NCBI RefSeq assembly: GCF_009765755.1
Contig: NZ_LMUV01000011.1
Coordinates: 1,266,890 to 1,330,889 of the forward strand
Origin: Rhodanobacter sp. L36
GTDB taxonomy: Bacteria > Pseudomonadota > Gammaproteobacteria > Xanthomonadales > Rhodanobacteraceae
Reading direction: 5' to 3'
Length of the DNA stretch: 64,000 nucleotides
Numbering within the stretch: position 1 is the stretch's first letter; every line of letters begins with the position of its first letter. Below the pieces are notes generated by a model. It ran no database searches, was not told the DNA's origin, and was given only the letters and a program-made list of their open reading frames with translations. Position numbers and translations under genes: made by a program. Positions 1 to 64,000 of the stretch are shown one piece after another.

Positions 1-338
1 GCGAGGATGCTCGCGATCACGCCGGTGGTGATCGCCACCAGCAGAAAATCGCCGTTGTCGCTGCGTACGTAGTGATATCCGCGTGGCGGCTGACGCAGAT
101 GCGCCGAACGCCAGTCGGTCACCACGTAATTGCCGCCGCGATATTCCGCCGGCACGTGTCCGCCGCGCTTGTACCAGCCTTCGCTGCGACCGCGATCATA
201 GAAGCCGTGGCCATGCTGATCATGCCCGTTGTCGTGGCCGTGATGGTCGCGATCCTGTGGTGGCTGCGCCTGCACGGCGACAGAGGCGGAGAGCAGCAAT
301 GCGCCGCAGATCATCAACGTACTCAATTGCTTCTTCAT
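1..338 (-). CDS. RcnB-like periplasmic protein (3' end beyond the window)
   Basis: Only the N-terminal 112 residues are present; the gene runs off the left edge. The product starts MKKQLSTLMICGALLL, a typical Sec signal peptide ending near residue 24. A His/Asp-rich stretch follows (residues 27-46), then a segment rich in Tyr, Arg and Gly with the YRGGNYVVTDWR / PPRGYHYVR pattern of the RcnB family. RcnB proteins are small periplasmic proteins, in Escherichia coli linked to nickel/cobalt efflux. The His-rich stretch would suit metal binding, but the role here is inferred. The gene diverges from the SDR gene at 606; the 267 bp between them show no recognisable gene. Confidence 0.7.
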   Translation of the reverse strand, partial: MKKQLSTLMICGALLLSASVAVQAQPPQDRDHHGHDNGHDQHGHGFYDRGRSEGWYKRGGHVPAEYRGGNYVVTDWRSAHLRQPPRGYHYVRSDNGDFLLVAITTGVIASIL

Positions 339-605
339 GCGAATTCCTTTTGTGGCGATGGTAGTGATGACAAATACATCTGGAACAACTAAAGGACCCG
401 GGAACCCGCGCAAGTTATTGCGTGCCATACACCTGTGCGGCGGGTTCCCCATCGGCATTGCTGCCTTGCCGACAACATCGCCGCTGCCGTGCGAATGTCA
501 GATGAATGCGATGCCCGACAAACGTCCGACGGCTGGCTTTCGTTCATTTCACGACCGCCATGCCTCTCGGCTAACATGGCGCGTTTAAGGCCCGGAAAAA
601 TTTCC

Positions 606-1373
606 ATGCAGCTCGATCAGGTCAAGGCAATCATCACGGGTGGCGCGTCCGGCCTCGGCCATGCCGTCGCCCGACATCTCGTCGCGAACGGTGCAAGCGT
701 CGCACTGTTCGACGTCAACGAAGAGAAAGGCAACGAGGCCGCAAAGTCGCTCGGCAGCACCGCGCGTTTCTATCGCACCGACGTCACCTCCGAAGATGGC
801 GTTGCCACGAATGTCGCTGCCGCGCATCAGGCAATGGGTGGTATCAACGTGGTGATGAACTGCGCCGGCATTCTCGGCGCCGGCCGCGTGCTGGGCAAGG
901 AAGGTGCGATGCCGCTTGGCACGTTCTCCACCACCGTCATGGTGAACCTGGTCGGCAGCTTCAACGTGGCCAAGGCGGGCGCGGCGCTGATGCAGAACAA
1001 CGTTGCCGGCGAAGATGGCGAACGCGGCGTGATCATCAACACCGCCAGTGTGGCCGCCTACGAAGGCCAGATCGGCCAGGCCGCGTACTCTGCATCCAAG
1101 GGCGGCGTGGTCGCCATGACGCTGCCGATGGCACGCGAGTTGTCGCGTTTCGGCATCCGCGTGATGACCATCGCGCCGGGCATCTTCTGGACACCGATGG
1201 TCGACAACATGCCGCCTGCGGTGCAGGAATCGCTTGGCGCGTCGATACCGTTTCCATCGCGACTGGGCAAGCCGGAGGAATTCGCCTCAACCGTCGCGTT
1301 TATCCTCGGCAACCGCTACATCAATGGCGAAACCATCCGCCTCGATGGCGCGGTGCGGTTGCAGCCCAAATAA
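606..1373 (+). CDS. SDR-family dehydrogenase, 3-hydroxyacyl-CoA dehydrogenase type 2-like
   Basis: A 255-residue classical short-chain dehydrogenase. The nucleotide-binding motif TGGASGLG is at residues 11-18, NCAG at 85-88, and the catalytic Ser148, Tyr161 and Lys165 are in place. The overall pattern, including GVIINTASVAAYEGQIGQ and the ending NGETIRLDGAVRL, resembles the HSD10 / type II 3-hydroxyacyl-CoA dehydrogenase branch, which oxidises 3-hydroxyacyl-CoA with NAD in fatty-acid or branched-chain amino-acid breakdown. The frame is open further upstream (to 435), but the ATG at 606 starts exactly where family members begin. The substrate cannot be fixed from sequence. It is followed by an intergenic inverted repeat and efpL. 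Confidence 0.85.
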   Translation: MQLDQVKAIITGGASGLGHAVARHLVANGASVALFDVNEEKGNEAAKSLGSTARFYRTDVTSEDGVATNVAAAHQAMGGINVVMNCAGILGAGRVLGKEGAMPLGTFSTTVMVNLVGSFNVAKAGAALMQNNVAGEDGERGVIINTASVAAYEGQIGQAAYSASKGGVVAMTLPMARELSRFGIRVMTIAPGIFWTPMVDNMPPAVQESLGASIPFPSRLGKPEEFASTVAFILGNRYINGETIRLDGAVRLQPK

Positions 1374-1470
1374 GGGGAACAGGGATCGGGAAATGGGGAA
1401 CATGGAAGACTGCAGCACGACGATTTTCGCTTTAGCTTTGTTTCCCGTTCCCGATTCCCCGTTCCCGCTC
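1374..1470. repeat. imperfect inverted repeat of G3-4A2 / T2C3-4 runs
   Basis: Just after the SDR stop codon, 1374-1402 is a run of GGGGAAC/GGGATCGGGAAA-type units. The segment at about 1440-1468 is its imperfect reverse complement (TTCCCGTTCCCGATTCCCC and following bases). The two arms could form a long stem around a loop of some 37 nt. Similar GGGAATCGGGAA-type palindromes occur between genes in Xanthomonadales. It lies between two co-directional genes and may limit read-through into efpL. Confidence 0.55.
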
Positions 1471-1496
1471 CTTTGATTCCCATTCCCGGACAGAAA

Positions 1497-2060
1497 ATGA
1501 AAGCTTCCGACGTCAAGAAAGGCAACGTGGTCGAACACGATGGCACCGTTTATCAGGTGCGCGACATCGAGCGCAGCTCGCCAAGCGCGCGCGGCGGAAA
1601 CGTCACGTTTCGCTTCACGCTTTATTCGATTCCCGGTGGCCGCAAGTTCGACCTGAGCCTGCGCTCGGACGATGAACTGCGCGAGATGGATTTGATCCGC
1701 CGCGCGGCCAATTTCTCGTACATGGATGGCGATGCCTTCGTGTTCATGGACGCCGAGGATTACACCCAGTACATGCTCTCGCCCGAACTGGTCGGCGACA
1801 ACGCCGGCTACATCGTCGAGGGCATCGAGGGTTACTACGTGCAGGTGATCGACGATGCGCCGGTCGGCCTGCAGGTGCCGAGCAGCGTGATCCTCACCGT
1901 GGTGGAAACCGCACCGGAGATGAAAGGCTCCAGCGCGACCAAGCGCAACAAGCCCGCCAAGCTCGACACCGGCATCGAGATACAGGTGCCCGAATACATC
2001 AGCAACGACGAAAAGGTGTGGGTAAGCACGCTGACGGGCGAGTTCGCCGGACGCGCCTGA
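1497..2060 (+). CDS. efpL: elongation factor P-like protein EfpL (YeiP)
   Basis: This 187-residue protein has the three-barrel EF-P fold: a KOW-like N-terminal domain, a middle OB domain and a C-terminal OB domain ending [20 protein letters not shown]. The loop that reaches the ribosomal peptidyl-transferase centre reads SSPSARGG, with Arg32 at the tip. This is the EfpL/YeiP type, not the Lys-modified loop of true EF-P, which is encoded separately at 35418-35996. EfpL relieves ribosome stalling at subsets of proline-containing motifs. The ATG at 1497 is chosen over the upstream TTG (1473) because it matches the family N terminus. It converges on the GH78 gene, whose stop codon lies one base away. 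Confidence 0.9.
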
Positions 2061-2061
2061 T

Positions 2062-4812
2062 TCACCCTCTTGGATCCGGGCGTATCGATCGCCCGGATCC
2101 ATTCATCGATGCACGAAACGCGTAGCGACCTGAGCCCGTTTCGATACAGACATCGCCACCGCACGCATGCATTCCGTGAATGCCGGCGGCACGCGACAAC
2201 GATGCTCCCGATTCGGTAATGGCAGAAACATCACGCGCGGGAACGTGCACGACGGCGCTCGCGCCGACCGGTATCTCGGCTGTGATATTCAGCGTTCCAT
2301 CGCGACGGGTCCATGACACCGACGCCCTGCCGTACGGCGTCAACGTATCTGCCGCCGCATGCTCAAGCCATGCGGTCATCGCCGGATGTATCTCGATCTT
2401 CTGCCAGCCCGGCTCCAGCGGGCGCAAGCCGGCAACGTCGCCGTACAACCAGTCGTCGATGGTCCCGAGAAAATAATGTCCGCGCGATCGCGCAGCCAGC
2501 TTCCAGTGCTCCCACAAACTGGTGGCACCGTTGGCACGCCAGAAACCCCAGCTTGGAAACGTGAGTTGCGTGGCCACTTTCCATGCGATGTTTTCATGGC
2601 CGGTAGCAGTAAGCACGGGCAACACGATCTTCGTGCCAAGTGCGCCGGTATCGAGATGATCGCCACGCGTACGAACGTCGGCCGCCAGTGCAGCCGCGAT
2701 ACGCGTGCGTTGCGCAGGCGGCGCGAGATCGAAAGCCAGCGCGAGGAGATTGTGCGTCTGTCGGTAACCGCGATCGCCCACGCCGCGATAGATGCCCGCT
2801 GTCGCGTCGAAGAACGCACGATTGAATGCCTCGCGCACCTGCTTGGACATATCGGAAAAATGGCGAGCCTGCGATGCGTTGCCGAGCGCCTGCTCGACAT
2901 CGACCATCGTCGTGGCCATGCGATAGAGATACGCCGTTGCGGCGACGCGTCGATCTTCCGGCGCGTTCTCGCCGCCTGGATCGGTTTCGGGACTGACCCA
3001 GTCGCCAAGGTCGGTATCGGCGATGCCGCCGGGCGAACGGGCGAACTCCATGTCCACGTACTTCGTCATGCCTTCCCCGTGTGTCGCCAGTACGCGGCGA
3101 TCGCCCCGCTGCATGTATAGCGACCACGGCACCAGCACATAGGCCGCATGCCATGGCGGCGCGCGGCCTGTGCCCCAGCCGGGGTTGGGCGCGATGAGCA
3201 GCGGCGCGCCATCGGGCGTGCGCGTGTCCTCGATGTCCTGCACCCATTTCGCCAGCAATTCGCCGCTATCGATGTTGCGCAGAAACATGTCCGCGCCGAG
3301 CATGCCGTCGCCGGTCCAGCCGTTCTTTTCGTACATCGGCGTATCGGTGGGAATGCCGTAAAGATTGTCGAGCATGGTGTCGACGGTGGCGGCGTGAATC
3401 CAGTCGAGCAGCGGATTGGCGCTGGAAAAATGTCCGATAACCGCCGCATCGGTGTGCACGACTTGCGCGCTCACAGCGCTGCGCCATGGCGTCGCACCGG
3501 CGGACCAACCCTCGATCTGTACGTAGCGAAAACCCTTGTACGAAAATCTTGCGTGCCAGCGTTCCACGCCCTTTCCGGCCAGCGTGAAGCGATCCGTCTG
3601 GAAACCATGTTCGAAATAATGATGCTCGTCGCGATCGTCGACCGTGCCGTCCGGCAGCAGCTTTTCGCCGTAGTGCGCCACGATGGTCGTGCCCGCCACG
3701 CCCTGCGCGGCGATCGTTGCCCAACCCGCGATGACGCGCGGAAACGCATAAACGAATAGGCCCGCTCGCGGCTGTGTGACCGCAATGGCATGCATCGTTT
3801 CGATCACGCGGATCGGCTGTTCGCGTTGCGCGACGAGTTGTCCTTTCGGTGCAGTGACGATGCTGGCGTTGCGCCACGCGCGGTCGTCGAAACCGACGCT
3901 GTCGAATCCATCTGACGCGCGGCGTGCATCGTAGGTTTCGCCGCCGTAAAGATCATCCAGCAAGGTTGGGCCATCGGCGAGTTTCCAGCTGCCGTCGGTC
4001 ACGACGTCATCGTGATGACCGTCCGCGTAGCTCAGCCGAAGCACCGCACGCACACGCGGCTCCGCATGCCACGGCGCGCGCTCCCAATGCCATACATCCG
4101 GATTGGTGAGGCCGAAAAATCCGCGACCGAGTTGCAAGCCGATCGCATTCGGCGCATTCGCTTTCAGCAGCGCCGTGACATCCGTGGCGGTATAGAGAAC
4201 GCGCTTGTCGTAATTGGTGAAGTCGGGCGACAACACGGCATTGCTGGCCGGTCGGCCGTTGAGCGACACGTCGGCGTAGCCGCCAGCAGCGACGTACAGC
4301 CGCGCCTGCCGCAAGCCGGCATCGACATGGAAAACCCTGCGCAGCAGTGGTGCCTCCAGCGATGCGTGCGCGCCCTTGCCGATCCACACTGATGCACCCC
4401 AGGCCCGCGCATCGAGCAGACCGGTTTCGAAAAAAGACCGTGACGTTGCGGCGCCTGCCGACGTTTCGACTTGCAGCTTCCAGTAATAACGCGTGCTCGA
4501 ATGCAGGGCCGGGCCGCGATATTCGATGCCAAACGATTGCACCGAAGCGATACGGCCGCTGTCCCACACATCGTCCTTGTCATTCGCGAGATTTTCCGCA
4601 CTGCTGGCGACGCGCAATCGATAACTTTTCTGCACCGTGTCGCGACTCGCGGTAGCGATGATCCACGAGAAGCGTGGATGCGCTTCGTCGATCGCAAGCG
4701 GCTCGTGTTTCGCTTCGACATTCAACGCCTGAAGTTGCACCGGCGCATCGCCAGCCGATGCCGATGGCATCAGGCAAACCAGCGCGAGGAAACACAACGA
4801 GTGCCGAAACAT
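2062..4812 (-). CDS. GH78 alpha-L-rhamnosidase, secreted
   Basis: A 916-residue protein starting MFRHSLCFLALVCLMPSASA, a signal peptide cleaved near residue 20, so it acts in the periplasm or outside. The N-terminal third has Fn3-like and Bac_rhamnosid_N-type beta domains; the (alpha/alpha)6 catalytic barrel follows. The hallmark MYEKNGWTGDGML at about residue 492 carries the Glu corresponding to the GH78 general acid, and DLGDWVSPETDPGGENAPEDR follows downstream. GH78 enzymes release terminal L-rhamnose from plant or microbial glycans and flavonoid glycosides. An upstream in-frame start (4857) is rejected because it would bury the signal peptide. The last codons overlap a strong palindrome (2072-2100). 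Confidence 0.88.
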   Translation of the reverse strand: MFRHSLCFLALVCLMPSASAGDAPVQLQALNVEAKHEPLAIDEAHPRFSWIIATASRDTVQKSYRLRVASSAENLANDKDDVWDSGRIASVQSFGIEYRGPALHSSTRYYWKLQVETSAGAATSRSFFETGLLDARAWGASVWIGKGAHASLEAPLLRRVFHVDAGLRQARLYVAAGGYADVSLNGRPASNAVLSPDFTNYDKRVLYTATDVTALLKANAPNAIGLQLGRGFFGLTNPDVWHWERAPWHAEPRVRAVLRLSYADGHHDDVVTDGSWKLADGPTLLDDLYGGETYDARRASDGFDSVGFDDRAWRNASIVTAPKGQLVAQREQPIRVIETMHAIAVTQPRAGLFVYAFPRVIAGWATIAAQGVAGTTIVAHYGEKLLPDGTVDDRDEHHYFEHGFQTDRFTLAGKGVERWHARFSYKGFRYVQIEGWSAGATPWRSAVSAQVVHTDAAVIGHFSSANPLLDWIHAATVDTMLDNLYGIPTDTPMYEKNGWTGDGMLGADMFLRNIDSGELLAKWVQDIEDTRTPDGAPLLIAPNPGWGTGRAPPWHAAYVLVPWSLYMQRGDRRVLATHGEGMTKYVDMEFARSPGGIADTDLGDWVSPETDPGGENAPEDRRVAATAYLYRMATTMVDVEQALGNASQARHFSDMSKQVREAFNRAFFDATAGIYRGVGDRGYRQTHNLLALAFDLAPPAQRTRIAAALAADVRTRGDHLDTGALGTKIVLPVLTATGHENIAWKVATQLTFPSWGFWRANGATSLWEHWKLAARSRGHYFLGTIDDWLYGDVAGLRPLEPGWQKIEIHPAMTAWLEHAAADTLTPYGRASVSWTRRDGTLNITAEIPVGASAVVHVPARDVSAITESGASLSRAAGIHGMHACGGDVCIETGSGRYAFRASMNGSGRSIRPDPRG
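2072..2100. terminator. 11-bp perfect hairpin between convergent efpL and GH78 genes
   Basis: GGATCCGGGCG at 2072-2082 is repeated in perfect inversion at 2090-2100, with a 7-nt loop. It lies just past the efpL stop and within the last dozen codons of the rhamnosidase gene, so a single element may stop or slow transcription from both sides. Neither side has a strong T-run, so intrinsic termination is uncertain. Confidence 0.45.
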
Positions 4813-4860
4813 GATCCGCAACACATCACTCCTGCGATCGCTCGGTACCGCAATCAAGCG

Positions 4861-4879
4861 ACGATCGACAGTCGATCGT
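4861..4879. promoter_or_regulatory. 19-bp palindrome in divergent promoter region
   Basis: ACGATCGAC at 4861-4869 and GTCGATCGT at 4871-4879 form a perfect inverted repeat around a single A. It lies in the 182-bp space between the divergent GH78 gene (start 4812) and the FUSC gene (start 4995), where an operator would be expected. CGATCG is common in this genome, so chance cannot be excluded. Confidence 0.35.
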
Positions 4880-4994
4880 AACGATGTCGCACGAGCAGTG
4901 AAAGCAACGACGGATCGAATATCACCGCATCGACGTCGTACCTTCGGTTACCCTGCATGATCGCGACCAATCGGTTGAAGGACGTTAACTCTCG

Positions 4995-7100
4995 ATGGCT
5001 GCCAACGGCTACTCGCTGCGCGCCTCGGTGCTGCAGACACTGACCCAGATGAAGCGGCCGGATGTGCCGTGGCAGGTGGTGGTGCGCAATACCGCGGCGG
5101 TCGTGCTGCCGCTCGCCATCGGGCTTGCCAGCGGCTATCCGCACGTCGGACTTGGTGTGGCCGCCGGCGCGCTGGACACCATGTTCTCCGATCAGCCCGG
5201 CCCTTATCGCCAGCGCCTGCGGCAATTGCTGCTGGCGTCGCTCGCAGCGGGGTTGGCATCGCTGCTGGGTTTCCTCATCGGCGGCCAGCTGCTGCCGATA
5301 CTGGCGGCCACGGCGGCTTTCGGATTTTTCGGCGGGCTGCTGGTGGTGTTTGGCATCGACACCGCGCGCGTGGGCATGACCAGCATGATTCTGCTGGTGA
5401 TCACGGCGGCATCGCCGACGTCGCTGCTCGGTGCGTTGATCGGTGCCGGGTTGATCTTTTCCGGCGGTTTGTTGCTGATGCTGTTCTCGCTGGCGGCGTG
5501 GCCATGGAAACGCTATCTGCCGGAACGTCACGCATTGGCCAGCGTCTATCAGGGGCTCGCGGTGGTCGCGCGCCAGAACATCCGCGATGACAGTGACGTG
5601 CCTGCACTCACCGATGCGATGACGACGCTGCAACAAACCCTGCTCGGTCGGCACCGCTCGCACGGTCGCGCGATGGAGGCCTTCGGCGTACTGCTGGAAC
5701 TGGCAGAACGCATCCGGCTCGAACTTACCGCGATGGCCGAGCTGCACGCCAACCCGACCATCCACGCGATGTTCCGCGACGACGCAGCGCGCGTGCTGCA
5801 AGCCATCGCCAGCGCACTCGAACAGGCCGAACCGCCGGAGCAGGCGCAACGCGCGCTGCAGACATTGCAGGCCAGTGAAAGTGCGCTGCTTGGCAACGGC
5901 AGCGACGCGGGCGGCCTGGCCGCACATATCCATGCGCTGTCCGGCCAGCTTGCCGCAGCGGTGCGCAACGCGGATTGGGCCGGTAGTCGCGGCGAGCTGC
6001 GCGCCAGCGAAGCCGAAACGCGTCTGCCGAAAACATTGCGCAGCGCTTCGACGCTGGCCACTCTGCGCGCGAACCTGACCCCGCGATCGGTCGCCTTCCG
6101 ACACGCCATTCGCACGGCGGTATGCCTTACCGCCGCGTTGTTCGTGTCACGCAAATTACAGCTTCCGCATGGTTACTGGTTGCCGATGACGGCGGCGATC
6201 GTGCTGCGTCCGGACTTTTCCGCCACGCTCAACTTCGGCCTGTTGCGGGTCGTTGGCACGGTGCTCGGGCTGGTGCTCACCACGGTGCTGCTGCACATCA
6301 CGCCGAACGAACCCTGGGCGCATCTTGCGCTGATGGGGCTGCTCTGCATGGCGTTCCGTTATCTCGCCACCGCGCATTACGGCATCGCGGTGGCGGCGCT
6401 GACCGGCACCGTGGTGATCCTGCTTTCGTTCGAAGGCGTGGGTTCCACGGCCGCCGTGTCCGATCGCGTGATCAACACCGCACTTGGTTGCGGCATGGCG
6501 ATGCTCGCTTACGTGGCGTGGCCAACCTGGGAACGCGGCCGCGCACGCGCCGCACTCGCCAGCATGCTCGATGCCTACGCAAGTTATCTGTCGGCGCTGG
6601 CCACACCCGATCAACGCAACACGCATCGCGAAACGCGTACCGCCGTGCGCACCGCACGCACCAACGCACAGGCATCGCTCGACCGCATGCGTGCCGAGCC
6701 CGCCACACCCGCGCATCTGCTGGAGCTTGCCAGCGCGCTGCTCGCCAATGGCAATCGACTGGCGCGCACCGCGATGACGCTGGAAGCGTTATGTGGCGAT
6801 CACGAGCAACTTCCTGCACAGGAACAGCTCAACGATTTCGTCCGACACACCGGCTTGGCACTGCACGAAATTGCCGCCGGCCTGCGCGAACAGCGCAACC
6901 TCCCGCCACTGGCCGACCTTCGCGCGATGCAGCGGGCGCTGTCCGCGCAATTGGGCACACAGGACGATCGCGAAACCGCCGCATCGATCAACCGCATCTG
7001 CGATCGGCTGGTCGACAACGTCAATACGCTCGCTCACATCGTTGGACGTGCACCGGTCGATCAGGCGGATCGCCCGGCAGGCAGGCTTGCGCGCGACTGA
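4995..7100 (+). CDS. FUSC-family inner-membrane protein (YccS/aromatic acid exporter-like)
   Basis: A 701-residue protein with two similar halves. Each has a block of hydrophobic helices (about residues 25-175 and 370-510) followed by a long soluble helical region. The halves carry the family pattern of short helices with LPHGYWLPMTAAIVLRPDF near residue 392. This is the arrangement of the FUSC superfamily (YccS, AaeB, fusaric-acid resistance), inner-membrane components of export systems for aromatic acids and similar compounds. No membrane-fusion partner is adjacent, so substrate and mechanism are open. It is 64 bp upstream of the kynurenine genes, whose intermediates are aromatic acids; a link is only conjecture. 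Confidence 0.8.
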   Translation: MAANGYSLRASVLQTLTQMKRPDVPWQVVVRNTAAVVLPLAIGLASGYPHVGLGVAAGALDTMFSDQPGPYRQRLRQLLLASLAAGLASLLGFLIGGQLLPILAATAAFGFFGGLLVVFGIDTARVGMTSMILLVITAASPTSLLGALIGAGLIFSGGLLLMLFSLAAWPWKRYLPERHALASVYQGLAVVARQNIRDDSDVPALTDAMTTLQQTLLGRHRSHGRAMEAFGVLLELAERIRLELTAMAELHANPTIHAMFRDDAARVLQAIASALEQAEPPEQAQRALQTLQASESALLGNGSDAGGLAAHIHALSGQLAAAVRNADWAGSRGELRASEAETRLPKTLRSASTLATLRANLTPRSVAFRHAIRTAVCLTAALFVSRKLQLPHGYWLPMTAAIVLRPDFSATLNFGLLRVVGTVLGLVLTTVLLHITPNEPWAHLALMGLLCMAFRYLATAHYGIAVAALTGTVVILLSFEGVGSTAAVSDRVINTALGCGMAMLAYVAWPTWERGRARAALASMLDAYASYLSALATPDQRNTHRETRTAVRTARTNAQASLDRMRAEPATPAHLLELASALLANGNRLARTAMTLEALCGDHEQLPAQEQLNDFVRHTGLALHEIAAGLREQRNLPPLADLRAMQRALSAQLGTQDDRETAASINRICDRLVDNVNTLAHIVGRAPVDQADRPAGRLARD

Positions 7101-7164
7101 GCGGCGTTGCCGAGTCATCGCATGACGGCTGCAAGCATCCGCCGGGAAGCCTTACACTGCGCGG

Positions 7165-8199
7165 ATGCTGAAGATCGATACCCACGCGCACATCCTGCCT
7201 CGCGACTGGCCGAATCTGGCGGCGAAGTTCGGCGACGACCGCTTTCCGACGATGACGCATACCGACGGTCGCCATCGCATCTACAAGGACAGCAAATTCT
7301 TCCGCGAGGTGTGGGACTCGGCGTTCGATCCGCAGACACGCATCGATGATTACGCACGCTTCGGCGTCGACGTGCAGGTGATCTCCACGGTGCCGGTGCT
7401 GTTTTCGTACTGGGCACCGGGACATCAGGCGCTCGAGTTGCATCGCCATCTCAACGATCACATGGCCGGCGTGTGCCGCGATTTTCCACGCCATTACGCC
7501 GGCATCGGCACCGTGCCACTGCAGGCGCCGGCATTAGCGGTGCGCGAGCTCGAGCGATGCATCGACGAGCTCGGCCTGCAGGGCGTGCAGATCGGTTCGC
7601 ATTGCGGCGACTGGAATCTCGATGCGCCGGAATTGTTTCCGTTCTTCGAAGCCGCGGCGGATCTCGGCGCTGCCGTGTTGGTACATCCGTGGGACATGAT
7701 GGGCATGGCCAGCATGCCCAAATACTGGATGCCCTGGCTGGTCGGCATGCCGGCCGAACAAACGCGCGCTGCGTGCTGCCTCGCCTTTGGCGGCGTGCTG
7801 GAGCGCCTGCCGAAACTGCGCGTGATGCTGGCGCACGGCGGCGGCAGTTTTCCGGCGACCATCGGACGCATCGAACACGGCTTCAAGATGCGTCCTGATC
7901 TGGTAGCCACCGACAATCCGCGCAACCCGCGCGAATATCTCAAGCGCTTCTATTTCGACTCCTGCGTGCACGACGATCAGGCGCTGCGATATCTGCTGGA
8001 TGTGACGGGCGTCGAGCAGGTGATGCTCGGTACCGATTATCCTTTCCCGCTTGGGGAGCAGGAACCCGGCAGCGGTATCGAGGCGTTGGGTCTGGATGAC
8101 GTCTCCCGCGCCCGGCTGTTTCATGGCACGGCGCTGGAATGGCTGGGCCTGCCCCGCCATCGCTTCGCCCCCGACCTTCCCATTCCGGAATCCGCATGA
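7165..8199 (+). CDS. 2-amino-3-carboxymuconate-6-semialdehyde decarboxylase (ACMSD)
   Basis: A 344-residue amidohydrolase-superfamily protein. The metal-binding THAH motif is at residues 6-9, GSHCGDW lies near 145, VHPWDMMGM near 175 and the late metal-binding Asp is in GTDYPFP near 290. Length and motifs fit ACMSD, the zinc enzyme that decarboxylates 2-amino-3-carboxymuconate semialdehyde in the 3-hydroxyanthranilate branch of tryptophan/kynurenine breakdown. The assignment is strengthened by kynureninase two genes downstream and by aminomuconate-type genes at 52.5-56 kb. Its stop overlaps the start of the next gene (ATGA at 8196-8199). Confidence 0.9.
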   Translation: MLKIDTHAHILPRDWPNLAAKFGDDRFPTMTHTDGRHRIYKDSKFFREVWDSAFDPQTRIDDYARFGVDVQVISTVPVLFSYWAPGHQALELHRHLNDHMAGVCRDFPRHYAGIGTVPLQAPALAVRELERCIDELGLQGVQIGSHCGDWNLDAPELFPFFEAAADLGAAVLVHPWDMMGMASMPKYWMPWLVGMPAEQTRAACCLAFGGVLERLPKLRVMLAHGGGSFPATIGRIEHGFKMRPDLVATDNPRNPREYLKRFYFDSCVHDDQALRYLLDVTGVEQVMLGTDYPFPLGEQEPGSGIEALGLDDVSRARLFHGTALEWLGLPRHRFAPDLPIPESA

Positions 8200-8717
8200 A
8201 CTTCCTTCAGCGCAGCGTCGCCGCCCTCGCCATCATTTTTTCCGTGCTGATCACCGGCATCGCGTACGCCACCGACGTCAGCATGGCCGATGGCGGCGTC
8301 ACCTTCAGCACGCCGGATGACTGGCTGGCAATCATGCAAACGCAAGGCGATCCGGAAGTGCGCGTGTTCCAGGTGCCCGATACCTCGCCCACCGGCAAGA
8401 CCAGCCTCGCGCGTGTCACCGTCACCGTGAAGCAGGTTGCCGACACGAACGCTTTCCAGCAGTACATCGGCGACGCCACCGCGCAGGCCATGGCATTGCC
8501 CGGCTACAGGATCGCGCCCTTGCAACCCGAACCGAACAGCAACCTCTACTCCGCGCAGGAGAACGGCGTCGAGTTCACCTATGTCGAGCGCTACTGGATG
8601 AAGAACGGCCACGCCGTCCAGTTGCGCTGCGTGCGCCCGACGCAGAGCCTCGCCGGCGCAGCGTGGAGATCCAATTTCGACAAGGGTTGCGCCGCGATTG
8701 CCGCGCGCCTGAAATAG
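8196..8717 (+). CDS. secreted protein of unknown function in the kynurenine block
   Basis: A 173-residue product with an N-terminal hydrophobic signal (MNFLQRSVAALAIIFSVLITG, cleavage near AYA) and a mature part without cysteines apart from two near the C terminus (LRCVRP, KGCAAI). I do not recognise a domain. The mature sequence is soluble, alternating beta-type, and begins with a FSTPDDWLAIM segment resembling small periplasmic proteins that share a PxDW entry. The start overlaps the ACMSD stop, so the two are translationally coupled. The gene is probably part of the same transcript as kynU. Its role is unknown. Confidence 0.65.
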   Translation: MNFLQRSVAALAIIFSVLITGIAYATDVSMADGGVTFSTPDDWLAIMQTQGDPEVRVFQVPDTSPTGKTSLARVTVTVKQVADTNAFQQYIGDATAQAMALPGYRIAPLQPEPNSNLYSAQENGVEFTYVERYWMKNGHAVQLRCVRPTQSLAGAAWRSNFDKGCAAIAARLK

Positions 8718-8731
8718 ATTTTCGTAACCCA

Positions 8732-8799
8732 GTAGGAGCGCACCCTGTGCGCGATGCGTTTGCGGCCCGACGGATTCGCGCACAGGGGTGCGCTCCTAC
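8732..8799. repeat. REP-like palindrome of the GTAGGAGCG type
   Basis: GTAGGAGCGCACCCTGTGCG begins at 8732 and its near-perfect inverse, ending CGCACAGGGGTGCGCTCCTAC, ends at 8799. They are separated by about 20 bp. Paired GTAGGAGCG-type elements are typical extragenic palindromes (REP/BIME) of Pseudomonas and Xanthomonadales, mobilised by RAYT-type transposases. It lies between the secreted-protein gene and kynU; transcribed, it would form a long hairpin just upstream of the kynU ribosome-binding site. Confidence 0.75.
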
Positions 8800-8822
8800 A
8801 CAAAGCCATGCAGGACACTTCC

Positions 8823-10103
8823 ATGCTCGATTACCAGGCCACTCTCGACTGGGCTCGCGCCCGCGATGCCGCCGACCCTCTGCGCGCACTCCGCGACGAA
8901 TTCCTGATACCGCCGCACACGGACGGCAAGCCGAGCACATACTTCTGCGGCAACTCGCTGGGGCTGCAGCCGCGCGCAGTACGCGACGCGGTCAATGCGG
9001 AACTGGACTACTGGAGCGAGCTCGGTGTGGAAGGCCATTTCAAGGGTCGCCTGCCGTGGATGGATTACCACGAGTTCGTGCGCGACGACCTTGCCGCGGT
9101 GATCGGCGCGCGGCCATCCGAAGTGGTCGCGATGAACACGTTGGGCGTGAACCTGCATCTGATGATGGTGAGCTTCTATCGCCCGACCAGAGAGCGTCCG
9201 GCGATCCTGATCGAAGCCGGTGCGTTTCCAACCGATCGCTACGCGGTGGAATCGCAGGTGCGTTTCCACGGTTTCGATCCGGCCATCGCGTTGATCGAAC
9301 TCGAGGCGGATGAACCAAACGGAATCATCTCGCTCGGCGCGATCGAGCGCGCGCTCGATCAACACGGCTCGCGCATCGCACTGGTGATGCTGCCCGGCGT
9401 GCAATATCGCAACGGCCAGGCGTTCGACCTCAAGGCGATCACCGAACTCGGACACAAGCATGGCTGCGTGGTCGGCTTCGACCTTGCCCATGCCGTCGGA
9501 AATCTTCCGCTGCAACTGCACGACAGCGGCGCGGATTTCGCGATCTGGTGCAGCTACAAATATCTCAACAGTGGCCCCGGCGCAGTCGGCGGCGCGTTCG
9601 TGCACGAGCGGCACGCCAAGGCCGTGCTGCCGCGTTTCGCCGGCTGGTGGGGCCACGACAAGACCACACGTTTCCAGATGGGCCCCGAGTTCGTTCCAAC
9701 GCCGGGCGCCGACGGCTGGCAGTTGTCGAATCCGCCGATCCTCGCGCTCGCGCCTTTGCGCGTGTCGCTGGAAATCTTTCGTCGCGCCGGCATGCGGAAC
9801 CTGCGCGAGAAGTCGCTGCAACTCACCGGTTACCTTGAGTGGTTGGTGCAGACTCAGCTGGCGGAAGTGCTGCAGGTCGTAACGCCTGCCGATCCACAAC
9901 GTCGTGGCGCGCAGCTGTCCATTCGCGTGACTGGCGGTCGCGAACGCGGCCGCGAATTGTTCGAGTATTTGATGGACCAAGGCATCATCGGCGACTGGCG
10001 CGAGCCCGACGTCATCCGCATCTCGCCTGCACCGTTGTACAACCGGCTCGAGGATTGCCTGGTGTTTGCCGAAGCGGTACGCAACTGGCATCGCGCAGGC
10101 TGA
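8823..10103 (+). CDS. kynU: kynureninase
   Basis: A 426-residue PLP enzyme of fold type I. CGNSLGLQPRAV near residue 42, FDLAHAVGNLPL in the middle and WCSYKYLNSGPGAVGG with the Schiff-base Lys are standard for kynureninase, which cleaves L-kynurenine or 3-hydroxykynurenine to anthranilate or 3-hydroxyanthranilate plus alanine. The ATG at 8823 is preferred because AGGA sits 7-8 nt upstream; a second ATG at 8808 has no such site and longer starts would run into the REP palindrome. With ACMSD it forms the first kynurenine block; kynurenine monooxygenase and 3-hydroxyanthranilate dioxygenase are not in the window. Confidence 0.95.
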   Translation: MLDYQATLDWARARDAADPLRALRDEFLIPPHTDGKPSTYFCGNSLGLQPRAVRDAVNAELDYWSELGVEGHFKGRLPWMDYHEFVRDDLAAVIGARPSEVVAMNTLGVNLHLMMVSFYRPTRERPAILIEAGAFPTDRYAVESQVRFHGFDPAIALIELEADEPNGIISLGAIERALDQHGSRIALVMLPGVQYRNGQAFDLKAITELGHKHGCVVGFDLAHAVGNLPLQLHDSGADFAIWCSYKYLNSGPGAVGGAFVHERHAKAVLPRFAGWWGHDKTTRFQMGPEFVPTPGADGWQLSNPPILALAPLRVSLEIFRRAGMRNLREKSLQLTGYLEWLVQTQLAEVLQVVTPADPQRRGAQLSIRVTGGRERGRELFEYLMDQGIIGDWREPDVIRISPAPLYNRLEDCLVFAEAVRNWHRAG

Positions 10104-10248
10104 CGTTTATCGCGCGCTGAAGGCATGCGCCGGCCGTACATGTAACGCAGTTGTTGTTGCAGAGTGGAGCCGTCCTTGGCCCTGCGCGCTTCCAGTCAAA
10201 CCATCACTGAAGCGCGTGTCCTGTATTCGCCAAACCCGAAAGAAAAAC

Positions 10249-10626
10249 TCAGGCGGCGGCGTCCTTGAGCTTCTTCAGCGGACGCACCTTGAGCTTGGTG
10301 GATGCCGGCTTCGCGGCGAACCACTGCTCTTCCTTCGTGAACGGGTTGATGCCCTTGCGCTTCGGCTTGGCCGGAACGCTGATCGCGGAAATCTTCAGCA
10401 CGCCGTGCCAGGTGAACGAACCGGCGCCCTTCTTGTGGACGGAACCGGCGACGGCGCCTTCGAGTGCCGACAGCACGGCGCGAACGTCCTTCGCTGCCAC
10501 GCCGCTGGATTCCACCAGATGGCTGACGAGTCCGGACTTGCTCAATGCTTCCTTGATCGGCTTGTGCGTTGCCGGCTTCGCAACGGTCTTTGCAGCTGCG
10601 GGTGCCTTCTTTTTGGTCGTTGCCAT
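10249..10626 (-). CDS. HU-family DNA-binding protein with Lys/Ala N-terminal tail
   Basis: A 125-residue protein: an N-terminal tail of about 22 residues rich in Lys, Ala and Thr (MATTKKKAPAAAKTVAKP), then a HU/IHF-type domain (KEALSKSGLVSHLVESSGV, GAGSFTWHGVLKI, KGINPFTKEEQWFAAKPA). Such histone-like proteins bend and compact DNA without strong sequence specificity. The tail resembles histone-H1-like repeats and is much longer in the DksA protein of this same window. The ATG at 10626 is chosen over a longer frame because the tail starts there and the upstream part shows no conservation pattern. It stands alone, with kynU converging from the other strand. Confidence 0.82.
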   Translation of the reverse strand: MATTKKKAPAAAKTVAKPATHKPIKEALSKSGLVSHLVESSGVAAKDVRAVLSALEGAVAGSVHKKGAGSFTWHGVLKISAISVPAKPKRKGINPFTKEEQWFAAKPASTKLKVRPLKKLKDAAA

Positions 10627-10726
10627 GCTTTTTCCCAGTGTTGTTTCAAAGGCCGCCAATGGCGGAGCTAACGAAATGTAAGCCAAGTTTGCCCGAAGTC
10701 ACAGTGGCAGCGCACCACAAAGCTGC

Positions 10727-10752
10727 ATATTGCGCCGGACATTGCGCAATAT
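10727..10752. promoter_or_regulatory. inverted repeat upstream of the HU-like gene
   Basis: ATATTGCGC at 10727-10735 and GCGCAATAT at 10744-10752 are a perfect 9-bp inverted repeat with an 8-bp spacer. It lies about 100 bp upstream of the HU-like gene, in a 241-bp gap otherwise without recognisable genes. The arrangement suits a dimeric regulator, but the factor is unknown. Confidence 0.35.
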
Positions 10753-10867
10753 CTGGCAGAAAGAGGCTTCTTTTCAAGTCTTTTTTCGAGCTTTGTATTC
10801 GACGAACGCGCTAGCGACGACGCTCGATCGCTTGATGGGCGAACCCCACGGCACGACGCAGACACAT

Positions 10868-11623
10868 CTACGCCCGCACGACCGAGATCCCCTGCGCGAC
10901 CAGCGGCGCGCTCAAGACCCTTGAGGTTTTCCGTTCCACGACGATGATGTTCGCGGTCGTCACCGGCGCAATGACATAAGCGGACGCCGTGTTGAGTTTT
11001 TCCGCCGAGGCGAGAACCACCACTTCTGCGGCACAGCCCGCCAGCGCGCGCTTGACGTACGACTCCTCGAGATCGCCGGTGCTCAAGCCCGCCTTGGCAT
11101 GCACGCCGGTGACGCCCATGAAATACAGGTCGGCGCGAATGTGCGCGATGGCTTCGATCGCTGCCGCACCCACCGCCACCATCGAATGCTTGAACAGCCG
11201 TCCACCGATCAACACGACTTCGATGCCTGCGTGGTCTACCAGTTCTACCGCCACGCTCGGACTGTGCGTAATCACGGTGGCTTGCAACGTGGTCGGCAGA
11301 TGACGTGCGAGCTGCACGCACGTGGTTCCACCATCGAGAATCACCACCTGCCCCGGCGACACGAGCCCGGCTGCCTTCTTTGCGATCGCCAGCTTTCCAT
11401 CGGTGCTGATCTGCTGTCGATGGCCGAAGTCCGCGACCGCCGCCGAGGCGGGCAGCGCGCCGCCGTGCACGCGCTGCAACAGCCCTTCCGCAGCCAGCTC
11501 GCGCAGGTCGCGACGGATGGTGTCTTCGGAGACGTCGAAGGATTCGCTGAGCGCCTTGGCGATCACGAGGCCGTCTTTCTTCAACGTCGCAAGGATGGAT
11601 TTCTTTCGATGGGTCGTCAGCAT
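10868..11623 (-). CDS. DeoR-family transcriptional regulator
   Basis: A 251-residue DeoR/GlpR-type repressor. The N-terminal winged helix-turn-helix (LTTHRKKSILATLKKDGLV, SEDTIRRDLRELAAEGLLQR, residues 2-55) is followed by the DeoR sensor domain with the sugar-phosphate-isomerase-like signature DGGTTCVQLARHL near residue 95 and GGRLFKHSMVAVG. Such regulators usually respond to phosphorylated sugars or nucleosides. It diverges from nudK, and three TGCACGA repeats lie between them. NudK acts on GDP-mannose, so a sugar-nucleotide signal is plausible but inferred. The much longer open frame upstream is not coding. Confidence 0.88.
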   Translation of the reverse strand: MLTTHRKKSILATLKKDGLVIAKALSESFDVSEDTIRRDLRELAAEGLLQRVHGGALPASAAVADFGHRQQISTDGKLAIAKKAAGLVSPGQVVILDGGTTCVQLARHLPTTLQATVITHSPSVAVELVDHAGIEVVLIGGRLFKHSMVAVGAAAIEAIAHIRADLYFMGVTGVHAKAGLSTGDLEESYVKRALAGCAAEVVVLASAEKLNTASAYVIAPVTTANIIVVERKTSRVLSAPLVAQGISVVRA

Positions 11624-11628
11624 GGGCC

Positions 11629-11667
11629 TGCACGAAATTAATTGACATTGCACGATAATGCACGATA
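11629..11667. promoter_or_regulatory. three phased TGCACGA repeats with overlapping TTGACA
   Basis: TGCACGA occurs at 11629-11635, 11649-11655 and 11659-11665 on the same strand, with start-to-start distances of 20 and 10 bp, so all three face the same side of the helix. A perfect TTGACA (11642-11647), oriented toward nudK, sits between the first and second copies. The downstream repeats would lie in the spacer of that promoter. This is a good candidate operator for the adjacent DeoR-type regulator. Confidence 0.55.
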
Positions 11668-11704
11668 GCTTTTTCAGTCTGGCATGTCCATAAAGGCTCG
11701 ACTG

Positions 11705-12304
11705 ATGAATGAAATCGCCGACCGGGTGCGCGTGATCGAAAGCCTGGTTCTGTCCGACGACTGGTACCTTTTGAAGAAAACCGTGTTCGACTTTCGTCGC
11801 GCCGATGGACGCTGGCAGCGTCAGCAGCGCGAGACTTACGACCGCGGCAATGGCGCCACCGTTCTGCTGTATCAGCGCGCCACTCGGCGTATCGTGCTGA
11901 CCCGCCAATTCCGCTTTCCTGCGTACGTCAACGGTCACCACGGCATGTTGATCGAAGCGCCCGCAGGCCTGCTCGATGAAGCAACGCCGGAGCAGCGCAT
12001 TCGTGCGGAAATCGAGGAAGAAACCGGCTACCGCATCGGCAACGTGCACAAGATCTTCGAGGCATTCATGAGCCCGGGTTCAGTCACTGAAAAACTGTTT
12101 TTCTTCATCGCCGAATACGACGCTGCGTCAAAGGTCGGAAACGGAGGCGGCCTCGAAGACGAGGGTGAAGACATCGAAGTCATCGAACTCTCGTTCGACG
12201 AAGCGATGGCGATGTTTCACCGCGGCGACATCGTCGATGCCAAGACGATCATGCTGCTGCAGTACGCCGCGCTGCATCTTTTCGCCAAGGATTCCTCGCG
12301 ATGA
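11705..12304 (+). CDS. nudK: GDP-mannose pyrophosphatase NudK (Nudix hydrolase)
   Basis: A 199-residue Nudix protein that follows E. coli NudK closely. It has REtYDRGNGATVLLY-type strands, the Nudix box GLLDEATPEQRIRAEIEEETGY near residues 90-110 with the catalytic Glu cluster, MSPGSVTEKLFFFIAEY, and DEGEDIEVIELSF. NudK hydrolyses GDP-mannose to GMP and mannose-1-phosphate. The ATG at 11705 is chosen because AAGG precedes it by 8 nt; an ATG at 11684 in the same frame would leave almost no leader after the TTGACA promoter. Its stop overlaps the next start (ATGA, 12301-12304). Confidence 0.9.
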   Translation: MNEIADRVRVIESLVLSDDWYLLKKTVFDFRRADGRWQRQQRETYDRGNGATVLLYQRATRRIVLTRQFRFPAYVNGHHGMLIEAPAGLLDEATPEQRIRAEIEEETGYRIGNVHKIFEAFMSPGSVTEKLFFFIAEYDAASKVGNGGGLEDEGEDIEVIELSFDEAMAMFHRGDIVDAKTIMLLQYAALHLFAKDSSR

Positions 12305-12696
12305 AATCCATGCTCGTGCTGATCGCTGGCCCTTACCGCAGTGGCACCGGTGGCGACCCTGAAAAAATCACCCGCAACTTGCAGGCTCTGGAGCGTGCTG
12401 CGCTGGCGATTTATCGGCTCGGTCACATGCCGATGATTGGCGAATGGGCTGCGCTACCGCTGGCGCGCGAAGCCGGATCGTCTACACCGAACGATGCGAT
12501 TGCCGAACAATTCCTCTATCCGGTCGCGGAACGGTTGCTGCAACACTGCGATGCGGTCTGGCGGATCGGAGGCGATTCGAAGGGCGCCGATGACGATGTA
12601 CGTCGAGCAAGAGCGCTTGGCCTGCGCACCTATCACTCGCTGCGGGACGTGCCCGAGGTCAGTGTGCCAATAACGTCTTCACGCCAAGAATTGTGA
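12301..12696 (+). CDS. DUF4406-family protein (nucleoside 2-deoxyribosyltransferase-like)
   Basis: A 131-residue protein starting LVLIAGPYRSGTGGDP, the opening glycine-rich strand-turn of the nucleoside 2-deoxyribosyltransferase-like fold. It continues with AIYRLGHMPMIGEW and CDAVWRIGGDSKGADDDV, matching the DUF4406 pattern. Members may bind nucleotides or nucleotide sugars, but activity is largely uncharacterised. Translational coupling to nudK (4-bp overlap) suggests a shared nucleotide-clean-up or sugar-nucleotide role. Its last 38 bp overlap, on the opposite strand, the end of a 39-codon gene. Confidence 0.75.
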   Translation: MKSMLVLIAGPYRSGTGGDPEKITRNLQALERAALAIYRLGHMPMIGEWAALPLAREAGSSTPNDAIAEQFLYPVAERLLQHCDAVWRIGGDSKGADDDVRRARALGLRTYHSLRDVPEVSVPITSSRQEL

Positions 12697-12778
12697 AGCC
12701 CACGACGGCCATGACCACATAGATGATCCAGCGCAGTCGCTGCAATCGTTGCAGGTTCTTGTTGTGAGCAGGAAACAT
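12659..12778 (-). CDS. 39-residue single-span membrane peptide
   Basis: A very short gene supported by an AAGGAG Shine-Dalgarno sequence exactly 5 nt before its ATG (12776-12778 on the plus strand reads CAT). The peptide starts MFPAHNKNLQRLQRLRW, a basic cytoplasmic segment, followed by one hydrophobic helix (IIYVVMAVVGFTILGV) and a short tail KTLLAH. I recognise no family. It sits 81 bp downstream of proA on the same strand, possibly as the last gene of the arginine/proline operon, and overlaps the 3' end of the DUF4406 gene tail-to-tail. A longer frame (to 12844) exists, but the start at 12778 has the only good ribosome-binding site. Confidence 0.6.
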   Translation of the reverse strand: MFPAHNKNLQRLQRLRWIIYVVMAVVGFTILGVKTLLAH

Positions 12779-12859
12779 GTCGACTCCTTTTTGGGTGGAT
12801 CGTCCTGGTCCAATCGTCGGTGACAGGCCAAGAAATAAACGCACAACAATTGCCGCGCT

Positions 12860-14122
12860 TCACACGCGGCTTTGTGGATGCCGCACCTGTCCTTCGCCGC
12901 GCACCACGAAACGTTCGATGGTGAGGGATTCTGCGCCCATCGGACCGTACGCGTGCAGGCGCGTGGTCGAGATGCCGATCTCGGCACCAAGGCCGAGTTC
13001 GCCGCCGTCGGAGAAACGAGAAGATGCGTTGACCATCACGACAGCCGAGCGCAATGCCGCGACGAATTGCTGCGCTGATGATTCGTCGCGGGTGGCGATC
13101 ACTTCGGTGTGGTCGGAGCCGTAACGACGAATGTGCGCGATGGCGTCTCCAAGATCGTCGACGATGCGTATCGCGATAATCAGATCGAGGAATTCCGCGG
13201 CGTAGTCATCGTCGGTCGCCAGCTTCATGTCGGACACCAGCGCCTGGCTGCGCTCGCAGCCGCGCAGCTGCACGCCGCGATCGCGCAGTGCTGCAGCGGC
13301 TAGCGGCAGAAAACTTTCGGCAATGTCCACATGCACCAGCAAGGTTTCCAGCGCGTTGCATACGCCGGGACGCGAGGTCTTGCCGTCGATCAGCAAATTC
13401 AACGCAAGCACCGGATCAGCACTTCGATCCACGTACAGATGACATACACCTTTGTAATGCTTGATCACCGGCACGCGCGCGTGTTCGGCGACGAATCGGA
13501 TCAAACCTTCGCCGCCACGAGGGATGGCCAGGTCGACGATGTCGATGAGTTGCAACAGCTCGACCATCGTTTCGCGGCTGAGATCCTCGACCAGCGTGAG
13601 CGCGGCCGCAGGCACATGGTTGGATACGAGCGCGGATTGCAATGCGGCAGCGATCGCCATATTGGAATGCAGCGCTTCGGAACCACCGCGCAGGATGACG
13701 CCGTTGCCAGCGAACAGGCACAGCGCGGCAGCGTCGGCGGTGACGTTGGGTCGCGCCTCGTAGATCATCGCCACCACGCCGAGCGGCACGCGAACACGCT
13801 CGATCGACAGCCCGTTCGGACGCGTCTCGCGTCGCGTCACCACGCCGACGGGATCGGGCAACGCGGCGACTTCGCGCAAGGCGTTGGCGATGGAAGCCAT
13901 GCGGGTTTCATCGAGCCGCAGGCGATCGAGCATGGCGCCTTGCACGCCCTTGTCCTGCGCCTGCTGCATGTCGCGCGCGTTCGCCGCCAGCACGACGGCC
14001 GATTGCGATTCGAGCACGACTGCCATGTCGTGCAGCAGTTTGCGCTTGGTTTCGGTATCGAGTGCCGCAACGCGTTGTGCAGCGTCGCGACAGGCGATGG
14101 CCTGCTGGCGGATATCGCTCAT
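12860..14122 (-). CDS. proA: glutamate-5-semialdehyde dehydrogenase (gamma-glutamyl phosphate reductase)
   Basis: A 420-residue aldehyde-dehydrogenase-superfamily enzyme that reduces gamma-glutamyl phosphate to glutamate-5-semialdehyde with NADPH, the second step of proline synthesis. The catalytic Cys lies in [14 protein letters not shown] near residue 255, and [16 protein letters not shown] and GGEALHSN-like nucleotide segments are intact. Length equals the family norm. It is the last enzyme gene of the long operon; its start overlaps the proB stop by 4 bp, so the two subunits of the proline-committing pair are co-translated. Confidence 0.97.
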
Positions 14123-15288
14123 GCGCCGATCTCCCTGTTGCTGGTCGTACTGTCGATCACGGTCGCGAGATCGTCCCGATGCACCATCTCCGCGCCATAG
14201 CTGTAACCAAGCAGACCTTCGATCTCGCGACTGTGTTGCCCTGCCAATCGGCGCATTTCCACGGAACTGTATTGCGCCAGACCACGCGCAACGGTGCGTG
14301 ATTGCGAGTCGATGATTTCGACCAGATCGCCACGATGAAAATCACCATCCACACCACTGACGCCACCCGGCAGCAACGACACCTGGCCGCCGGCGAGCGC
14401 GCGTGCTGCGCCGTCATCGACACGAATGCGACCCGCTGCCGTCGGTGCATGGCGCAGCCAGTATTTGCGCGCCTGCATGCGACCGGTCGATGCGTCGATC
14501 AAGGTGCCGTGCAATCGCCCGTGCTGAAGCGCCTGTACCGTCGCCGCATCGCGACCGCTGAACAACGCCGTGGGGATGCCGGCCGTCGCCGCCTTGCCCG
14601 CAGCTTCCAGTTTGGTGCGCATGCCGCCAGTGCCGGCCTCGCTGCCGCTTTCGCCTGCCATGGCGATGATCGCCGGCGTCAACGCGGACACATGCGCGAT
14701 CGGTTCGGCATATGCGTTGCGGCGCGGGTCGGCGTTGTAAAGCGCGTCGACATCGGAGGCGATCAACAGAAGATCGGCGTCGACCAACGCGGCGACGATG
14801 GCCGCGAGGTTGTCGTTGTCGCCGAGCTTGAGCTCATCCACCGCGACGGTGTCGTTTTCGTTCACCACCGGCAACACGCCGAGCGCGAGCAACTCGCGCA
14901 ACGTGGCGCGCGCGTTGAGATAGCGACGGCGATTGCCGAGATCATCGTGCGTGAGCAGCACCTGCGCCACCGGCCTATCAGACAGCGATTGCCATAGCGC
15001 GATCATCGGCGCCTGCCCGAGTGCTGCGAGCGCCTGGCGCATGACGAGTCCGTCATCGAGCGTCGCTCGTTCGCGCAACACGGCGCGTCCCGCGGCGACC
15101 GCGCCTGACGACACGAGTACCACCTGGCGACCATCGGCATGGCTTGCATCGATGAAGCCGGCCAGTGCCGCGGCGTAGCGCGCGGTGAGTCCGCCGCCAT
15201 CAGCCGCAAGCAGATTGCTGCCGACCTTCAACACGGCGCGACGCCAACGCGGAAGATCCTGTGCGGAAAGTTCTCGCGTCATGTTCAT
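14119..15288 (-). CDS. proB: glutamate 5-kinase
   Basis: A 389-residue protein with an amino-acid-kinase domain (residues 18-265: [42 protein letters not shown]) and a C-terminal PUA domain (about 285-370). This is the long, feedback-controlled form of glutamate 5-kinase, which makes gamma-glutamyl phosphate from glutamate and ATP and is normally inhibited by proline. The start overlaps the cupin stop and the stop overlaps proA. Placing proBA at the end of an arginine operon joins two routes that both begin from glutamate. Confidence 0.97.
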
Positions 15289-15662
15289 CGTGGTCGATCC
15301 GGCGCTTCCGCCGGCATGCGATCGCTATGGCTTTTCGGCGCCGACACCACCATGAAACGCACGTCCGCAGCACTTTCGTTGCGCATCTGATGCGCTGCGC
15401 CCGGCGGCACGTGCACACCGACACCACGCGCGAGGTGATGTATTTCGCCTTCGATCTCCAGCGCGGCGTCGCCTTCGAGAACGTAGAAAAACTGCCGCGC
15501 CCTGGCATGCCGATGCCGCTGCTCGGCGGCGCCCGGCGGCATGCACTCCTCGATCACACTCAGGTCGTCGCACTCCAGCAAATGCCAACCATCGCAGACA
15601 TCGCCCCAGCGATAGTGCGGTGCGCCGTCTCTGCTGATCGCGGTCGTGGGTTCTTCGTGCAT
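15285..15662 (-). CDS. cupin-domain protein
   Basis: A 125-residue single-cupin protein. Motif 1 is in AEQRHRHARARQFFYVLEG (two His and a Glu-equivalent position) and motif 2 in GVGVHVPPGAAHQMRN. Small cupins of this kind bind a divalent metal and act as sugar/amino-acid epimerases, isomerases or sensors; the function here is unknown. It is wedged between argH (3 bp gap) and proB (4 bp overlap), so it is made together with arginine and proline enzymes and could act on or sense a glutamate-family metabolite. That is inference from position only. Confidence 0.8.
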   Translation of the reverse strand: MHEEPTTAISRDGAPHYRWGDVCDGWHLLECDDLSVIEECMPPGAAEQRHRHARARQFFYVLEGDAALEIEGEIHHLARGVGVHVPPGAAHQMRNESAADVRFMVVSAPKSHSDRMPAEAPDRPR

Positions 15663-15665
15663 CGT

Positions 15666-16961
15666 TCAGCCGTCCAGTTGGTTCAGCCGCGCACGCAAAG
15701 TATCGAGCCGCAGGTCATAACCCGCACCCGGCGACACGCGCGCCGCGAGACTGGCTTCCGGCGTGCGTCCCTGCCCCGCATCGCTGGCCGCTTCGGCGGC
15801 TGCGCGATAGGCATCACGAAATGGCACGCCCGCAGCCGCCTGCTCGATCGCCACGTCGGTGGCGTACATCGCCGGCTCGATCGCCGCGCGCATCGCCGAT
15901 TCGTTCCATCGCATGCGCGCGAGCAGATCGGGCACGAGCTCCAGCGCGGCCAAGCCGTGACGGCAACCATGAAACAGCGAGCCTTTGGAAAACTGCAGGT
16001 CGCGCTGATAGCCCGAGGGCAGCGACAGCAATTGCTCGATCTCGGTGCGTGCAGCCGCGATGCTGGCGTAGCTCGCGCGCAGCAGTTCGACGACGTCCGG
16101 GTTGCGCTTGTTCGGCATGATCGAACTGCCCGTGGTGTATTCGGACGGCAGCTTCACGAAATCGAATTCGGCGGTGGTGAACAGCGACAGATCCCATGCC
16201 AGTCGGCGCAGGTCGAGTAACGCACTGCCGATGGCTTCCAGCACCGCCATCTCGAACTTGCCGCGCGAGATTTGCGCGTAGATCGGCGACACCTGCATGC
16301 GCGCAAAGCCGAGCGCCTGCGTGGTGTGTTCGCGATCCAGCTTCAGGTTGACGCCGTAGCCGGCGGCGGTGCCGAGCGGATTGGCGTCGATCCATTCGGA
16401 CGTCTGTTTCGCGCGCCACGCGTTGTCGATGAAACCCTCGGCAAAGCCGGCAAACCACATCGACGTGGACGAAACCACCGCGCGCTGCAAATGCGTGTAG
16501 CCAGGTAGCGGCAACGCCGGCTGCGCTGCACGATCCAGGCAGACCTGCGCAATCGCGCGGCAATGCGTGTGCAGCGCGGATAGCTGATCCTTCAGCCACA
16601 GGCGCGTTGCGACGAGAATCTGATCGTTGCGGCTGCGGCCGGTATGCACGCGACGTCCTGCATCGCCAAGGCGTTCGGTGAGTCGCGCCTCGATCGCGGA
16701 ATGCCCATCCTCGTATCGGTTATCCAGTATGAATGCACCACTGCGAAAATCTTCCGCCAGTGCGTCCAGTTCGCGCTTCAGCGATTGCGATTCGTCGGCG
16801 CTGACCACGTCGATATTGGCGAGGCCTTCGATATGCGCCTTGCTCGCGACGATGTCGTGCAGAAAAAATTCGCGATCGAGCAACACGTCGTCGCCAGCGA
16901 GAAACGCCATGATCTTTGCGTTCGTCGTCACGCCGTCCTTCTGCCACAGCAGATCACTCAT
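15666..16961 (-). CDS. argH: argininosuccinate lyase
   Basis: A 431-residue member of the fumarase/aspartase superfamily. The signature [12 protein letters not shown] is at about residue 275, with [11 protein letters not shown] near 100 and the TH dipeptide in GYTHLQRA near 150. It cleaves argininosuccinate to arginine and fumarate, the last step of arginine synthesis. The start ATG at 16961 is 8 bp inside the end of proS, which indicates translational coupling. The family is usually 450-470 residues, so this is a slightly short version. Confidence 0.96.
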
Positions 16962-18306
16962 GGGGATGGTCCTTCTCGTTCGGATACGAAGCGACCAGCA
17001 CCTGCACTGCCGCTTCAATGGAAAGTTCGCGGCGCTCGCCGTTGCTGCGCTGCTTGAGTTCTACCATGCCGACATCAAGCCCGCGTGGCCCGACGATCAG
17101 TTGCCACGGCAGGCCGATCAAATCCATGCGCGCGAACTTTGCGCCGGCGCGATCGTCTGTGTCGTCGAGCAGCACGTCGAGGCCGGCCGCCTGCAACTGC
17201 GCATACAGCGCTTCACACGCCTCATCGGTGCGCACGTCGCCCGATTTCAGATTGACCAGGCCAAGCGCGAACGGCGTCACTGACGCCGGCCACACGATGC
17301 CGTGTTCGTCGTGGCTGGCTTCGATGATCGCGCCGAGCAGGCGCGACACACCCACGCCATAGCAGCCTCCGTGGATCGGCACATTCATACCATCGGCGCC
17401 GGTCACGTTGGCCTTCATCGGTACCGAATACCGGGTGCCGAAGTAGAAGATCTGGCCGACTTCGATGCCCCGTGTGTGAACGCGGTGCCCAGGCGTCACA
17501 TCGCGTTCGAAGCGCGCCGTATCGTGCACGTCTTCGGTTGCTGCATACGGCGCAGTCCACGCATCGATCACCGGTTGCAGGTCGCCGGCATAATCGATAT
17601 CGGCGTCGGGAATCGGCAGTTCGAGTACGCGGCCATCGCAGTACACCGCCGACTCACCGGTTTGCGCGAGCACGATGAACTCATGCGAAAGATCGCCGCC
17701 GATCGGGCCGGTTTCCGCGCGCATCGGAATCGCCTTGATGCCCATCCGCGCGAACAATCGCAGGTAAGCGACGAACATGCGGTTGTACGATCGCTGCGCG
17801 CCGGCCTCGTCGAGGTCGAACGAATAGCCGTCCTTCATCAGGAATTCGCGCCCGCGCATCAGTCCAAAACGCGGCCGCTGTTCATCGCGAAATTTCCACT
17901 GCACCTGATAAAGGTTCAGCGGCAGACTGCGCCACGAACTGACGTAGCTGCGAAAAATCTCGGTGACCATTTCCTCGTTGGTCGGGCCATACAACAGCTC
18001 GCGCTTGTGACGGTCGGTGATGCGCAACATCTCCGCACCATAGGCGTCGTAACGACCGCTTTCGCGCCACAGGTCGGCCAGCTGCAGCGTCGGCATCAAC
18101 AACTCGATGGCACCGGCACGATCCATTTCCTCGCGCACGATGCGCTCGATCTTGCGCAGCACACGCAGGCCCAGAGGCAACCAGGCGTAGATGCCGGCGG
18201 CCTCCTGACGGATCATGCCGGCGCGTAGCATCAGCCGATGCGAAACGACCTGCGCCTCGGCGGGATTTTCTTTCAACGTGGGAAGGAGGTAACGGGACAG
18301 ACGCAT
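16954..18306 (-). CDS. proS: prolyl-tRNA synthetase, short form lacking the editing insertion
   Basis: A 450-residue class II synthetase that charges tRNA-Pro. Motif 1 ([16 protein letters not shown]) is at about 45-60, motif 2 ([21 protein letters not shown]) begins at 139 and motif 3 ([11 protein letters not shown]) near 317, followed by an anticodon-binding domain. Only about 70 residues separate [11 protein letters not shown] from [10 protein letters not shown]. In the 570-residue E. coli enzyme this space holds the roughly 180-residue INS editing domain. The protein is therefore of the short, alphaproteobacterial-like type that cannot clear mischarged Ala-tRNA-Pro in cis. It lies between argC (49 bp) and argH (8-bp overlap), with proBA further along the same operon. 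Confidence 0.93.
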
Positions 18307-18355
18307 GACGGGATTCCGGGAAAGGTTGAACGACAGGAAGCAGCGCAATGCCGCT

Positions 18356-19327
18356 TCACGGTCGAGCCGCGCGCTCCACGTCGATGCCCGCCAATTCATC
18401 ACATCCGATCGCGCGGTTGATGTTTTGCATCGCCTGCGTTGCCGCACCCTTGAGCAGGTTGTCCAGTGTCGCCACGATCACCACGCGCTTGCCATCGGCA
18501 GACAACGCGAAACCGCCGATCTCCGCATGATGACGATGCGCGATGCGGCTGACCCATGGCGCTTCGTCGACCACGACGACAAGCTTCTCGTTGTCGTACG
18601 CGGCACGAAAGCGCGCGATCACTTCATCGCGCGTCATCTTGCGCGAAAGATAAAGATTGGTAGTGACCGAGAGCCCGCGGAAATGCGGCGCCACGTGCGG
18701 CATGAACTCCACCGGTACGCCCAACTGGAACGACGCCTCCTTCTCGTGCATGTGGCCGGTCAGCGCGTATGGCATCAGGTTGTCGCGCAGTTTTTCAGGA
18801 TCGTTTTTGTCCGACGGCGTGGTGCCGGCGCCGGAATAACCGGACACGCCGAAGCACACCGGCGGCGCAGCCAGCAGATCCTTGAGCGGCACGATCGACA
18901 ATTGCATCGCGGTGGCATAGCAACCGGGATTGCTGATGCGCTTCTGGCCGCGCCAGCTGTCGCGTGTCAGCTCCGGCAGGCCGTAGTACCAGCTTCGGTC
19001 GAAACGAAAATCGGCGGACAGATCGACGATCCGCGAATCCACACCGGCCTCATCGAACGCCGCCACATATTCGGCGGCCTTGCCGTTGGGCAGCGCGAGG
19101 ATCACTACGTCGGCGCCGAGTCTCGGAAGTACCGCCTGCGTCGGCGATGTGTAGCGAAGATCGCCGCGGTATTCCGCGACATGCACATCGACTCGCTCGC
19201 CATCCAGCTCGCGCGAAGAAACGAAGCCGAGTTCGAGCCCGGGATGCGCCGCGATCAGTCGGATCAGCTCCGCACCGGTATGACCCCGCGCGCCAACGAT
19301 GCCGATGGTTTTCTTGCCGTTTGCCAC
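18356..19327 (-). CDS. argC: N-acetyl-gamma-glutamyl-phosphate reductase
   Basis: A 323-residue NADP-dependent reductase of arginine synthesis. The dinucleotide motif [13 protein letters not shown] is at the N terminus, the catalytic Cys is in [13 protein letters not shown] near residue 140, and [13 protein letters not shown] matches the family. The GTG at 19327 is preferred: AGGAG lies 7 nt upstream, and the upstream TTG start (19357) would overlap argB without a ribosome-binding site. It reduces N-acetylglutamyl phosphate to the semialdehyde. It belongs to the short ArgC type found with NAGS-K fusions in Xanthomonadales. Confidence 0.95.
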
Positions 19328-19353
19328 TACGTCACTCCTGCAATATCTCTTGT

Positions 19354-20670
19354 TCAATCCACCAGCGTTGGTTGCCGTTCGGCGCAGTGGGCGACGCAGC
19401 GGGCGATGGTTTCGAAATCGTCCATGCCGTACCAGAACACTTTCCAGCGTGGCTGCTTGAAGCAGCCATCGGACTCTGCGTAGTAGAACGGATTGACCTG
19501 ATTGCCGTGGCGCGAGCGCCAGAACAAGCGCGGGTTTTCCTCACGCATCAACAGCCACACCGCGCGTCCCAGGCCTTCGCCCTGTGCGTCGTCAAGCACC
19601 GCGAACTTGTCCAGATAAACCAGGCCATCCACTTCGACGAGGATCATCGCGGCACGATAGTTTTCACTGACATAAATACGGAACGATGTGGTGCGCTCGA
19701 AGTAATCATCCACCAGCGTGCGGCCGAAGCTCGACTCGATCAGGTCGCGCATGCGCGCCAAGTCGACGCCTTTCCACGAATCGTGCCGTTCCACTTTTTC
19801 GCCGCGCCGAACCAGTGTGCCGGAACCCTTGTGGGTGAAAAGTTCCTTGGCCAATTCGGACGGTCGTGTGATCGACACCGACGAGGTCAGCGGCAAGTTC
19901 TGCAGCAGATCGGCGATCTGTTCGATCTTCACGCGCATGCCCGAGTGCAGCCACGGCTGCTGCATCAACTGCTCGTACTCGGTGGAAAGATTGATCGAGT
20001 CGATCAGCTTGCCGTTGCCATCGAGCAGGCCGCCGGTGCCGGTGAGGAAAATGATCTTGTATGGCTGCAGCACGCGCACCAGTTCGTTGGCGGCGAAATC
20101 CGCATTGATGTTGAGGATCTGGCCCTGTTCGGTTTCACCGAGGCTGGCGATTACCGGGATGGAACCGGCGCGCAGGCTGGCGTCGATCGGCGCCAGGTTG
20201 ATGCTCTGCACCTGCCCTACCAGTCCATAGATTTCCGGATCGAGATAGCTGGCGTTAAACACACCGGAGGGCACCGACGTAGCGCGCGTATCCATCGACT
20301 GCAACGCTTCGACCAGCCGCAGGTTCTGTTGCTGGAACACGCGACGCACAATCGCCAGCGCCTGCGGCGAAGTCACCCGCAAACCATTGACGGTTTGTTT
20401 CTCGATGCCTGCAGCAGACAACTCTTCGTCCAGTTGCGGACCCGCACCGTGCAGCACGATCGGCGTGAGTCCCACTTGCTGCAGGAAAGTCAGCGATGAA
20501 GTGAGATCGGGCAGATCGTCGCGCAACACCGCGCCGCCCACTTTGACCACGGCGAAGCGCTTCGCGTCGAGCTGAGAAAAACGCTTCAGGTACTGCTGGA
20601 TTTCCTTCGCGCTGCCCATGCTCGAAAGCAGGCGCACGATGGTTTTGCGGGTGTGCGAGCCACTGTTCAT
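19354..20670 (-). CDS. argB: bifunctional N-acetylglutamate synthase/kinase (NAGS-K)
   Basis: A 438-residue fusion. The N-terminal amino-acid-kinase domain (about residues 15-280: [37 protein letters not shown]) phosphorylates N-acetylglutamate. The C-terminal GNAT domain (about 290-438: [37 protein letters not shown]) makes N-acetylglutamate from glutamate and acetyl-CoA. This architecture is known from Xanthomonas and resembles vertebrate NAGS; arginine acts on it allosterically in characterised relatives. The ATG at 20670 overlaps the argE' stop by 4 bp and is preferred over a longer frame. It provides the first two steps of the operon's pathway. Confidence 0.95.
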
Positions 20671-21767
20671 GCGTTTCCACTTTCGACGATGCGGTAGATG
20701 TTGTCGGCGTACTGCCGCAGTTGATCGAGCGTCACCCACTCGTCGGCGGTGTGTGCCTGCGCAATGTCACCAGGGCCGTAGACGAACGAGGTGTAGCCGC
20801 CGGCGGAGAACAGTGCCGCTTCGGTCCAGAAATCCACCGCGTTGCCGATCGGCAATGCCAGTTCATCGGCGATATCGCGGGCCGCGAGCCGGCGTTCTTC
20901 CGCTCGTGCGGTATCGCCGGCAGGCAGCGAAGCACCGCGAAACGTTTCGCCGAATGCGACCGGTTGCGGCTCGACCAGCGCGCGAAAAATTCCGAGCAGA
21001 CGATCGGGATCCATCGTCGGTAATGGTCGAAAACCAAAGCGAACCTCGGCCGTTGGCGCGATCATGTTGGCCTTGATGCCGCCTTCGATGCGACCGATGT
21101 TGAAACGCAAGCCGGTGAGCCCGCCGAAGCGCTCGTGCGATTGCGCAGCCACGACATCCAGCGCCGCGCCGCCCCAGCGCACCGCCTGATGCAGCGCGCT
21201 GTCGCTGGGTTTCTGTTCACCCGATGCATGACCGGCTTGGCCGGCAAACCGCATCAGCACCGACTGGATGCCACGATGCGCCAGCACTGCCTCGCCCTTC
21301 GTCGGCTCGGCGACGATGATCGCTTCATACGGTTGTGGCTGGCTCAGGAAACCGGCAATGCAGCGTGCGTCGTTGGCTTCCTCGTCGGTCGAGAACAGCA
21401 GTGCCAGATCGCCGTCGCAGGCGTTCGCCACCGCGATCAGCGCCGCAGCCGCGCCCTTGATGTCGCAGGCACCGAGTCCGATCGCGCGATCACCCGTGGT
21501 ACGCAGCACATGCGGATCGGCACTCCAGTGCGGCGAATCCGGCACCGTATCGAGGTGCACGTTGAACAGGTATTTCGGTGAGCCGCGCACCGCGTGCAAG
21601 GTCACCACGCCGGCGCCGTAGTCGGTCACGGTCACGCTGAAGCCTGGCAGCTGCGCGCGCATGTAGTCGAACAAGCCGCCGGTACCGATCGCGCGCGGCG
21701 GATTGCGCGTGTCGAAGGCAACCAGCGCCTTGAGATGGTACAGCGTGGATTCGAGTAGCGCGCTCAT
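20667..21767 (-). CDS. argE': N-acetyl-L-citrulline deacetylase (ArgE-type M20 peptidase)
   Basis: A 366-residue M20-family metallohydrolase: [13 protein letters not shown] (first metal His/Asp), [13 protein letters not shown] (bridging Asp), [11 protein letters not shown] (general base and metal Glu pair) and [14 protein letters not shown]. The neighbouring carbamoyltransferase is of the acetylornithine type, so the expected substrate is N-acetylcitrulline, as in Xanthomonas, not N-acetylornithine; the citrulline released feeds argG. Both ends overlap neighbours by 4 bp (GNAT upstream, argB downstream), placing it in a tightly coupled set. Substrate is inferred from context. Confidence 0.92.
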
Positions 21768-22204
21768 GCCTTTACCGTCTCTCTTGAATAGACATCCATA
21801 TCGAACTTTTCCATCAGGTTCTGCGGCCGCGTGGGCGCGGCGAAACCGAAAGCTGCATAGAGGTCGTGCGCGTCACCGGTAGCCAGGCTGAAACGGCGCA
21901 GGCCCTGCAGTTGCGGATGTGCCATGACGATGTTCATCAATGTCTTGGAATAGCCTCGCCCACGATGTTCCGGCAGCACGAACACATCGGCCAGATAACC
22001 AAAGGTGGCGCCATCGGTAACCACTCGCGCGAAGGCCACCTGATGTCCATCGAGATAACCGCCGAAGCACAGCGAGCCGGCGATCGCACGTTCCACCGTC
22101 GCGCGCGGAATGCCGCGACTCCAGTACGCGTCGGTCGAAAGGAAACGATGAATCAGCTCGACGTCGAGCTGATCCTTGTCCGTCGATATCTGCAACGCGC
22201 TCAT
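21764..22204 (-). CDS. GNAT-family N-acetyltransferase
   Basis: A 146-residue single-domain GNAT. The acetyl-CoA pyrophosphate loop is LPEHRGRGYSKTLM near residues 83-96, followed by FSLATGDAHDLYAAFGF, the usual beta5-alpha4 segment. It resembles small acetyltransferases acting on amines or protein N termini. Its position between argG (6 bp gap) and argE' (4 bp overlap) suggests a role in arginine metabolism, for example acetylating an arginine-pathway intermediate. The NAGS activity itself is already covered by the ArgB fusion, so its exact task is open. Confidence 0.82.
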   Translation of the reverse strand: MSALQISTDKDQLDVELIHRFLSTDAYWSRGIPRATVERAIAGSLCFGGYLDGHQVAFARVVTDGATFGYLADVFVLPEHRGRGYSKTLMNIVMAHPQLQGLRRFSLATGDAHDLYAAFGFAAPTRPQNLMEKFDMDVYSRETVKA

Positions 22205-22210
22205 GCAGCT

Positions 22211-23416
22211 TCAGCCCTTGTCCGTCGCACGATTTACTTCGGCCCAGAGCGTGCTGCTCATGCCGAACAGCTTGATGAAACCTTCCGCTTCGGCGACGCC
22301 CCAGTCGGCCGCCTGCGCATAGGTCGCGCCCTTGGCGTTGAGGATGTGTTTCGATTCGATGGCCACGGTGCTGACGTTGCCGCCCGTGGTTTCCAGCGTC
22401 ACTTCGCCGTTGACGGTGGACTGGCTGGAGTGGAGAAACGCCTCGAGATCGGTCTTCAACGGATCGTGGAAAAACCCTTCGTAAACCAGTTCGACCCACT
22501 TGCGCGCCACATCGGGTTTGAAGCGATTCTGGTGTTTGGAAAGCACCGCCTCTTCCAGCGCGCGATGCGCAGTGAGCAAGGCCGTCAGGCCGGGCGCTTC
22601 GAAAATGATCCGGCCCTTCAGTCCGATGGTAGTGTCGCCGGTATAGAGACCGCGACCGACGCCGTATTGGGCGAACAAGTGGTTGAGCTTCGCCAGCATC
22701 GTGTGGCCGGCGATCTTCTCGCCGTCGAGCGTTACGGCTTCGCCATGAACGAAGCCCACCTTCACGCGCAACGGTTTGGACGGCCATTCGGCACGCGGCT
22801 TGCACCAGCCTGTGGCGCCCTCACCCGGCGCCTGCCAACGATCGATCTCGCCGCCGGACATGGTCAGGCCGAGCAGGTTTTCATTGATGGTGTACGCCTG
22901 CTGCTTGGCGCGCACGCCGAAGCCGCGCTCTTCGAGATAAGCCTGTTCGTAGGCGCGCACGGCCGTGTGCTCTTTCTGGATCTCGCGGATCGGTGCCACG
23001 ATGTCGTAGTCGCCCAGCGCCTTCACGGTCAGGTCGAAGCGCACCTGATCATTGCCCATGCCGGTGCAGCCGTGCGCGATGGCTTTGGTGCCCAGTTCGT
23101 CGGCGCGCTTCAGCGCGGCATCGACGATCAGATAGCGATCGGAGACCAGCAACGGATACTGGCCCTGGTAGCCCTCGCCTGCCCACACGAATGGTTTGAC
23201 GAAACCGTTCCAGATCGCCGGCCCGCCATCGACAGTGACGTGGCTGGCTACACCGAGTTCCTTCGCACGATCTTCGATGAACACACGCTCGTCCGCGTCG
23301 ACACCACCGGTATCGGCGAACACGGTGTGCACGGCCCAACCGCGTTCCTGCAGGTACGGCACGCAGAAGCTCGTGTCGAGGCCGCCGGAAAAAGCGAGAA
23401 CGATATCTTTGCTCAT
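22211..23416 (-). CDS. argG: argininosuccinate synthase
   Basis: A 401-residue ATP-pyrophosphatase enzyme that joins citrulline and aspartate. The N-terminal [11 protein letters not shown] is the P-loop-like motif; [14 protein letters not shown] and [20 protein letters not shown] are family segments for ATP and citrulline/aspartate binding. The ATG at 23416 is chosen over an upstream start at 23458, which has no homologous residues. In this pathway it receives citrulline from the deacetylase encoded two genes downstream. Confidence 0.96.
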
Positions 23417-23444
23417 GACTTGCAAATCCTGGATATGAAAATGT

Positions 23445-23924
23445 TCAAAGAGGTGCAACGACGACTTGCGGCTCGCAGTGCACGGGGAAATTCACGGAGT
23501 TGGCGATGAAGCAGGCGTGGTGCGCGTCTTCATGCAGCGCGATGGCCTTGTCACGGTCGCTCGCCGCGCTCACGGTGACACGTGGCCGCAATACGACCTC
23601 GACGAAGCGTCCGCCATGTTCGTGGAGTTCCATCATCCCTTCGGCGGTATCGGCATACGCCGTAACGACGATGCCCGCGGTCACCGCCACGTGCAGATAC
23701 GAAAGCATGTGGCAGGTCGACAGGGCGGCGACGAGCATGTCTTCGGGATTGTGTTTGCTCGCATCGCCGCGAAAGGCCGCATCGGACGAGCCGGCCAGCG
23801 TTGGCTTGCCGGCGATGCGGATGTCGTGGCTGCGCTCGTAGCCGCGATAGCTCTGTGTGCCGGTTCCGAGATTGCCAGTCCATTCGACGTCGACGCGATA
23901 GCGATGCTCGTGTCCGATGCTCAT
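23445..23924 (-). CDS. OsmC-family protein
   Basis: A 159-residue OsmC/Ohr-type protein with the two Cys positions of thiol peroxidases: [15 protein letters not shown] near residue 76 and [14 protein letters not shown] near 140. An Arg in the usual region completes the site. Such proteins reduce organic hydroperoxides with dihydrolipoamide or a similar thiol donor. The start overlaps the paiB stop by 4 bp and argG follows after 28 bp, so the gene is embedded in the arginine operon without an obvious metabolic link. Confidence 0.86.
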
Positions 23925-24544
23925 GGTTTGCTTTCCTCCTGCAGGGCCATGAGGTCGGCCAGCTCGGCATCGCCATCGCCGTTGCGCTCGCGCAGCCCGG
24001 CGATCACACCGGCGCGATTGCGCGTCGGATGATTCTGGCTCAGCTTGAACTTGCCTTCGACGCGGTCGATGGTGATCTCGATGCCGACGATGGCATGCAG
24101 CATTTTTTCGACGTGGTCTGCCGGTGCGTCGCTGACATGCCAGGGTTGCGGCTGCGTGGCCTCGTGATGGTCGGTCAACTTTTCCAGCAATTGATGAAGC
24201 CAGACCGCATCGCGGACAACGCGCATACGACCATGCACGTGCACGACGGCGTAATTCCACGTGGGAACTTCACGACCAGTCTCGTACTTGGTCGGATACC
24301 AGTTGGGGCTGATATAACCGTCCGGCCCGTGAAAAATCACCAACCCCTCGGCGTCATCCATTTTCGACAATTCGCTGCCGCCCGCGACATGCCCATGCAG
24401 CACATCGCCGACGATTTCAAACGGCAGATGATTGGCGACGATGCCACTGGCGTTATTCACGATCAGCGTGGCGAACGGATACGCACGAATCAATTCGTGC
24501 AGCACATCGTTACGCGATTCGACGAAGGATTTAGGCTGGTACAT
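23921..24544 (-). CDS. FMN-binding PaiB-type protein
   Basis: A 207-residue split-barrel flavin-binding protein of the PaiB family. It has MYQPKSFVE at the start, FATLIVNN, LPFEI, VIFHGPDGYISPNWYP, VPTWNYAVVHVHG and the late SQNHPTRNRAGVI pattern. In Bacillus PaiB is described as a negative regulator of sporulation and protease genes; in proteobacteria members are often annotated as FMN-binding negative regulators, with little experimental support. It lies 9 bp after argF', and co-expression with arginine genes is probable. Function unknown. Confidence 0.87.
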   Translation of the reverse strand: MYQPKSFVESRNDVLHELIRAYPFATLIVNNASGIVANHLPFEIVGDVLHGHVAGGSELSKMDDAEGLVIFHGPDGYISPNWYPTKYETGREVPTWNYAVVHVHGRMRVVRDAVWLHQLLEKLTDHHEATQPQPWHVSDAPADHVEKMLHAIVGIEITIDRVEGKFKLSQNHPTRNRAGVIAGLRERNGDGDAELADLMALQEESKP

Positions 24545-24553
24545 GCCGCAGCC

Positions 24554-25561
24554 TCAGCGTTGCGCGATCAGCGAAGCCATCACCGCTTTCTGCACGTGCA
24601 GGCGGTTCTCGGCTTCATCGATGGCGATGCACGCAGGCGAATCCATTACCGCGTCGGTGGCCTTGATGTTCCGACGCAATGGCAGGCAATGGCTGAACAG
24701 GCCGTGGTCGGTGAGCGCCATCTTCGCTTCGTCCACGATGAAATGCTTGTTGACCTCGCGGATCGGTTTCTCCTGCTCCCATCGACCGAAAAACGGCAAC
24801 GCACCCCAGCTTTTGGCATAGACGACGTGGGCGCCGGTATAGGCCTCCTCGATATCGTGGCTGACCTTCAGCGAGCCGCCATTCTGTTCGGCATTCAGGC
24901 GGCCAAACGCCATGTAACGTTCGTCCAGCACGTAATCGGGCGTGGGACAAAGCAACGTCACGTCCATGCCCATCTTCGTCGCGATCAGCAGCGCGGAGTT
25001 CGCCACGGCGGTGTTCAACGGCTTGGGGTGATAGGTCCAGGTCAGCACATATTTCTTGTTCTGCAGATCGCCGAGATGCTCCCTCAGCGCCAACGCATGC
25101 GCCAGTTCCTGGCAGGGATGGGTGATCGTTTCCATGTTGATCACCGGCACCGTGGCATATTGCGCAAAGGCCTTGATCACGGCGTCCTCGCGATCCACCG
25201 ACCAGTCCTTGAATTTCGGGAATGCGCGCACTGCGATCAGATCGACGTAGCGGGAAAGCACGCGTGCGACCTCCGCAATATGCTCTTCGGTATCGCCATC
25301 CATCACGCTGCCGACTTCGAACTCGATCGGCCACGCATCCTTGCCGGGCGACAGCACGATCGCGTGCGCACCCAGATGGAACGCGCCCAGCTCGAAGCTG
25401 GTGCGCGTGCGCATCGAAGGATTGAAGAACAACAACGCGATCGACTTGCCGGCAAGCTGCTGGCCGCGCGGCGAACGCTTGAACTGCGCAGCCTGCGACA
25501 ACAACGCATCGATCTCGGCGCGGCTGTAATCCTGCGTGGTGATGAAATGGCGAATGGTCAT
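24554..25561 (-). CDS. argF': N-acetyl-L-ornithine carbamoyltransferase (AOTC)
   Basis: A 335-residue transcarbamylase. The carbamoyl-phosphate loop is SMRTRTS at 49-55 and HPCQELAHAL binds the second substrate. The sequence shows AOTC features known from Xanthomonas campestris: Trp77 in GKDAWPIEF, Glu92 in MDGDTEEHI (Pro at the matching position marks the succinylornithine enzymes), LTWTYHPKPLNTAVANS, and the late Lys in LPLRRNIKATDA. It carbamoylates N-acetylornithine to N-acetylcitrulline. The ATG at 25561 is used; the first gene of the operon, it is preceded by a terminator and an arginine-rich leader ORF, indicating attenuation. Confidence 0.96.
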   Translation of the reverse strand: MTIRHFITTQDYSRAEIDALLSQAAQFKRSPRGQQLAGKSIALLFFNPSMRTRTSFELGAFHLGAHAIVLSPGKDAWPIEFEVGSVMDGDTEEHIAEVARVLSRYVDLIAVRAFPKFKDWSVDREDAVIKAFAQYATVPVINMETITHPCQELAHALALREHLGDLQNKKYVLTWTYHPKPLNTAVANSALLIATKMGMDVTLLCPTPDYVLDERYMAFGRLNAEQNGGSLKVSHDIEEAYTGAHVVYAKSWGALPFFGRWEQEKPIREVNKHFIVDEAKMALTDHGLFSHCLPLRRNIKATDAVMDSPACIAIDEAENRLHVQKAVMASLIAQR

Positions 25562-25579
25562 CGATTTCTCCAACTGCAA

Positions 25580-25610
25580 AAACAAAAAACCCGGCGTGCG
25601 AGCCGGGTTT
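25580..25610 (-). terminator. intrinsic terminator in the argF' leader (attenuator)
   Basis: In the minus-strand transcript the stem AAACCCGGC (25610-25602) / GCCGGGTTT (25595-25587), with a 6-nt loop, is followed by a T-rich run (TTTGTTTTTG). The hairpin ends about 20 nt before the argF' start, so it is not the end of the upstream gene but a leader terminator in front of argF'. Its 5' arm (ACCCGGC, 25608-25602) is complementary to GCCGGGT at 25651-25645, at the end of the leader ORF. Confidence 0.8.
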
Positions 25611-25642
25611 ATCGTCGAAACACATGAAACGCGTACGACAGC

Positions 25643-25747
25643 CTACCCGGCCGAATGTCCGTTCATCGGTCGGCGAGCACGCGATGTCATGCCGGCGGCC
25701 ATGCGGGCGCTGGTGAGAACAATGGCGGTATAGACGGCTGTTGACAT
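25643..25747 (-). CDS. putative arginine leader peptide of the argF' operon
   Basis: A 34-codon ORF with Arg at codons 15, 23, 25 and 26; codons 23-26 read Arg-Ala-Arg-Arg. It ends with Ser-Ala-Gly and TAG at 25645-25643, 33 nt before the terminator stem. The last codons contain GCCGGGT, complementary to the terminator's 5' arm. CGACCGA over codons 26-28 (25672-25666) can pair with TCGGCCG (25654-25648), with one mismatch, giving the alternative 1:2 hairpin. A ribosome stalled at the Arg codons would cover arm 1 and free arm 2 to disrupt the terminator. The ribosome-binding site is weak (GGAA). A longer frame starting at 25828 (61 codons) contains the same Arg run. Confidence 0.6.
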   Translation of the reverse strand: MSTAVYTAIVLTSARMAAGMTSRARRPMNGHSAG

Positions 25748-25825
25748 GAGAGTTCCGAACGGCGAGCGCACATGATGGCGAACATTGCGCTGCCGCGCAA
25801 CAAAAAGTATCGGGAGCGGAAACGA

Positions 25826-25849
25826 CATCGCCGCCCTTAGGCGGCGATG
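25826..25849. terminator. 10-bp hairpin upstream of the argF' leader
   Basis: CATCGCCGCC (25826-25835) and GGCGGCGATG (25840-25849) form a perfect stem with a 4-nt loop, 27 bp after the stop of the glycine-zipper gene on the same strand. It probably marks the end of that transcript, although the following T-run is weak (TCGTTTCC). Confidence 0.5.
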
Positions 25850-25875
25850 CGATGAACAGTGACGCCAGGGAAACG

Positions 25876-26418
25876 TCAGTCTGCAGGTTCCACGCTCACC
25901 CGTACGCGCAGGCGTTCGCCCGGGTCATAGCTTAGGCGGGACATGTAGACCTCGCCGCGATAGCGGTACTCGACGTCGTAGCCGACGATCCGGCGCTGCT
26001 CGCTGACCGACCTCACTTCACGACATTGAGTCTGCGTGGACTGGTAATCGCCGCCCTGATCCGACACGTGGTTGCCGACGGCTCCGCCGGCCACCGCACC
26101 GGCGACGGTGGCAGCAGTGCGACCGTCTCCCTTGCCAACCGTATGGCCCAGCACGCCTCCGATCACCGCGCCCAACACCGTGCCCGCCGCAGTATTGCCA
26201 CTGTCGTGCTGCACGACCGGCTGGTCGTAGCATTCCTGCTGCGGAACCTCGCTGCGCGTGACGCCCTGCACCGGATCCGCGCGCAGCACATCAGCCCAAC
26301 CATAGTGGGCATTGTCGTCATTACCGGGAGGACCCGGCGGGCCTTGACGCGCATCCTGTGCACTCGCACTGAAAGCCACGATGCTCAGCAGCAGCGTGGA
26401 GAAAAATAATCTGGTCAT
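25876..26418 (-). CDS. glycine-zipper 2TM-domain surface-antigen-like protein
   Basis: A 180-residue protein with a signal peptide (MTRLFFSTLLLSIVAFSASA) and a proline/glycine-rich early segment (QGPPGPPGNDD). A glycine-zipper block follows at about 85-125 (AAGTVLGAVIGGVLGHTVG, VAGAVAGGAVGNHV), as in the 17-kDa surface antigen/glycine-zipper 2TM family. A beta-type C-terminal domain (YDVEYRYRGEVYMSRLSYDPGERLRV) completes it. These envelope proteins insert into or line the outer membrane; function is poorly known. No lipobox Cys is seen. The ATG at 26418 gives a proper signal peptide. Confidence 0.8.
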   Translation of the reverse strand: MTRLFFSTLLLSIVAFSASAQDARQGPPGPPGNDDNAHYGWADVLRADPVQGVTRSEVPQQECYDQPVVQHDSGNTAAGTVLGAVIGGVLGHTVGKGDGRTAATVAGAVAGGAVGNHVSDQGGDYQSTQTQCREVRSVSEQRRIVGYDVEYRYRGEVYMSRLSYDPGERLRVRVSVEPAD

Positions 26419-26596
26419 GGCGACCTCCGAATCTGTACATCGATGCGCTCGCGCGCGAACTAGAGACATTGCATCAAGTTCACGCTGAATCCACGCTTAG
26501 AATGGCCGCAAGATCACTGCGCCGCTTACACCTTGTTAAGATGCCGGGCTCGTCGCGCCCGCCATGACGACTCTTTCGCCTGCGGATTTCCACCCG

Positions 26597-27967
26597 ATGC
26601 CGATTTCGCTCTACAACAGCCTGACCCGCCACACCGAACTTTTTGCGCCGAGCGATCCGGCGCGGGTGACGATGTATCTGTGCGGGCCGACCGTTTACAA
26701 CTACGTGCACATCGGCAATGCGCGCGGGCCGGTGGTGTTTGACGTGCTGGCGCGACTGCTGCGCCGCCACTATCCGCATGTGGTTTACGCGCGGAACATC
26801 ACCGACGTGGAAGACAAGATCAACGCCGCCGCGCTCAAGGAAGGCGTGCCGATCACCACCATCACTGATCGATACACGCAAGCCTACCGTGACGACATGG
26901 CAGGCCTTGGCATTGCGCCACCGGATATCGAGCCGCATGCCACGGCGCATATCGGCGAGATCATCGCGATGATCGAGACGCTGATCACAAGCGGCCATGC
27001 GTACGCCGCCGAAGGCCACGTGCTGTTCGATGTCGAGTCCTATGCGGCTTATGGCGCGTTGTCCGGACGCGATACCGAAGAGCTGATCGCTGGCGCCCGC
27101 GTCGAGATTGCGCCGTACAAGAAGAACCCCGCGGATTTCGTGTTGTGGAAGCCATCGACGCCCGAACTCGCCGGTTGGGAAAGTCCGTGGGGTCGCGGCC
27201 GTCCGGGCTGGCATATCGAATGTTCCGCGATGTGCGCCGCGCAACTGGGCGAAACCATCGACATCCATGCCGGCGGCGTCGATCTGCTGTTTCCGCATCA
27301 CGAAAACGAAATCGCCCAGTCCACCTGCGCGCACGGCGGCAAGGTGTTCGCGCGCTGGTGGATGCACAACGGCATGCTCACTTTCGACGGCCGCAAGATG
27401 TCCAAGTCGCTGGGCAACGTGTTGCTCGTGCACGAACTGCTCAAACTGCATCCGCCTGAAGCGCTGCGTTTGCTGCTGCTGCGTGGACATTACCGGCAGC
27501 CGCTGGACTGGTCCGACAACGCGATCGCGCAGGCCATCAGTACGCTCGACGGCTGGTATCGCGTGCTGCGCGATCTCGAAGACGTCGAGCTTCCGTCCGG
27601 CAAGTTGCCGGTGCCGGCGCGGATGGAATCGGCTTTATGCGATGACCTCAACACACCGCAAGCGTTGGCCGAGTTGTCGCAACTGGCCGACCACGCACGC
27701 CAGATCGGAACGGCTGACGCCAAGGCTGCATTGATCGGTGGTGGTGCATTGCTCGGGCTTCTGCAGCAATCGCCGGAGCTCTGGTTCAAGCGCGGCGAAA
27801 GCACGATCGACGAAGCGCATGTGGAAGATCTGCTGCTGCAACGTCGCGATGCTCGCGCCGAGCGTAATTTTGCCCGGGCCGATGCGATCCGCGACGAGTT
27901 GACCCGCCTCGGCATCGTGATTGAGGACAACGCGCAGGGAACCCGCTGGAGCGTGGTGAAGTCCTGA
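26597..27967 (+). CDS. cysS: cysteinyl-tRNA synthetase
   Basis: A class I synthetase of 456 residues from this start. It has the HIGH-type motif in [17 protein letters not shown] near residues 29-45, the zinc ligands in WHIECSAM and FPHHENE, and KMSKS in [13 protein letters not shown] near 265. It charges tRNA-Cys. I place the start at 26597 ([14 protein letters not shown]) because the family begins with this I/LYNSLTR segment; an in-frame ATG at 26564 adds 11 residues and cannot be excluded, as neither start has a strong ribosome-binding site. The next gene, sufE, follows after 1 bp, linking cysteine use and sulfur transfer. Confidence 0.95.
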
Positions 27968-27968
27968 C

Positions 27969-28412
27969 ATGAATACATCTCTCTCCAGCGCGGACGCGCA
28001 ACAGACGATTGCCGATGAATTCGCCTTCTTCGGCGACTGGACCGAGCGTTATCAATACCTGATCGATCTCGGTCGGCAATTGCCGGCGTTTCCAGACGAA
28101 TGGAAGACCGACGAACATCGCGTGCATGGCTGCCAGTCGATGGTGTGGCTGGTGCCGAGCGGAGATGCCTCGTCAATGCATTTCGATGCGACCAGCGACT
28201 CGGCGATCGTTGCCGGATTGATCGCGCTGGTACTGCGCGTCTATTCGGATCGCCCCGCGCAGGAAATCGTGGACACCGAACCGCGGTTCATCGGCACGAT
28301 CGGGCTGGCCAAGCACCTATCGCCCACCCGTTCGAACGGATTGGCTGCGACGCTGGTGAAACTGAAAGCGTATGCAGCGGAGGCGTTGCAGCAAGGGACG
28401 AGAGGGGAGTAA
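27969..28412 (+). CDS. sufE: SufE-family sulfur-acceptor protein
   Basis: A 147-residue protein with the SufE fold. The sulfur-accepting Cys lies in EHRVHGCQSMVWLVP near residue 55, and IGLAKHLSPTRSNGLAATL is the typical C-terminal helix. SufE/CsdE takes persulfide sulfur from a cysteine desulfurase for Fe-S cluster assembly. The partner desulfurase is not in the window. It is separated from cysS by one base and probably shares its transcript. Confidence 0.9.
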   Translation: MNTSLSSADAQQTIADEFAFFGDWTERYQYLIDLGRQLPAFPDEWKTDEHRVHGCQSMVWLVPSGDASSMHFDATSDSAIVAGLIALVLRVYSDRPAQEIVDTEPRFIGTIGLAKHLSPTRSNGLAATLVKLKAYAAEALQQGTRGE

Positions 28413-28533
28413 GGCAAGGGGCAAGCCCGATGCTGCGTCTCGGCCCATTTGCCGCCGCGAACGAAACCAACAGGCCAATGACGGATTTCGTCGTCCCGCT
28501 CTTGCCGCTCGTCCCTCGCCTTCCCCCAAAAAG

Positions 28534-28560
28534 CGAAACCCCGCACGCGGCGGGGTTTCG
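28534..28560. terminator. bidirectional terminator between sufE and dksA
   Basis: CGAAACCCCGC (28534-28544) pairs with GCGGGGTTTCG (28550-28560). On the minus strand the stem is followed by CTTTTTGG, so it most likely ends the dksA transcript. On the plus strand it follows sufE by about 120 bp. Confidence 0.75.
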
Positions 28561-28585
28561 GCAATCTACGACAGGCGCTGAGGCG

Positions 28586-29797
28586 TCAGTCGCCCATCTG
28601 CTTCTGCAGATGTTCGCGGCGTTCCTGCGCATCCAGTGAAAGCGTGGCAATGGGACGGGCGTCGAGACGATCGACGCCGATTTCCTCGTCGGTCTCTTCG
28701 CAGAATCCGTAGCTGCCTTCCTCGATGCGGCGCAAAGCCTTGTCGATCTTGGAGATCAACTTGCGGTAGCGATCGCGCGTGCGCAGCTCGAGCGAATTTT
28801 CCGTCTCGCGCGTGGCGCGCTCGGCCTCGTCGCCAACGTCGCGGACTTCCTCACGCAGGTTGTCCATGGTCTGGCGGGACTCTTCCACCAACTGGTCGCG
28901 CCAATCGCGCAGCTTGTTGCGGAAATAAGCCAGGTGCTGCGGGTTCATGTACTCCTCGTTATTCGAGGGGTGATAACCCTTGGGCAGATTGATGATGCTG
29001 GTGGAAGGCAGCGCGTAGCGGTCATCCTCGCGGGTGACGCCGTTGTCGAGTGTTTTTGTAGCGAGTTTATTCATGGAGGACGACGAATTTTTCTGATTAT
29101 TGTTGGACGATGCGCGCGCGGAAGCCGGGGCTTCACGCGGGGTCACCATGGCGGTTGCGCTCGCCACCTTGCCCTTGAAGAGCCGGGCGGAAGATGACGG
29201 AGCCGGGCTTTTGACGGCCTCAACCGGTGCAGGCGCCGACTTGGAGAGCGCGGCCTTGACCGGCGCTGCTTTCACGGGTGCAGCCTTGGCCGGAGCGGCT
29301 GGCTTGGACGCCACCTTGGCGACCGGTTTTACGACCGGCTTGGCGGCGACGGGTGTTTTCTTCGGTGCGACTGGCGGCGCCTTTTTGGCTGGCGCCTTGG
29401 TGATTGCGGTTTTCTTCACTGCGACCTTTTTTACCGGGACTTTCTTGGCGGGGGCTTTCTTGGCGGGAGCCTTCGAAACGACCTTCTTGGCCGGCGCTTT
29501 CTTCACTGCGGGTTTCGCCGCAGCCTTCTTGGCCGGAGCGACTTTTTTTGCCGGCGCTTTCGCGGCGGCTTTCTTTACCGGCTTGGCAACCTTGCGGGCT
29601 GCAGGCTTGGCCGGTGATTTCTTTGCTGCCGATTTGGCCGCGGGTTTTGCTGGTGTCTTGCTGGCGCTCTTCACGGTCCGCCCCTTTGTGGCAGCTACTG
29701 TCGACTTGCCGGTTTTGAGATCCTTCGCCTTGGCAGAAGACTTGCCCTTCTGAGCCTTGGCGGCGGTCGAACTACGCGTCGTTTTCGCCATATCCAT
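28586..29797 (-). CDS. dksA: DksA-type RNA polymerase-binding protein with histone-H1-like N-terminal extension
   Basis: A 403-residue protein in two parts. Residues 1 to about 220 are a low-complexity Lys/Ala/Pro tail with repeated [12 protein letters not shown] units, as in AlgP or histone H1; a Ser/Asn linker follows. The DksA core starts near residue 242 (MNKLATKT): a coiled coil with the conserved DVGDEA tip (DxxDxA) and [17 protein letters not shown], then a C-terminal finger region. That region keeps one Cys ([12 protein letters not shown]) and reads TLSLDAQE where E. coli has CIDC, so it is a zinc-free type. DksA works with ppGpp at the RNA polymerase secondary channel. E. coli DksA has 151 residues. 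A start two codons downstream (29791) is equally possible. Confidence 0.88.
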
Positions 29798-29907
29798 TCA
29801 CCAGTTTTCGGCCGTGGCGGCCGCGTGTTATAGCCCAAGAGCCCTGCACCATCAAGCTCACTTCTGGAATACTTGCACAACTACATGCCGCAGGCTGTCC
29901 CGGCAAC

Positions 29908-30180
29908 GTGAATGTTGTAAGCCGATTGATGCTGTCGTCGCTGCGTTTCTACAAGCGCTGGCTTAGTCCCTTGTTGGGCCCGCGCTGCCGTTTCCACCCC
30001 AGCTGCTCCGATTATGCACGGATTGCCGTGACACGCTTTGGTCCATGGCGTGGCGGGATGCTCGCGGGTTGGCGGTTGCTGCGCTGCCAGCCGCTGTGCC
30101 ATGGCGGTGACGATCCGGTGCCCGAGCATTTTCACTATCCGCGTTGCCGAGCGTCGGGCGAATCCACCGACGCGCCGTGA
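29908..30180 (+). CDS. yidD: membrane protein insertion efficiency factor YidD
   Basis: A 90-residue basic protein with the YidD pattern: [25 protein letters not shown], then [23 protein letters not shown]. It contains the conserved Cys residues and an amphipathic N terminus. YidD sits at the inner membrane and aids YidC-dependent insertion. It is usually between rnpA and yidC; here it stands alone beside dksA and folE2, so it has moved from that cluster. The GTG at 29908 is taken as start; an in-frame ATG at 29929 is also possible. Confidence 0.88.
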
Positions 30181-30266
30181 AGGACCGGTTGAGACGTCGG
30201 TCGATGGCGGCGAGTTGCCGACGCGGTTTTTGCAATGAAGCCAACCGACGCGCGCGATCCGTGTCC

Positions 30267-31214
30267 TTACGGCACAGCGCCGTAGCCTCCAGCCACGCCC
30301 TTGCTCGCATAAGCCACGGCGTCGTGAGGATGCAGGCTTTCCTGATGCTCGACGCGAATGTGGAAATCGCGAAGTCCTTCGTCGGCATCGAGTGCATTCT
30401 GGATACGGCGCGCCGCGTCTTCACAGAACATCAGGTTGCCGCCGTTGGCGAGCGCGAAAGCCTGTTCGTCCTCGCGCTTCACTGCGGTTTGCACCGGCGT
30501 GCCCAATGACTGCTCGACGCGATCAATCAGCTCGATGAGGCGAAAACCATTGTCATGCGAAGGGCGAACACGCAGGCACGCAACACTGCGTTGCGCATGC
30601 GGCGTCGCCACCATGCCCTGCTCGCTGCCGAGCCAGGCCAGCACGGCAGAACGATCGACCGAGACATCTGCGCTGAAATCACGCGCGAATTGATCCTGAA
30701 TCAACTGCCGCGACAGCGCAGCCGACGCGGGGCACGTGGACGAATACACCACCTCGGTGCCCAGTTCGAGCAGAAATTCATCGTTGGTGAGGCTGGCTTC
30801 GATACTCACCGGATACGAGCGCCAGCCGCTGTTGTTGCTGCGCAAGGCCGGGCGGCGCACGAGATGGTCGAACTTGATGCTCACGCAAGCACGATCCGAA
30901 AGATCGCCGTGCGAATCGAGGAAACCGCGCAGCAGGTTTTTCAGCAGAGCCGCCGTCAGCGGCTGCGAGCTCAGCGTCTGTTCGACTTGCAGATAGAGCC
31001 GCGACATGTGGATGCCACGCTTGTCCGGCCGCCTGAGATTGACGAAGGCGCCTACCTTGGCGCTCGTGCGCTGCGTATCGCCATCGCCCGCATCGAAATG
31101 CACCGGCACCTGGATGTCCGCCATGCCGACCCAGTCCAGCGCGCCAGCGAGATGGGGTTGCGCATGCACGGCGACATCGGGCAGCAGGCGGGCGGTGTTT
31201 TCGTGGTTCGACAT
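30267..31214 (-). CDS. folE2: GTP cyclohydrolase FolE2 (type IB)
   Basis: A 315-residue GCYH-IB enzyme. The family signatures RGIHMSRLY near residue 68, the conserved Cys in YSSTCPASAALSRQ near 160 and a late metal/His-rich LRDFHIRVEHQESLHPHDAV are present. It converts GTP to dihydroneopterin triphosphate for folate and, in other bacteria, queuosine synthesis. FolE2 can use metals other than zinc and in many bacteria backs up zinc-dependent FolE under Zur control. I see no clear Zur box in the 108 bp upstream. Confidence 0.94.
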   Translation of the reverse strand: MSNHENTARLLPDVAVHAQPHLAGALDWVGMADIQVPVHFDAGDGDTQRTSAKVGAFVNLRRPDKRGIHMSRLYLQVEQTLSSQPLTAALLKNLLRGFLDSHGDLSDRACVSIKFDHLVRRPALRSNNSGWRSYPVSIEASLTNDEFLLELGTEVVYSSTCPASAALSRQLIQDQFARDFSADVSVDRSAVLAWLGSEQGMVATPHAQRSVACLRVRPSHDNGFRLIELIDRVEQSLGTPVQTAVKREDEQAFALANGGNLMFCEDAARRIQNALDADEGLRDFHIRVEHQESLHPHDAVAYASKGVAGGYGAVP

Positions 31215-31230
31215 CGTCTGGATCCTGACA

Positions 31231-31249
31231 ACGGCGGATGTTCCGCCGT
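31231..31249. other. 8-bp hairpin in the folE2 upstream region
   Basis: ACGGCGGA (31231-31238) and TCCGCCGT (31242-31249) form a perfect stem with a 3-nt loop, about 17-35 bp upstream of the folE2 start. There is no T-run, so it is not a convincing terminator. It may end the upstream gene's transcript or shape the folE2 leader. Confidence 0.3.
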
Positions 31250-31322
31250 AAGGCTCATCAATCTTGGGGCATGAGTCCGGTCGCGCAACAGTGGCCCTGC
31301 GGAAACACTGCGTCCGGCGAAC

Positions 31323-32174
31323 TCAAGGCATCGTTCGGCGCCACGCGCGTGCAGCCCGCCACGCATGCCACGCGATGGCCGGTGAGATACGCGACGAGTC
31401 CGCCTGCAATACGGTGAGTGCTTCCTCACGGGCTGCGCGTTGCACGAGTCGCTCGCCGTGTTGCGATTCCACGGTGCGGAAGACGCTGAGCGGCCCGGGC
31501 ATCGATGCGGCTTCGTGCCAGCTCGCACGCAGATCCTCGAGTTGTGCCTTGATCGCCTGTTCGCGCGCGTCTGACGCCATGCGCAGTTGCGTGCGGCTCA
31601 ATCCATGGCGCGCCAGCTTGTCCATCGGCAACGGCAGCTTGTCCCGCTCGGCGTCCTGCTCCAGCCGCGACAGCGCATGCAGCAGATGATTGAGTGTCGC
31701 CACGCGCGTAGCACGCTCGCACGATGCTTCCGCACCAAACCACCAAGTGGTTTCCAGTGCGGCAAGCGCCCCGTGCAATGGCGCGGCGGCATCCAGTTGC
31801 GCCTGGAAATTCGTGGCGGTGCCCTGCTCCAGCTGGGCCATGGCTGCAGCGATCGGCGCCAGCCACCGTTCGGTGGGAATCGCATGCGCGCGTTCGTCGT
31901 CGAACAGCACCTGGGTCAGCGGATGACGGCCACCGCTGTCACGCGCTTCCGCCATTTCCTCGGCCCACCAACCAAACTTCGCCGCCGCAACCTGCGGCTC
32001 GCGAATACCGTAGGCTGCACTCAGCCACTCCTGCTCCAGTGCAGCTAATGCCACGTGACCGGGATACCGGCGACCGTCGGCGAACGCCAGCGCGACGCGC
32101 TGCTGTGGCTGCACCGCGAGCCATTTGTCGATGAAGCCCTGCAACACGGCTTTCTGTTCGACCACTTCGATCAT
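31323..32174 (-). CDS. squalene/phytoene synthase-family protein
   Basis: A 283-residue all-helical protein. Family-like segments are RVALAFADGRRYPGHVALAALEQEW, KFGWWAEEMAEARDSGGRHPLTQ and NHLLHALSRLEQD. They match the squalene/phytoene synthase superfamily in a divergent form close to the NDUFAF6-like branch. The classical DxxxD prenyl-diphosphate motifs are not clearly preserved (the first reads WAEEMAEA), so prenyl transfer is doubtful. The start overlaps the gph stop by 4 bp. A link to ubiquinone or respiratory-complex assembly is suggested only by the nearby ubiG. Confidence 0.65.
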   Translation of the reverse strand: MIEVVEQKAVLQGFIDKWLAVQPQQRVALAFADGRRYPGHVALAALEQEWLSAAYGIREPQVAAAKFGWWAEEMAEARDSGGRHPLTQVLFDDERAHAIPTERWLAPIAAAMAQLEQGTATNFQAQLDAAAPLHGALAALETTWWFGAEASCERATRVATLNHLLHALSRLEQDAERDKLPLPMDKLARHGLSRTQLRMASDAREQAIKAQLEDLRASWHEAASMPGPLSVFRTVESQHGERLVQRAAREEALTVLQADSSRISPAIAWHAWRAARAWRRTMP

Positions 32175-32851
32175 GCGGTAGCGGGCTGCAGCTGCAGAAG
32201 ATCGGCGAGTTCGGACGGATGACTGATGACGAAGTCGGCGCCCCAGGTAGACGGATCGCCGCCATCGAGATAACCCCAGCGCACCGCGACCGTGATCATG
32301 CCTGCGGCAGCGCCGGCCTGTACGTCGCGGCGGTCGTCGCCGACGAACACGCCGCGCGCTGGCGCGATCCCGGCCTGTTCGCAGGCGAGCAGTACCGGCG
32401 CCGGATCGGGTTTCTTCACCGGCAAGGTGTCGCCGGAAACGACCGCCTTGGCGCGACTCGCCCAGCCGATGCGCTGAACCAGTTCGTCCGTAAGAAAGCC
32501 GGGCTTGTTGGTGACGATGCCCCAGCACATCCCGTGTGACTCGATGCGCGTGAGCAGATCATCCACGCCCTCGAACGCGCCGGTTTCCCGCGCCATCACG
32601 CGCTGATAGAGAGCGAGGTAGCGCGGCGCCAGCGACTCGATCGCCGACTCGCCGCGCTCCGCAAACGCGGTGCGCAGGATTGCGCGCGAGCCACGCGAGA
32701 CGACTTCACGGACGCGTGCATAAGCAGGAACCGGCACGTGTTCTTCGGCGCACTGCTCGACCAGCGCTGCGTAGAGATCGGGCGCGCTGTCGAGCAAGGT
32801 GCCATCCAGATCGAACAGCACGCCCTGGACATTTTCAGGAAGATTTTTCAT
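32171..32851 (-). CDS. gph: phosphoglycolate phosphatase (HAD family)
   Basis: A 226-residue HAD hydrolase. Motif I is LFDLDGTLLDSAPDL (residues 12-26), with a helical cap domain, motif II in IVTNKP near 113, the motif III Lys in PVKKPDPAP near 150 and motif IV GDDRRDVQAG near 175. It dephosphorylates 2-phosphoglycolate, formed for example from DNA damage. The start at 32851 overlaps the ubiG stop by 4 bp. ubiG-gph pairs are common in gammaproteobacteria, which supports the assignment over other HAD phosphatases. Confidence 0.9.
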   Translation of the reverse strand: MKNLPENVQGVLFDLDGTLLDSAPDLYAALVEQCAEEHVPVPAYARVREVVSRGSRAILRTAFAERGESAIESLAPRYLALYQRVMARETGAFEGVDDLLTRIESHGMCWGIVTNKPGFLTDELVQRIGWASRAKAVVSGDTLPVKKPDPAPVLLACEQAGIAPARGVFVGDDRRDVQAGAAAGMITVAVRWGYLDGGDPSTWGADFVISHPSELADLLQLQPATA

Positions 32852-33555
32852 GCGGGTTTGCGCGCATTGAGCAGGTAGTTCACCGCGGTCAAACGACTGA
32901 TCCACGCCTTGCGCCGTAGCGGGTTGTAACCGAGCCCGGAAACATCTTCCAGCTCCATGCCCGCATGACGCAGCAGACGACCGAGTTCGGACGGTTTCAG
33001 GAACTGCGCGTAATGGTGTGTTCCACGTGGCAGCATGCGCATCACGTATTCCGCACCCAGGATCGCCGCGCCGAATGCAGCCGGCGTGCGATTCAGGGTG
33101 GACATGAAAAGCTGACCGCCGGGCTTCAGCATCGCGACAAGATCGTTCACCAGCGCGGTGGGATCGGGCACGTGCTCGATCAGTTCCATGCAACACACGG
33201 CATCAAAACTTGCTGGCTCCGCTACCGCCAGATCGGCCGACGATTGCACGCGATAGTCGACACTGAGATTCGATTCGTACAAATGCAGCTTGGCAACGTC
33301 GATCACCTTCTGCCCGAGGTCGATGCCGACAACCTTGGCGCCAGCTCGCGCCAGCGATTCGCTGAGCAGGCCGCCGCCACATCCGACATCGGCAACCTTG
33401 GCGCCGCGCAGTTCGACACGCGTCGCGATGTATGCGGTGCGCACGGGGTTGAGATCGTGCAGCGGCCGCGACTCGCCATCGGGATCCCACCAGCGCGCGG
33501 CGAGCAGGTCGAACATGGCGATTTCATCGGGGCTTACGTTGGCGCTGGTCTGCAT
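32848..33555 (-). CDS. ubiG: ubiquinone biosynthesis O-methyltransferase UbiG
   Basis: A 235-residue SAM-dependent methyltransferase. Motif I is ADVGCGGGLLSESLARAG near residues 55-72, with DLLAARWWDPDGESRPLHDLNP at the N terminus and MELIEHVPDP, all typical of UbiG. It methylates the 2- and 3-hydroxyl groups of ubiquinone precursors. The ATG at 33555 is preferred because GAGGA lies 8 nt upstream; another ATG at 33576 lacks this. It is coupled to gph by a 4-bp overlap. Confidence 0.95.
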   Translation of the reverse strand: MQTSANVSPDEIAMFDLLAARWWDPDGESRPLHDLNPVRTAYIATRVELRGAKVADVGCGGGLLSESLARAGAKVVGIDLGQKVIDVAKLHLYESNLSVDYRVQSSADLAVAEPASFDAVCCMELIEHVPDPTALVNDLVAMLKPGGQLFMSTLNRTPAAFGAAILGAEYVMRMLPRGTHHYAQFLKPSELGRLLRHAGMELEDVSGLGYNPLRRKAWISRLTAVNYLLNARKPA

Positions 33556-33585
33556 GCTCGGATTCCTCGAAAACATTGAACGAGT

Positions 33586-33840
33586 CTAGTGGGCGTTCCA
33601 TTCGCGCAGCGTGACATCCCAGCCACCGCTCGTATGCGCCGGGTCGCGATGCACGATGGCATGCGCCTCTTCCAGCGACTTGGCACGCAGAAGATAAGCG
33701 CCGCCGGATTTGTCGCCGAACGGACCGGACATTTCATTGCGTCCTTCGCTGCGCAACTCATTCAGAAACTGCAGGTGCAATGGCACCACGGCCGGATCGA
33801 AGTCGGAGCGACGCATCAACAAAACGAGATAGCGATTCAC
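33586..33840 (-). CDS. YciI-family protein
   Basis: An 84-residue YciI-like ferredoxin-fold protein: MNRYLVLLMRRSDFDP, HLQFLNELRSEGRNEMSGPF and LEEAHAIVHRDPAHTSGGWDVTLREW. The His/Asp pair common to the family is only partly clear. Members include small dehydrochlorinase-like enzymes and proteins of unknown function. It lies between the MTA/SAH deaminase (21 bp) and ubiG (30 bp), probably in one transcript. No function can be assigned. Confidence 0.78.
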   Translation of the reverse strand: MNRYLVLLMRRSDFDPAVVPLHLQFLNELRSEGRNEMSGPFGDKSGGAYLLRAKSLEEAHAIVHRDPAHTSGGWDVTLREWNAH

Positions 33841-33861
33841 GGCAGCTCCATCGTAGTTCGA

Positions 33862-35193
33862 TCAATGCGCAGCGATGCGCTCGCGCCATGCATGCGTGCG
33901 CGCAAGCATGGCCGTTGTATCGATGTCGAGCAGCACGCGATCGGCAAGCTTGCGCCGGCCAGCAATCCACACATCGCTGACTTGATGACGGCCGGCCGCG
34001 TAGATCAATTGTGAAATGACATGGAACATCGGCTGGGTTTCCAGGTCGCTCAATCGCACGGCGGCGAGATCGGCCTGCTTGCCTGGTTCGATCGAACCAA
34101 TTTTGCCTTCCAGTCCGATCGCTCTGGCACCGTTGAGCGTCGCCGCGCGCAGCGTGTATGCAGCGTCGAATGCGGACGCGTCGTCTGCGACGGCCTTGGC
34201 CAGCATCGCGGCGGTGCGCATCTCGCCGAACATGTCCAGGTCGTTGTTCGATGCGCAACCATCGGTGCCGAGTGCCACGTTGACGCCCGCCTTGCGCAGT
34301 TTTTCCGCGGGGCAGAATCCCGACGCAAGCTTGAGATTGGATTCAGGACAATGCACTACCGAGACGCCGGCCTCCGCGCATGCGGCGATCTCACCGTCGG
34401 TCAGCTGGGTCATGTGCACGGCGATCAGGCGATCGTTGACCACGCCAAGTTTCTGCAGGCGCTGGAACGGACGCAGGCCGCTCTTGGATTTTTCTTCCTC
34501 GACCTCGGCCGCGGTCTCGTGCGTGTGCAGGTGTACGGGAATATCGAGCTGGTCGGCCAGCACGCGGATGCGTTCGAAGCTCTCGTCCGAAACCGTGTAC
34601 GGCGCGTGCGGTGCGAACGCCGTGCCGACCAGCGGGTCGCCGCGAAAGCTGTCGTGCACTTCGCCGGCGCGCTCGAAATATTCGTCCTGCGTCTTCGCCC
34701 ACGCAGTCGGAAACTGGATGATCGGCAAGCCGACCACGGCACGAAAACCCAACTTGCGGTATGTCGCACCGATCACGTCGGGGAAAAAATAGTTCTCGTT
34801 GGCGCAGGTGGTGCCGCCACGCAGCATTTCCGCGACCGCGAGCTCGACACCGTCGCGCACGAACTCCGGCCCCATCACCTTCGCTTCGGCCGGCCAGATG
34901 TGTTGCTGCAGCCACGTCATCAGCGGCAGGTCGTCGGCGAGTCCTCGCAGCAGCGTCATCGGATTGTGCGTGTGACTGTTGACCAGGCCGGGAATCAGCA
35001 CGTGATCGCGCAGCTCGACGAATTCGCGCGGTGCATAGGCGGAGCGCGCATCGGCGATCGGCAGCACGGCGACGATGATGCTCTTGTCGATGACCACCGC
35101 ATGGTGATCGAGCACGACGCCGTGCGGCTCGACCGGAACGACCCAGCGGGCTTCGATCATCAGGTCGACGGACTGCGCTGTCAGCGGGTTCAT
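33862..35193 (-). CDS. 5-methylthioadenosine/S-adenosylhomocysteine deaminase-type amidohydrolase
   Basis: A 443-residue TRZ/ATZ-family amidohydrolase. Metal ligands are in NSHTHNPMTLLRG near residue 70, HTHETAAEVEEE near 227, and GTDGCASNNDLDMFGEMR near 308; MTQLTDGEIA follows the third ligand region. This pattern matches the MTA/SAH deaminases that remove the amino group of methylthioadenosine or S-adenosylhomocysteine. The downstream ubiG methyltransferase produces SAH, which makes the substrate plausible. Other deaminases of the same family cannot be excluded without assay. Confidence 0.85.
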   Translation of the reverse strand: MNPLTAQSVDLMIEARWVVPVEPHGVVLDHHAVVIDKSIIVAVLPIADARSAYAPREFVELRDHVLIPGLVNSHTHNPMTLLRGLADDLPLMTWLQQHIWPAEAKVMGPEFVRDGVELAVAEMLRGGTTCANENYFFPDVIGATYRKLGFRAVVGLPIIQFPTAWAKTQDEYFERAGEVHDSFRGDPLVGTAFAPHAPYTVSDESFERIRVLADQLDIPVHLHTHETAAEVEEEKSKSGLRPFQRLQKLGVVNDRLIAVHMTQLTDGEIAACAEAGVSVVHCPESNLKLASGFCPAEKLRKAGVNVALGTDGCASNNDLDMFGEMRTAAMLAKAVADDASAFDAAYTLRAATLNGARAIGLEGKIGSIEPGKQADLAAVRLSDLETQPMFHVISQLIYAAGRHQVSDVWIAGRRKLADRVLLDIDTTAMLARTHAWRERIAAH

Positions 35194-35230
35194 GTCACTT
35201 GGGCACTCGTTCGATGGGAGTTGAATACGA

Positions 35231-35263
35231 CAAAGGGCGGTACCTTGCGGTGACCGCCCTTTG
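35231..35263. terminator. 11-bp hairpin downstream of efp
   Basis: CAAAGGGCGGT (35231-35241) pairs with ACCGCCCTTTG (35253-35263) around an 11-nt loop. It lies in the 224-bp space between efp (ends 35418) and the start of the deaminase gene (35193), both minus strand, and probably stops efp transcription before the deaminase promoter. Confidence 0.5.
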
Positions 35264-35353
35264 CTGGATCGTCATGTCGGTGCGGGCGACCCAGTTGCTC
35301 GACACAGGAAAACACGAAAAATGATCTTGCGTGCTTCGCACAAGTATTTCACT

Positions 35354-35377
35354 GGATCCCGGCCTTCGCCGGGATGA
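35354..35377. repeat. GGATCCCGGCCTTCGCCGGGAT palindromic repeat
   Basis: ATCCCGGC (35356-35363) and GCCGGGAT (35368-35375) flank a CTTC loop, in the context CTGG...GACA. This is the frequent proteobacterial extragenic palindrome that encodes PGEGRDP in one frame. It lies 40 bp after the efp stop. Confidence 0.65.
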
Positions 35378-35417
35378 CATATTGGCAAAGCCGCGCGCAA
35401 GCGCGCAGGCCAATAAG

Positions 35418-35996
35418 TCACTTGACGCGGCTGTCGTATTCGCCGGTGCGGGTATCGACCTTGATGATTTCGTCCTGATTGACGAAGAGCGGCACGCGAA
35501 CCACGGCACCCGTTTCCAGCGTGGCCGGCTTGCCACCGCCGCCGGAGGTATCGCCGCGAACGCCCGGGTCGGTCTCGACGATCTTCAGCTCGACGAACTT
35601 CGGCGCCTGCACGGCGACGATGCCGCCGTTGAACAGCGTGACCACGCACTCTTCCTCGCCCTTGAGCCACTTCCAGGCGTCGCCCATGGCGGCCAGCGTT
35701 GCCGGCACCATCTCGAAGCTTTCCATGTTCATGAAATTCCAGACCCGATCCTTGCCGATGCCGTCGACAAACGAGAGCTGCATGTCGGTGTCGGTAGCAT
35801 CCGCTTCCTCGAAGGAATCGCTGGACTTCAGCGTCTGCTCGGTCGTGCGGCCGTCCTTGAGATTACGGATGCGAATGCGGGTAAATGCCTGACCCTTGCC
35901 CGGCTTGACAAACTCCGCTTCGGTGATGATCCATGGATCGCCGTTGTGAAGGATCTTCTTGCCCGTTTTGACGTCATTGAGACCAAGGGTGGCCAT
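35418..35996 (-). CDS. efp: elongation factor P
   Basis: A 192-residue EF-P with three beta domains. The modified loop reads VKPGKGQAF with Lys34, the residue that receives beta-lysine. It relieves ribosome stalling at consecutive prolines. The divergent gene 88 bp away encodes EpmB, which supplies the (R)-beta-lysine, so substrate and modifier genes share an intergenic region. The insertion [20 protein letters not shown] is the usual domain-III start. EpmA is not in the window. The second paralogue, EfpL, is at 1497-2060. Confidence 0.96.
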
Positions 35997-36084
35997 GCGC
36001 TATCTGCTCCGGAGTCGATTTCGCCCGATGGGCGGCTAAAATGGGTGGATGTCACGGGCCTCACTGCCCGCTCCAAGGCCCATC

Positions 36085-37095
36085 ATGATAACCGCAAGCC
36101 CCCACGCCCGCCTATTGCCGTCCGCACCGGACTGGCGCGAACTCTGGCGAGACGCCATCACGGATGTGCGTGAATTGCTGCAAGTCGTGGGTCTGGGCGA
36201 TCGTGCCGATTTGTTGCCACGCGGTGACGCCGATTTCGCCTTGCGGGTTCCTCGCGGTTTCGTCGCGCGGATGCGCCGTAACGATCCATCCGATCCGCTG
36301 TTGTTGCAGGTGCTGCCGCAAACGGCCGAGCACGACCGGGTCGCGGGCTTTACGGTCGACGCGGTGGGCGACATGGCCGCGCGCGAAACCCAAGGCCTGC
36401 TGCACAAATACGAAGGACGCGCGCTGCTGATTGCCAGCGGCAGTTGCGCGATCAATTGCCGCTACTGTTTCCGTCGGCACTTTCCCTATGGCGAGGAGAT
36501 GGCGGCAGCGGGCCAGTGGCGAAGGGCGCTTGATCATTTGCGTGAGGACACATCGATCAGTGAGCTGATTCTTTCCGGCGGCGATCCGCTCGCGCTGGCC
36601 ACGCCCAAGCTCGAGGAACTGACGCGCGGACTGGCCGAAGTGCCGCATGTGACGCGTCTGCGTATCCACACGCGCCTGCCGGTGGTGCTGCCCGAGCGTA
36701 TCGACACACCGTTCATCGCATGGCTCGCCGCGCTGCCGTTGCAGAAAGTGGTGGTGCTTCACGCCAATCACGCCAACGAAATGGACGCCGGCGTGGACGT
36801 GGCCTGCGCCAGGTTGCGCGAGGCGGGCTGCACCGTGCTCAACCAGTCGGTATTGCTGCGCAGAGTCAACGACAGCGTCGACGCGCTGACTGCGCTATCC
36901 GAGCGCCTGTTCGCCGCCGGCGTGCTGCCGTATTACCTTCATCAACTCGATCGCGTGCATGGCGTGGCCCATTTCGAAGTGGACGATGCGCGCGCGATGG
37001 CGCTGGTCGATGGACTTCGCGCCCGGTTGCCGGGCTACCTTGTGCCGAGGCTCGTGCGCGAGGTGAGCGGCGAGATGTCCAAGCGGCCGCTCTGA
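36085..37095 (+). CDS. epmB: EF-P (R)-beta-lysylation protein EpmB (lysine 2,3-aminomutase family)
   Basis: A 336-residue radical-SAM enzyme. The 4Fe-4S motif is in SCAINCRYCFRRHFPY (Cys-x3-Cys-x2-Cys) near residue 120, LILSGGDPLALATPKL binds SAM/PLP and the PLP Lys follows in the C-terminal part. It isomerises (S)-alpha-lysine to (R)-beta-lysine for attachment to EF-P by EpmA. It is shorter than clostridial lysine 2,3-aminomutase, as usual for YjeK/EpmB. The ATG at 36085 fits the family; the frame extends to 36049. It lies head-to-head with efp. Confidence 0.95.
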   Translation: MITASPHARLLPSAPDWRELWRDAITDVRELLQVVGLGDRADLLPRGDADFALRVPRGFVARMRRNDPSDPLLLQVLPQTAEHDRVAGFTVDAVGDMAARETQGLLHKYEGRALLIASGSCAINCRYCFRRHFPYGEEMAAAGQWRRALDHLREDTSISELILSGGDPLALATPKLEELTRGLAEVPHVTRLRIHTRLPVVLPERIDTPFIAWLAALPLQKVVVLHANHANEMDAGVDVACARLREAGCTVLNQSVLLRRVNDSVDALTALSERLFAAGVLPYYLHQLDRVHGVAHFEVDDARAMALVDGLRARLPGYLVPRLVREVSGEMSKRPL

Positions 37096-37225
37096 ATGAT
37101 CGTGCGCTCTTCGCAAGGCTTTTCGCTGGCGGCCATTGACGGAATCCGCTACAAACATCGATGGAACCCGGCGTTGAACGACGCGACCATGCAACCACTG
37201 ATGACACTGGACAGCTCTGCGCCCC

Positions 37226-39268
37226 ATGAAAAATGACTACGTCATCAAGATCCTCTTCATCGAAAGCTCGCTCGAAGAGGCCGAACAGATCATCAGCCTG
37301 TTGCGCAATACCGGAATCGCCGTGCGACCGGCTCGCGCCACCAACGACGAGCAATTGCAGACTGCGGTAAACGAGCTGGAGCCGGACATCGTGATGTTCG
37401 ATCCGGCCATCACCACGCTCGCCTTGCCCGACGTGGTGCAGCTTCTCGATGCGCATGGCCGTGACTACGCGCTGCTGGGCCTGGTCACGACGATGGATAA
37501 CCAGACCATCGCAGACCTTTTCATCGCCGGCGCGCGCGGCGTGGCTGCACGCAGCCAGCCCAAACAACTGGTCGCCGTGCTGCAACGCGAATTCGACGCG
37601 TTGCAAACTCGACGCCGAGTTCGCTGGCTGGAAACGGCGTTGCGCGAATCGGAACGTCGCTGCGACGCGTTGCTTGATTCATCCACCGATGCGATCGCTT
37701 ACGTGCACGAAGGCATGCATGTCCGCGCCAATCAGGCCTATCTGGACACCTTCGGCTACGAGAGCTTCGATGACCTGCTCGGCATGCCGGTGCTCGACCT
37801 GATCGATTCGGCCAATGCGGATGAATTGAAGGCGCTGTTGCGCGAGCAGGCGCGTGGCGGTAAATCTCCCGCACAACTCCCGTTGCGCGCGCGTCGCGCC
37901 GATGACAGCCGTTTCGATGCGACGGTGGAGTTCGCGTCGGCCACGTTCGAAGGCGAACGCTGCCTGCAGATCGTTTTCCGCCGGCAGATGGTCGATCAGG
38001 CTGTGCTTGAACAACTGCAACGCGACCCGGTTACGGGCTTGTTCAATCGTGCCCGCATGCTGACCAGCATCGATGATGCGGTGACCGCAGCCGCCAACGG
38101 AAAGAAGGGCCAGTCGCTGTTGCTGGTCGAACCCGACAACTGGGCGTCGATCGTGACCAGCATTGGTCTGGGCAAGGCCGACGAATTGCTGGCGAACTTC
38201 GCCGATCGCATCCGCATGCTGCTCGGGCCCGACGATGTGGCGGGCATGCTGGCAGAACATACGCTGGGCGTCGCACTGGATTCGCGCCAGGACGATGCGG
38301 TCAGGGAATGGATCAGCAAACTGCAGCACGCCATCAACAACGGCATCTTCGACGCGGGCGCAAGTTCGATCGCGGTCACCGCCAGTATCGGCGGCAGCTT
38401 GCTGGGTGAGAAAAACGCCAACACGGAACAGCTGCTCAATCAGGCGAGCCAGGCGCTGCGCACGGCGCAAAGCCTCGGCGGCAATCAGATCGAACTGCAT
38501 GACCCCGCAGCACGCGAAAAAGCCGATGACGAGCGCGACCGTTACTGGCTCGATCTTCTGCAACAGGCGCTGGCGAGCGACGGGCTGGTGCTTTACCACC
38601 AGCATACGGTCAGCCTGCAGGATGCCGAGGGCGACTATTCGGAAATCCTGCTGCGCATGAATGGCCCGCAGGGCGAAGTGTTGCCAGGCTTCTTCATGCC
38701 TATCGCCGAAAAGCACAACCTCAACACCGCGATCGATCGCTGGGTGCTCGAGCAGACCATCAAGACGCTCGAAACGCGCGAGCGCCAGGGGTTGCAAACC
38801 ACCTTCTTCGTCAAGCTCACCACCGCGTCATTGCAGGACGAGACTTTGCTGTCGTGGCTTGAAGCGCGACTGAGGAAGGCCGAGCTGAAACAGGGACGCA
38901 TCGTGCTGGAAATGACCGAGAGCAAGGTGATGACCTTGCTGCGCCCCGCGCAGGAGTTCGTGGTCGGCTGGAAGAAGCTCGGCGGCCAGTTCGCGCTGGA
39001 GCAATTCGGTTCCGGCCTCAACTCGTTCCAGTTGCTCACCCACGTGGACGCGGACTATCTCAAGATTGACCGCAGCTACATGGCCGAGCTGCCACAGCAT
39101 CCGGAGAACCAGAAAAAGGTGGCCGAACTTTGTCAGCAGGCACGCGAGCTGAAACGCCAGACGATCGCCGAATGGGTGGAGGACGCCACAAGCACGTCAC
39201 TGTTGTTCGCCTGCGGCGTCGACTTCGTGCAGGGCAACTTCCTGCAGGAACCGCAGCGGTTGCAATAA
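37226..39268 (+). CDS. fimX: FimX-like degenerate REC-PAS-GGDEF-EAL protein
   Basis: A 680-residue signalling protein. Residues 1-130 form a receiver-like domain; about 145-255 a PAS domain (DALLDSSTDAIAYVHEG, FGYESFDDLLGM); 262-430 a GGDEF domain starting RDPVTGLFNRARML but with EHTLG in place of GGDEF (near 340). Residues 440-680 are an EAL domain with EIL instead of EAL near 472, lacking several catalytic acids. This matches FimX of Pseudomonas and Xanthomonas: no synthesis or hydrolysis, but high-affinity c-di-GMP binding by the EAL domain and control of type IV pilus assembly through PilZ/PilB. No pilus genes are adjacent. A terminator follows. Confidence 0.88.
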   Translation: MKNDYVIKILFIESSLEEAEQIISLLRNTGIAVRPARATNDEQLQTAVNELEPDIVMFDPAITTLALPDVVQLLDAHGRDYALLGLVTTMDNQTIADLFIAGARGVAARSQPKQLVAVLQREFDALQTRRRVRWLETALRESERRCDALLDSSTDAIAYVHEGMHVRANQAYLDTFGYESFDDLLGMPVLDLIDSANADELKALLREQARGGKSPAQLPLRARRADDSRFDATVEFASATFEGERCLQIVFRRQMVDQAVLEQLQRDPVTGLFNRARMLTSIDDAVTAAANGKKGQSLLLVEPDNWASIVTSIGLGKADELLANFADRIRMLLGPDDVAGMLAEHTLGVALDSRQDDAVREWISKLQHAINNGIFDAGASSIAVTASIGGSLLGEKNANTEQLLNQASQALRTAQSLGGNQIELHDPAAREKADDERDRYWLDLLQQALASDGLVLYHQHTVSLQDAEGDYSEILLRMNGPQGEVLPGFFMPIAEKHNLNTAIDRWVLEQTIKTLETRERQGLQTTFFVKLTTASLQDETLLSWLEARLRKAELKQGRIVLEMTESKVMTLLRPAQEFVVGWKKLGGQFALEQFGSGLNSFQLLTHVDADYLKIDRSYMAELPQHPENQKKVAELCQQARELKRQTIAEWVEDATSTSLLFACGVDFVQGNFLQEPQRLQ

Positions 39269-39309
39269 ACGGGCGTCCCCTCGTCGGCAATCTGGATGGA
39301 TTGGAAATG

Positions 39310-39341
39310 AAAAAGCCCGCGGAGTATTCCGCGGGCTTTTT
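39310..39341. terminator. strong bidirectional terminator between fimX and rplS
   Basis: AAAAAGCCCGCGGA (39310-39323) is perfectly complementary to TCCGCGGGCTTTTT (39328-39341), with a GTAT loop. A and T runs on the flanks provide termination from both sides, ending fimX and the rpsP-rimM-trmD-rplS transcript. Confidence 0.93.
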
Positions 39342-39361
39342 CGTGCAACCAGGTCGCCGGA

Positions 39362-39775
39362 TTATTCGGCGGCGGCAGCAGATGCAGCGGCAGCAGCGGC
39401 CTTGTTCGCAGCCTTGGCAGCAGCGGCGGCGGCCACGTCTTCCTTGATGCGTGCAGCTTTGCCTTCCAGACCACGCAGGTAATACAGCTTGGCACCGCGG
39501 ACCTTGCCCTTGCGCTTCACGGTGATCGAATCGATCGCCTGGCTGTGCGCCTGAAATACACGCTCCACGCCGGTGCCGTGCGACATCTTGCGCACGGTGA
39601 AGGCCGAATGCAGGCCGCGGCTGCGACGGGCGATGACGATGCCCTCGAATGCCTGCACGCGCTCGCGATTGCCTTCCTTCACCTTGACGTTCACCACGAT
39701 GGTGTCGCCAGGGCCGAACTCCGGCAACTGGCGGGTGATCTGCTCGGCTTCGAACTGTTCAATGATCTTGTTCAT
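39362..39775 (-). CDS. rplS: 50S ribosomal protein L19
   Basis: A 137-residue L19 with the standard core ([64 protein letters not shown]). An alanine-rich tail of about 25 residues ([18 protein letters not shown]...) follows. The E. coli protein ends shortly after the core at 115 residues. L19 sits at the 30S/50S interface. It is the last gene of the ffh-rpsP-rimM-trmD-rplS series and ends at a strong terminator. Confidence 0.96.
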
Positions 39776-39804
39776 GGCAACACCTGTGTAATTTCAATAG
39801 CCGG

Positions 39805-40581
39805 TCAGTCATCGACCGTTTCGTTGGACCGCGCCTGTCCAGATCGAACATGTTCGCGGCGAAATTCATCCAGCAATGCACGGGATTCAACATCCAGCGC
39901 ATGCTGCGACAGCAAATCGGGACGTCGCAACCAGGTCCGTCCGAGGGATTGCTTCAGGCGCCAGCGGGCAATCGCCGCATGGTCACCGGATAGCAGAACC
40001 TCCGGTACCGAACCCAGTGCATCATGCACCGGTTTCGTATAGTGCGGACAATCCAGCAGACCATCCGAGAATGAATCCTGCTCGGCCGACTGCGCGTCGT
40101 TCAACGCGCCATCCTGCAACCGGCCCACTGCGTCGATGATCACCGCAGCGGCCAATTCGCCACCTGAAAGCACATAGTCGCCGATAGACAGCTCTTCGTC
40201 GACCTCGTGCGCCAGAAGACGCTCGTCCACACCTTCGTAACGCCCGCAAAGCATGGCGATGCGCGGCAGCTTCGCCAGCGCTTCAACCCTGCCCTGCGTC
40301 AGCCGCGATCCCTGCGGGCTGAGATAAATCAGATGCACCGGTTCCGGTGCGGCGCCGCGCATGGCCATCAAGGTCGCGCGCAGCGGTTCGATCATCATCA
40401 CCATACCGGGACCGCCGCCATACGAGCTGCTGTCCACGGTGCGGTGCCTGTCGCTGGTGTAGTCGCGCGGGTTCCAAGTTTCCACCTGCAGCAACTCGCG
40501 TTGCTGCGCGCGTCCCACGACACCCACCGACGCGCTTTGCCGCACGAAGTCCGGGAACAAAGTGACGACATCGATGCGCAT
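39805..40581 (-). CDS. trmD: tRNA (guanine-N1)-methyltransferase (m1G37)
   Basis: A 258-residue SPOUT methyltransferase: [12 protein letters not shown] at the start, [14 protein letters not shown], the trefoil knot [24 protein letters not shown] and [14 protein letters not shown]. It methylates G37 of tRNAs reading CNN codons, including tRNA-Pro, preventing +1 frameshifts. Gene order (rimM upstream, rplS downstream, 29-32 bp gaps) is the usual one. ATG at 40581 is used because the family begins at this residue. Confidence 0.96.
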
Positions 40582-40613
40582 GATCCTCAACCCTGTGCCT
40601 TGAAGCGGCGATG

Positions 40614-41129
40614 TCAGAATTCAGGATCCCAGTCCACCACCATGCGTTTTGCGGACAGATCCACCGAACGCACGTACGAACCCTGGATGAAAGGAATCAG
40701 CCGCTCGCGCTCGCCATCCCTCACTACCACGACATCGTTGGCGCCAGTGGCGAACAGGTGACTAACCCGCCCCAGCTCCACGTTTTCCGTGGTGACAACC
40801 TCGATGCCTTCGAGATCGACCCAGTAATACTCATCTTTTCCGGGCGGTGGCAGTTGCTCGCGATCGACATGGATGTCGCTGCCGATCAATGCCGCTGCCT
40901 GTTCCCGATCGTCCACTCCAGGCAACTGAGCCACCATGCCCTTGCCCTGCTGACGACCCTTGGCGCCTGTGATCTCCATTTCCTTACCCGGCGCTGCGCT
41001 AAGCAGCCAAGGTTGGTAATCGAAGATCCGCATGCGTGGCTCGGCCCAGGATTCGATCTTGAGCCAGCCCTGCACACCGTAAAGCCCGACGATGCGTCCG
41101 ATCAGGACGCGTCGACCGGCTTGCGCCAT
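40614..41129 (-). CDS. rimM: ribosome maturation factor RimM
   Basis: A 171-residue protein with the N-terminal RimM domain ([21 protein letters not shown]) and a C-terminal PRC-barrel ([40 protein letters not shown]). It aids 16S rRNA/30S head assembly. The start is 2 bp after the rpsP stop, so the two are tightly coupled; longer frames upstream are out of the family pattern. Confidence 0.95.
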
Positions 41130-41131
41130 GC

Positions 41132-41386
41132 TCAGGCTGCCTGCTGCTTGCCGGCTTCCTTGACCAGTGCCGCGACCTTGTCGGTCAGCTGCGCACCCTT
41201 GCTCACCCACTCCTTGACGCGCTCGACATTCAACTCGAGACGCTTGTCCTTGCCAGCGGCAACCGGGTTGTAATAACCAACGTTCTCGATGTTGCGGCCG
41301 TCGCGCTTGCTGCGCTGATCAGTCACGACAACGTGGTAGAACGGACGGCCCTTGGCGCCACCGCGCGAAAGACGAATCTTGACCAT
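41132..41386 (-). CDS. rpsP: 30S ribosomal protein S16
   Basis: An 84-residue S16: [51 protein letters not shown]. Length and motifs are standard. It heads the rpsP-rimM-trmD-rplS set, 129 bp downstream of ffh on the same strand; that gap may hold a promoter, though none is clear by eye. A longer frame to 41425 is not coding. Confidence 0.97.
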
Positions 41387-41515
41387 GGTAAAGCTCCAGA
41401 AATGCCGGATAGTCGGCAGGCACACGAGAAGACGTGCGCGGTAAACGAGGCATTTTAGCGGAAAAGGGAGAAAAAGAAAGGCCTTATGCGCCGGTGATGC
41501 GCAGAAGAGTCCTTT

Positions 41516-42895
41516 TCAGCGCATGGGGGGCAAGCCACCCATGCCGCCCATGCCCTTCATGGCACCTCGCATCTGACGCATCAGGCCCTTGGTGCCGCCC
41601 TTGGAGAGCTTGGACATCATCTTTTCCATCTGCATGTATTGCTTGAGCAGGCGATTGACATCTGCCGGCTGCGTGCCCGAGCCGCGTGCCACGCGAGCGC
41701 GCCGCGAGCCGTTCAGAAGATCCGGATGGCGACGTTCCTTCTTGGTCATCGAGCTGATGATCGCGATCATCCGTTTCATCTCGCCGTCGTTGACCTTGGA
41801 CTTGACGCTGTCAGGCAGGTTCGAGACGCCGGGAAGCTTGTCCATCAAGCCGGCAAGACCACCCATGTTGCCCATCTGCTCCAACTGGTCCTTCATGTCG
41901 TTGAGGTCGAAGCGCTTGCCCTTCATCACCTTCTGGGCGAGCTTCTGCGCTTTTTCCTGATCGACCTTGCGCTCGACTTCCTCGACCAGCGACAGCACGT
42001 CGCCCATGCCGAGGATACGTTGCGCGACGCGGTCCGGATGGAACGGCTCCAGCGCGTCGGTCTTCTCGCCAGCGCCGAGGAACTTGATCGGACGACCCGT
42101 CACGTAACGCACGGACAACGCCGCGCCACCGCGTGCATCGCCATCGGTCTTGGTCAGGATCACACCAGTCAGCGGCAACGCTTCGCTGAAAGCCTTCGCG
42201 GTATTGGCGGCGTCCTGGCCGGTCATCGCGTCCACCACGAACAGTGTTTCGATCGGATTGACCGCAGCGTGCAGCGCCTTGATCTCCGACATCATGGTTT
42301 CGTCCACGTGCAGGCGACCGGCGGTATCGATTAGCAACACATCGATCACTTCGCGCCGCGCCGCCGCGATGGCGGCCTTCGCGATATCGACGGGACTCTG
42401 GCTTGCATCGGACGGAAAGAATTTCACGCCCACCTGCTCAGCCAGCGTGCGCAGTTGCTCGATCGCGGCAGGACGATAGACGTCGCAGCTCACCACCATC
42501 ACTTTTTTCTTTTTGCGTTCGGTCAACAACCGCGCAAGTTTCGCAACCGTCGTGGTCTTGCCAGCGCCCTGCAGGCCTGCCATGAGAACCACCGCCGGCG
42601 GTTGCTGCGCAAGGTTCAACTCGGTATTGGCCGTGCCCATCACAGTGGTCAGTTCGTCGCTGACGACTTTCACCAGCGCCTGACCAGGGCTGAGACTCTT
42701 TAATACGTCCTGACCGACAGCGCGCACCTTGATGCGCTGGATTAGCGCCTGCACCACCGGCAGCGCGACGTCTGCCTCAAGCAACGCGATGCGAACCTCG
42801 CGCAACGACTCGCGGATGTTTTCCTCGGTCAGCCGGCCGCGTCCGCGCAGACGGTTGACGGTGACGGAAAGGCGTTGGCTGAGCGACTCGAACAT
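41516..42895 (-). CDS. ffh: signal recognition particle protein Ffh
   Basis: A 459-residue SRP54 homologue with an N domain, a G domain (P-loop GLQGAGKTTTVAKLA near residue 108, DTAGRLHVDETMM, TKTDGDARGG) and a methionine-rich M domain at the C terminus (MEKMMSKLSKGG, MRGAMKGMGGMGG). It targets nascent membrane proteins to FtsY and SecYEG with 4.5S RNA. It is divergent from the CcsA-like gene (95 bp between starts), a conserved arrangement in gammaproteobacteria. Confidence 0.97.
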   Translation of the reverse strand: MFESLSQRLSVTVNRLRGRGRLTEENIRESLREVRIALLEADVALPVVQALIQRIKVRAVGQDVLKSLSPGQALVKVVSDELTTVMGTANTELNLAQQPPAVVLMAGLQGAGKTTTVAKLARLLTERKKKKVMVVSCDVYRPAAIEQLRTLAEQVGVKFFPSDASQSPVDIAKAAIAAARREVIDVLLIDTAGRLHVDETMMSEIKALHAAVNPIETLFVVDAMTGQDAANTAKAFSEALPLTGVILTKTDGDARGGAALSVRYVTGRPIKFLGAGEKTDALEPFHPDRVAQRILGMGDVLSLVEEVERKVDQEKAQKLAQKVMKGKRFDLNDMKDQLEQMGNMGGLAGLMDKLPGVSNLPDSVKSKVNDGEMKRMIAIISSMTKKERRHPDLLNGSRRARVARGSGTQPADVNRLLKQYMQMEKMMSKLSKGGTKGLMRQMRGAMKGMGGMGGLPPMR

Positions 42896-42990
42896 GGCGT
42901 GACCGGCATACTGGAAAGTCGTCGATTATAGCGGACAGGCCGCAGCGCCTCGCATGCATGCCTCAAAGGCCTGTGCGACACTGCCCGGCC

Positions 42991-43794
42991 ATGATCATCC
43001 ACGTCCTCGCCGCGCTAGCCATACTGTTTTATCTCGCTGCCGCAGGCTGGCTGGCGCGCCCGATGCTGGGTCGCGGCACGCATTGGAATCAGGCGGCGCT
43101 CGGCGTAGCAGGGCTGGCAGTACTGATGCACGCGAGCATTCTGCTCGGAACGCATCGCGGCGCGCTGGACCTGCATTTCTTTGCCGCGCTGTCGCTGGTC
43201 GCCTTCGTCGTATCCACGCTTACCTTGCTAGTGAATCTCTCTCGGCCAGTGGCAGCGTTGGGTGTCATCGTGTTTCCGCTTACGGCCTTACTGGTTCTGG
43301 TCGACAGTTTCCTGGCGCCGCCTACGGTGCCGCACGCGATGGACTGGCAGATCAAGCTGCACGTCACCGTGGCACTTATCTCTTTCAGCGTACTGTCGAT
43401 CGCCACCGTGCTGGCTATCCTACTGGCGGTGCAGGAACGCGCGCTGCGCCATCGACAGTTCGGGCCTTGGCTTCGCGCGCTGCCGCCATTGACGCTTACC
43501 GAAACACTGTTGTTTCGACTGATCGCCGCGGGCTTCCTGCTGCTGACGTTGACGCTGATCACCGGTGCGTTGTTCGTCGACGATCTTTTCAGCCAGCATC
43601 TTGCGCACAAGACGATTCTGTCGATCGTGGCGTGGCTGGTCTTCGGTGTGCTGCTTTACGGCCGCTGGCGGCATGGCTGGCGCGGTCAGCGCGCGGTGAA
43701 TCTCACGCTGATCGGCATGGCTGTCTTGCTGCTGGCTTTCTTCGGCTCCAAGTTCGTGCTCGAACTGATCCTGCATCGCGGCATCGACAGCTGA
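42991..43794 (+). CDS. CcsA/YpjD-type cytochrome c biogenesis membrane protein
   Basis: A 267-residue protein with about eight hydrophobic helices. The CcsA-family features are the His residues in DLHFFAALSLVAF and KLHVTVALISFSVLSIATV, and the end EHLAHKTILSIVAWLVFGVLLYGR-like block (here HLAHKTILSIVAWL...). The tryptophan-rich WWD haem motif of true CcsA is missing, as in YpjD proteins encoded beside ffh. Its role in haem or cytochrome handling is inferred from the family. It converges on radA with no spacer. Confidence 0.85.
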   Translation: MIIHVLAALAILFYLAAAGWLARPMLGRGTHWNQAALGVAGLAVLMHASILLGTHRGALDLHFFAALSLVAFVVSTLTLLVNLSRPVAALGVIVFPLTALLVLVDSFLAPPTVPHAMDWQIKLHVTVALISFSVLSIATVLAILLAVQERALRHRQFGPWLRALPPLTLTETLLFRLIAAGFLLLTLTLITGALFVDDLFSQHLAHKTILSIVAWLVFGVLLYGRWRHGWRGQRAVNLTLIGMAVLLLAFFGSKFVLELILHRGIDS

Positions 43795-45180
43795 TCAGCG
43801 ACAGGCATCTATCGCTTCGGACAACCGCTCCACACCGATCACTTCCATGTCGCCGACTTTTCCCTTTTTCGGCGCATTCGCCCGCGGCACGATCGCGCGC
43901 TTGAATCCATGCGTCGCCGCTTCTTTCAAGCGTTCCTCGCCATTCGGTACCGGGCGAATTTCGCCAGACAACCCCACTTCGCCAAACGCGACGGTCTGCT
44001 CGGCCAACGGCCGATCGCGCAAGCTCGACAGCACCGCGAGCAGCACCGGCAGATCTGCCGCGGTTTCCTGCACGCGAATGCCGCCGACCACGTTGACGAA
44101 TACGTCTTGGTCGTAAGCGGCCACACCGCCATGCCGATGCAGCACGGCCAGCAGCATCGCTAGACGATTTTGCTCCAGCCCGATGGTCACCCGCCGCGGG
44201 TTGCCCAGCGACGATTGATCCACCAGCGCCTGCACCTCGACGAGTAACGGGCGCGTGCCCTCGCGCGTCACCATCACCACGCTGCCCGATGTCGGCCCGG
44301 TGTGCGCCGACAGGAAAATCGCCGAAGGGTTCGGCACTTCGCGCAGGCCCTTGTCGGACATCGCGAACACGCCCAGTTCGTTGACCGCGCCGAAGCGATT
44401 CTTGAACGCGCGCAACACCCGGAATCGGCTGCCCGATTCGCCTTCAAAATAAAGCACGGCGTCGACCATGTGCTCGAGCACGCGCGGACCGGCGATGCCG
44501 CCCTCCTTGGTCACGTGCCCGACCAGAAATACCGACGTGCCGGTTTCCTTGGCGAACCGCGTGAGCTTCGCGGCCGATTCGCGCACCTGGCTCACCGAAC
44601 CCGGTGCCGCAGTGAGCAGTTCGGTCCAGATCGTCTGGATCGAGTCGATCACCAGTACGCGCGGTCGCGTTGCCATCGCCTGATCGAGAATCCGTTCGAT
44701 GCAGGTTTCCGCCAAGGCCTGCAGGGGTTCCAGCGGCAAGCCGAGGCGCTGCGCGCGCGAAGCGACTTGCGACAGTGATTCCTCGCCGGTGACGTACACA
44801 CTGGGCAGATGCGCTCCAAGCGTGCCAAGCATCTGCAACAGCAACGTCGATTTCCCTATGCCCGGATCGCCGCCGATCAACACCACCGAACCCTGCACCA
44901 ATCCGCCGCCGAGTACGCGATCGAGTTCGCCGATACCGGTATGCGTACGTGCTTCGGCAGTCAGTGCCACCGCCGTCAGCGGCGTGATGCGAGCCGATCC
45001 CGCCGCATGGCCCGCGTAGCTGGATCGCTGCGCGCCGACCGATGATTTGGCGGCGGACGAGTCCGTCAACACGATGGCACTGAGCGTATTCCACACCCCG
45101 CATTCGATGCATTGCCCCTGCCACTTGTTGTGCTCGGCACCGCAATCGGTGCAGACATAGGCGGTCTTGGCTTTGGCCAT
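43795..45180 (-). CDS. radA: DNA repair protein RadA
   Basis: A 461-residue RadA (Sms). A C4 zinc finger (CTDCGAEHNKWQGQCIECG) opens the protein, followed by a RecA-like ATPase (Walker A GGDPGIGKSTLLLQM, DSIQTIWTELL), the RadA-specific KNRFG motif in AFKNRFGAVNELG, and a C-terminal Lon-protease-like domain without the protease Ser. RadA promotes branch migration in recombination. The start at 45180 coincides with the zinc finger. It follows alr on the same strand with a 106-bp gap. Confidence 0.96.
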   Translation of the reverse strand: MAKAKTAYVCTDCGAEHNKWQGQCIECGVWNTLSAIVLTDSSAAKSSVGAQRSSYAGHAAGSARITPLTAVALTAEARTHTGIGELDRVLGGGLVQGSVVLIGGDPGIGKSTLLLQMLGTLGAHLPSVYVTGEESLSQVASRAQRLGLPLEPLQALAETCIERILDQAMATRPRVLVIDSIQTIWTELLTAAPGSVSQVRESAAKLTRFAKETGTSVFLVGHVTKEGGIAGPRVLEHMVDAVLYFEGESGSRFRVLRAFKNRFGAVNELGVFAMSDKGLREVPNPSAIFLSAHTGPTSGSVVMVTREGTRPLLVEVQALVDQSSLGNPRRVTIGLEQNRLAMLLAVLHRHGGVAAYDQDVFVNVVGGIRVQETAADLPVLLAVLSSLRDRPLAEQTVAFGEVGLSGEIRPVPNGEERLKEAATHGFKRAIVPRANAPKKGKVGDMEVIGVERLSEAIDACR

Positions 45181-45286
45181 GCGGGTTCTCTGGGACGCGA
45201 ATGTGGACGAGCTTAGCTGGACGACATCGCAGATCGCGAGACGCGGAGCATCGCCATCTGACGTCGGCGAAACCCGCGACGATGCT

Positions 45287-46375
45287 TCACCCGTCGTCCT
45301 CGACAAACAGCACGCGTCGGGTCATGCCGCAGGTGAGGTCGTAGGAAATGGTGCCTGATTGTGTAGCGACGATTTCCGCCGGTAATCCATCACCCCACAA
45401 CGTGACGCGATCACCAACTTTCGCCGTCGGTACGCCACGAAGGTCGACGGTGATCAGGTCCATCGACACACGACCGATCAACGGCACGCGACGTTCGCCC
45501 ACCAGTACAGGCGTGCCTGCGACTGCGCTGCGCGGATAACCGTCGCCGTAACCGACGGCGGCGACGCCCACGTCCATGTGCTCCGGGCAGGTCCAGATGC
45601 CGTTGTAGCCGATGCTTTCGCCGCGTCGTATGCGGTTTATCGCGATCAGTTGCGTGCTAAGCGTCATGGCAGGACGAAAACCGAAATCGGCACCACTCTT
45701 ACCGTCGACGACCGACAACCCGTAAAGCAATCCGCCCGTGCGTACCCAGTCACCGCGCGCTTCCGGCCAGCCAATCACCGCGGCGGAATTGGACAGCGAA
45801 CGCGGCCCGGTAAACATGCGCGTGGCTTCTGAAAAACGCGCGATCTGCGCGGGCGTTTGTTGGTCGTCGAACACTTCGGAATCGGAGAAGTGTGTCATCA
45901 AACCGATGTCGGGATCGATGCCGGCCATCGCGGTCAACCGCGCGTGCACATCGGCCACAAACTCCGGCGCGAAACCCAGTCGATGCATGCCGCTGTCGAT
46001 TTTCAGCCACACCCGCAGTCGACCGCGTGCGGGCGACGCCTGCGCGAGCCACTGCAACTGCGACTCATGATGAACGGTGGCGTCGAGGTGCAGGCGCTGC
46101 ATCTCGTTGATGTCGTTTGCACTATCGGGGCCGGAAAGCACCACGATGCGCTGGCGATGTCCCGCAGCTCGCAGACGCAATCCGTCACCGAGCGCGGCCA
46201 CGGCGAATGCATCGGCATCGTCGTCGAGTGCACGCGCAACGCGCTCAAGCCCGTGGCCGTACGCATCGGCCTTTACCACCGCCATCACCTTCGCTGGCGC
46301 GACCATCGCCTTGATGCGTGCGAGGTTGTGACGCAGTGCGCCCAGATGGATGGTGGCGACGGTGGTGCGGCTCAT
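45287..46375 (-). CDS. alr: alanine racemase
   Basis: A 362-residue fold-type III PLP enzyme. The PLP Lys is in VMAVVKADAYGHG near residue 35, the catalytic Tyr in SIGYNGIWTCPEHMDVGVAAVGYGDGYPR near 260, and MTHFSDSEVFDD, GRVSMDLITVDL are family segments. It makes D-alanine for peptidoglycan. It is between dnaB (19 bp gap) and radA. Confidence 0.95.
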   Translation of the reverse strand: MSRTTVATIHLGALRHNLARIKAMVAPAKVMAVVKADAYGHGLERVARALDDDADAFAVAALGDGLRLRAAGHRQRIVVLSGPDSANDINEMQRLHLDATVHHESQLQWLAQASPARGRLRVWLKIDSGMHRLGFAPEFVADVHARLTAMAGIDPDIGLMTHFSDSEVFDDQQTPAQIARFSEATRMFTGPRSLSNSAAVIGWPEARGDWVRTGGLLYGLSVVDGKSGADFGFRPAMTLSTQLIAINRIRRGESIGYNGIWTCPEHMDVGVAAVGYGDGYPRSAVAGTPVLVGERRVPLIGRVSMDLITVDLRGVPTAKVGDRVTLWGDGLPAEIVATQSGTISYDLTCGMTRRVLFVEDDG

Positions 46376-46394
46376 CGTGAGCGAAAATGCCGGA

Positions 46395-47789
46395 TCAATC
46401 GAACGAGCCGACGAACGAATCCGGCGCGTAGTTCTCGAACTTGGTGTAGTGGCCGAGGAAGGTCAGCTTGCAGGTGTCGGTCGGGCCGTTTCGCTGCTTG
46501 CCGATGATGATTTCGGCCATGCCCTTGTCCGGCGACTCCTTGTTGTAGTACTCGTCGCGGTAGATGAACATGATCACGTCGGCATCCTGCTCGATGGCGC
46601 CGGACTCGCGCAGGTCGGACATCATCGGGCGCTTGTCCGCGCGTTGTTCCAGCGAGCGGTTCAACTGCGAGAGAGCGATCACCGGCACGTTCAACTCCTT
46701 GGCAAGGCCTTTGAGTGAACGCGAAATTTCTGAAATTTCGGTGGCGCGGTTCTCCTTGTTGCCGGGCACCTGCATCAGTTGCAGGTAATCGATCACGATC
46801 AGGCCCAGTCCACCGTGTTCGCGATGCAGCCGACGCGAGCGCGAGCGCAATTCCACCGGTGACAAACTCGGCGTGTCGTCGATGAAGATCTTGGCATCGG
46901 ACAGGATCTGGATGGCGTTGGAGACGCGCGGCCAGTCTTCTTCTTGCAGGTCGCCGTTGCGCAGATGCTGCTGATGGATGCGACCTACCGACGAAATCAG
47001 ACGGAAAGCCAACTGCGACGCAGACATTTCCATCGAAAACACAACGACCGCTTTCTTGCCGCGGATCGCTGCGGTCTCGGCAATATTCAGCGCGAAAGCG
47101 GTTTTACCCATCGACGGGCGTGCCGCGACGATGATCAGGTCCGATGGCTGCAGACCGGACGTGAGGTTGTCCAGATCGTTGAAGCCGGTGGTCACGCCGG
47201 TGAGCTGACCGCGATTCTCGTAGCGTTCGGTGAGCAAGCGGAACGCATCCTTCACTGCCTCGCGCATCGAGACGGAATCCTTCTTGCCGCGCGCGCCGGA
47301 TTCAGCGATGTGAAACACTCGTTGCTCGGCGTTCTCCAGCACTTCCTGGACGCTGCGACCTTCGGGACGGTAGCCGTCCTCCGTGATCGATGTACCAGCG
47401 TCGATCAGCTGGCGCATCACCGATTTCTCGCGAACGATTTCCGCGTAGGCCGTGATGTTCGCGGCACTCGGCGTGCTGTTGGCAAGCTCGATGAGATAGC
47501 CCGCGCCGCCGACCATCTCGGCCAGGCCGTTGCTTTCGAACCAGTCGCCCAATGTCACCGCATCACACGGCATGCCCTTGTTGGCCAGCTCGTTGATCGC
47601 ACGCCAGATCAGTCGATGATCCTTGCGGTAGAAATCCTGTTCGGCCAGCTTGTCGGCCACTTTATCCAGCGCGTCCGGCGCGAGCATCAGTCCACCAAGC
47701 ACCGCCTGTTCGCCATCGATGGAATGCGGCGGCACGCGCAAGGCTTCGATGGCAGGCGAGGAGGATTTGCGTTCTGGCACGAAGGACAT
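46395..47789 (-). CDS. dnaB: replicative DNA helicase DnaB
   Basis: A 464-residue helicase with an N-terminal helical domain (PHSIDGEQAVLGGLML) and a RecA-type C-terminal ATPase: Walker A ARPSMGKTAFALN near residue 220, VVFSMEMSASQL, LIVIDYLQLM and SRSLKGLAKELNVPVIALSQLNR. It is the replication-fork helicase loaded by DnaA/DnaC. Upstream, 47893-47922 contains a perfect DnaA-box 9-mer plus two weak ones. Confidence 0.97.
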   Translation of the reverse strand: MSFVPERKSSSPAIEALRVPPHSIDGEQAVLGGLMLAPDALDKVADKLAEQDFYRKDHRLIWRAINELANKGMPCDAVTLGDWFESNGLAEMVGGAGYLIELANSTPSAANITAYAEIVREKSVMRQLIDAGTSITEDGYRPEGRSVQEVLENAEQRVFHIAESGARGKKDSVSMREAVKDAFRLLTERYENRGQLTGVTTGFNDLDNLTSGLQPSDLIIVAARPSMGKTAFALNIAETAAIRGKKAVVVFSMEMSASQLAFRLISSVGRIHQQHLRNGDLQEEDWPRVSNAIQILSDAKIFIDDTPSLSPVELRSRSRRLHREHGGLGLIVIDYLQLMQVPGNKENRATEISEISRSLKGLAKELNVPVIALSQLNRSLEQRADKRPMMSDLRESGAIEQDADVIMFIYRDEYYNKESPDKGMAEIIIGKQRNGPTDTCKLTFLGHYTKFENYAPDSFVGSFD

Positions 47790-47892
47790 CGATTTACCTC
47801 ACGGGACGACAGGCAACGCACCGATGCGTCGGCGTCAGTCACACCGACAAGCATCATACGCGGCGTCATCTCATCAGCCGAGACAATAACTC

Positions 47893-47922
47893 TGTGGATA
47901 ACCTGTGGGTTGCTGTGGACAG
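47893..47922. promoter_or_regulatory. DnaA-box-like triplet upstream of dnaB
   Basis: TGTGGATAA (47893-47901) is a perfect reverse DnaA box. TGTGGGTTG (47904-47912) and TGTGGACAG (47914-47922) follow in the same orientation with 11- and 10-bp start-to-start spacing and share TGTGG. They lie about 105-130 bp upstream of the dnaB start, so DnaA could act on dnaB transcription. Confidence 0.45.
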
Positions 47923-47939
47923 AACGGGCACAGATGCGC

Positions 47940-47989
47940 TTTGCGAAATGGATATTCGCAAAGAAAACGGGCGCCCGAAGGCGCCCGTT
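47940..47989. terminator. rplI terminator followed by a second hairpin
   Basis: On the minus strand the stem AACGGGCGCC / GGCGCCCGTT (47966-47975 and 47980-47989, 4-nt loop) is followed by TTCTTTG, ending rplI transcription. The next 23 bp form a second stem, TTTGCGAA (47940-47947) / TTCGCAAA (47955-47962). Confidence 0.8.
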
Positions 47990-48014
47990 CCGTACTTTGG
48001 TTTGCGGCGACGAC

Positions 48015-48464
48015 TTAGTTGTCGCCGACCACGATCACCTTCACCGTGGTGTGCACGTCGGCATGCAGATGCAGCGCAACGTCATACTCGCCGGTGTTGC
48101 GAAGCGGGCCTTCGCCCAGAATCACTTCACCCTTGTTGACGGTATGACCTGCCGCCGCCAGAGCCTCGGCGATATCGCGCGGACCAACCGAACCGAACAG
48201 CTTGCCCTCGGCGCTGGCGTGAGCGGAGATCGTCACCGACGCATCGGCCAACTTGGTCTTGCGTGCTTCGGCATCGGCCAGGGCGGAGTTGGCCTTGGCT
48301 TCGTATTCGGCGCGACGCTGTTCGAACGCAGCCAGATTCGCGGCATTGACGCGAACGGCCTTGCCCTGCGGCAGGAGGAAATTACGACCGTAGCCGGGCT
48401 TCACGACGACCTTGTCGCCGAGCGTGCCGAGGCCGCGGACTTTCTGCAGGAGAATGAGTTCCAT
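48015..48464 (-). CDS. rplI: 50S ribosomal protein L9
   Basis: A 149-residue L9: [37 protein letters not shown] (N-terminal domain), a long central helix and a C-terminal RNA-binding domain ([20 protein letters not shown]). Standard length. It ends the rpsF-rpsR-rplI group and is followed by a terminator and the dnaB promoter region. Confidence 0.97.
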
Positions 48465-48533
48465 GATGGTTCCTTTTCGTTAGCGCCGGTGTGGCCCGAC
48501 GCAGCCAGGACGGTTGTCCGAAGGTTATCCGAA

Positions 48534-48558
48534 TTGCGCCCGACGATATCGGGCGCAA
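48534..48558. other. 10-bp hairpin between rpsR and rplI
   Basis: TTGCGCCCGA (48534-48543) and TCGGGCGCAA (48549-48558) form a perfect stem with a 5-nt loop in the 131-bp space between rpsR and rplI. No T-run follows, so it may be an RNA processing or partial-attenuation site inside the ribosomal operon. Confidence 0.45.
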
Positions 48559-48595
48559 CAACCAGCCGCTGCCCGAAGGCTGCGGCTGGCCACGA

Positions 48596-48826
48596 TCAGA
48601 CGTCGTGGTTGTCGGTGTACGGCAGCAGCGAGAGGAAGCGTGCGCGCTTGATCGCGGTGGCTAGCTGACGCTGGTAGCGCGCCTTGGTACCGGTGATGCG
48701 GCTCGGCACGATCTTGCCGTTCTCGGTGACGTACTGACGCAGCGTGTTGAGATCCTTGTAGTCGATCTCTTTCACGTCTTCGGCGGTGAAGCGGCAGAAC
48801 TTGCGGCGGCGGAAAAATTTGGACAT
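48596..48826 (-). CDS. rpsR: 30S ribosomal protein S18
   Basis: A 76-residue S18: [25 protein letters not shown], then [19 protein letters not shown] and [18 protein letters not shown]. This is the standard length and sequence; the Cys at position 11 is as in E. coli. It lies 14 bp downstream of rpsF in the usual S6-S18-L9 order. Confidence 0.97.
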
Positions 48827-48840
48827 GGTCTGGATTCCTA

Positions 48841-49269
48841 TCAGTCGCTGTCGCGATCGTTGTCGTCGTCGCGGTCACGACCGCGGCCTTCGCTTTCGCC
48901 ATCGTCGTCGTCGCGGCGACGCGAGGTCTTGGCATCATCCTTTTCCTTGCTCTTCAGGATGAAGGACGGCTCGGAATCGGCTTCGTCGCGACGCACCACC
49001 AGGTGGCGCAGCACGGCGTCGTTGAAGCGGAAACCCGACTCCAACTCGTTCAGCGCGTTCTGGCTGACTTCGATGTTGATCAGCACGTAATGTGCCTTGG
49101 CCAGGTTCACGATCGGATAGGCCAGCTGACGACGGCCCCAGTCTTCCAGACGGTGGATCTTGCCGCCATCCGTCTCGATCAGCGCTTTGTAGCGCTCGAT
49201 CATGGCGGGAACCTGCTCGCTCTGGTCAGGGTGGACCAGAAACACGACTTCGTAATGACGCAGCGTCAT
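48841..49269 (-). CDS. rpsF: 30S ribosomal protein S6 with acidic/Arg C-terminal tail
   Basis: A 142-residue S6: [20 protein letters not shown] at the start, [20 protein letters not shown], and [15 protein letters not shown], the normal core of about 100 residues. The last 40 residues form a charged tail ([20 protein letters not shown] and further Asp/Arg/Gly residues). E. coli S6 carries a poly-Glu tail added by RimK, so a genetically encoded acidic tail is notable. The ATG at 49269 fits; the long upstream frame is not coding. First gene of the S6-S18-L9 operon. Confidence 0.96.
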
Positions 49270-49470
49270 CGTTAGGTAACTCCTTGTGGATGCGGCCTCG
49301 CGGCCTCGCAGCCTCCCGCCGTTGCGGTGAGGCAAGTACCGTCGACGCCCAAACGGGCGCGGACAGAAGCGGAATTGTAAGCGGCGGCACAAGCTGGGCG
49401 CAAGCTATTGATGTGAAAGGCGTCGAACCTTCGGGGCCGCCAGCGTGGCGATTTCAAACCGGAATGACAC

Positions 49471-49797
49471 TCAGCCGACGGTAAAACTCTCGCCGCAGCC
49501 ACACTCGCCGGTCGCATTCGGGTTATGAAAGACAAAGCTGGCGTTGAGTCCCTGGCGCTGAAAATCGATCACGGTGCCCTCTACCAGAGCCAGGCTCTTG
49601 TCGTTGACGATCAGCGGCAGGCCATCAATTTCCACAAGCTGATCGCCCTTGCCTATCGCATCAGCCAGATCCACTACATAAGCGAAACCCGAGCAGCCAG
49701 TGCGCTTCACGCCAAACCGCACGCCCGCCGCCGTCGGCGTGACGGACAGGAAGTGGCGCATGCGTTCGCTGGCGGCTGGCGTAATGGTGATGGTCAT
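49471..49797 (-). CDS. erpA: A-type Fe-S carrier (HesB/IscA/ErpA family)
   Basis: A 108-residue A-type carrier with three conserved cysteines, one in [10 protein letters not shown] and two in [11 protein letters not shown]. It accepts a Fe-S cluster and delivers it to apo-proteins. ErpA is preferred over IscA/SufA because it stands outside any isc/suf operon and close to asnS, but the subfamily is not certain. It is divergent from asnS (184 bp). Confidence 0.85.
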
Positions 49798-49981
49798 AGC
49801 GATGAGTGCTTGCGAAGTGTTGGGTGCAGATACCTGCCTGCGTAGTCGCGGGCCGGGCGATAGCTACATTATCATGGTGCTCTTGCGCGCCGCGTGCGCC
49901 CGTCTTCATTACACACGCCGATACGAGGCGGTCGCTCCGCGACCCAGCCGATATGCGGCATCCAGCAGGGAGTTTCAATCC

Positions 49982-51397
49982 ATGGCCGTGGTTAGCCCGA
50001 CGATTTGCAGCGTGAAACAAGCCTTGTCCGGCTCCATCGAGGCTAACAGCGCAGTCACCGTGCGCGGTTGGGTACGCACGATTCGTGATTCCAAGGGCGG
50101 CCTGTCCTTCGTCAACGTAACCGATGGCTCGTGCTTCGATCCGATCCAGGCGGTGGTCACTGACAAGGTGGCCAACTTCGAAAGCGAGGTGAAGCACCTC
50201 ACCACCGGTGCAGGCCTGATTGTCACCGGCACACTGGTTGCCTCGCAGGGCAAGGGGCAGCGTTTCGAAATCCAGGCCGAAACGGTCGAGGTCACGGGCT
50301 TCGTGGACGATCCGCTGACCTACCCGATCCAGCCCAAGCCACACACGATGGAGTTCCTGCGCGAAGTCGCTCATCTGCGTCCGCGCACCAACCTCTTCGG
50401 CGCGGTGACGCGTGTGCGGCACACGATGATGACGGCGATCCATCGCCACCTCACCGAACAGGGTTTCTTCTGGATCAACACGCCGATCATCACGACTTCC
50501 GATGCGGAAGGCGCCGGCGACATGTTTCGCCTGTCCACGCTGGACTTGGCCAACCTGCCGCGCGACGACAAAGGCAAGATCGACTTCCGCAAGGATTTCT
50601 TCGGTCGTGAGGCATTCCTCACTGTTTCGGGCCAGCTCAATGTCGAGGCGTATTGCCTGGCGATGAGCAAGGTCTACACGTTCGGCCCGACATTCCGTGC
50701 AGAAAATTCCAACACGCCACGTCACCTCGCCGAGTTCTGGATGGTCGAACCGGAAATCGCCTTTGCGGATCTTGCTGCCGATGCCGACTGCGCCGAAGCG
50801 TTCCTGAAGGCAATCTTCAAAGCCGTGCTGGACGAGCGCGCCGACGACATGGCGTTCTTCGCCGAACGCGTAACGCCGGATGCAATCAGCCGTCTAGAAG
50901 CTTTTATTGCCAAACCGTTCGAGCGGATCGACTATACTGATGCCATCGCGATACTGCAGAAGTCCGGGCAGAAGTTCGAATACCCGGTCGCCTGGGGCAT
51001 CGATCTGCAAACCGAGCACGAGCGTTACCTGGCCGAGAAACATATTGGCCGTCCCGTGGTCGTAATGAATTACCCCGAGAAAATCAAGGCGTTCTACATG
51101 CGCTTGAACGATGACGAAAAGACCGTCGCCGCCATGGACGTGCTTGCGCCGGGCATTGGCGAAATCATCGGTGGCGCGCAGCGCGAAGAACGGCTGGATT
51201 ACCTCGACCGGCGCATGGCGCAGTTCGGCCTGGACGTCGAAACGTACGGCTGGTACCGCGACTTGCGCCGTTACGGCACGGTGCCGCACGCCGGCTTCGG
51301 ACTCGGCTTCGAGCGTCTGCTGGTCTACGTCTGCGGTCTCGCAAACATCCGCGATGCCATTCCCTATCCGCGTGCCGCCGGCACGGCCGAATTCTGA
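49982..51397 (+). CDS. asnS: asparaginyl-tRNA synthetase
   Basis: A 471-residue class IIb synthetase: an N-terminal OB-fold anticodon-binding domain ([20 protein letters not shown]), then the catalytic core with motif 2 in [21 protein letters not shown] and motif 3 in [17 protein letters not shown]. The Pro/Asn discrimination around [13 protein letters not shown] fits AsnRS and not AspRS. It charges tRNA-Asn directly. The frame is open back to 49700, but the ATG at 49982 is where the family starts. Confidence 0.97.
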
Positions 51398-51413
51398 GTA
51401 TTCAAACCTGCCA

Positions 51414-52241
51414 ATGTCACATCGTTTCCTCACCATCGCCCTGCTTGCTTTCGCCGTGCTGCTCGGCGGATGTCATACGGCGAAGATTCTGATTCCTCCC
51501 AACCTGCGGCCGCCCAGCGAAAACTCCGGCGACAACCTCAAGCAGGCGGCGAAAAAATTGCAGGACGCATCGCCATGCTGCAGCAGTTTTGCCGACTTCT
51601 CCTACGAGACGATGCTGCCCTGGCAGCCACAGAAATTCGTGATGGGCGTCGGCAGCATGGTGGCCAACCTCAACGGCGCGCACAGCTATTTCGTCGCTTT
51701 TCGCCTGCCTGAAAATGCCAAGGTGCCCTACCGCGTCGCATTGAAATCGGAATTGAATGGCCGCTGGCTGCATACCAGTTATCTCTTCGCTCCGACCATC
51801 GTGATGCTCGACGACGGATTCCAGCCGATCCACAGCGAAGACGTCGGACTGTGCGAACACATGGGCTGGAGCGATGAAACCACCGGCGCATTCGGCAGCT
51901 TTACCGTGGACAGCGCCAAGGCCCGCTACCTGCTGGTCTACAGCTCGGCTGCGCAACAGGCGGGCAAGACCTATTGGGAGCAATCGCCCGCGTCGGTTCC
52001 CACCAGCACCGCAGCAACGCTCCAGATGAATACCGCCGGCAGCTTCAGCGTGCCGCACGGTCCCGACGGTTCGGTGTGGGTCGGCATGATGAACAAGACC
52101 TATGCCAAGGCCGTCGGCAGTGCGATCTGCAAGAAGGCCGCCGATGGCAATGGCCTGCTTAATACCATCCGCACTGCCATTCCGATTCCGTGGAGCAGCG
52201 ACAAATCCAAGGGCAGCACGCCGGTCAGCAGCACGCAATGA
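51414..52241 (+). CDS. lipoprotein with MalM-like domain
   Basis: A 275-residue protein with a lipoprotein signal (MSHRFLTIALLAFAVLLGGC; Cys20 as lipidation site). The mature part contains MVANLNGAHSYFVAFRLPEN, LFAPTIVMLDDGFQPI and a YAKAVGSA segment, resembling MalM/MalM-like envelope proteins (the E. coli MalM is of unknown function in the maltose operon). No maltose genes are near. It follows asnS by 16 bp, and its stop overlaps the next start (ATGA, 52238-52241). Confidence 0.6.
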   Translation: MSHRFLTIALLAFAVLLGGCHTAKILIPPNLRPPSENSGDNLKQAAKKLQDASPCCSSFADFSYETMLPWQPQKFVMGVGSMVANLNGAHSYFVAFRLPENAKVPYRVALKSELNGRWLHTSYLFAPTIVMLDDGFQPIHSEDVGLCEHMGWSDETTGAFGSFTVDSAKARYLLVYSSAAQQAGKTYWEQSPASVPTSTAATLQMNTAGSFSVPHGPDGSVWVGMMNKTYAKAVGSAICKKAADGNGLLNTIRTAIPIPWSSDKSKGSTPVSSTQ

Positions 52242-52552
52242 TCACGCTCTATATCGCGCTGCTCGCCGGTGGCGTCGTATTTTTCGTGTTGTCGTACATC
52301 GCGCTTTTCATGCTGGCTCGGCGCATGAGAACGCGTTATCCGCAGCAGTGGAAAATCATTGCGGAGCCGGAACAAGGCCGAAGCAACGCGCTGCGTACTT
52401 GGGTGCGTCTACAACACGCGGTCCGTTCACCCGCCCTGCCCGCGCTGGAAGACAAAAAGTTGAACGGCTGGCGCACCGTATGGCGCTGCAGCCCTCCACT
52501 GGGCTGGCTGTGTTTTCTGGGCGCATTGGCTATGCGTTTTCTGCTGCGGTGA
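52238..52552 (+). CDS. small two-helix membrane protein
   Basis: A 104-residue protein with an N-terminal membrane helix (ITLYIALLAGGVVFFVLSYIA), a basic loop of about 60 residues (ARRMRTRYPQQWKIIAEPEQ...), and a C-terminal helix (GWLCFLGALAMRFLL). I recognise no family. It is translationally coupled to the MalM-like lipoprotein gene, so the two may work together in the envelope. SDR follows after 16 bp. Confidence 0.6.
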   Translation: MITLYIALLAGGVVFFVLSYIALFMLARRMRTRYPQQWKIIAEPEQGRSNALRTWVRLQHAVRSPALPALEDKKLNGWRTVWRCSPPLGWLCFLGALAMRFLLR

Positions 52553-52568
52553 TATTTAAGGAGACGCC

Positions 52569-53357
52569 ATGCAACTGGAGTTGAGCGGACGCCACGCGCT
52601 GGTCTGCGGCGCATCCAAGGGCATCGGTCGCGCGACGGCCATTGAACTGGCCGAACTCGGCGCCAGCGTCACCTTGCTCGCCCGATCCGGCGAAGCGCTC
52701 AAGGAAGTCGCAAACGCATTGCAACAACGCGACGGCCAGCAGCACGACTGGCGCAGTGTCGACATGCTGGACACCGCTGGTTTGCAGTCGACCGTCACAG
52801 AACTGGCTGCGAAACAGCCGGTGCATATCCTGATCAACAACACCGGTGGCCCGCCAGCGGGCCTGGCGCACACCGCGGAGAGCACGGCCTTCGAGATCGC
52901 CTTCAGGCAGCATCTGCTCGCAGGCCAGGCGCTCGTGCAGGCAGTCTTGCCGGGAATGCGCGCAAGCGGTTTCGGCCGAATCATCAACGTGATTTCTACC
53001 TCCGTGAAGGAACCCATCGCAGGGCTTGGCGTGTCGAACACCGTGCGTGCAGCGGTCGCTGCATGGGCCAAGACCTTGTCGGGCGAACTCGCCGCCGATG
53101 GCATCACCGTCAACAACGTGCTGCCTGGCTACACGCGAACGGATCGCCTGAATGGCTTGCTGGCTTTGCAGGCCGCGGCGAGTGGCCGAAGCGAAGACGA
53201 CATCGCCAAGGACATGCTGGCCACGGTTCCCGCTCGCCGCTTTGGCGAAGCGAGTGAAATCGCCGCAGTCATCGCATTCCTCTGCTCACCTGCGGCGGGC
53301 TACGTCAACGGCGTCAGCATCGCCGTGGACGGTGGCCGCACGCGTGCATTGAGTTGA
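52569..53357 (+). CDS. atypical SDR-family protein lacking Tyr/Lys, aminomuconate block
   Basis: A 262-residue short-chain dehydrogenase-fold protein. The nucleotide motif is CGASKGIG (13-20) and NNTGG (90-94) replaces NNAG. The active-site Tyr and Lys of YxxxK are Ser156 and Arg160 in GVSNTVRAA; only the Ser in VISTSV (143-145) is kept. The C-terminal NVLPGYTRTDRL and GVSIAVDGGRTR are typical. Classical oxidoreductase chemistry is therefore unlikely. Adjacent genes encode a semialdehyde dehydrogenase and RidA-type deaminase, so it may act in the 2-aminomuconate branch, possibly as a binding or isomerising partner. GGAG precedes the ATG by 6 nt. Confidence 0.85.
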   Translation: MQLELSGRHALVCGASKGIGRATAIELAELGASVTLLARSGEALKEVANALQQRDGQQHDWRSVDMLDTAGLQSTVTELAAKQPVHILINNTGGPPAGLAHTAESTAFEIAFRQHLLAGQALVQAVLPGMRASGFGRIINVISTSVKEPIAGLGVSNTVRAAVAAWAKTLSGELAADGITVNNVLPGYTRTDRLNGLLALQAAASGRSEDDIAKDMLATVPARRFGEASEIAAVIAFLCSPAAGYVNGVSIAVDGGRTRALS

Positions 53358-53408
53358 GCCTCGCCAACGTCAGTGCAATTGCCTCACGCTGGTTTTAAGC
53401 TTGCGCCG

Positions 53409-54875
53409 ATGTCCCCATTGCGCCTCACCAATCTGATCGACGGACGCCTGCAGGCGCCGCATCACGATGCGTGGCTCGATGTGCACGAGCCCGCCGCCGG
53501 TTCCGTCTTCGCGCTTTGCCCCGATTCCTCTTCGTCGGATGTCGACGCCGCTGTCGACGCCGCATCGCATGCCGCGCCCGGTTGGGCCAGCACGCCAGCG
53601 GACCAGCGCGCGCGTTTGTTGCAAAAACTGGCGCAGCTGATCGAGTCACGGCTTGAGGAATTCGCCGCACTGGAATCACGCGACAGTGGTAAGCCACTGG
53701 TGCTTGCGCGCACGGTGGACATCCCACGCGCCATAAGCAACCTGCGTTACTTCGCCGCCGCGGCGATGACTATGGGCAGCGAATCGCACACGATGGAAAC
53801 CGGGCTTCCGGGCACAGGTGCCATCAACTACACATTGCGCCAACCGCTCGGTGTGGTTGGCTGCATCAGCCCGTGGAATCTGCCGCTCTATCTCTTTACC
53901 TGGAAGATCGCCCCGGCACTCGCTGCGGGCAATACGGTCGTGGCCAAGCCCTCGGAAATCACGCCATGCACCGCGGCGTTGCTTGGCGAACTGAGCATTG
54001 AGGCAGGTTTTCCGAAGGGTGTGCTGAACATCGTTCAAGGTCGTGGCCCATCGGTCGGACAAGCCATCGTGGAGCACGCGCTAATCAAGGCAGTGTCGTT
54101 CACCGGCAGCACGGCGACCGGCTCACACATTGCCGCAGTGGCCGCCACGCAGTTCAAGAAAGTGTCGTTGGAGATGGGCGGGAAAAATCCCGCCATCGTG
54201 TTCGCAGATGCCGATTTGTCGGATGCGAATCTCGACACCATTGTTCGCTCGGGCTTCGCCAATCAAGGCGAAATCTGTCTGTGCGGATCGCGCCTGCTGG
54301 TGCAACGTTCGATCTACGAAACTTTTCGCGAGCGTTATCTCGATCGCGTTCGCGCGCTCGCCGTTGGCGACCCGAATGAACGCACAAGCGATCTCGGCGC
54401 GATGGTTTCCGAAGCGCACTACAACAAAGTGCTGGGTTGCATCGAACGGGCGAGTGCTGAAGGCGGCACGATTCTCTGCGGCGGTGACAGCGTTCGCGTG
54501 GCCGGCCGTTGCGAGAGCGGCTGGTTCATCGCTCCCACGGTCGTTGAGGGTTTGCCCCGCGCGGCACAGACCAATCAACAGGAAATTTTCGGGCCGGTGG
54601 TGAGCCTGATTCCGTTCGACGACGAAAGCGAAGCGCTGGCGATCGCCAACGACAGCCGCTACGGTCTCGCCGCATCCGTCTGGACGCAGGATCTATCCCG
54701 CGCGCATCGTCTTTCGGGACAGCTCGACTTCGGCATCGTGTGGATCAACTGCTGGATGATGCGCGATCTGCGCACACCGTTCGGCGGCAGCAAGCAATCC
54801 GGCATGGGTCGCGAAGGCGGCATCGAGGCCATGCACTTCTTCACCCAGACCAGAAATATCTGCGTCCGTTACTGA
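53409..54875 (+). CDS. 2-aminomuconate/2-hydroxymuconate semialdehyde dehydrogenase-type ALDH
   Basis: A 488-residue aldehyde dehydrogenase: Glu in SLEMGGKNPAIVFADADL near residue 255, catalytic Cys in NQGEICLCGSRLLVQ near 290, and FTGSTATGSHIA. The ECLCG-type loop and overall sequence match aminomuconate- and hydroxymuconate-semialdehyde dehydrogenases (ALDH8 branch). It would oxidise 2-aminomuconate semialdehyde, the product of the ACMSD encoded at 7.2 kb, to 2-aminomuconate. The ATG at 53409 is used. The downstream RidA-type gene would take the next step. Confidence 0.87.
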   Translation: MSPLRLTNLIDGRLQAPHHDAWLDVHEPAAGSVFALCPDSSSSDVDAAVDAASHAAPGWASTPADQRARLLQKLAQLIESRLEEFAALESRDSGKPLVLARTVDIPRAISNLRYFAAAAMTMGSESHTMETGLPGTGAINYTLRQPLGVVGCISPWNLPLYLFTWKIAPALAAGNTVVAKPSEITPCTAALLGELSIEAGFPKGVLNIVQGRGPSVGQAIVEHALIKAVSFTGSTATGSHIAAVAATQFKKVSLEMGGKNPAIVFADADLSDANLDTIVRSGFANQGEICLCGSRLLVQRSIYETFRERYLDRVRALAVGDPNERTSDLGAMVSEAHYNKVLGCIERASAEGGTILCGGDSVRVAGRCESGWFIAPTVVEGLPRAAQTNQQEIFGPVVSLIPFDDESEALAIANDSRYGLAASVWTQDLSRAHRLSGQLDFGIVWINCWMMRDLRTPFGGSKQSGMGREGGIEAMHFFTQTRNICVRY

Positions 54876-54914
54876 ATCAATCGCGCGACGTCGTCGCATG
54901 AAACGGGAGTTCTC

Positions 54915-55583
54915 TTGACCAGTCCCCTGCAAGACCTGATCGATGGCAACCGACGCTGGGCTTCCTCGATGAATGCGCAGGATCCGCATTTCTTCGAGGC
55001 ACTCGCCAAGCAACAATCGCCGAAGTACCTGTGGATCGGTTGCTCCGATTCACGTGTTCCCGCTACCCAGATCGTCGACCTTCCGCCTGGCGAAATCTTC
55101 GTGCAGCGCAACGTGGCCAACGTGGTCGCGCACAGCGATCTCAATTGTCTGAGCACCATGCAGTTCGCCGTGGATATCCTCAAGGTCGAACACATCATCA
55201 TCGTCGGCCACTACGGCTGCGGCGGCATCCAGGCGGTGCTCGACGAAAAACGCCTCGGTCTCGTCGACAACTGGTTGCGGCACGTGGGCGATGTCGCTGA
55301 AAAGCACGCGTCGATGCTCGCTTCGCTCGACCTCATGGCGGTACGCAATGCGCGGCTGTGCGAACTCAATGCCATCGAACAAGTGACCAACACCTGCCGA
55401 ACCACCATCGTGATGGACGCCTGGGAACGCGGACAGAATCTTTCGGTACACGCGTGGTGTTACAGCCTCGACAACGGGCACATGAACGATCTGGACATGC
55501 ACGTCGATTCGCGCGCCGGGCTGGAGCCTCAGTACGAACGCGCGTTGCAACGGCTGGTTCGTTCGCCGGCCAGTACGCGGTGA
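54915..55583 (+). CDS. can: beta-class carbonic anhydrase
   Basis: A 222-residue beta carbonic anhydrase. Zinc ligands and catalytic dyad are seen: Cys43, Asp45 and Arg47 in IGCSDSRVPA, His99 and Cys102 in GHYGCGG. It interconverts CO2 and bicarbonate in the cytoplasm. The TTG at 54915 is accepted as start because GGGAG lies 5 nt upstream and the first residues match the family. Its stop overlaps the GTG start of the RidA gene by 4 bp. ACMSD and this pathway release CO2, so co-expression could be meaningful. Confidence 0.93.
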   Translation: MTSPLQDLIDGNRRWASSMNAQDPHFFEALAKQQSPKYLWIGCSDSRVPATQIVDLPPGEIFVQRNVANVVAHSDLNCLSTMQFAVDILKVEHIIIVGHYGCGGIQAVLDEKRLGLVDNWLRHVGDVAEKHASMLASLDLMAVRNARLCELNAIEQVTNTCRTTIVMDAWERGQNLSVHAWCYSLDNGHMNDLDMHVDSRAGLEPQYERALQRLVRSPASTR

Positions 55584-56008
55584 GCGACATCGTGCGCACC
55601 ACCTCGGCACCCGCGCCGATCGGCGCTTATCCGCACGCGCGACGTGTCGGGGACCTGCTGTTTATCTCTGGCGTCGGCCCTCGCCAACCCGGCAGCAACA
55701 TCATCCCTGGCAACGTGCATGACGCCGAAGGGCGGCTGGTGAGTTATGACATCGACGCACAATGCCTCCAGGTGTTCGCGAATGTCCGCGCGATCCTCGA
55801 AGCAAGCGGTGCGGCATGGAGCGATCTGGTCGACGTTACCGTTTTTCTGACCGACATGTCGCGCGACTTTGCTGCCTACAATCGCCTTTACTCCAGCCAT
55901 TTCGCAGATGTCGATGCATGTCGCACGACGGTTGGAATCACTGCCCTGCCGACGCCCATCGCGATCGAACTGAAATGCATCGCAGCGTTGAAAGCACCGG
56001 CACTTTAG
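55580..56008 (+). CDS. RidA-family deaminase, probable 2-aminomuconate deaminase
   Basis: A 142-residue RidA/YjgF-fold protein: PIGAYPHARRVGDLLFISGVGPR, FANVRAILEASGAAWSDLVDVTVFLTDMSRDF and ITALPTPIAIELKCIAAL, the last part matching the longer 2-aminomuconate deaminase type and not housekeeping RidA. It would hydrolyse 2-aminomuconate to 4-oxalocrotonate and ammonia. The GTG at 55580 overlaps the carbonic anhydrase stop, which supports it as the true start. With the SDR and ALDH it forms the lower kynurenine block. Confidence 0.82.
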   Translation: MSDIVRTTSAPAPIGAYPHARRVGDLLFISGVGPRQPGSNIIPGNVHDAEGRLVSYDIDAQCLQVFANVRAILEASGAAWSDLVDVTVFLTDMSRDFAAYNRLYSSHFADVDACRTTVGITALPTPIAIELKCIAALKAPAL

Positions 56009-56047
56009 ACAATCGCGCCAAGTCATCACCGATTGCTTCAGGACACA

Positions 56048-56077
56048 AAAAACCCGACGGCGAACCGGCGGGTTTTT
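56048..56077. terminator. terminator between RidA gene and the 82-residue protein gene
   Basis: AAAAACCCG (56048-56056) pairs with CGGGTTTTT (56069-56077) around a 12-nt loop that could extend the stem internally. It is U-rich on both sides and serves the two convergent genes. Confidence 0.8.
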
Positions 56078-56109
56078 CCATTGGCGCTTCTTTTATTCGA
56101 ACTCGAAGG

Positions 56110-56358
56110 TCAGCCTGCCGTACTGGATGAAGCAGGCGCGGTCGTCGATGCCTTGTGATGCTTTTTCTTGTGATGGGTTTTGGGCGCAGTGGTCGCAGCA
56201 GGCGCAGCAGTTGCAGCGGGCGCCGGTGAAGCCATCGGAGCAGCCGCGGGCGCGGGAGTCGGCGCAGGAGCTGGTTGTGGGGCGGTGGCCTGTGCCAGCA
56301 CGGAACCGGAAACGGCAATGCCTGCAGCAAGCAGGGAAGCGATCGCAAATTTACGCAT
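56110..56358 (-). CDS. small secreted Ala/Pro-rich protein with His/Lys cluster
   Basis: An 82-residue product with signal peptide (MRKFAIASLLAAGIAVSGSVLA) and a mature low-complexity part of alternating Ala/Pro (PAPAPTPAPAAAPMASPAPA), then THHKKKHHKAS and a Ser/Thr/Ala tail. It has no recognisable domain. The Pro/Ala stretch would be an extended spacer and the basic His/Lys segment could bind anionic polymers or metal ions. It is transcribed toward a terminator it shares with the RidA gene. Whether it is translated at high level is unknown. Confidence 0.6.
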   Translation of the reverse strand: MRKFAIASLLAAGIAVSGSVLAQATAPQPAPAPTPAPAAAPMASPAPAATAAPAATTAPKTHHKKKHHKASTTAPASSSTAG

Positions 56359-56531
56359 GATGTCCAGCCTCGCACGATGTGTATCGCGAACCCGGCCGGA
56401 ACCCGGCTGCTCGGGTGGCGCGACGTAACGACCATTGCAGCCCGACATCGTACCGACGCTGAATATGTGAATGCCTTTGCACAAACCTAACAAGGTTCGA
56501 AAAAGGTCACGTGACCGGCAAAAACCTGCGC

Positions 56532-57320
56532 CTAAGCCACGCACTGCTGCAGCATGCGTCCGATCAATTCCTGCACGGCGACGCACTTCACGTCGTCGTA
56601 TTCAAAGCTTTCCTCGTCCATGTAATTCAACTGCACGAGTTCGAGCTGCACGCCCTGCACGCCGTGTTTTGGACGTCCATAGTGACGCGTGATGTAACCA
56701 CCCTTGAAGCGGCCGTTGACCGCATGACTGAACAACGACTGCGATTCAAGGCAGCCGGTCAATCGCCTCTGCAGAGCTGCGTCGCAACTCTCGCCTGATA
56801 CGGTACCGAGATTGAAATCCGGCAAGCGCCCTTCGAACAGCATCGGCACGCGACTGCGAATCGAATGGCCTTCCCACAATACCGCGCTGCCGTGTAATTC
56901 GCAGAGCCTTGCCAGCTCGTCGGCGAGCGCCTGGTGATACGGCAGCCAGTAATCGCGTATCCGCTGCTGGACTTCGTCGGCATCCGGTTCGAGCCCTTCG
57001 CGATACAGCGGCTCGCCGCCGAAACCGACGGTCGATACCAAGCTTGTTTCGCGCAAACCCGGATACAACGCATGGCCATCGGCAGGTCGGTTGAGATCGA
57101 TCACGTAGCGCGACATCCGCGGCTTCAACACGCTCGCGCCTATCGAAGCTGCAAGCGGTTCGTACAACCGGCCCACGTGCCAGTCCGTATCCGGCGAGCG
57201 ACGCGCTGCCGGATACATGCGCTTGGCAATGTCGTCGGGAATAAAACGGCCGTCGTGCGGCAGGCTGATCAGAAGCGGCGCGCGACCGCGTTGCAGAGTG
57301 AAGTGGGTCATGCGCGCCAT
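56532..57320 (-). CDS. hutG: N-formylglutamate deformylase (HutG-type)
   Basis: A 262-residue N-formylglutamate amidohydrolase: LLISLPHDGRFIPDDIAKRM, SRYVIDLNRPADG, GHSIRSRVPMLFEGRLPDFNLGTVSG and RFKGGYITRHYGRP. It releases formate and glutamate from N-formylglutamate, the final step of one histidine degradation route. No other hut genes are in the window. The first ATG (57320) or the fourth codon ATG (57311) may be used. It starts 5 bp after the gor stop, so it is probably in one transcript with gor. Confidence 0.9.
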   Translation of the reverse strand: MARMTHFTLQRGRAPLLISLPHDGRFIPDDIAKRMYPAARRSPDTDWHVGRLYEPLAASIGASVLKPRMSRYVIDLNRPADGHALYPGLRETSLVSTVGFGGEPLYREGLEPDADEVQQRIRDYWLPYHQALADELARLCELHGSAVLWEGHSIRSRVPMLFEGRLPDFNLGTVSGESCDAALQRRLTGCLESQSLFSHAVNGRFKGGYITRHYGRPKHGVQGVQLELVQLNYMDEESFEYDDVKCVAVQELIGRMLQQCVA

Positions 57321-57325
57321 TGTAC

Positions 57326-58672
57326 TCAGCTCATCAATACAAGCTCTTCGGCGGAACTGGGATGAATCGCCACCGTGGCATCCAGGTCGCGCTTGCGCGC
57401 ACCAAGCTTCAGCGCCACCGCAAATCCCTGCAACATTTCATCGACACCGGGTCCCATGGCGTGAATGCCGACCACTCGTTCGTCGTCGCCGACACAGACA
57501 AGCTTCATCAGGCTGTGATCCTTGCGCCCGGTCAACGCCACCTGCATCGGCGTGAAGCGGCTTCGATAAACAGTTACTGCCGCGCCATGGCGTTTGCGCG
57601 CCTCCGCTTCGGTCAATCCCACGATGCCGAGAGGCGGCTTGGCGAACACGACGCTGGGGATGTTCTCGTTATCGAGATGCGCATCGTCCAGACCGCCGAA
57701 CAGGCGGTCGGCGAGATGGCGGCCAGCGGCCACTGCTACCGGAGTCAAGGCCTTGTTCGCAGTGACGTCACCGACAGCATGAATACCGGAAATATTGCTG
57801 TCCTGCCGCGCATTGGTGATGACGTGGCCATGTTCGTCAACCAGCACATCCGCCGCCGACAAGTTCAGCGACTCCGTGTTCGGCACCCTTCCAACCGCCC
57901 AGATCACGGCTTCGTAAGGACCAAGAGCGTCCGCTCCTTCATCCATCAACACGATGCCGCGATCATCGCGATGCGCCGCCGTGATATGGCTGTGTCGAAC
58001 CATGCGAATGCCCTGCGCGGTCATCTGGCCAGCCAATTCCTCGACCAGTTCTTCGTCGAACCCGTCAAGCAGACGATCGCGCACCAGCAAGTCCACCTGA
58101 CTGCCGAGTGCCTGCAGCAGGCAGGCAAATTCGACCGCGATGTAGCCACCGCCAACAATCGCTACTTTTTTTGGCCGGACGTGCAGCGCAAATATGTCGT
58201 CGGACACCATACCCAGATCGAAGCCCGGTAGCTGTAATCGACGTGGACGCGCGCCGGTGGCGATCACGATCTGTTTCGCCTGCAGCTTGCGACCATCCGA
58301 CAATTCGACTGTATCCGGCTTGATGAAGCGCCCCTCGCACCGGTACAACTCGACGCCTGCGTCCTGCAGGCGCTGTGCGTAGCGAGTTTCTATTCCATCG
58401 ACATATTTCCGCCGCAACTCGCGAAATCGTTCCCAGTCGAGTTCGCCAGGCCGGGAATCAAAACCCACATCGACGGCCATCTGTTGCAGTTGCGCCCACT
58501 GGGCAGCAAACCACAGCGCTTTCTTCGGCACGCATCCACGATGGACGCAGGTACCACCGAGTTCGCGCGGGTCGACCAACGCTACTCTGGCGCCGTGTTG
58601 CGCTGCACGGAAAGCGGTTGCGAGGCCCGCGGATCCGGCACCGAGCACGATCAGGTCAGGATTTGAGGACAT
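57326..58672 (-). CDS. gor: glutathione-disulfide reductase
   Basis: A 448-residue class I pyridine-nucleotide-disulfide oxidoreductase. FAD motif LGAGSAGLATAFRAA, redox-active GGTCVHRGCVPKK near residue 42, NAD(P) motif IVGGGYIAVEFACLLQALG near 170, and the C-terminal dimer/active-site His in AIHPSSAEELVLM are as in Gor. It reduces glutathione disulfide with NADPH. The ATG at 58672 starts at the family N terminus. Trypanothione-like or mycothione reductases are less likely because of the CVHRGCVPKK motif. Confidence 0.93.
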   Translation of the reverse strand: MSSNPDLIVLGAGSAGLATAFRAAQHGARVALVDPRELGGTCVHRGCVPKKALWFAAQWAQLQQMAVDVGFDSRPGELDWERFRELRRKYVDGIETRYAQRLQDAGVELYRCEGRFIKPDTVELSDGRKLQAKQIVIATGARPRRLQLPGFDLGMVSDDIFALHVRPKKVAIVGGGYIAVEFACLLQALGSQVDLLVRDRLLDGFDEELVEELAGQMTAQGIRMVRHSHITAAHRDDRGIVLMDEGADALGPYEAVIWAVGRVPNTESLNLSAADVLVDEHGHVITNARQDSNISGIHAVGDVTANKALTPVAVAAGRHLADRLFGGLDDAHLDNENIPSVVFAKPPLGIVGLTEAEARKRHGAAVTVYRSRFTPMQVALTGRKDHSLMKLVCVGDDERVVGIHAMGPGVDEMLQGFAVALKLGARKRDLDATVAIHPSSAEELVLMS

Positions 58673-58868
58673 CTGGATTTTCTCGACAATCAACAATCAA
58701 CCCTACTTGATCGAGGCCAAATTCGTCACTGTTCGCAAGATGGATGGTCGCGATCGAGGCAACAATCCATAATCAACAGCCAAAGCCGGGCATTTTTGTC
58801 ACGCATTGGCTCTTGTTTCACTTATATTTCATGCGCACGCTTGCAGTTGGATGTCCGGGTGGGCTCGT

Positions 58869-60215
58869 ATGCTGACAAAAATACTTCTCTCATCCGTATT
58901 GGCTCTTTCAGCATTCGCTACAGCGTCAGCGAACGCGCAATCATTTGATCGAGCTCAACTCGAGCTCTTTCAGAACTTGTCTCGACAGAAAACCGACCTT
59001 GGACGATATGCGTATCTGACCCAAATGACGGCAAGCATGCCCAAGGCGTACCAGCCTTTGGTCATGCAGCTTCTCGCTTCGACGGAAACGGAACTGGGCC
59101 TGTATGACCAAGCCGTTTACGGTTTTCCGATCCGAGTCCGGGAAGTACCCAATCTGGTGCTCCCTGCCGCGAAAGATTGGGAAGCCGTGGATGCTGCTGA
59201 CGCCATCGCAAAAGCTGCGGTCGGTCGCCGCATCGTGATGGTCAACGAAGCACACTACGACGCACACACCCGCGAACTGACGCTCAGCCTTCTGCCACGT
59301 TTGAAATCACTCGGGTTTAACTATTTTGCCGCCGAGGCCATCGGTGAAAAAGATCCAGACCTGGTCAAACGCGGGTATCCCATAAAGACCAGCGGGTCGG
59401 AATATCTTCGCGAGCCGCTTTACGGGGACATACTGCGAGAAGCCATCAAGCTCGGTTTTGTCATCGTTCCATATGACACCGACAGCGCCTCTACGCAAGG
59501 TCGCGAAATCGGGCAGGCCGAAAATCTCTACACCAGAGTTTTCAAAAGGGACTCTTCGGCGCGCCTTTTCGTGCACGCCGGTTTTGCGCATATCGACAAA
59601 AACAGGGAGCGCTTGGGCAACGTCGATCCCATGGCGTCCTATCTGCAACGGCTTACCGGCATCATTCCTTTGTCGGTCGACCAAACCCAGTTTCTGGAAT
59701 TATCAGCGGACAGGTCGGACGCTTACCATCAGCTGATCGTCGAGTTCAAACCAGATCGACCCATCGTGCTGATCAGTCGCGCCACAGGGGCACTTTGGAG
59801 CGCCGAGCCGAAGCTCTACGATGTCAATGTCATCCTTCCGGCTAGCCTGAACATAAAATCGTTTGGAACAACTTATCGGCAACACGGTGCAAGAAATGAA
59901 AGTGAATTAGCTCGAGTTTCCGGGGATTCGCTGATGACTTTAGCCAACATGGAGCGCCCCCCTTGGCTGACTCTTCGCGGACTTCGTCGAACGGTCAATA
60001 TCAATGCGACTTTGTGCAGATTGAATTTCCCTTGTGTCGTCGATGCGCACTACGCTAGCGAAGGCGATGAAGCGAGCCCAGCGGACAGATTGGTTTTTTC
60101 GGACCCTTACAACACGAGTCGGCTGTTTCTTCGACCTGGCAAGTATCGGCTGCAGTCATCGAGTGTTGACGGAACGCTGCTTTCAAATCAGATCATTGAC
60201 GTACGTGGTCAATGA
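58869..60215 (+). CDS. secreted EreA/ChaN-like (Tiki superfamily) protein, paralogue 1
   Basis: A 448-residue exported protein (signal MLTKILLSSVLALSAFATAS, cleavage near residue 24). A central domain has VMVNEAHYDAHTRELTLSLL near residues 123-142, FNYFAAEAI, SEYLREPLYGDI, KLGFVIVPYD, and RLFVHAGFAHIDK, a pattern resembling the EreA/ChaN/Tiki hydrolase-like superfamily (Glu-x-His motif). A C-terminal beta domain contains CRLNFPC and GKYRLQSSSVDG. Substrate unknown: haem-related, esterase or peptidase roles are known in the superfamily. It is about half identical, by eye, to the next gene, and the region is more AT-rich than its surroundings. Confidence 0.7.
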   Translation: MLTKILLSSVLALSAFATASANAQSFDRAQLELFQNLSRQKTDLGRYAYLTQMTASMPKAYQPLVMQLLASTETELGLYDQAVYGFPIRVREVPNLVLPAAKDWEAVDAADAIAKAAVGRRIVMVNEAHYDAHTRELTLSLLPRLKSLGFNYFAAEAIGEKDPDLVKRGYPIKTSGSEYLREPLYGDILREAIKLGFVIVPYDTDSASTQGREIGQAENLYTRVFKRDSSARLFVHAGFAHIDKNRERLGNVDPMASYLQRLTGIIPLSVDQTQFLELSADRSDAYHQLIVEFKPDRPIVLISRATGALWSAEPKLYDVNVILPASLNIKSFGTTYRQHGARNESELARVSGDSLMTLANMERPPWLTLRGLRRTVNINATLCRLNFPCVVDAHYASEGDEASPADRLVFSDPYNTSRLFLRPGKYRLQSSSVDGTLLSNQIIDVRGQ

Positions 60216-60348
60216 ACATTGACCACGAAAATGTCCATACAGAAAAAGATTCATCTTGATTGCTATCAATTAGCTGGTTCTCACGAAAAAATTTTCGTTG
60301 CCCGTTGAACGTGTAAATTCGCAAGATTTCAATAGTAGGCGCTCGAAT

Positions 60349-61680
60349 ATGATGCTCGGAAAGTTTTTCCTAATGTGCATCCTGGCACTGATATCTACGT
60401 CGGCATTCGCGCAGAACTTTAGCCCTGCGACAATCGAAATGTTTAACGTGCTCGCGCGACAACCGAACGATCTAGCCCGATACATTTTTCTCGTCAAAAC
60501 AATGCCGACATTGCCGGCGGCCGATCGACCGCTGGGTATGCAGATGTTCGCCTCGACCGAGGACGAGCTCGGGCTCTACAACGAAGCCCTTCGAGACTTT
60601 CCGCTCAAAAGCCATGAATCCGGAGACATCGAGCTTCCAACCGCGAGCGACTGGAAGATGGCGAGTGCCGGCGATGTCATTACAGGGCTTGCCGCAGGCC
60701 GTCGTATCGTGATGATCAACGAAGCACATCACGATGCCCACACCCGGCAGCTGACGCTGGAACTCCTGCCACGTTTGCGCGCAATAGGTTTCAACTATTT
60801 CGCGGCCGAGGCACTCGTCAGCGAGGATGACGCTCTGGCACACAGGGGTTATCCGATCGCATCGAGCGGAACCGAATATTTGCGAGAGCCCTCCTACGGC
60901 GACATCATTCGCGTCGCCTTGAAGCTGGGCTTTACGGTTGTGTCATTCGATGTGGAGAATTCGTCACTTCAGGAGCGCGAAGCGGGCCAGGCCAACAATC
61001 TCTACAAAAAGGTCTTCTCCAAAGATCCCCATGCGCGATTGTTCGTGCACTCGGGCTACGCTCACATCGACAAGGCGAAGGGACGCCTTGGGAATACGTT
61101 GCCGATGGCCACGCAGCTTCAGACGCTTACCCATATCGAACCGCTGTCCATCGACCAGACGCAGTTTCGCGAACAGATTCCCAGCGTGATGGATGCATAT
61201 CAAAAGCTCGCCGATACGTTTGAGCCCAGACAACCGACGGTGCTGGTCAATCGTGCGACCGGAAAGACATGGAGCGCGCATCCGGATTTGTATGACCTCA
61301 ACGTGATTCTTCCTGCCAGCGGATCGGGAGCGGTGGAAAGTGGTTATTCCCAACCTGCCAATATCGTCAACGACATGGTGCGCACTCAGTCCATGCTCTC
61401 GCACTTCGTCAACACGCAGCGCCCCGAGTGGCTTTCGCTGAACGACGAACGGGTTCCACTTCCGATCAGCACCACGCTTTGCAAGGTCACGGTGCCGTGC
61501 GTTGTGGACGCGCATTACACAGGTGAGTCGGACGATGCGATTGCAGCGGATCGCTACGCTTTTTTGCAAGGTGACATGGTCAGCAAGCTCTATCTGCGAC
61601 CCGGGAATTACCGACTCAGGGCATGGGACATTCGCGGCCACACGCTGTCGGAGCAGAATATCGAAGTGGGCAAGCGGTAG
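60349..61680 (+). CDS. secreted EreA/ChaN-like (Tiki superfamily) protein, paralogue 2
   Basis: A 443-residue exported protein (signal MMLGKFFLMCILALISTSAFA) with the same architecture as its neighbour: VMINEAHHDAHTRQLTLELL, FNYFAAEAL, TEYLREPSYGDI, RLFVHSGYAHIDK and a C-terminal beta domain with CKVTVPC. The tandem pair arose by duplication; the extra His in NEAHHDAH is a possible functional difference. The 133 bp before it are AT-rich and include CGAAAAAATTTTCG, a palindrome that may mark its own promoter. Start at 60349 is preferred over the long frame (60298) because the signal peptide begins there. Confidence 0.7.
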   Translation: MMLGKFFLMCILALISTSAFAQNFSPATIEMFNVLARQPNDLARYIFLVKTMPTLPAADRPLGMQMFASTEDELGLYNEALRDFPLKSHESGDIELPTASDWKMASAGDVITGLAAGRRIVMINEAHHDAHTRQLTLELLPRLRAIGFNYFAAEALVSEDDALAHRGYPIASSGTEYLREPSYGDIIRVALKLGFTVVSFDVENSSLQEREAGQANNLYKKVFSKDPHARLFVHSGYAHIDKAKGRLGNTLPMATQLQTLTHIEPLSIDQTQFREQIPSVMDAYQKLADTFEPRQPTVLVNRATGKTWSAHPDLYDLNVILPASGSGAVESGYSQPANIVNDMVRTQSMLSHFVNTQRPEWLSLNDERVPLPISTTLCKVTVPCVVDAHYTGESDDAIAADRYAFLQGDMVSKLYLRPGNYRLRAWDIRGHTLSEQNIEVGKR

Positions 61681-61768
61681 TCTCCCGCAAGTTTCGACCA
61701 GTCTCTTACGACTTCCTTCCAACTCATTGATTTGCTAACCTCGGCGCGACTCCAGCCGGGATCGCTAC

Positions 61769-62341
61769 ATGCGTACGGAATCAGTGTCTCCCATCGGATT
61801 CCCGTCGTCGCATAGGCGGCCCGTTCGCTATCTGGTTCTTGGAACGATTCTGCTGCTGGCAGCCTGCTCAAGCGCGCCACACCGCCGCGAAGCCACGTTC
61901 AAACCATCGCATTCGTCGCTGTCCGATCTTCCCGCGATGGCGCCATCTGCAGCGAGTGAAGGCGCGGCCAACGACGTCTTGTTTCGCGCCATTGCGTTGG
62001 TCGGCACGCCGTATCGCTGGGGTGGAAATACGCCGGCTGGTGGATTCGATTGCAGCGGGCTTATCGACTACATCTACCGCACGGCGACAGGCAGGACATT
62101 GCCTCGGACGTCCAGGGACATGTCGGCGATGGATGGCCGTAAGGTGCAGCGGATGACGCAGCTGGCGAGTGGTGACCTTGTGTTTTTCGCCATCCACGGC
62201 GGCATCAGTCACGTCGGTGTGTACGTGGGGAAAGGCCGTTTCGTGCATGCGCCAAACAGTGGCGGCACAGTACGACTGGACGACATCGATGGGCCGTACT
62301 GGCGGGATCACTTTGCCTACGGCAAACGCGTGCTCGACTGA
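61769..62341 (+). CDS. NlpC/P60-family lipoprotein, peptidoglycan hydrolase
   Basis: A 190-residue lipoprotein: a hydrophobic signal ending LLLAACSS (Cys33), a Ser/Ala-rich linker to about residue 65, and an NlpC/P60 domain. Catalytic Cys95 is in GGFDCSGLIDY, His148 in GISHVGVY and His160 in RFVHAP. Such enzymes cut the peptide stems of peptidoglycan between D-Glu and DAP. Similar to E. coli Spr/MepS in layout. The first ATG is at 61769. Confidence 0.9.
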   Translation: MRTESVSPIGFPSSHRRPVRYLVLGTILLLAACSSAPHRREATFKPSHSSLSDLPAMAPSAASEGAANDVLFRAIALVGTPYRWGGNTPAGGFDCSGLIDYIYRTATGRTLPRTSRDMSAMDGRKVQRMTQLASGDLVFFAIHGGISHVGVYVGKGRFVHAPNSGGTVRLDDIDGPYWRDHFAYGKRVLD

Positions 62342-62491
62342 GCGCGTAGTAGGACGAAGCGAACAACCGAGCCTTTAGATCTTCGTCACCAATTCCGCCC
62401 ACTGCTGCTGGTTACATCCCGTGTTCGCCATTCACCCAGCGACGGATCAGACAGCTTCGCCATTCGCTCTCGTGTTCGAAACACAAAAAAA

Positions 62492-62510
62492 ACGGCGCCT
62501 GAGGCGCCGT
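62492..62510 (-). terminator. terminator downstream of the SlyD-like gene
   Basis: ACGGCGCC (62492-62499) and GGCGCCGT (62503-62510) form the stem; on the minus strand it is followed by TTTTTTTTG, a strong intrinsic terminator for the PPIase gene ending at 62538. Confidence 0.9.
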
Positions 62511-62537
62511 CTTCAGTCTTTCAAATACTGACACTCT

Positions 62538-63023
62538 TCAGTGCGCATCCGCTCCAGGCGGGTGTGCATGACCGTGCGCCATTTCTTCTTCCGTTGCTTC
62601 ACGCACTTCACTGACGCTGACGTCGAAGTGCAGATCCTTGCCGGCCATCGGGTGATTCAGGTCGATGTCGATGGTGCTCATGCCAACCTTCTGCACCGTC
62701 ACTGCACGCTGGCCACCTTCCTTCAGTCGCAGCAAGGTCACCATGCCGGGCTTGAGGCGATCGGCTTGCGGAAAATATTTCTTGGACATGCGCTGGGTCT
62801 GACCTTCCTGGCGCTCGCCGTAGCCGTCCGCGGCTGCCACGTCGACCTGCAGCGTGTCGCCGGCTTCATGACCTTCCAATGCCGCTTCGAGGCCGGGAAT
62901 CAGCTGACCGTGACCCAGCAGAACCCACAACTGCTCGTCGCGATCGTGCGAGCTCTCCACCTTTTCATCGTCTACCGTCAAGGTGTAGTGGAGTGCGATG
63001 ACCTTGTCTTTGCCAGCCTTCAT
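62538..63023 (-). CDS. slyD: SlyD-like FKBP-type peptidyl-prolyl isomerase
   Basis: A 161-residue FKBP with an inserted IF (chaperone) domain. It has VIALHYTLTVDDEKVESS, LLGHGQLIPGLEAALEGHEAGD, the insert YGERQEGQTQRMSKKYFPQ, and LHFDVSVSEVREAT. The tail EEEMAHGHAHPPGADAH is His-rich but short, unlike the long metal-binding tail of E. coli SlyD. It catalyses prolyl isomerisation and prevents aggregation. An FkpB-type alternative is less likely because of the IF insert. Confidence 0.85.
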   Translation of the reverse strand: MKAGKDKVIALHYTLTVDDEKVESSHDRDEQLWVLLGHGQLIPGLEAALEGHEAGDTLQVDVAAADGYGERQEGQTQRMSKKYFPQADRLKPGMVTLLRLKEGGQRAVTVQKVGMSTIDIDLNHPMAGKDLHFDVSVSEVREATEEEMAHGHAHPPGADAH

Positions 63024-63071
63024 TGCGTGTCTCGTCGAGGGATCAAACAGCGGATTCTAGCAGCGACGTCA

Positions 63072-64000
63072 TCATTCGGCCGGTTTCGTGCCGCCGAAAC
63101 CGATGCCGCGCGCTTCGGGCCCGAGCCAGACGAGTAACGCCAGCACCAATGCGACGACTGCGATCCACAAGCCCATCGAGAACGCCAAATCGCCGCCGTG
63201 CCATTTGGCGATCTTCAACTGCGCATTGCCGGTATAAGCGGCAAGCAGGTTGCCTACCTGGTAGGCGAAGCCGGGAAGCGTACCCCTGACCGCGTTGGGG
63301 GACAGCTCGTTCAAATGGGTCGGCACGACACCCCAGGCGCCCTGAACCATCACTTGAATCAGGAATGCACCCAAGGCGAGCAACAGCAGCGAGCCGCCGT
63401 GCGTCCACAGGGGAATGACCGGAATCGCGAGCAGCGCGGCGATGATCATCGCCTTGCGCCGGCCGATCCGCTCCGACCACGCGCCGAAGCACAGACCGCC
63501 GACCATCGCACCCAGGTTCAACATCGCGACCAGCATGAAGGCCGCACCGGATCCGCTCGCCAAGTGCAGGCTCTCTTCTTCGAACGTGTGATACAGGTCC
63601 TGCGAGCCGTGACTGAACATGTTGAACGTGGCCATCAACAAGGTCAGGTAGATCGCCAGCTTCCAGTGGCCGCGCATGGATTCGAAAAGCCTCTGCTTGC
63701 CGTGTTCCGCCTGAGAAGCCTTCCATACCGCCGACTCCGGCACTGTGCGTCGTATGTAAAGCACCAGCAGCGCGGGCAATGCGCCCACGATGAACAAGCC
63801 GCGCCAACCGATGTGATCGATGAGCAGCCAGTTGACCAGCGCCGCGAGAAAGAATCCGCAGGGATAGCCACTTTGCAACAGGCCCGAAACCACGCCGCGT
63901 GCCTTCGGCGGAATGGTTTCCATCGCCAGCGAGGCGCCCAAACCCCATTCGCCACCCATCGCCACGCCGAACAGGAAACGCAGCACCAGAAAAACCGTCA
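63072..64000 (-). CDS. MFS transporter (5' end beyond the window)
   Basis: About 309 C-terminal residues of a major facilitator family protein; the start lies beyond the right edge. At least eight hydrophobic helices remain. The GMGGEWGLG-type segment (here VAMGGEWGLGASLAME) and SERIGRRKAMI fit the metabolite:H+ symporter branch (NanT/JEN/ShiA-like). The substrate cannot be told. The gene ends 48 bp before slyD on the same strand. Confidence 0.85.
   Translation of the reverse strand, partial: TVFLVLRFLFGVAMGGEWGLGASLAMETIPPKARGVVSGLLQSGYPCGFFLAALVNWLLIDHIGWRGLFIVGALPALLVLYIRRTVPESAVWKASQAEHGKQRLFESMRGHWKLAIYLTLLMATFNMFSHGSQDLYHTFEEESLHLASGSGAAFMLVAMLNLGAMVGGLCFGAWSERIGRRKAMIIAALLAIPVIPLWTHGGSLLLLALGAFLIQVMVQGAWGVVPTHLNELSPNAVRGTLPGFAYQVGNLLAAYTGNAQLKIAKWHGGDLAFSMGLWIAVVALVLALLVWLGPEARGIGFGGTKPAE

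What the first reader, a model, noticed from the sequence alone, without database searches (positions are those of the whole stretch)
25580..25747. Ribosome-mediated arginine attenuator ahead of the argF' operon
Between the glycine-zipper gene and argF' the minus strand carries, in order: a 34-codon ORF with Arg-Ala-Arg-Arg near its end (25681-25670), GCCGGGT in its last codons (25651-25645), and an intrinsic terminator (25610-25587 plus T-run) just before argF'. GCCGGGT is perfectly complementary to the terminator 5' arm. The Arg codons themselves overlap a segment (CGACCGA) able to sequester TCGGCCG instead, so three mutually exclusive arms are in the order needed for classical attenuation: arginine starvation stalls the ribosome, frees arm 2 and prevents termination. 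Attenuation is well known for his, trp, thr, ilv, leu and phe operons of proteobacteria; I am not aware of a described arginine leader of this type for the acetylornithine pathway of Xanthomonadales.
Basis: partly seen in the sequence, partly recalled or inferred. Interest (0 to 1): 0.85.

Follow-up and report, generated by a model that had tools for sequence, protein, structure and literature searches.

The report
Arginine attenuator before argF' operon
A short arginine-rich leader peptide gene in front of the arginine-synthesis genes of Xanthomonas-like bacteria very probably lets the ribosome sense arginine and switch transcription on or off, and a database 'small RNA' called Xoo5 appears to be a piece of this switch.

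Summary
A 34-codon leader ORF (25747-25643, minus strand) ends in Arg-Ala-Arg-Arg-Pro plus seven residues; its last codons hold a 7-nt arm complementary to the 5' arm of an intrinsic terminator ahead of argF'. In 143 argF'-linked relatives the Arg codons are kept; 138 have a terminator by strict criteria and 129 of these hold arm 2 exactly 30 nt after the first Arg codon. In sister families argF' has divergent leaders with longer Arg runs: 30 of 31 regions with a terminator, 4.2 expected from shuffles. No ArgR domain was found in sampled genomes of the leader families. Best reading: ribosome-mediated arginine attenuation. Two additions: (1) Rfam RF02242 'Xoo5 sRNA' is this leader RNA; (2) the peptide core A-R-M-A-x-G-M-T-S-R-A-R-R-P is conserved as amino acids while third codon positions drift (30/16/173 changes at positions 1/2/3), which codon-run attenuation does not require and which hints at a nascent-peptide role. 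Nothing was measured: arginine response, stalling and termination are inferred.

The parts
25795..25800 (-). -35-like TTGCGC (with CATCAT 25777-25772 as -10-like)
   Evidence: a TTGC lies 52-56 nt before the leader start in 76 of 81 sequences of the window's set; promoter not tested
25753..25756 (-). GGAA, Shine-Dalgarno-like, just before the leader ATG
   Evidence: GGA 4-15 nt before the start in 64 of 81 of the window's set, 14 of 60 in the other set
25643..25747 (-). leader ORF, 34 codons plus stop
   Evidence: 82-86% of changes at third codon positions in the window's set outside the tail
25667..25708 (-). conserved peptide core A-R-M-A-A-G-M-T-S-R-A-R-R-P
   Evidence: codon table of 143 leaders; 30/16/173 changes at codon positions 1/2/3
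25670..25681 (-). regulatory codons CGT GCT CGC CGA (Arg-Ala-Arg-Arg)
   Evidence: Arg in 143 of 143 at all three positions; last one CGA in 142 of 143, against 10 of 188 Arg codons in eight window genes
25641..25682 (-). protector hairpin (arm 1 with the Arg codons pairs with arm 2)
   Evidence: main helix 96.2% of cells paired in 77 rows (helix 4)
25645..25651 (-). arm 2, GCCGGGT, overlaps the stop codon
   Evidence: 7 of 7 complementary to arm 3 and 30 nt after the first Arg codon in 129 of 138
25602..25651 (-). antiterminator hairpin (arm 2 with arm 3, inner GUCG/CGAC hairpin)
   Evidence: -23.4 kcal/mol, z -2.6; 96.3% of cells paired
25602..25608 (-). arm 3, ACCCGGC
25584..25610 (-). intrinsic terminator with T-run
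   Evidence: z -4.2; strict finder 138 of 143 leaders
24557..25561 (-). argF', N-acetylornithine carbamoyltransferase
   Evidence: Pfam OTCace_N/OTCace; its orthologue in L086 (76-80% class identity to argF') matches a solved N-acetylornithine carbamoyltransferase over all 336 residues, 771 bits
22211..23458 (-). argG (argininosuccinate synthase), probably same operon
   Evidence: Pfam; operon not tested
20667..21767 (-). M20-family deacylase, argE-like
   Evidence: Pfam
19354..20679 (-). amino acid kinase fused to NAT domain (argB/argA type)
   Evidence: Pfam
18356..19357 (-). argC-like semialdehyde dehydrogenase
   Evidence: Pfam

Best explanation
A ribosome-mediated transcription attenuator that answers to arginine and controls the argF' arginine operon. 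With enough Arg-tRNA the ribosome passes CGT-GCT-CGC-CGA and reaches the stop codon, which lies at arm 2; arm 2 is covered, arm 3 pairs with arm 4 and RNA polymerase terminates before argF'. When Arg-tRNA is short the ribosome halts on the Arg codons; its downstream edge then lies just short of arm 2, arm 2 pairs with arm 3 (with the inner hairpin) and transcription goes on. If the ORF is not translated, arm 1 pairs with arm 2 and the terminator forms. Shown from sequence: ORF under coding selection, conserved Arg codons, three mutually exclusive arms, a nearly fixed distance from Arg codons to arm 2, terminator, gene linkage. Inferred: that arginine is the signal, that the ribosome stalls, that termination occurs, and that the conserved peptide core helps the stall.
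For: 143 of 143 leaders keep Arg at the three positions. Arm 2 is 7 of 7 complementary to arm 3 and sits 30 nt after the first Arg codon in 129 of 138. Arms change together between families: of 138, 83 GCCGGGT/ACCCGGC, 31 GCTGGGT/ACCCAGC, 9 GCTGGGT/GCCCAGC; GCCAGGT/ACCTGGT in two f9 loci. Divergent leaders of families f5-f11 carry Arg clusters in 30 of the 31 regions with a terminator, 4.2 expected. ArgR_C not found in the own genome; among 200 genomes of the order 8 have it, all in f12, a family without the core pattern. The 38 over-cut-off RF02242 loci that I fetched, from 56 genomes over cut-off, all lie just before argF'.
Against: No expression data for arginine. Published Xoo5 sizes (124 nt by RACE and clone, about 130 and 100 nt on Northern blots; PMC3039613 passages) are shorter than the 157 nt expected for an RNA ending at the terminator, so processing must be assumed. 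The Arg run is short, and the amino-acid conservation around it is not needed by the codon model. Within a set arms 2 and 3 hardly vary, and shuffles do not show covariation there, so covariation rests on between-family switches; three leaders pair arm 2 and 3 through G-U and one (L137) has a mismatch. In three leaders arm 2 moves 3 nt together with the stop codon (L117, L119, L143). The window's protector is only weakly better than shuffles. Seven of 38 argF' upstream regions from f5-f11 lack a terminator by my finder and one with a terminator (L250) has no qualifying ORF.
Confidence: 0.9

Rival explanations
1. Nascent-peptide arrest: the conserved core A-R-M-A-x-G-M-T-S-R-A-R-R-P interacts with the exit tunnel and stalls the ribosome near Arg-Arg-Pro, with arginine or a pathway intermediate such as N-acetylornithine as effector, rather than plain lack of Arg-tRNA. 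Same RNA switch, different or additional sensor.
For: Core changes 30/16/173 at codon positions 1/2/3, the five codons after it 145/93/84, argF' itself 1353/831/5273. Codons A-x-G-M-T-S 12/1/102; selection on amino acids is not seen in the tail of either set. The codons before TCG-CGT lie outside the protector hairpin drawn for the window (25682-25641).
Against: Sister families have Arg runs without this core, which fits codon sensing. The residue after RARR is Pro in 138 of 143 but Leu in four and Cys in one, and Asn, Met, Thr or Arg in further loci, so Pro is not essential. No comparison with known arrest peptides was run.
Confidence: 0.3
2. A trans-acting small RNA (as Xoo5 is filed in Rfam and in the 2011 paper), with the ORF incidental.
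For: Northern-verified RNA in Xanthomonas oryzae (PMC3039613 passages); Rfam type 'Gene; sRNA'.
Against: Coding periodicity of substitutions, linkage to argF' in the 38 over-cut-off loci fetched, antiterminator/terminator anatomy, Arg runs in sister families. A secondary trans role of the terminated RNA is not excluded.
Confidence: 0.04
3. The peptide is a functional small protein acting in trans, and the RNA arms are a separate terminator.
For: Amino-acid-level selection.
Against: Nearly fixed 30-nt distance from Arg codons to arm 2; free tail in both sets and free N-terminus outside the window's set; different peptides before argF' in sister families.
Confidence: 0.05

Closest known systems
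Ribosome-mediated attenuators of his, trp, leu, thr, phe operons (general knowledge; features tested below)
   Same: leader ORF with codons of the pathway's product, protector / antiterminator / intrinsic terminator, biosynthetic operon downstream
   Different: arginine; only RARR in the main form; peptide core conserved as amino acids; in Xoo5-type loci the RNA would begin 2 nt before the start codon if the published 5' end holds
Rfam RF02242 Xoo5, 'Xanthomonadaceae sRNA'
   Same: same RNA: in L086 the model match begins at CTATG of the leader start and runs past its stop
   Different: filed as sRNA; model ends before the terminator; the window scores 31.4 bits, below the 50-bit cut-off
orf34/SpeFL leader of speF in Salmonella (PMC6386406; abstract and passages seen; the name SpeFL is recalled)
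   Same: 34-codon leader with two consecutive Arg codons; pausing at low arginine changes RNA folding
   Different: controls ornithine decarboxylase through Rho, RNase G and translation, not an intrinsic terminator before arginine-synthesis genes
carA leader of Pseudomonas (PMC4997734; passages seen)
   Same: leader peptide and proposed attenuation before a gene shared by arginine and pyrimidine synthesis
   Different: proposed pyrimidine control; other gene and lineage
Fungal arginine attenuator peptide (recalled)
   Same: arginine-linked leader peptide with conserved residues
   Different: eukaryotic, acts on translation in response to free arginine

Membership tests
Ribosome-mediated transcription attenuator | short translated leader ORF upstream of a biosynthetic operon | tested here: met
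   start codon 80 of 81 in the window's set; coding periodicity; argF' downstream. Translation itself not measured
Ribosome-mediated transcription attenuator | codons for the pathway's end product at the control position | tested here: met
   143 of 143; Arg clusters in 30 of 31 sister-family regions with a terminator, 4.2 expected
Ribosome-mediated transcription attenuator | intrinsic terminator before the first structural gene | tested here: met
   138 of 143 by strict finder; the other five show a hairpin by eye in the sequence
Ribosome-mediated transcription attenuator | antiterminator and protector mutually exclusive with the terminator | tested here: met
   (helix 4); helices nearly invariant within sets, so little covariation
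Ribosome-mediated transcription attenuator | stall position leaves arm 2 free, stop codon position covers it | tested here: met
   geometry only: arm 2 at +30 in 129 of 138; footprint length recalled
Ribosome-mediated transcription attenuator | expression rises on starvation for that amino acid | not testable with these tools
   no expression data
Rfam RF02242 Xoo5 | covariance-model score at or above 50 bits | tested here: not met
   window 31.4 bits; 56 of 299 genomes of the order pass, none of them of the window's genus
Rfam RF02242 Xoo5 | same locus and core sequence (homology) | tested here: met
   RARR core and argF' downstream in the 38 over-cut-off loci fetched, of 56
Metabolite-sensing arrest peptide (TnaC/SpeFL type) | peptide sequence, not only codons, under selection | tested here: met
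Metabolite-sensing arrest peptide (TnaC/SpeFL type) | effector-dependent stall on the ribosome | not testable with these tools
   needs toeprinting or structure

The most novel reading that the evidence does not exclude
In the window's family and the Xanthomonas family the leader has evolved from an Arg-codon run into a nascent-chain sensor: the core ARMAxGMTSRARRP stalls the ribosome itself, tuned by arginine or N-acetylornithine, so that codon sensing and peptide sensing are stacked in one attenuator, and sister families preserve the simpler codon-run stage.
Probability: 0.3. Interest if true: 0.87.

Novelty: new variant of a known kind. Interest (0 to 1): 0.72.

Why it matters
It offers a control for arginine synthesis in a large group of bacteria in which no ArgR domain was found, gives a cis function to an RNA filed as a small RNA, and provides a lineage in which codon-run leaders and a leader with a conserved peptide can be compared at one gene. 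The last makes the question of how nascent-peptide sensing arises from codon sensing testable. No arginine attenuator of argF' turned up in the listings (at most 20 papers shown per search) nor in the passages of PMC2965389, a survey of premature terminators whose main text holds neither 'arginine' nor 'argF' (its supplements were not searched). The library holds open-licence papers only, so older subscription papers on attenuator prediction could contain it.

Tried and rejected
Rfam at curated cut-offs gave nothing in the window; the Xoo5 match appeared only at a relaxed threshold. Relaxed matches to such families are unreliable alone: Thr_leader 'hits' 75 of 101 genomes of the order, none over its cut-off, and the one that I inspected (L165) shows by eye a terminator-like hairpin and no Thr-rich leader. 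The Xoo5 identity therefore rests on the shared core and the argF' linkage. Eight of the 70 RF02242 loci L086-L155 (L120, L122, L133, L141, L142, L144, L148, L150) have no argF'; all are below cut-off and were dropped before the counts on 143 leaders.

A second copy of the leader in the own genome: none (the other three matches have E above 1). Hoped-for control attenuators (Thr and His leaders; His 4 of 101, none over cut-off) gave no usable set, so the yardsticks for peptide conservation are only argF' itself and the leader's own tail.

The idea that ArgR loss alone marks the leader was rejected: no ArgR_C hit was seen in families f5-f11 either; there most examined argF' genes have divergent Arg leaders and seven of 38 have no terminator found. 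The second pattern match in G224 is out of context.

In the tree test two of the 143 leaders were left out: L140 (frame trouble in the argF' stretch) and L146 (gene cut by the contig end). In one search, L247 was left out (upstream too short). Searches found 53 places; I examined 39 of them, the loci handed out for f5-f11; not examined: the 13 places without a locus, and G019 (L227, weak match).

One search has a typing error of mine: its terminator helix is one column off, so its helix 5 and its whole-structure figures are not used; one search repeats the terminator correctly. Family counts were made by hand from its listing.

Full report
WHAT IS THERE. The minus strand between the glycine-zipper gene (25876-26469) and argF' (24557-25561) carries a 34-codon ORF, 25747-25643, an arm GCCGGGT at 25651-25645 that overlaps the stop codon, and an intrinsic terminator 25610-25584. 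The terminator folds at -15.2 kcal/mol (z -4.2), the hairpin of arm 2 with the terminator's 5' arm at -23.4 (z -2.6, 1 of 200 shuffles as good) and the protector region at -30.1 (z -1.5, 17 of 200). The antiterminator is more than the 7-bp helix: between the arms sits a second hairpin, UGUCG..CGACG, inside it.

THE GENOME. The window lies in a genome of 3.98 Mb. The closest named argF' relatives are from Rhodanobacter, Dyella, Frateuria and Luteibacter, besides uncultured assemblies, so the window's family (f1 below) is taken as Rhodanobacteraceae; f2 is taken as Xanthomonadaceae because the Rfam family of that name scores highest there. The other families are unnamed. No match to the ArgR C-terminal domain was found in the own genome (the same search rings in 8 of 14 control genomes). 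The genes after argF' include argG, an M20 deacylase, a kinase/NAT fusion and an argC-like dehydrogenase.

CONSERVATION. In all 143 the leader reads Arg-Ala-Arg-Arg. A strict terminator finder succeeds in 138 of 143; the five others show a hairpin by eye. The degenerate core pattern occurs in 258 of 398 genomes of the order, its reversed control in one. By my count of that listing: 123 of 125 in f1, 127 of 128 in f2, 3 of 3 in f3, 5 of 10 in f4, 0 of 132 in f5-f12. The misses G031 and G396 and G292 (L092) have the leader with small changes, and so do two of the five f4 misses, G003 and G015. In the class, 5 of 369 genomes match; these are the five members of the order in that sample.

ARMS. 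Arm 2 lies 30 nt after the first Arg codon, 7 of 7 complementary to arm 3 (G-U counted), in 129 of 138. Of the nine others, three have a stop codon 9 nt earlier while arm 2 stays at 29-30 (L116 7/7, L118 and L131 6/7), and three have arm 2 and stop moved together by 3 nt (L117, L119, L143); L128, L137 and L147 pair 6 of 7. A ribosome halted on the Arg codons would leave arm 2 just free (footprint length recalled; inference). Within the window's set arm2:arm3 pairs in 100% of cells and the inner stem in 98.7%; in the second set 99.4%, against 28-54% for slid partners. Covariation of this helix within sets is near nil because it hardly varies; between families arms 2, 3 and 4 switch together (of 138: 83 GCCGGGT/ACCCGGC, 31 GCTGGGT/ACCCAGC, 9 GCTGGGT/GCCCAGC; three pair through G-U and one, L137, has a mismatch). 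In the second set protector and terminator together have 20 cells with changes on both sides against 5.8 in shuffles (0 of 500), 18 of the 20 from the terminator.

ARGININE AS THE SIGNAL. The strongest independent evidence is from families f5-f11, which lack the core pattern. Of 53 argF'-like places found in two searches of 72 chosen genomes (the first included f1, f2, f4 and f12 genomes besides) I examined 39 from f5-f11, those for which a locus was handed out. Of these 38 had enough upstream sequence; 31 have a terminator there; 30 of the 31 have a short ORF ending 8-60 nt before it with at least three Arg in six codons, against 4.2 expected from dinucleotide shuffles. The shuffles do not keep relatedness, and many of the 39 are from one family, f8. 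Examples: NPRRRRVLQSTAG, AALRRRRRLSQRRAG, GRRARRTRRPLLAG, SVVRRRPRPRIYAG. Several keep Arg-Arg-Pro, so they are probably homologous to the window's leader; that the long run is the older state is a guess. Two f9 loci have a third arm set, GCCAGGT/ACCTGGT. ArgR_C occurs in 8 of 200 genomes of the order, all in f12; in G011, G021, G030 and G066 it lies about 1.4 kb from the argF'-like gene.

THE PEPTIDE. On the argF' tree (141 of the 143 leaders) the 14 core codons changed 30, 16 and 173 times at positions 1, 2, 3; the five codons after Pro 145, 93, 84; argF' itself (300 codons) 1353, 831, 5273. In the window's set the nine codons before the core show it too (4/12/74); in the other set they do not (98/97/82), while the core does (24/10/98). 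So the ORF is very probably translated and the peptide from Ala-9 to Pro+4 is selected as protein. Plain attenuation needs only the Arg codons. The conserved stretch ends about where the ribosome should halt, which suggests a nascent-chain contribution; this is inference. CGA as the last Arg codon (142 of 143) is rare in eight window genes (10 of 188) and may slow decoding, or may be held by pairing in the protector.

XOO5. RF02242 'Xanthomonadaceae sRNA Xoo5' matches 25635-25737 below cut-off (31.4 against 50 bits). Of 56 genomes over cut-off in the order I fetched 38 loci; each has argF' downstream, and the protein of the top one, L086, matches a solved N-acetylornithine carbamoyltransferase over all 336 residues (771 bits). 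The 2011 paper (PMC3039613, passages seen) found Xoo5 by cloning, RACE and Northern blot: 124 nt, bands near 130 and 100 nt, the longer one only in early growth; its main text holds no 'arginine', 'argF' or 'terminator'. That its flanking genes PXO_00354/PXO_00353 include argF' is inferred from these loci; I did not see that genome. In L086 the match starts CTATG, so the RNA would begin two bases before the leader start codon, a leaderless leader, if the Rfam model starts at the RACE end. In the window's set a TTGC lies 52-56 nt before the start in 76 of 81, and GGA stands before 64 of 81 starts; among the others a TTGC lies 36-39 nt before the start that my script chose in 35 of 62. The expected RNA up to the terminator is 157 nt, longer than reported; processing or a mis-mapped 3' end must be assumed.

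VERDICT. It is a known kind of device with an effector amino acid that my searches did not find described for a biosynthetic operon, plus a peptide feature that is not part of the textbook scheme.

Noticed in passing
L002, L004, L007, L035, L052 between terminator and argF': GC-rich palindromic repeats of the type GCGGATCC..CCGGCCATCCATGGCCGGAC lie between the terminator and argF' in several Rhodanobacter relatives; stop-to-argF' distance 137-210 nt in four of them.
   Followed up: no
L003, L010, L017, L018, L072 upstream of argF': A second hairpin-plus-T stretch resembling a duplicated terminator follows the first (by eye).
   Followed up: no
L022:143-175: The contig of Dyella sp. ASV24 carries what looks like sequencing-adapter sequence fused to the leader, replacing its start codon (adapter recognised from memory).
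   Followed up: partly
L145, L146 (family f4): Leaders end RARRPG and seem to have a redesigned arm: GGGTTTCG could pair with CGAAGCCC at the terminator (read by eye).
   Followed up: partly
G011, G021, G030, G066 (family f12): A distant argF'-like gene (40-42% identity) lies about 1.4 kb from an ArgR domain gene, a possible repressor-controlled alternative in the same order.
   Followed up: no
window 23448-24544: An FMN-binding (PF04299) and an OsmC-like gene lie between argF' and argG on the same strand.
   Followed up: no
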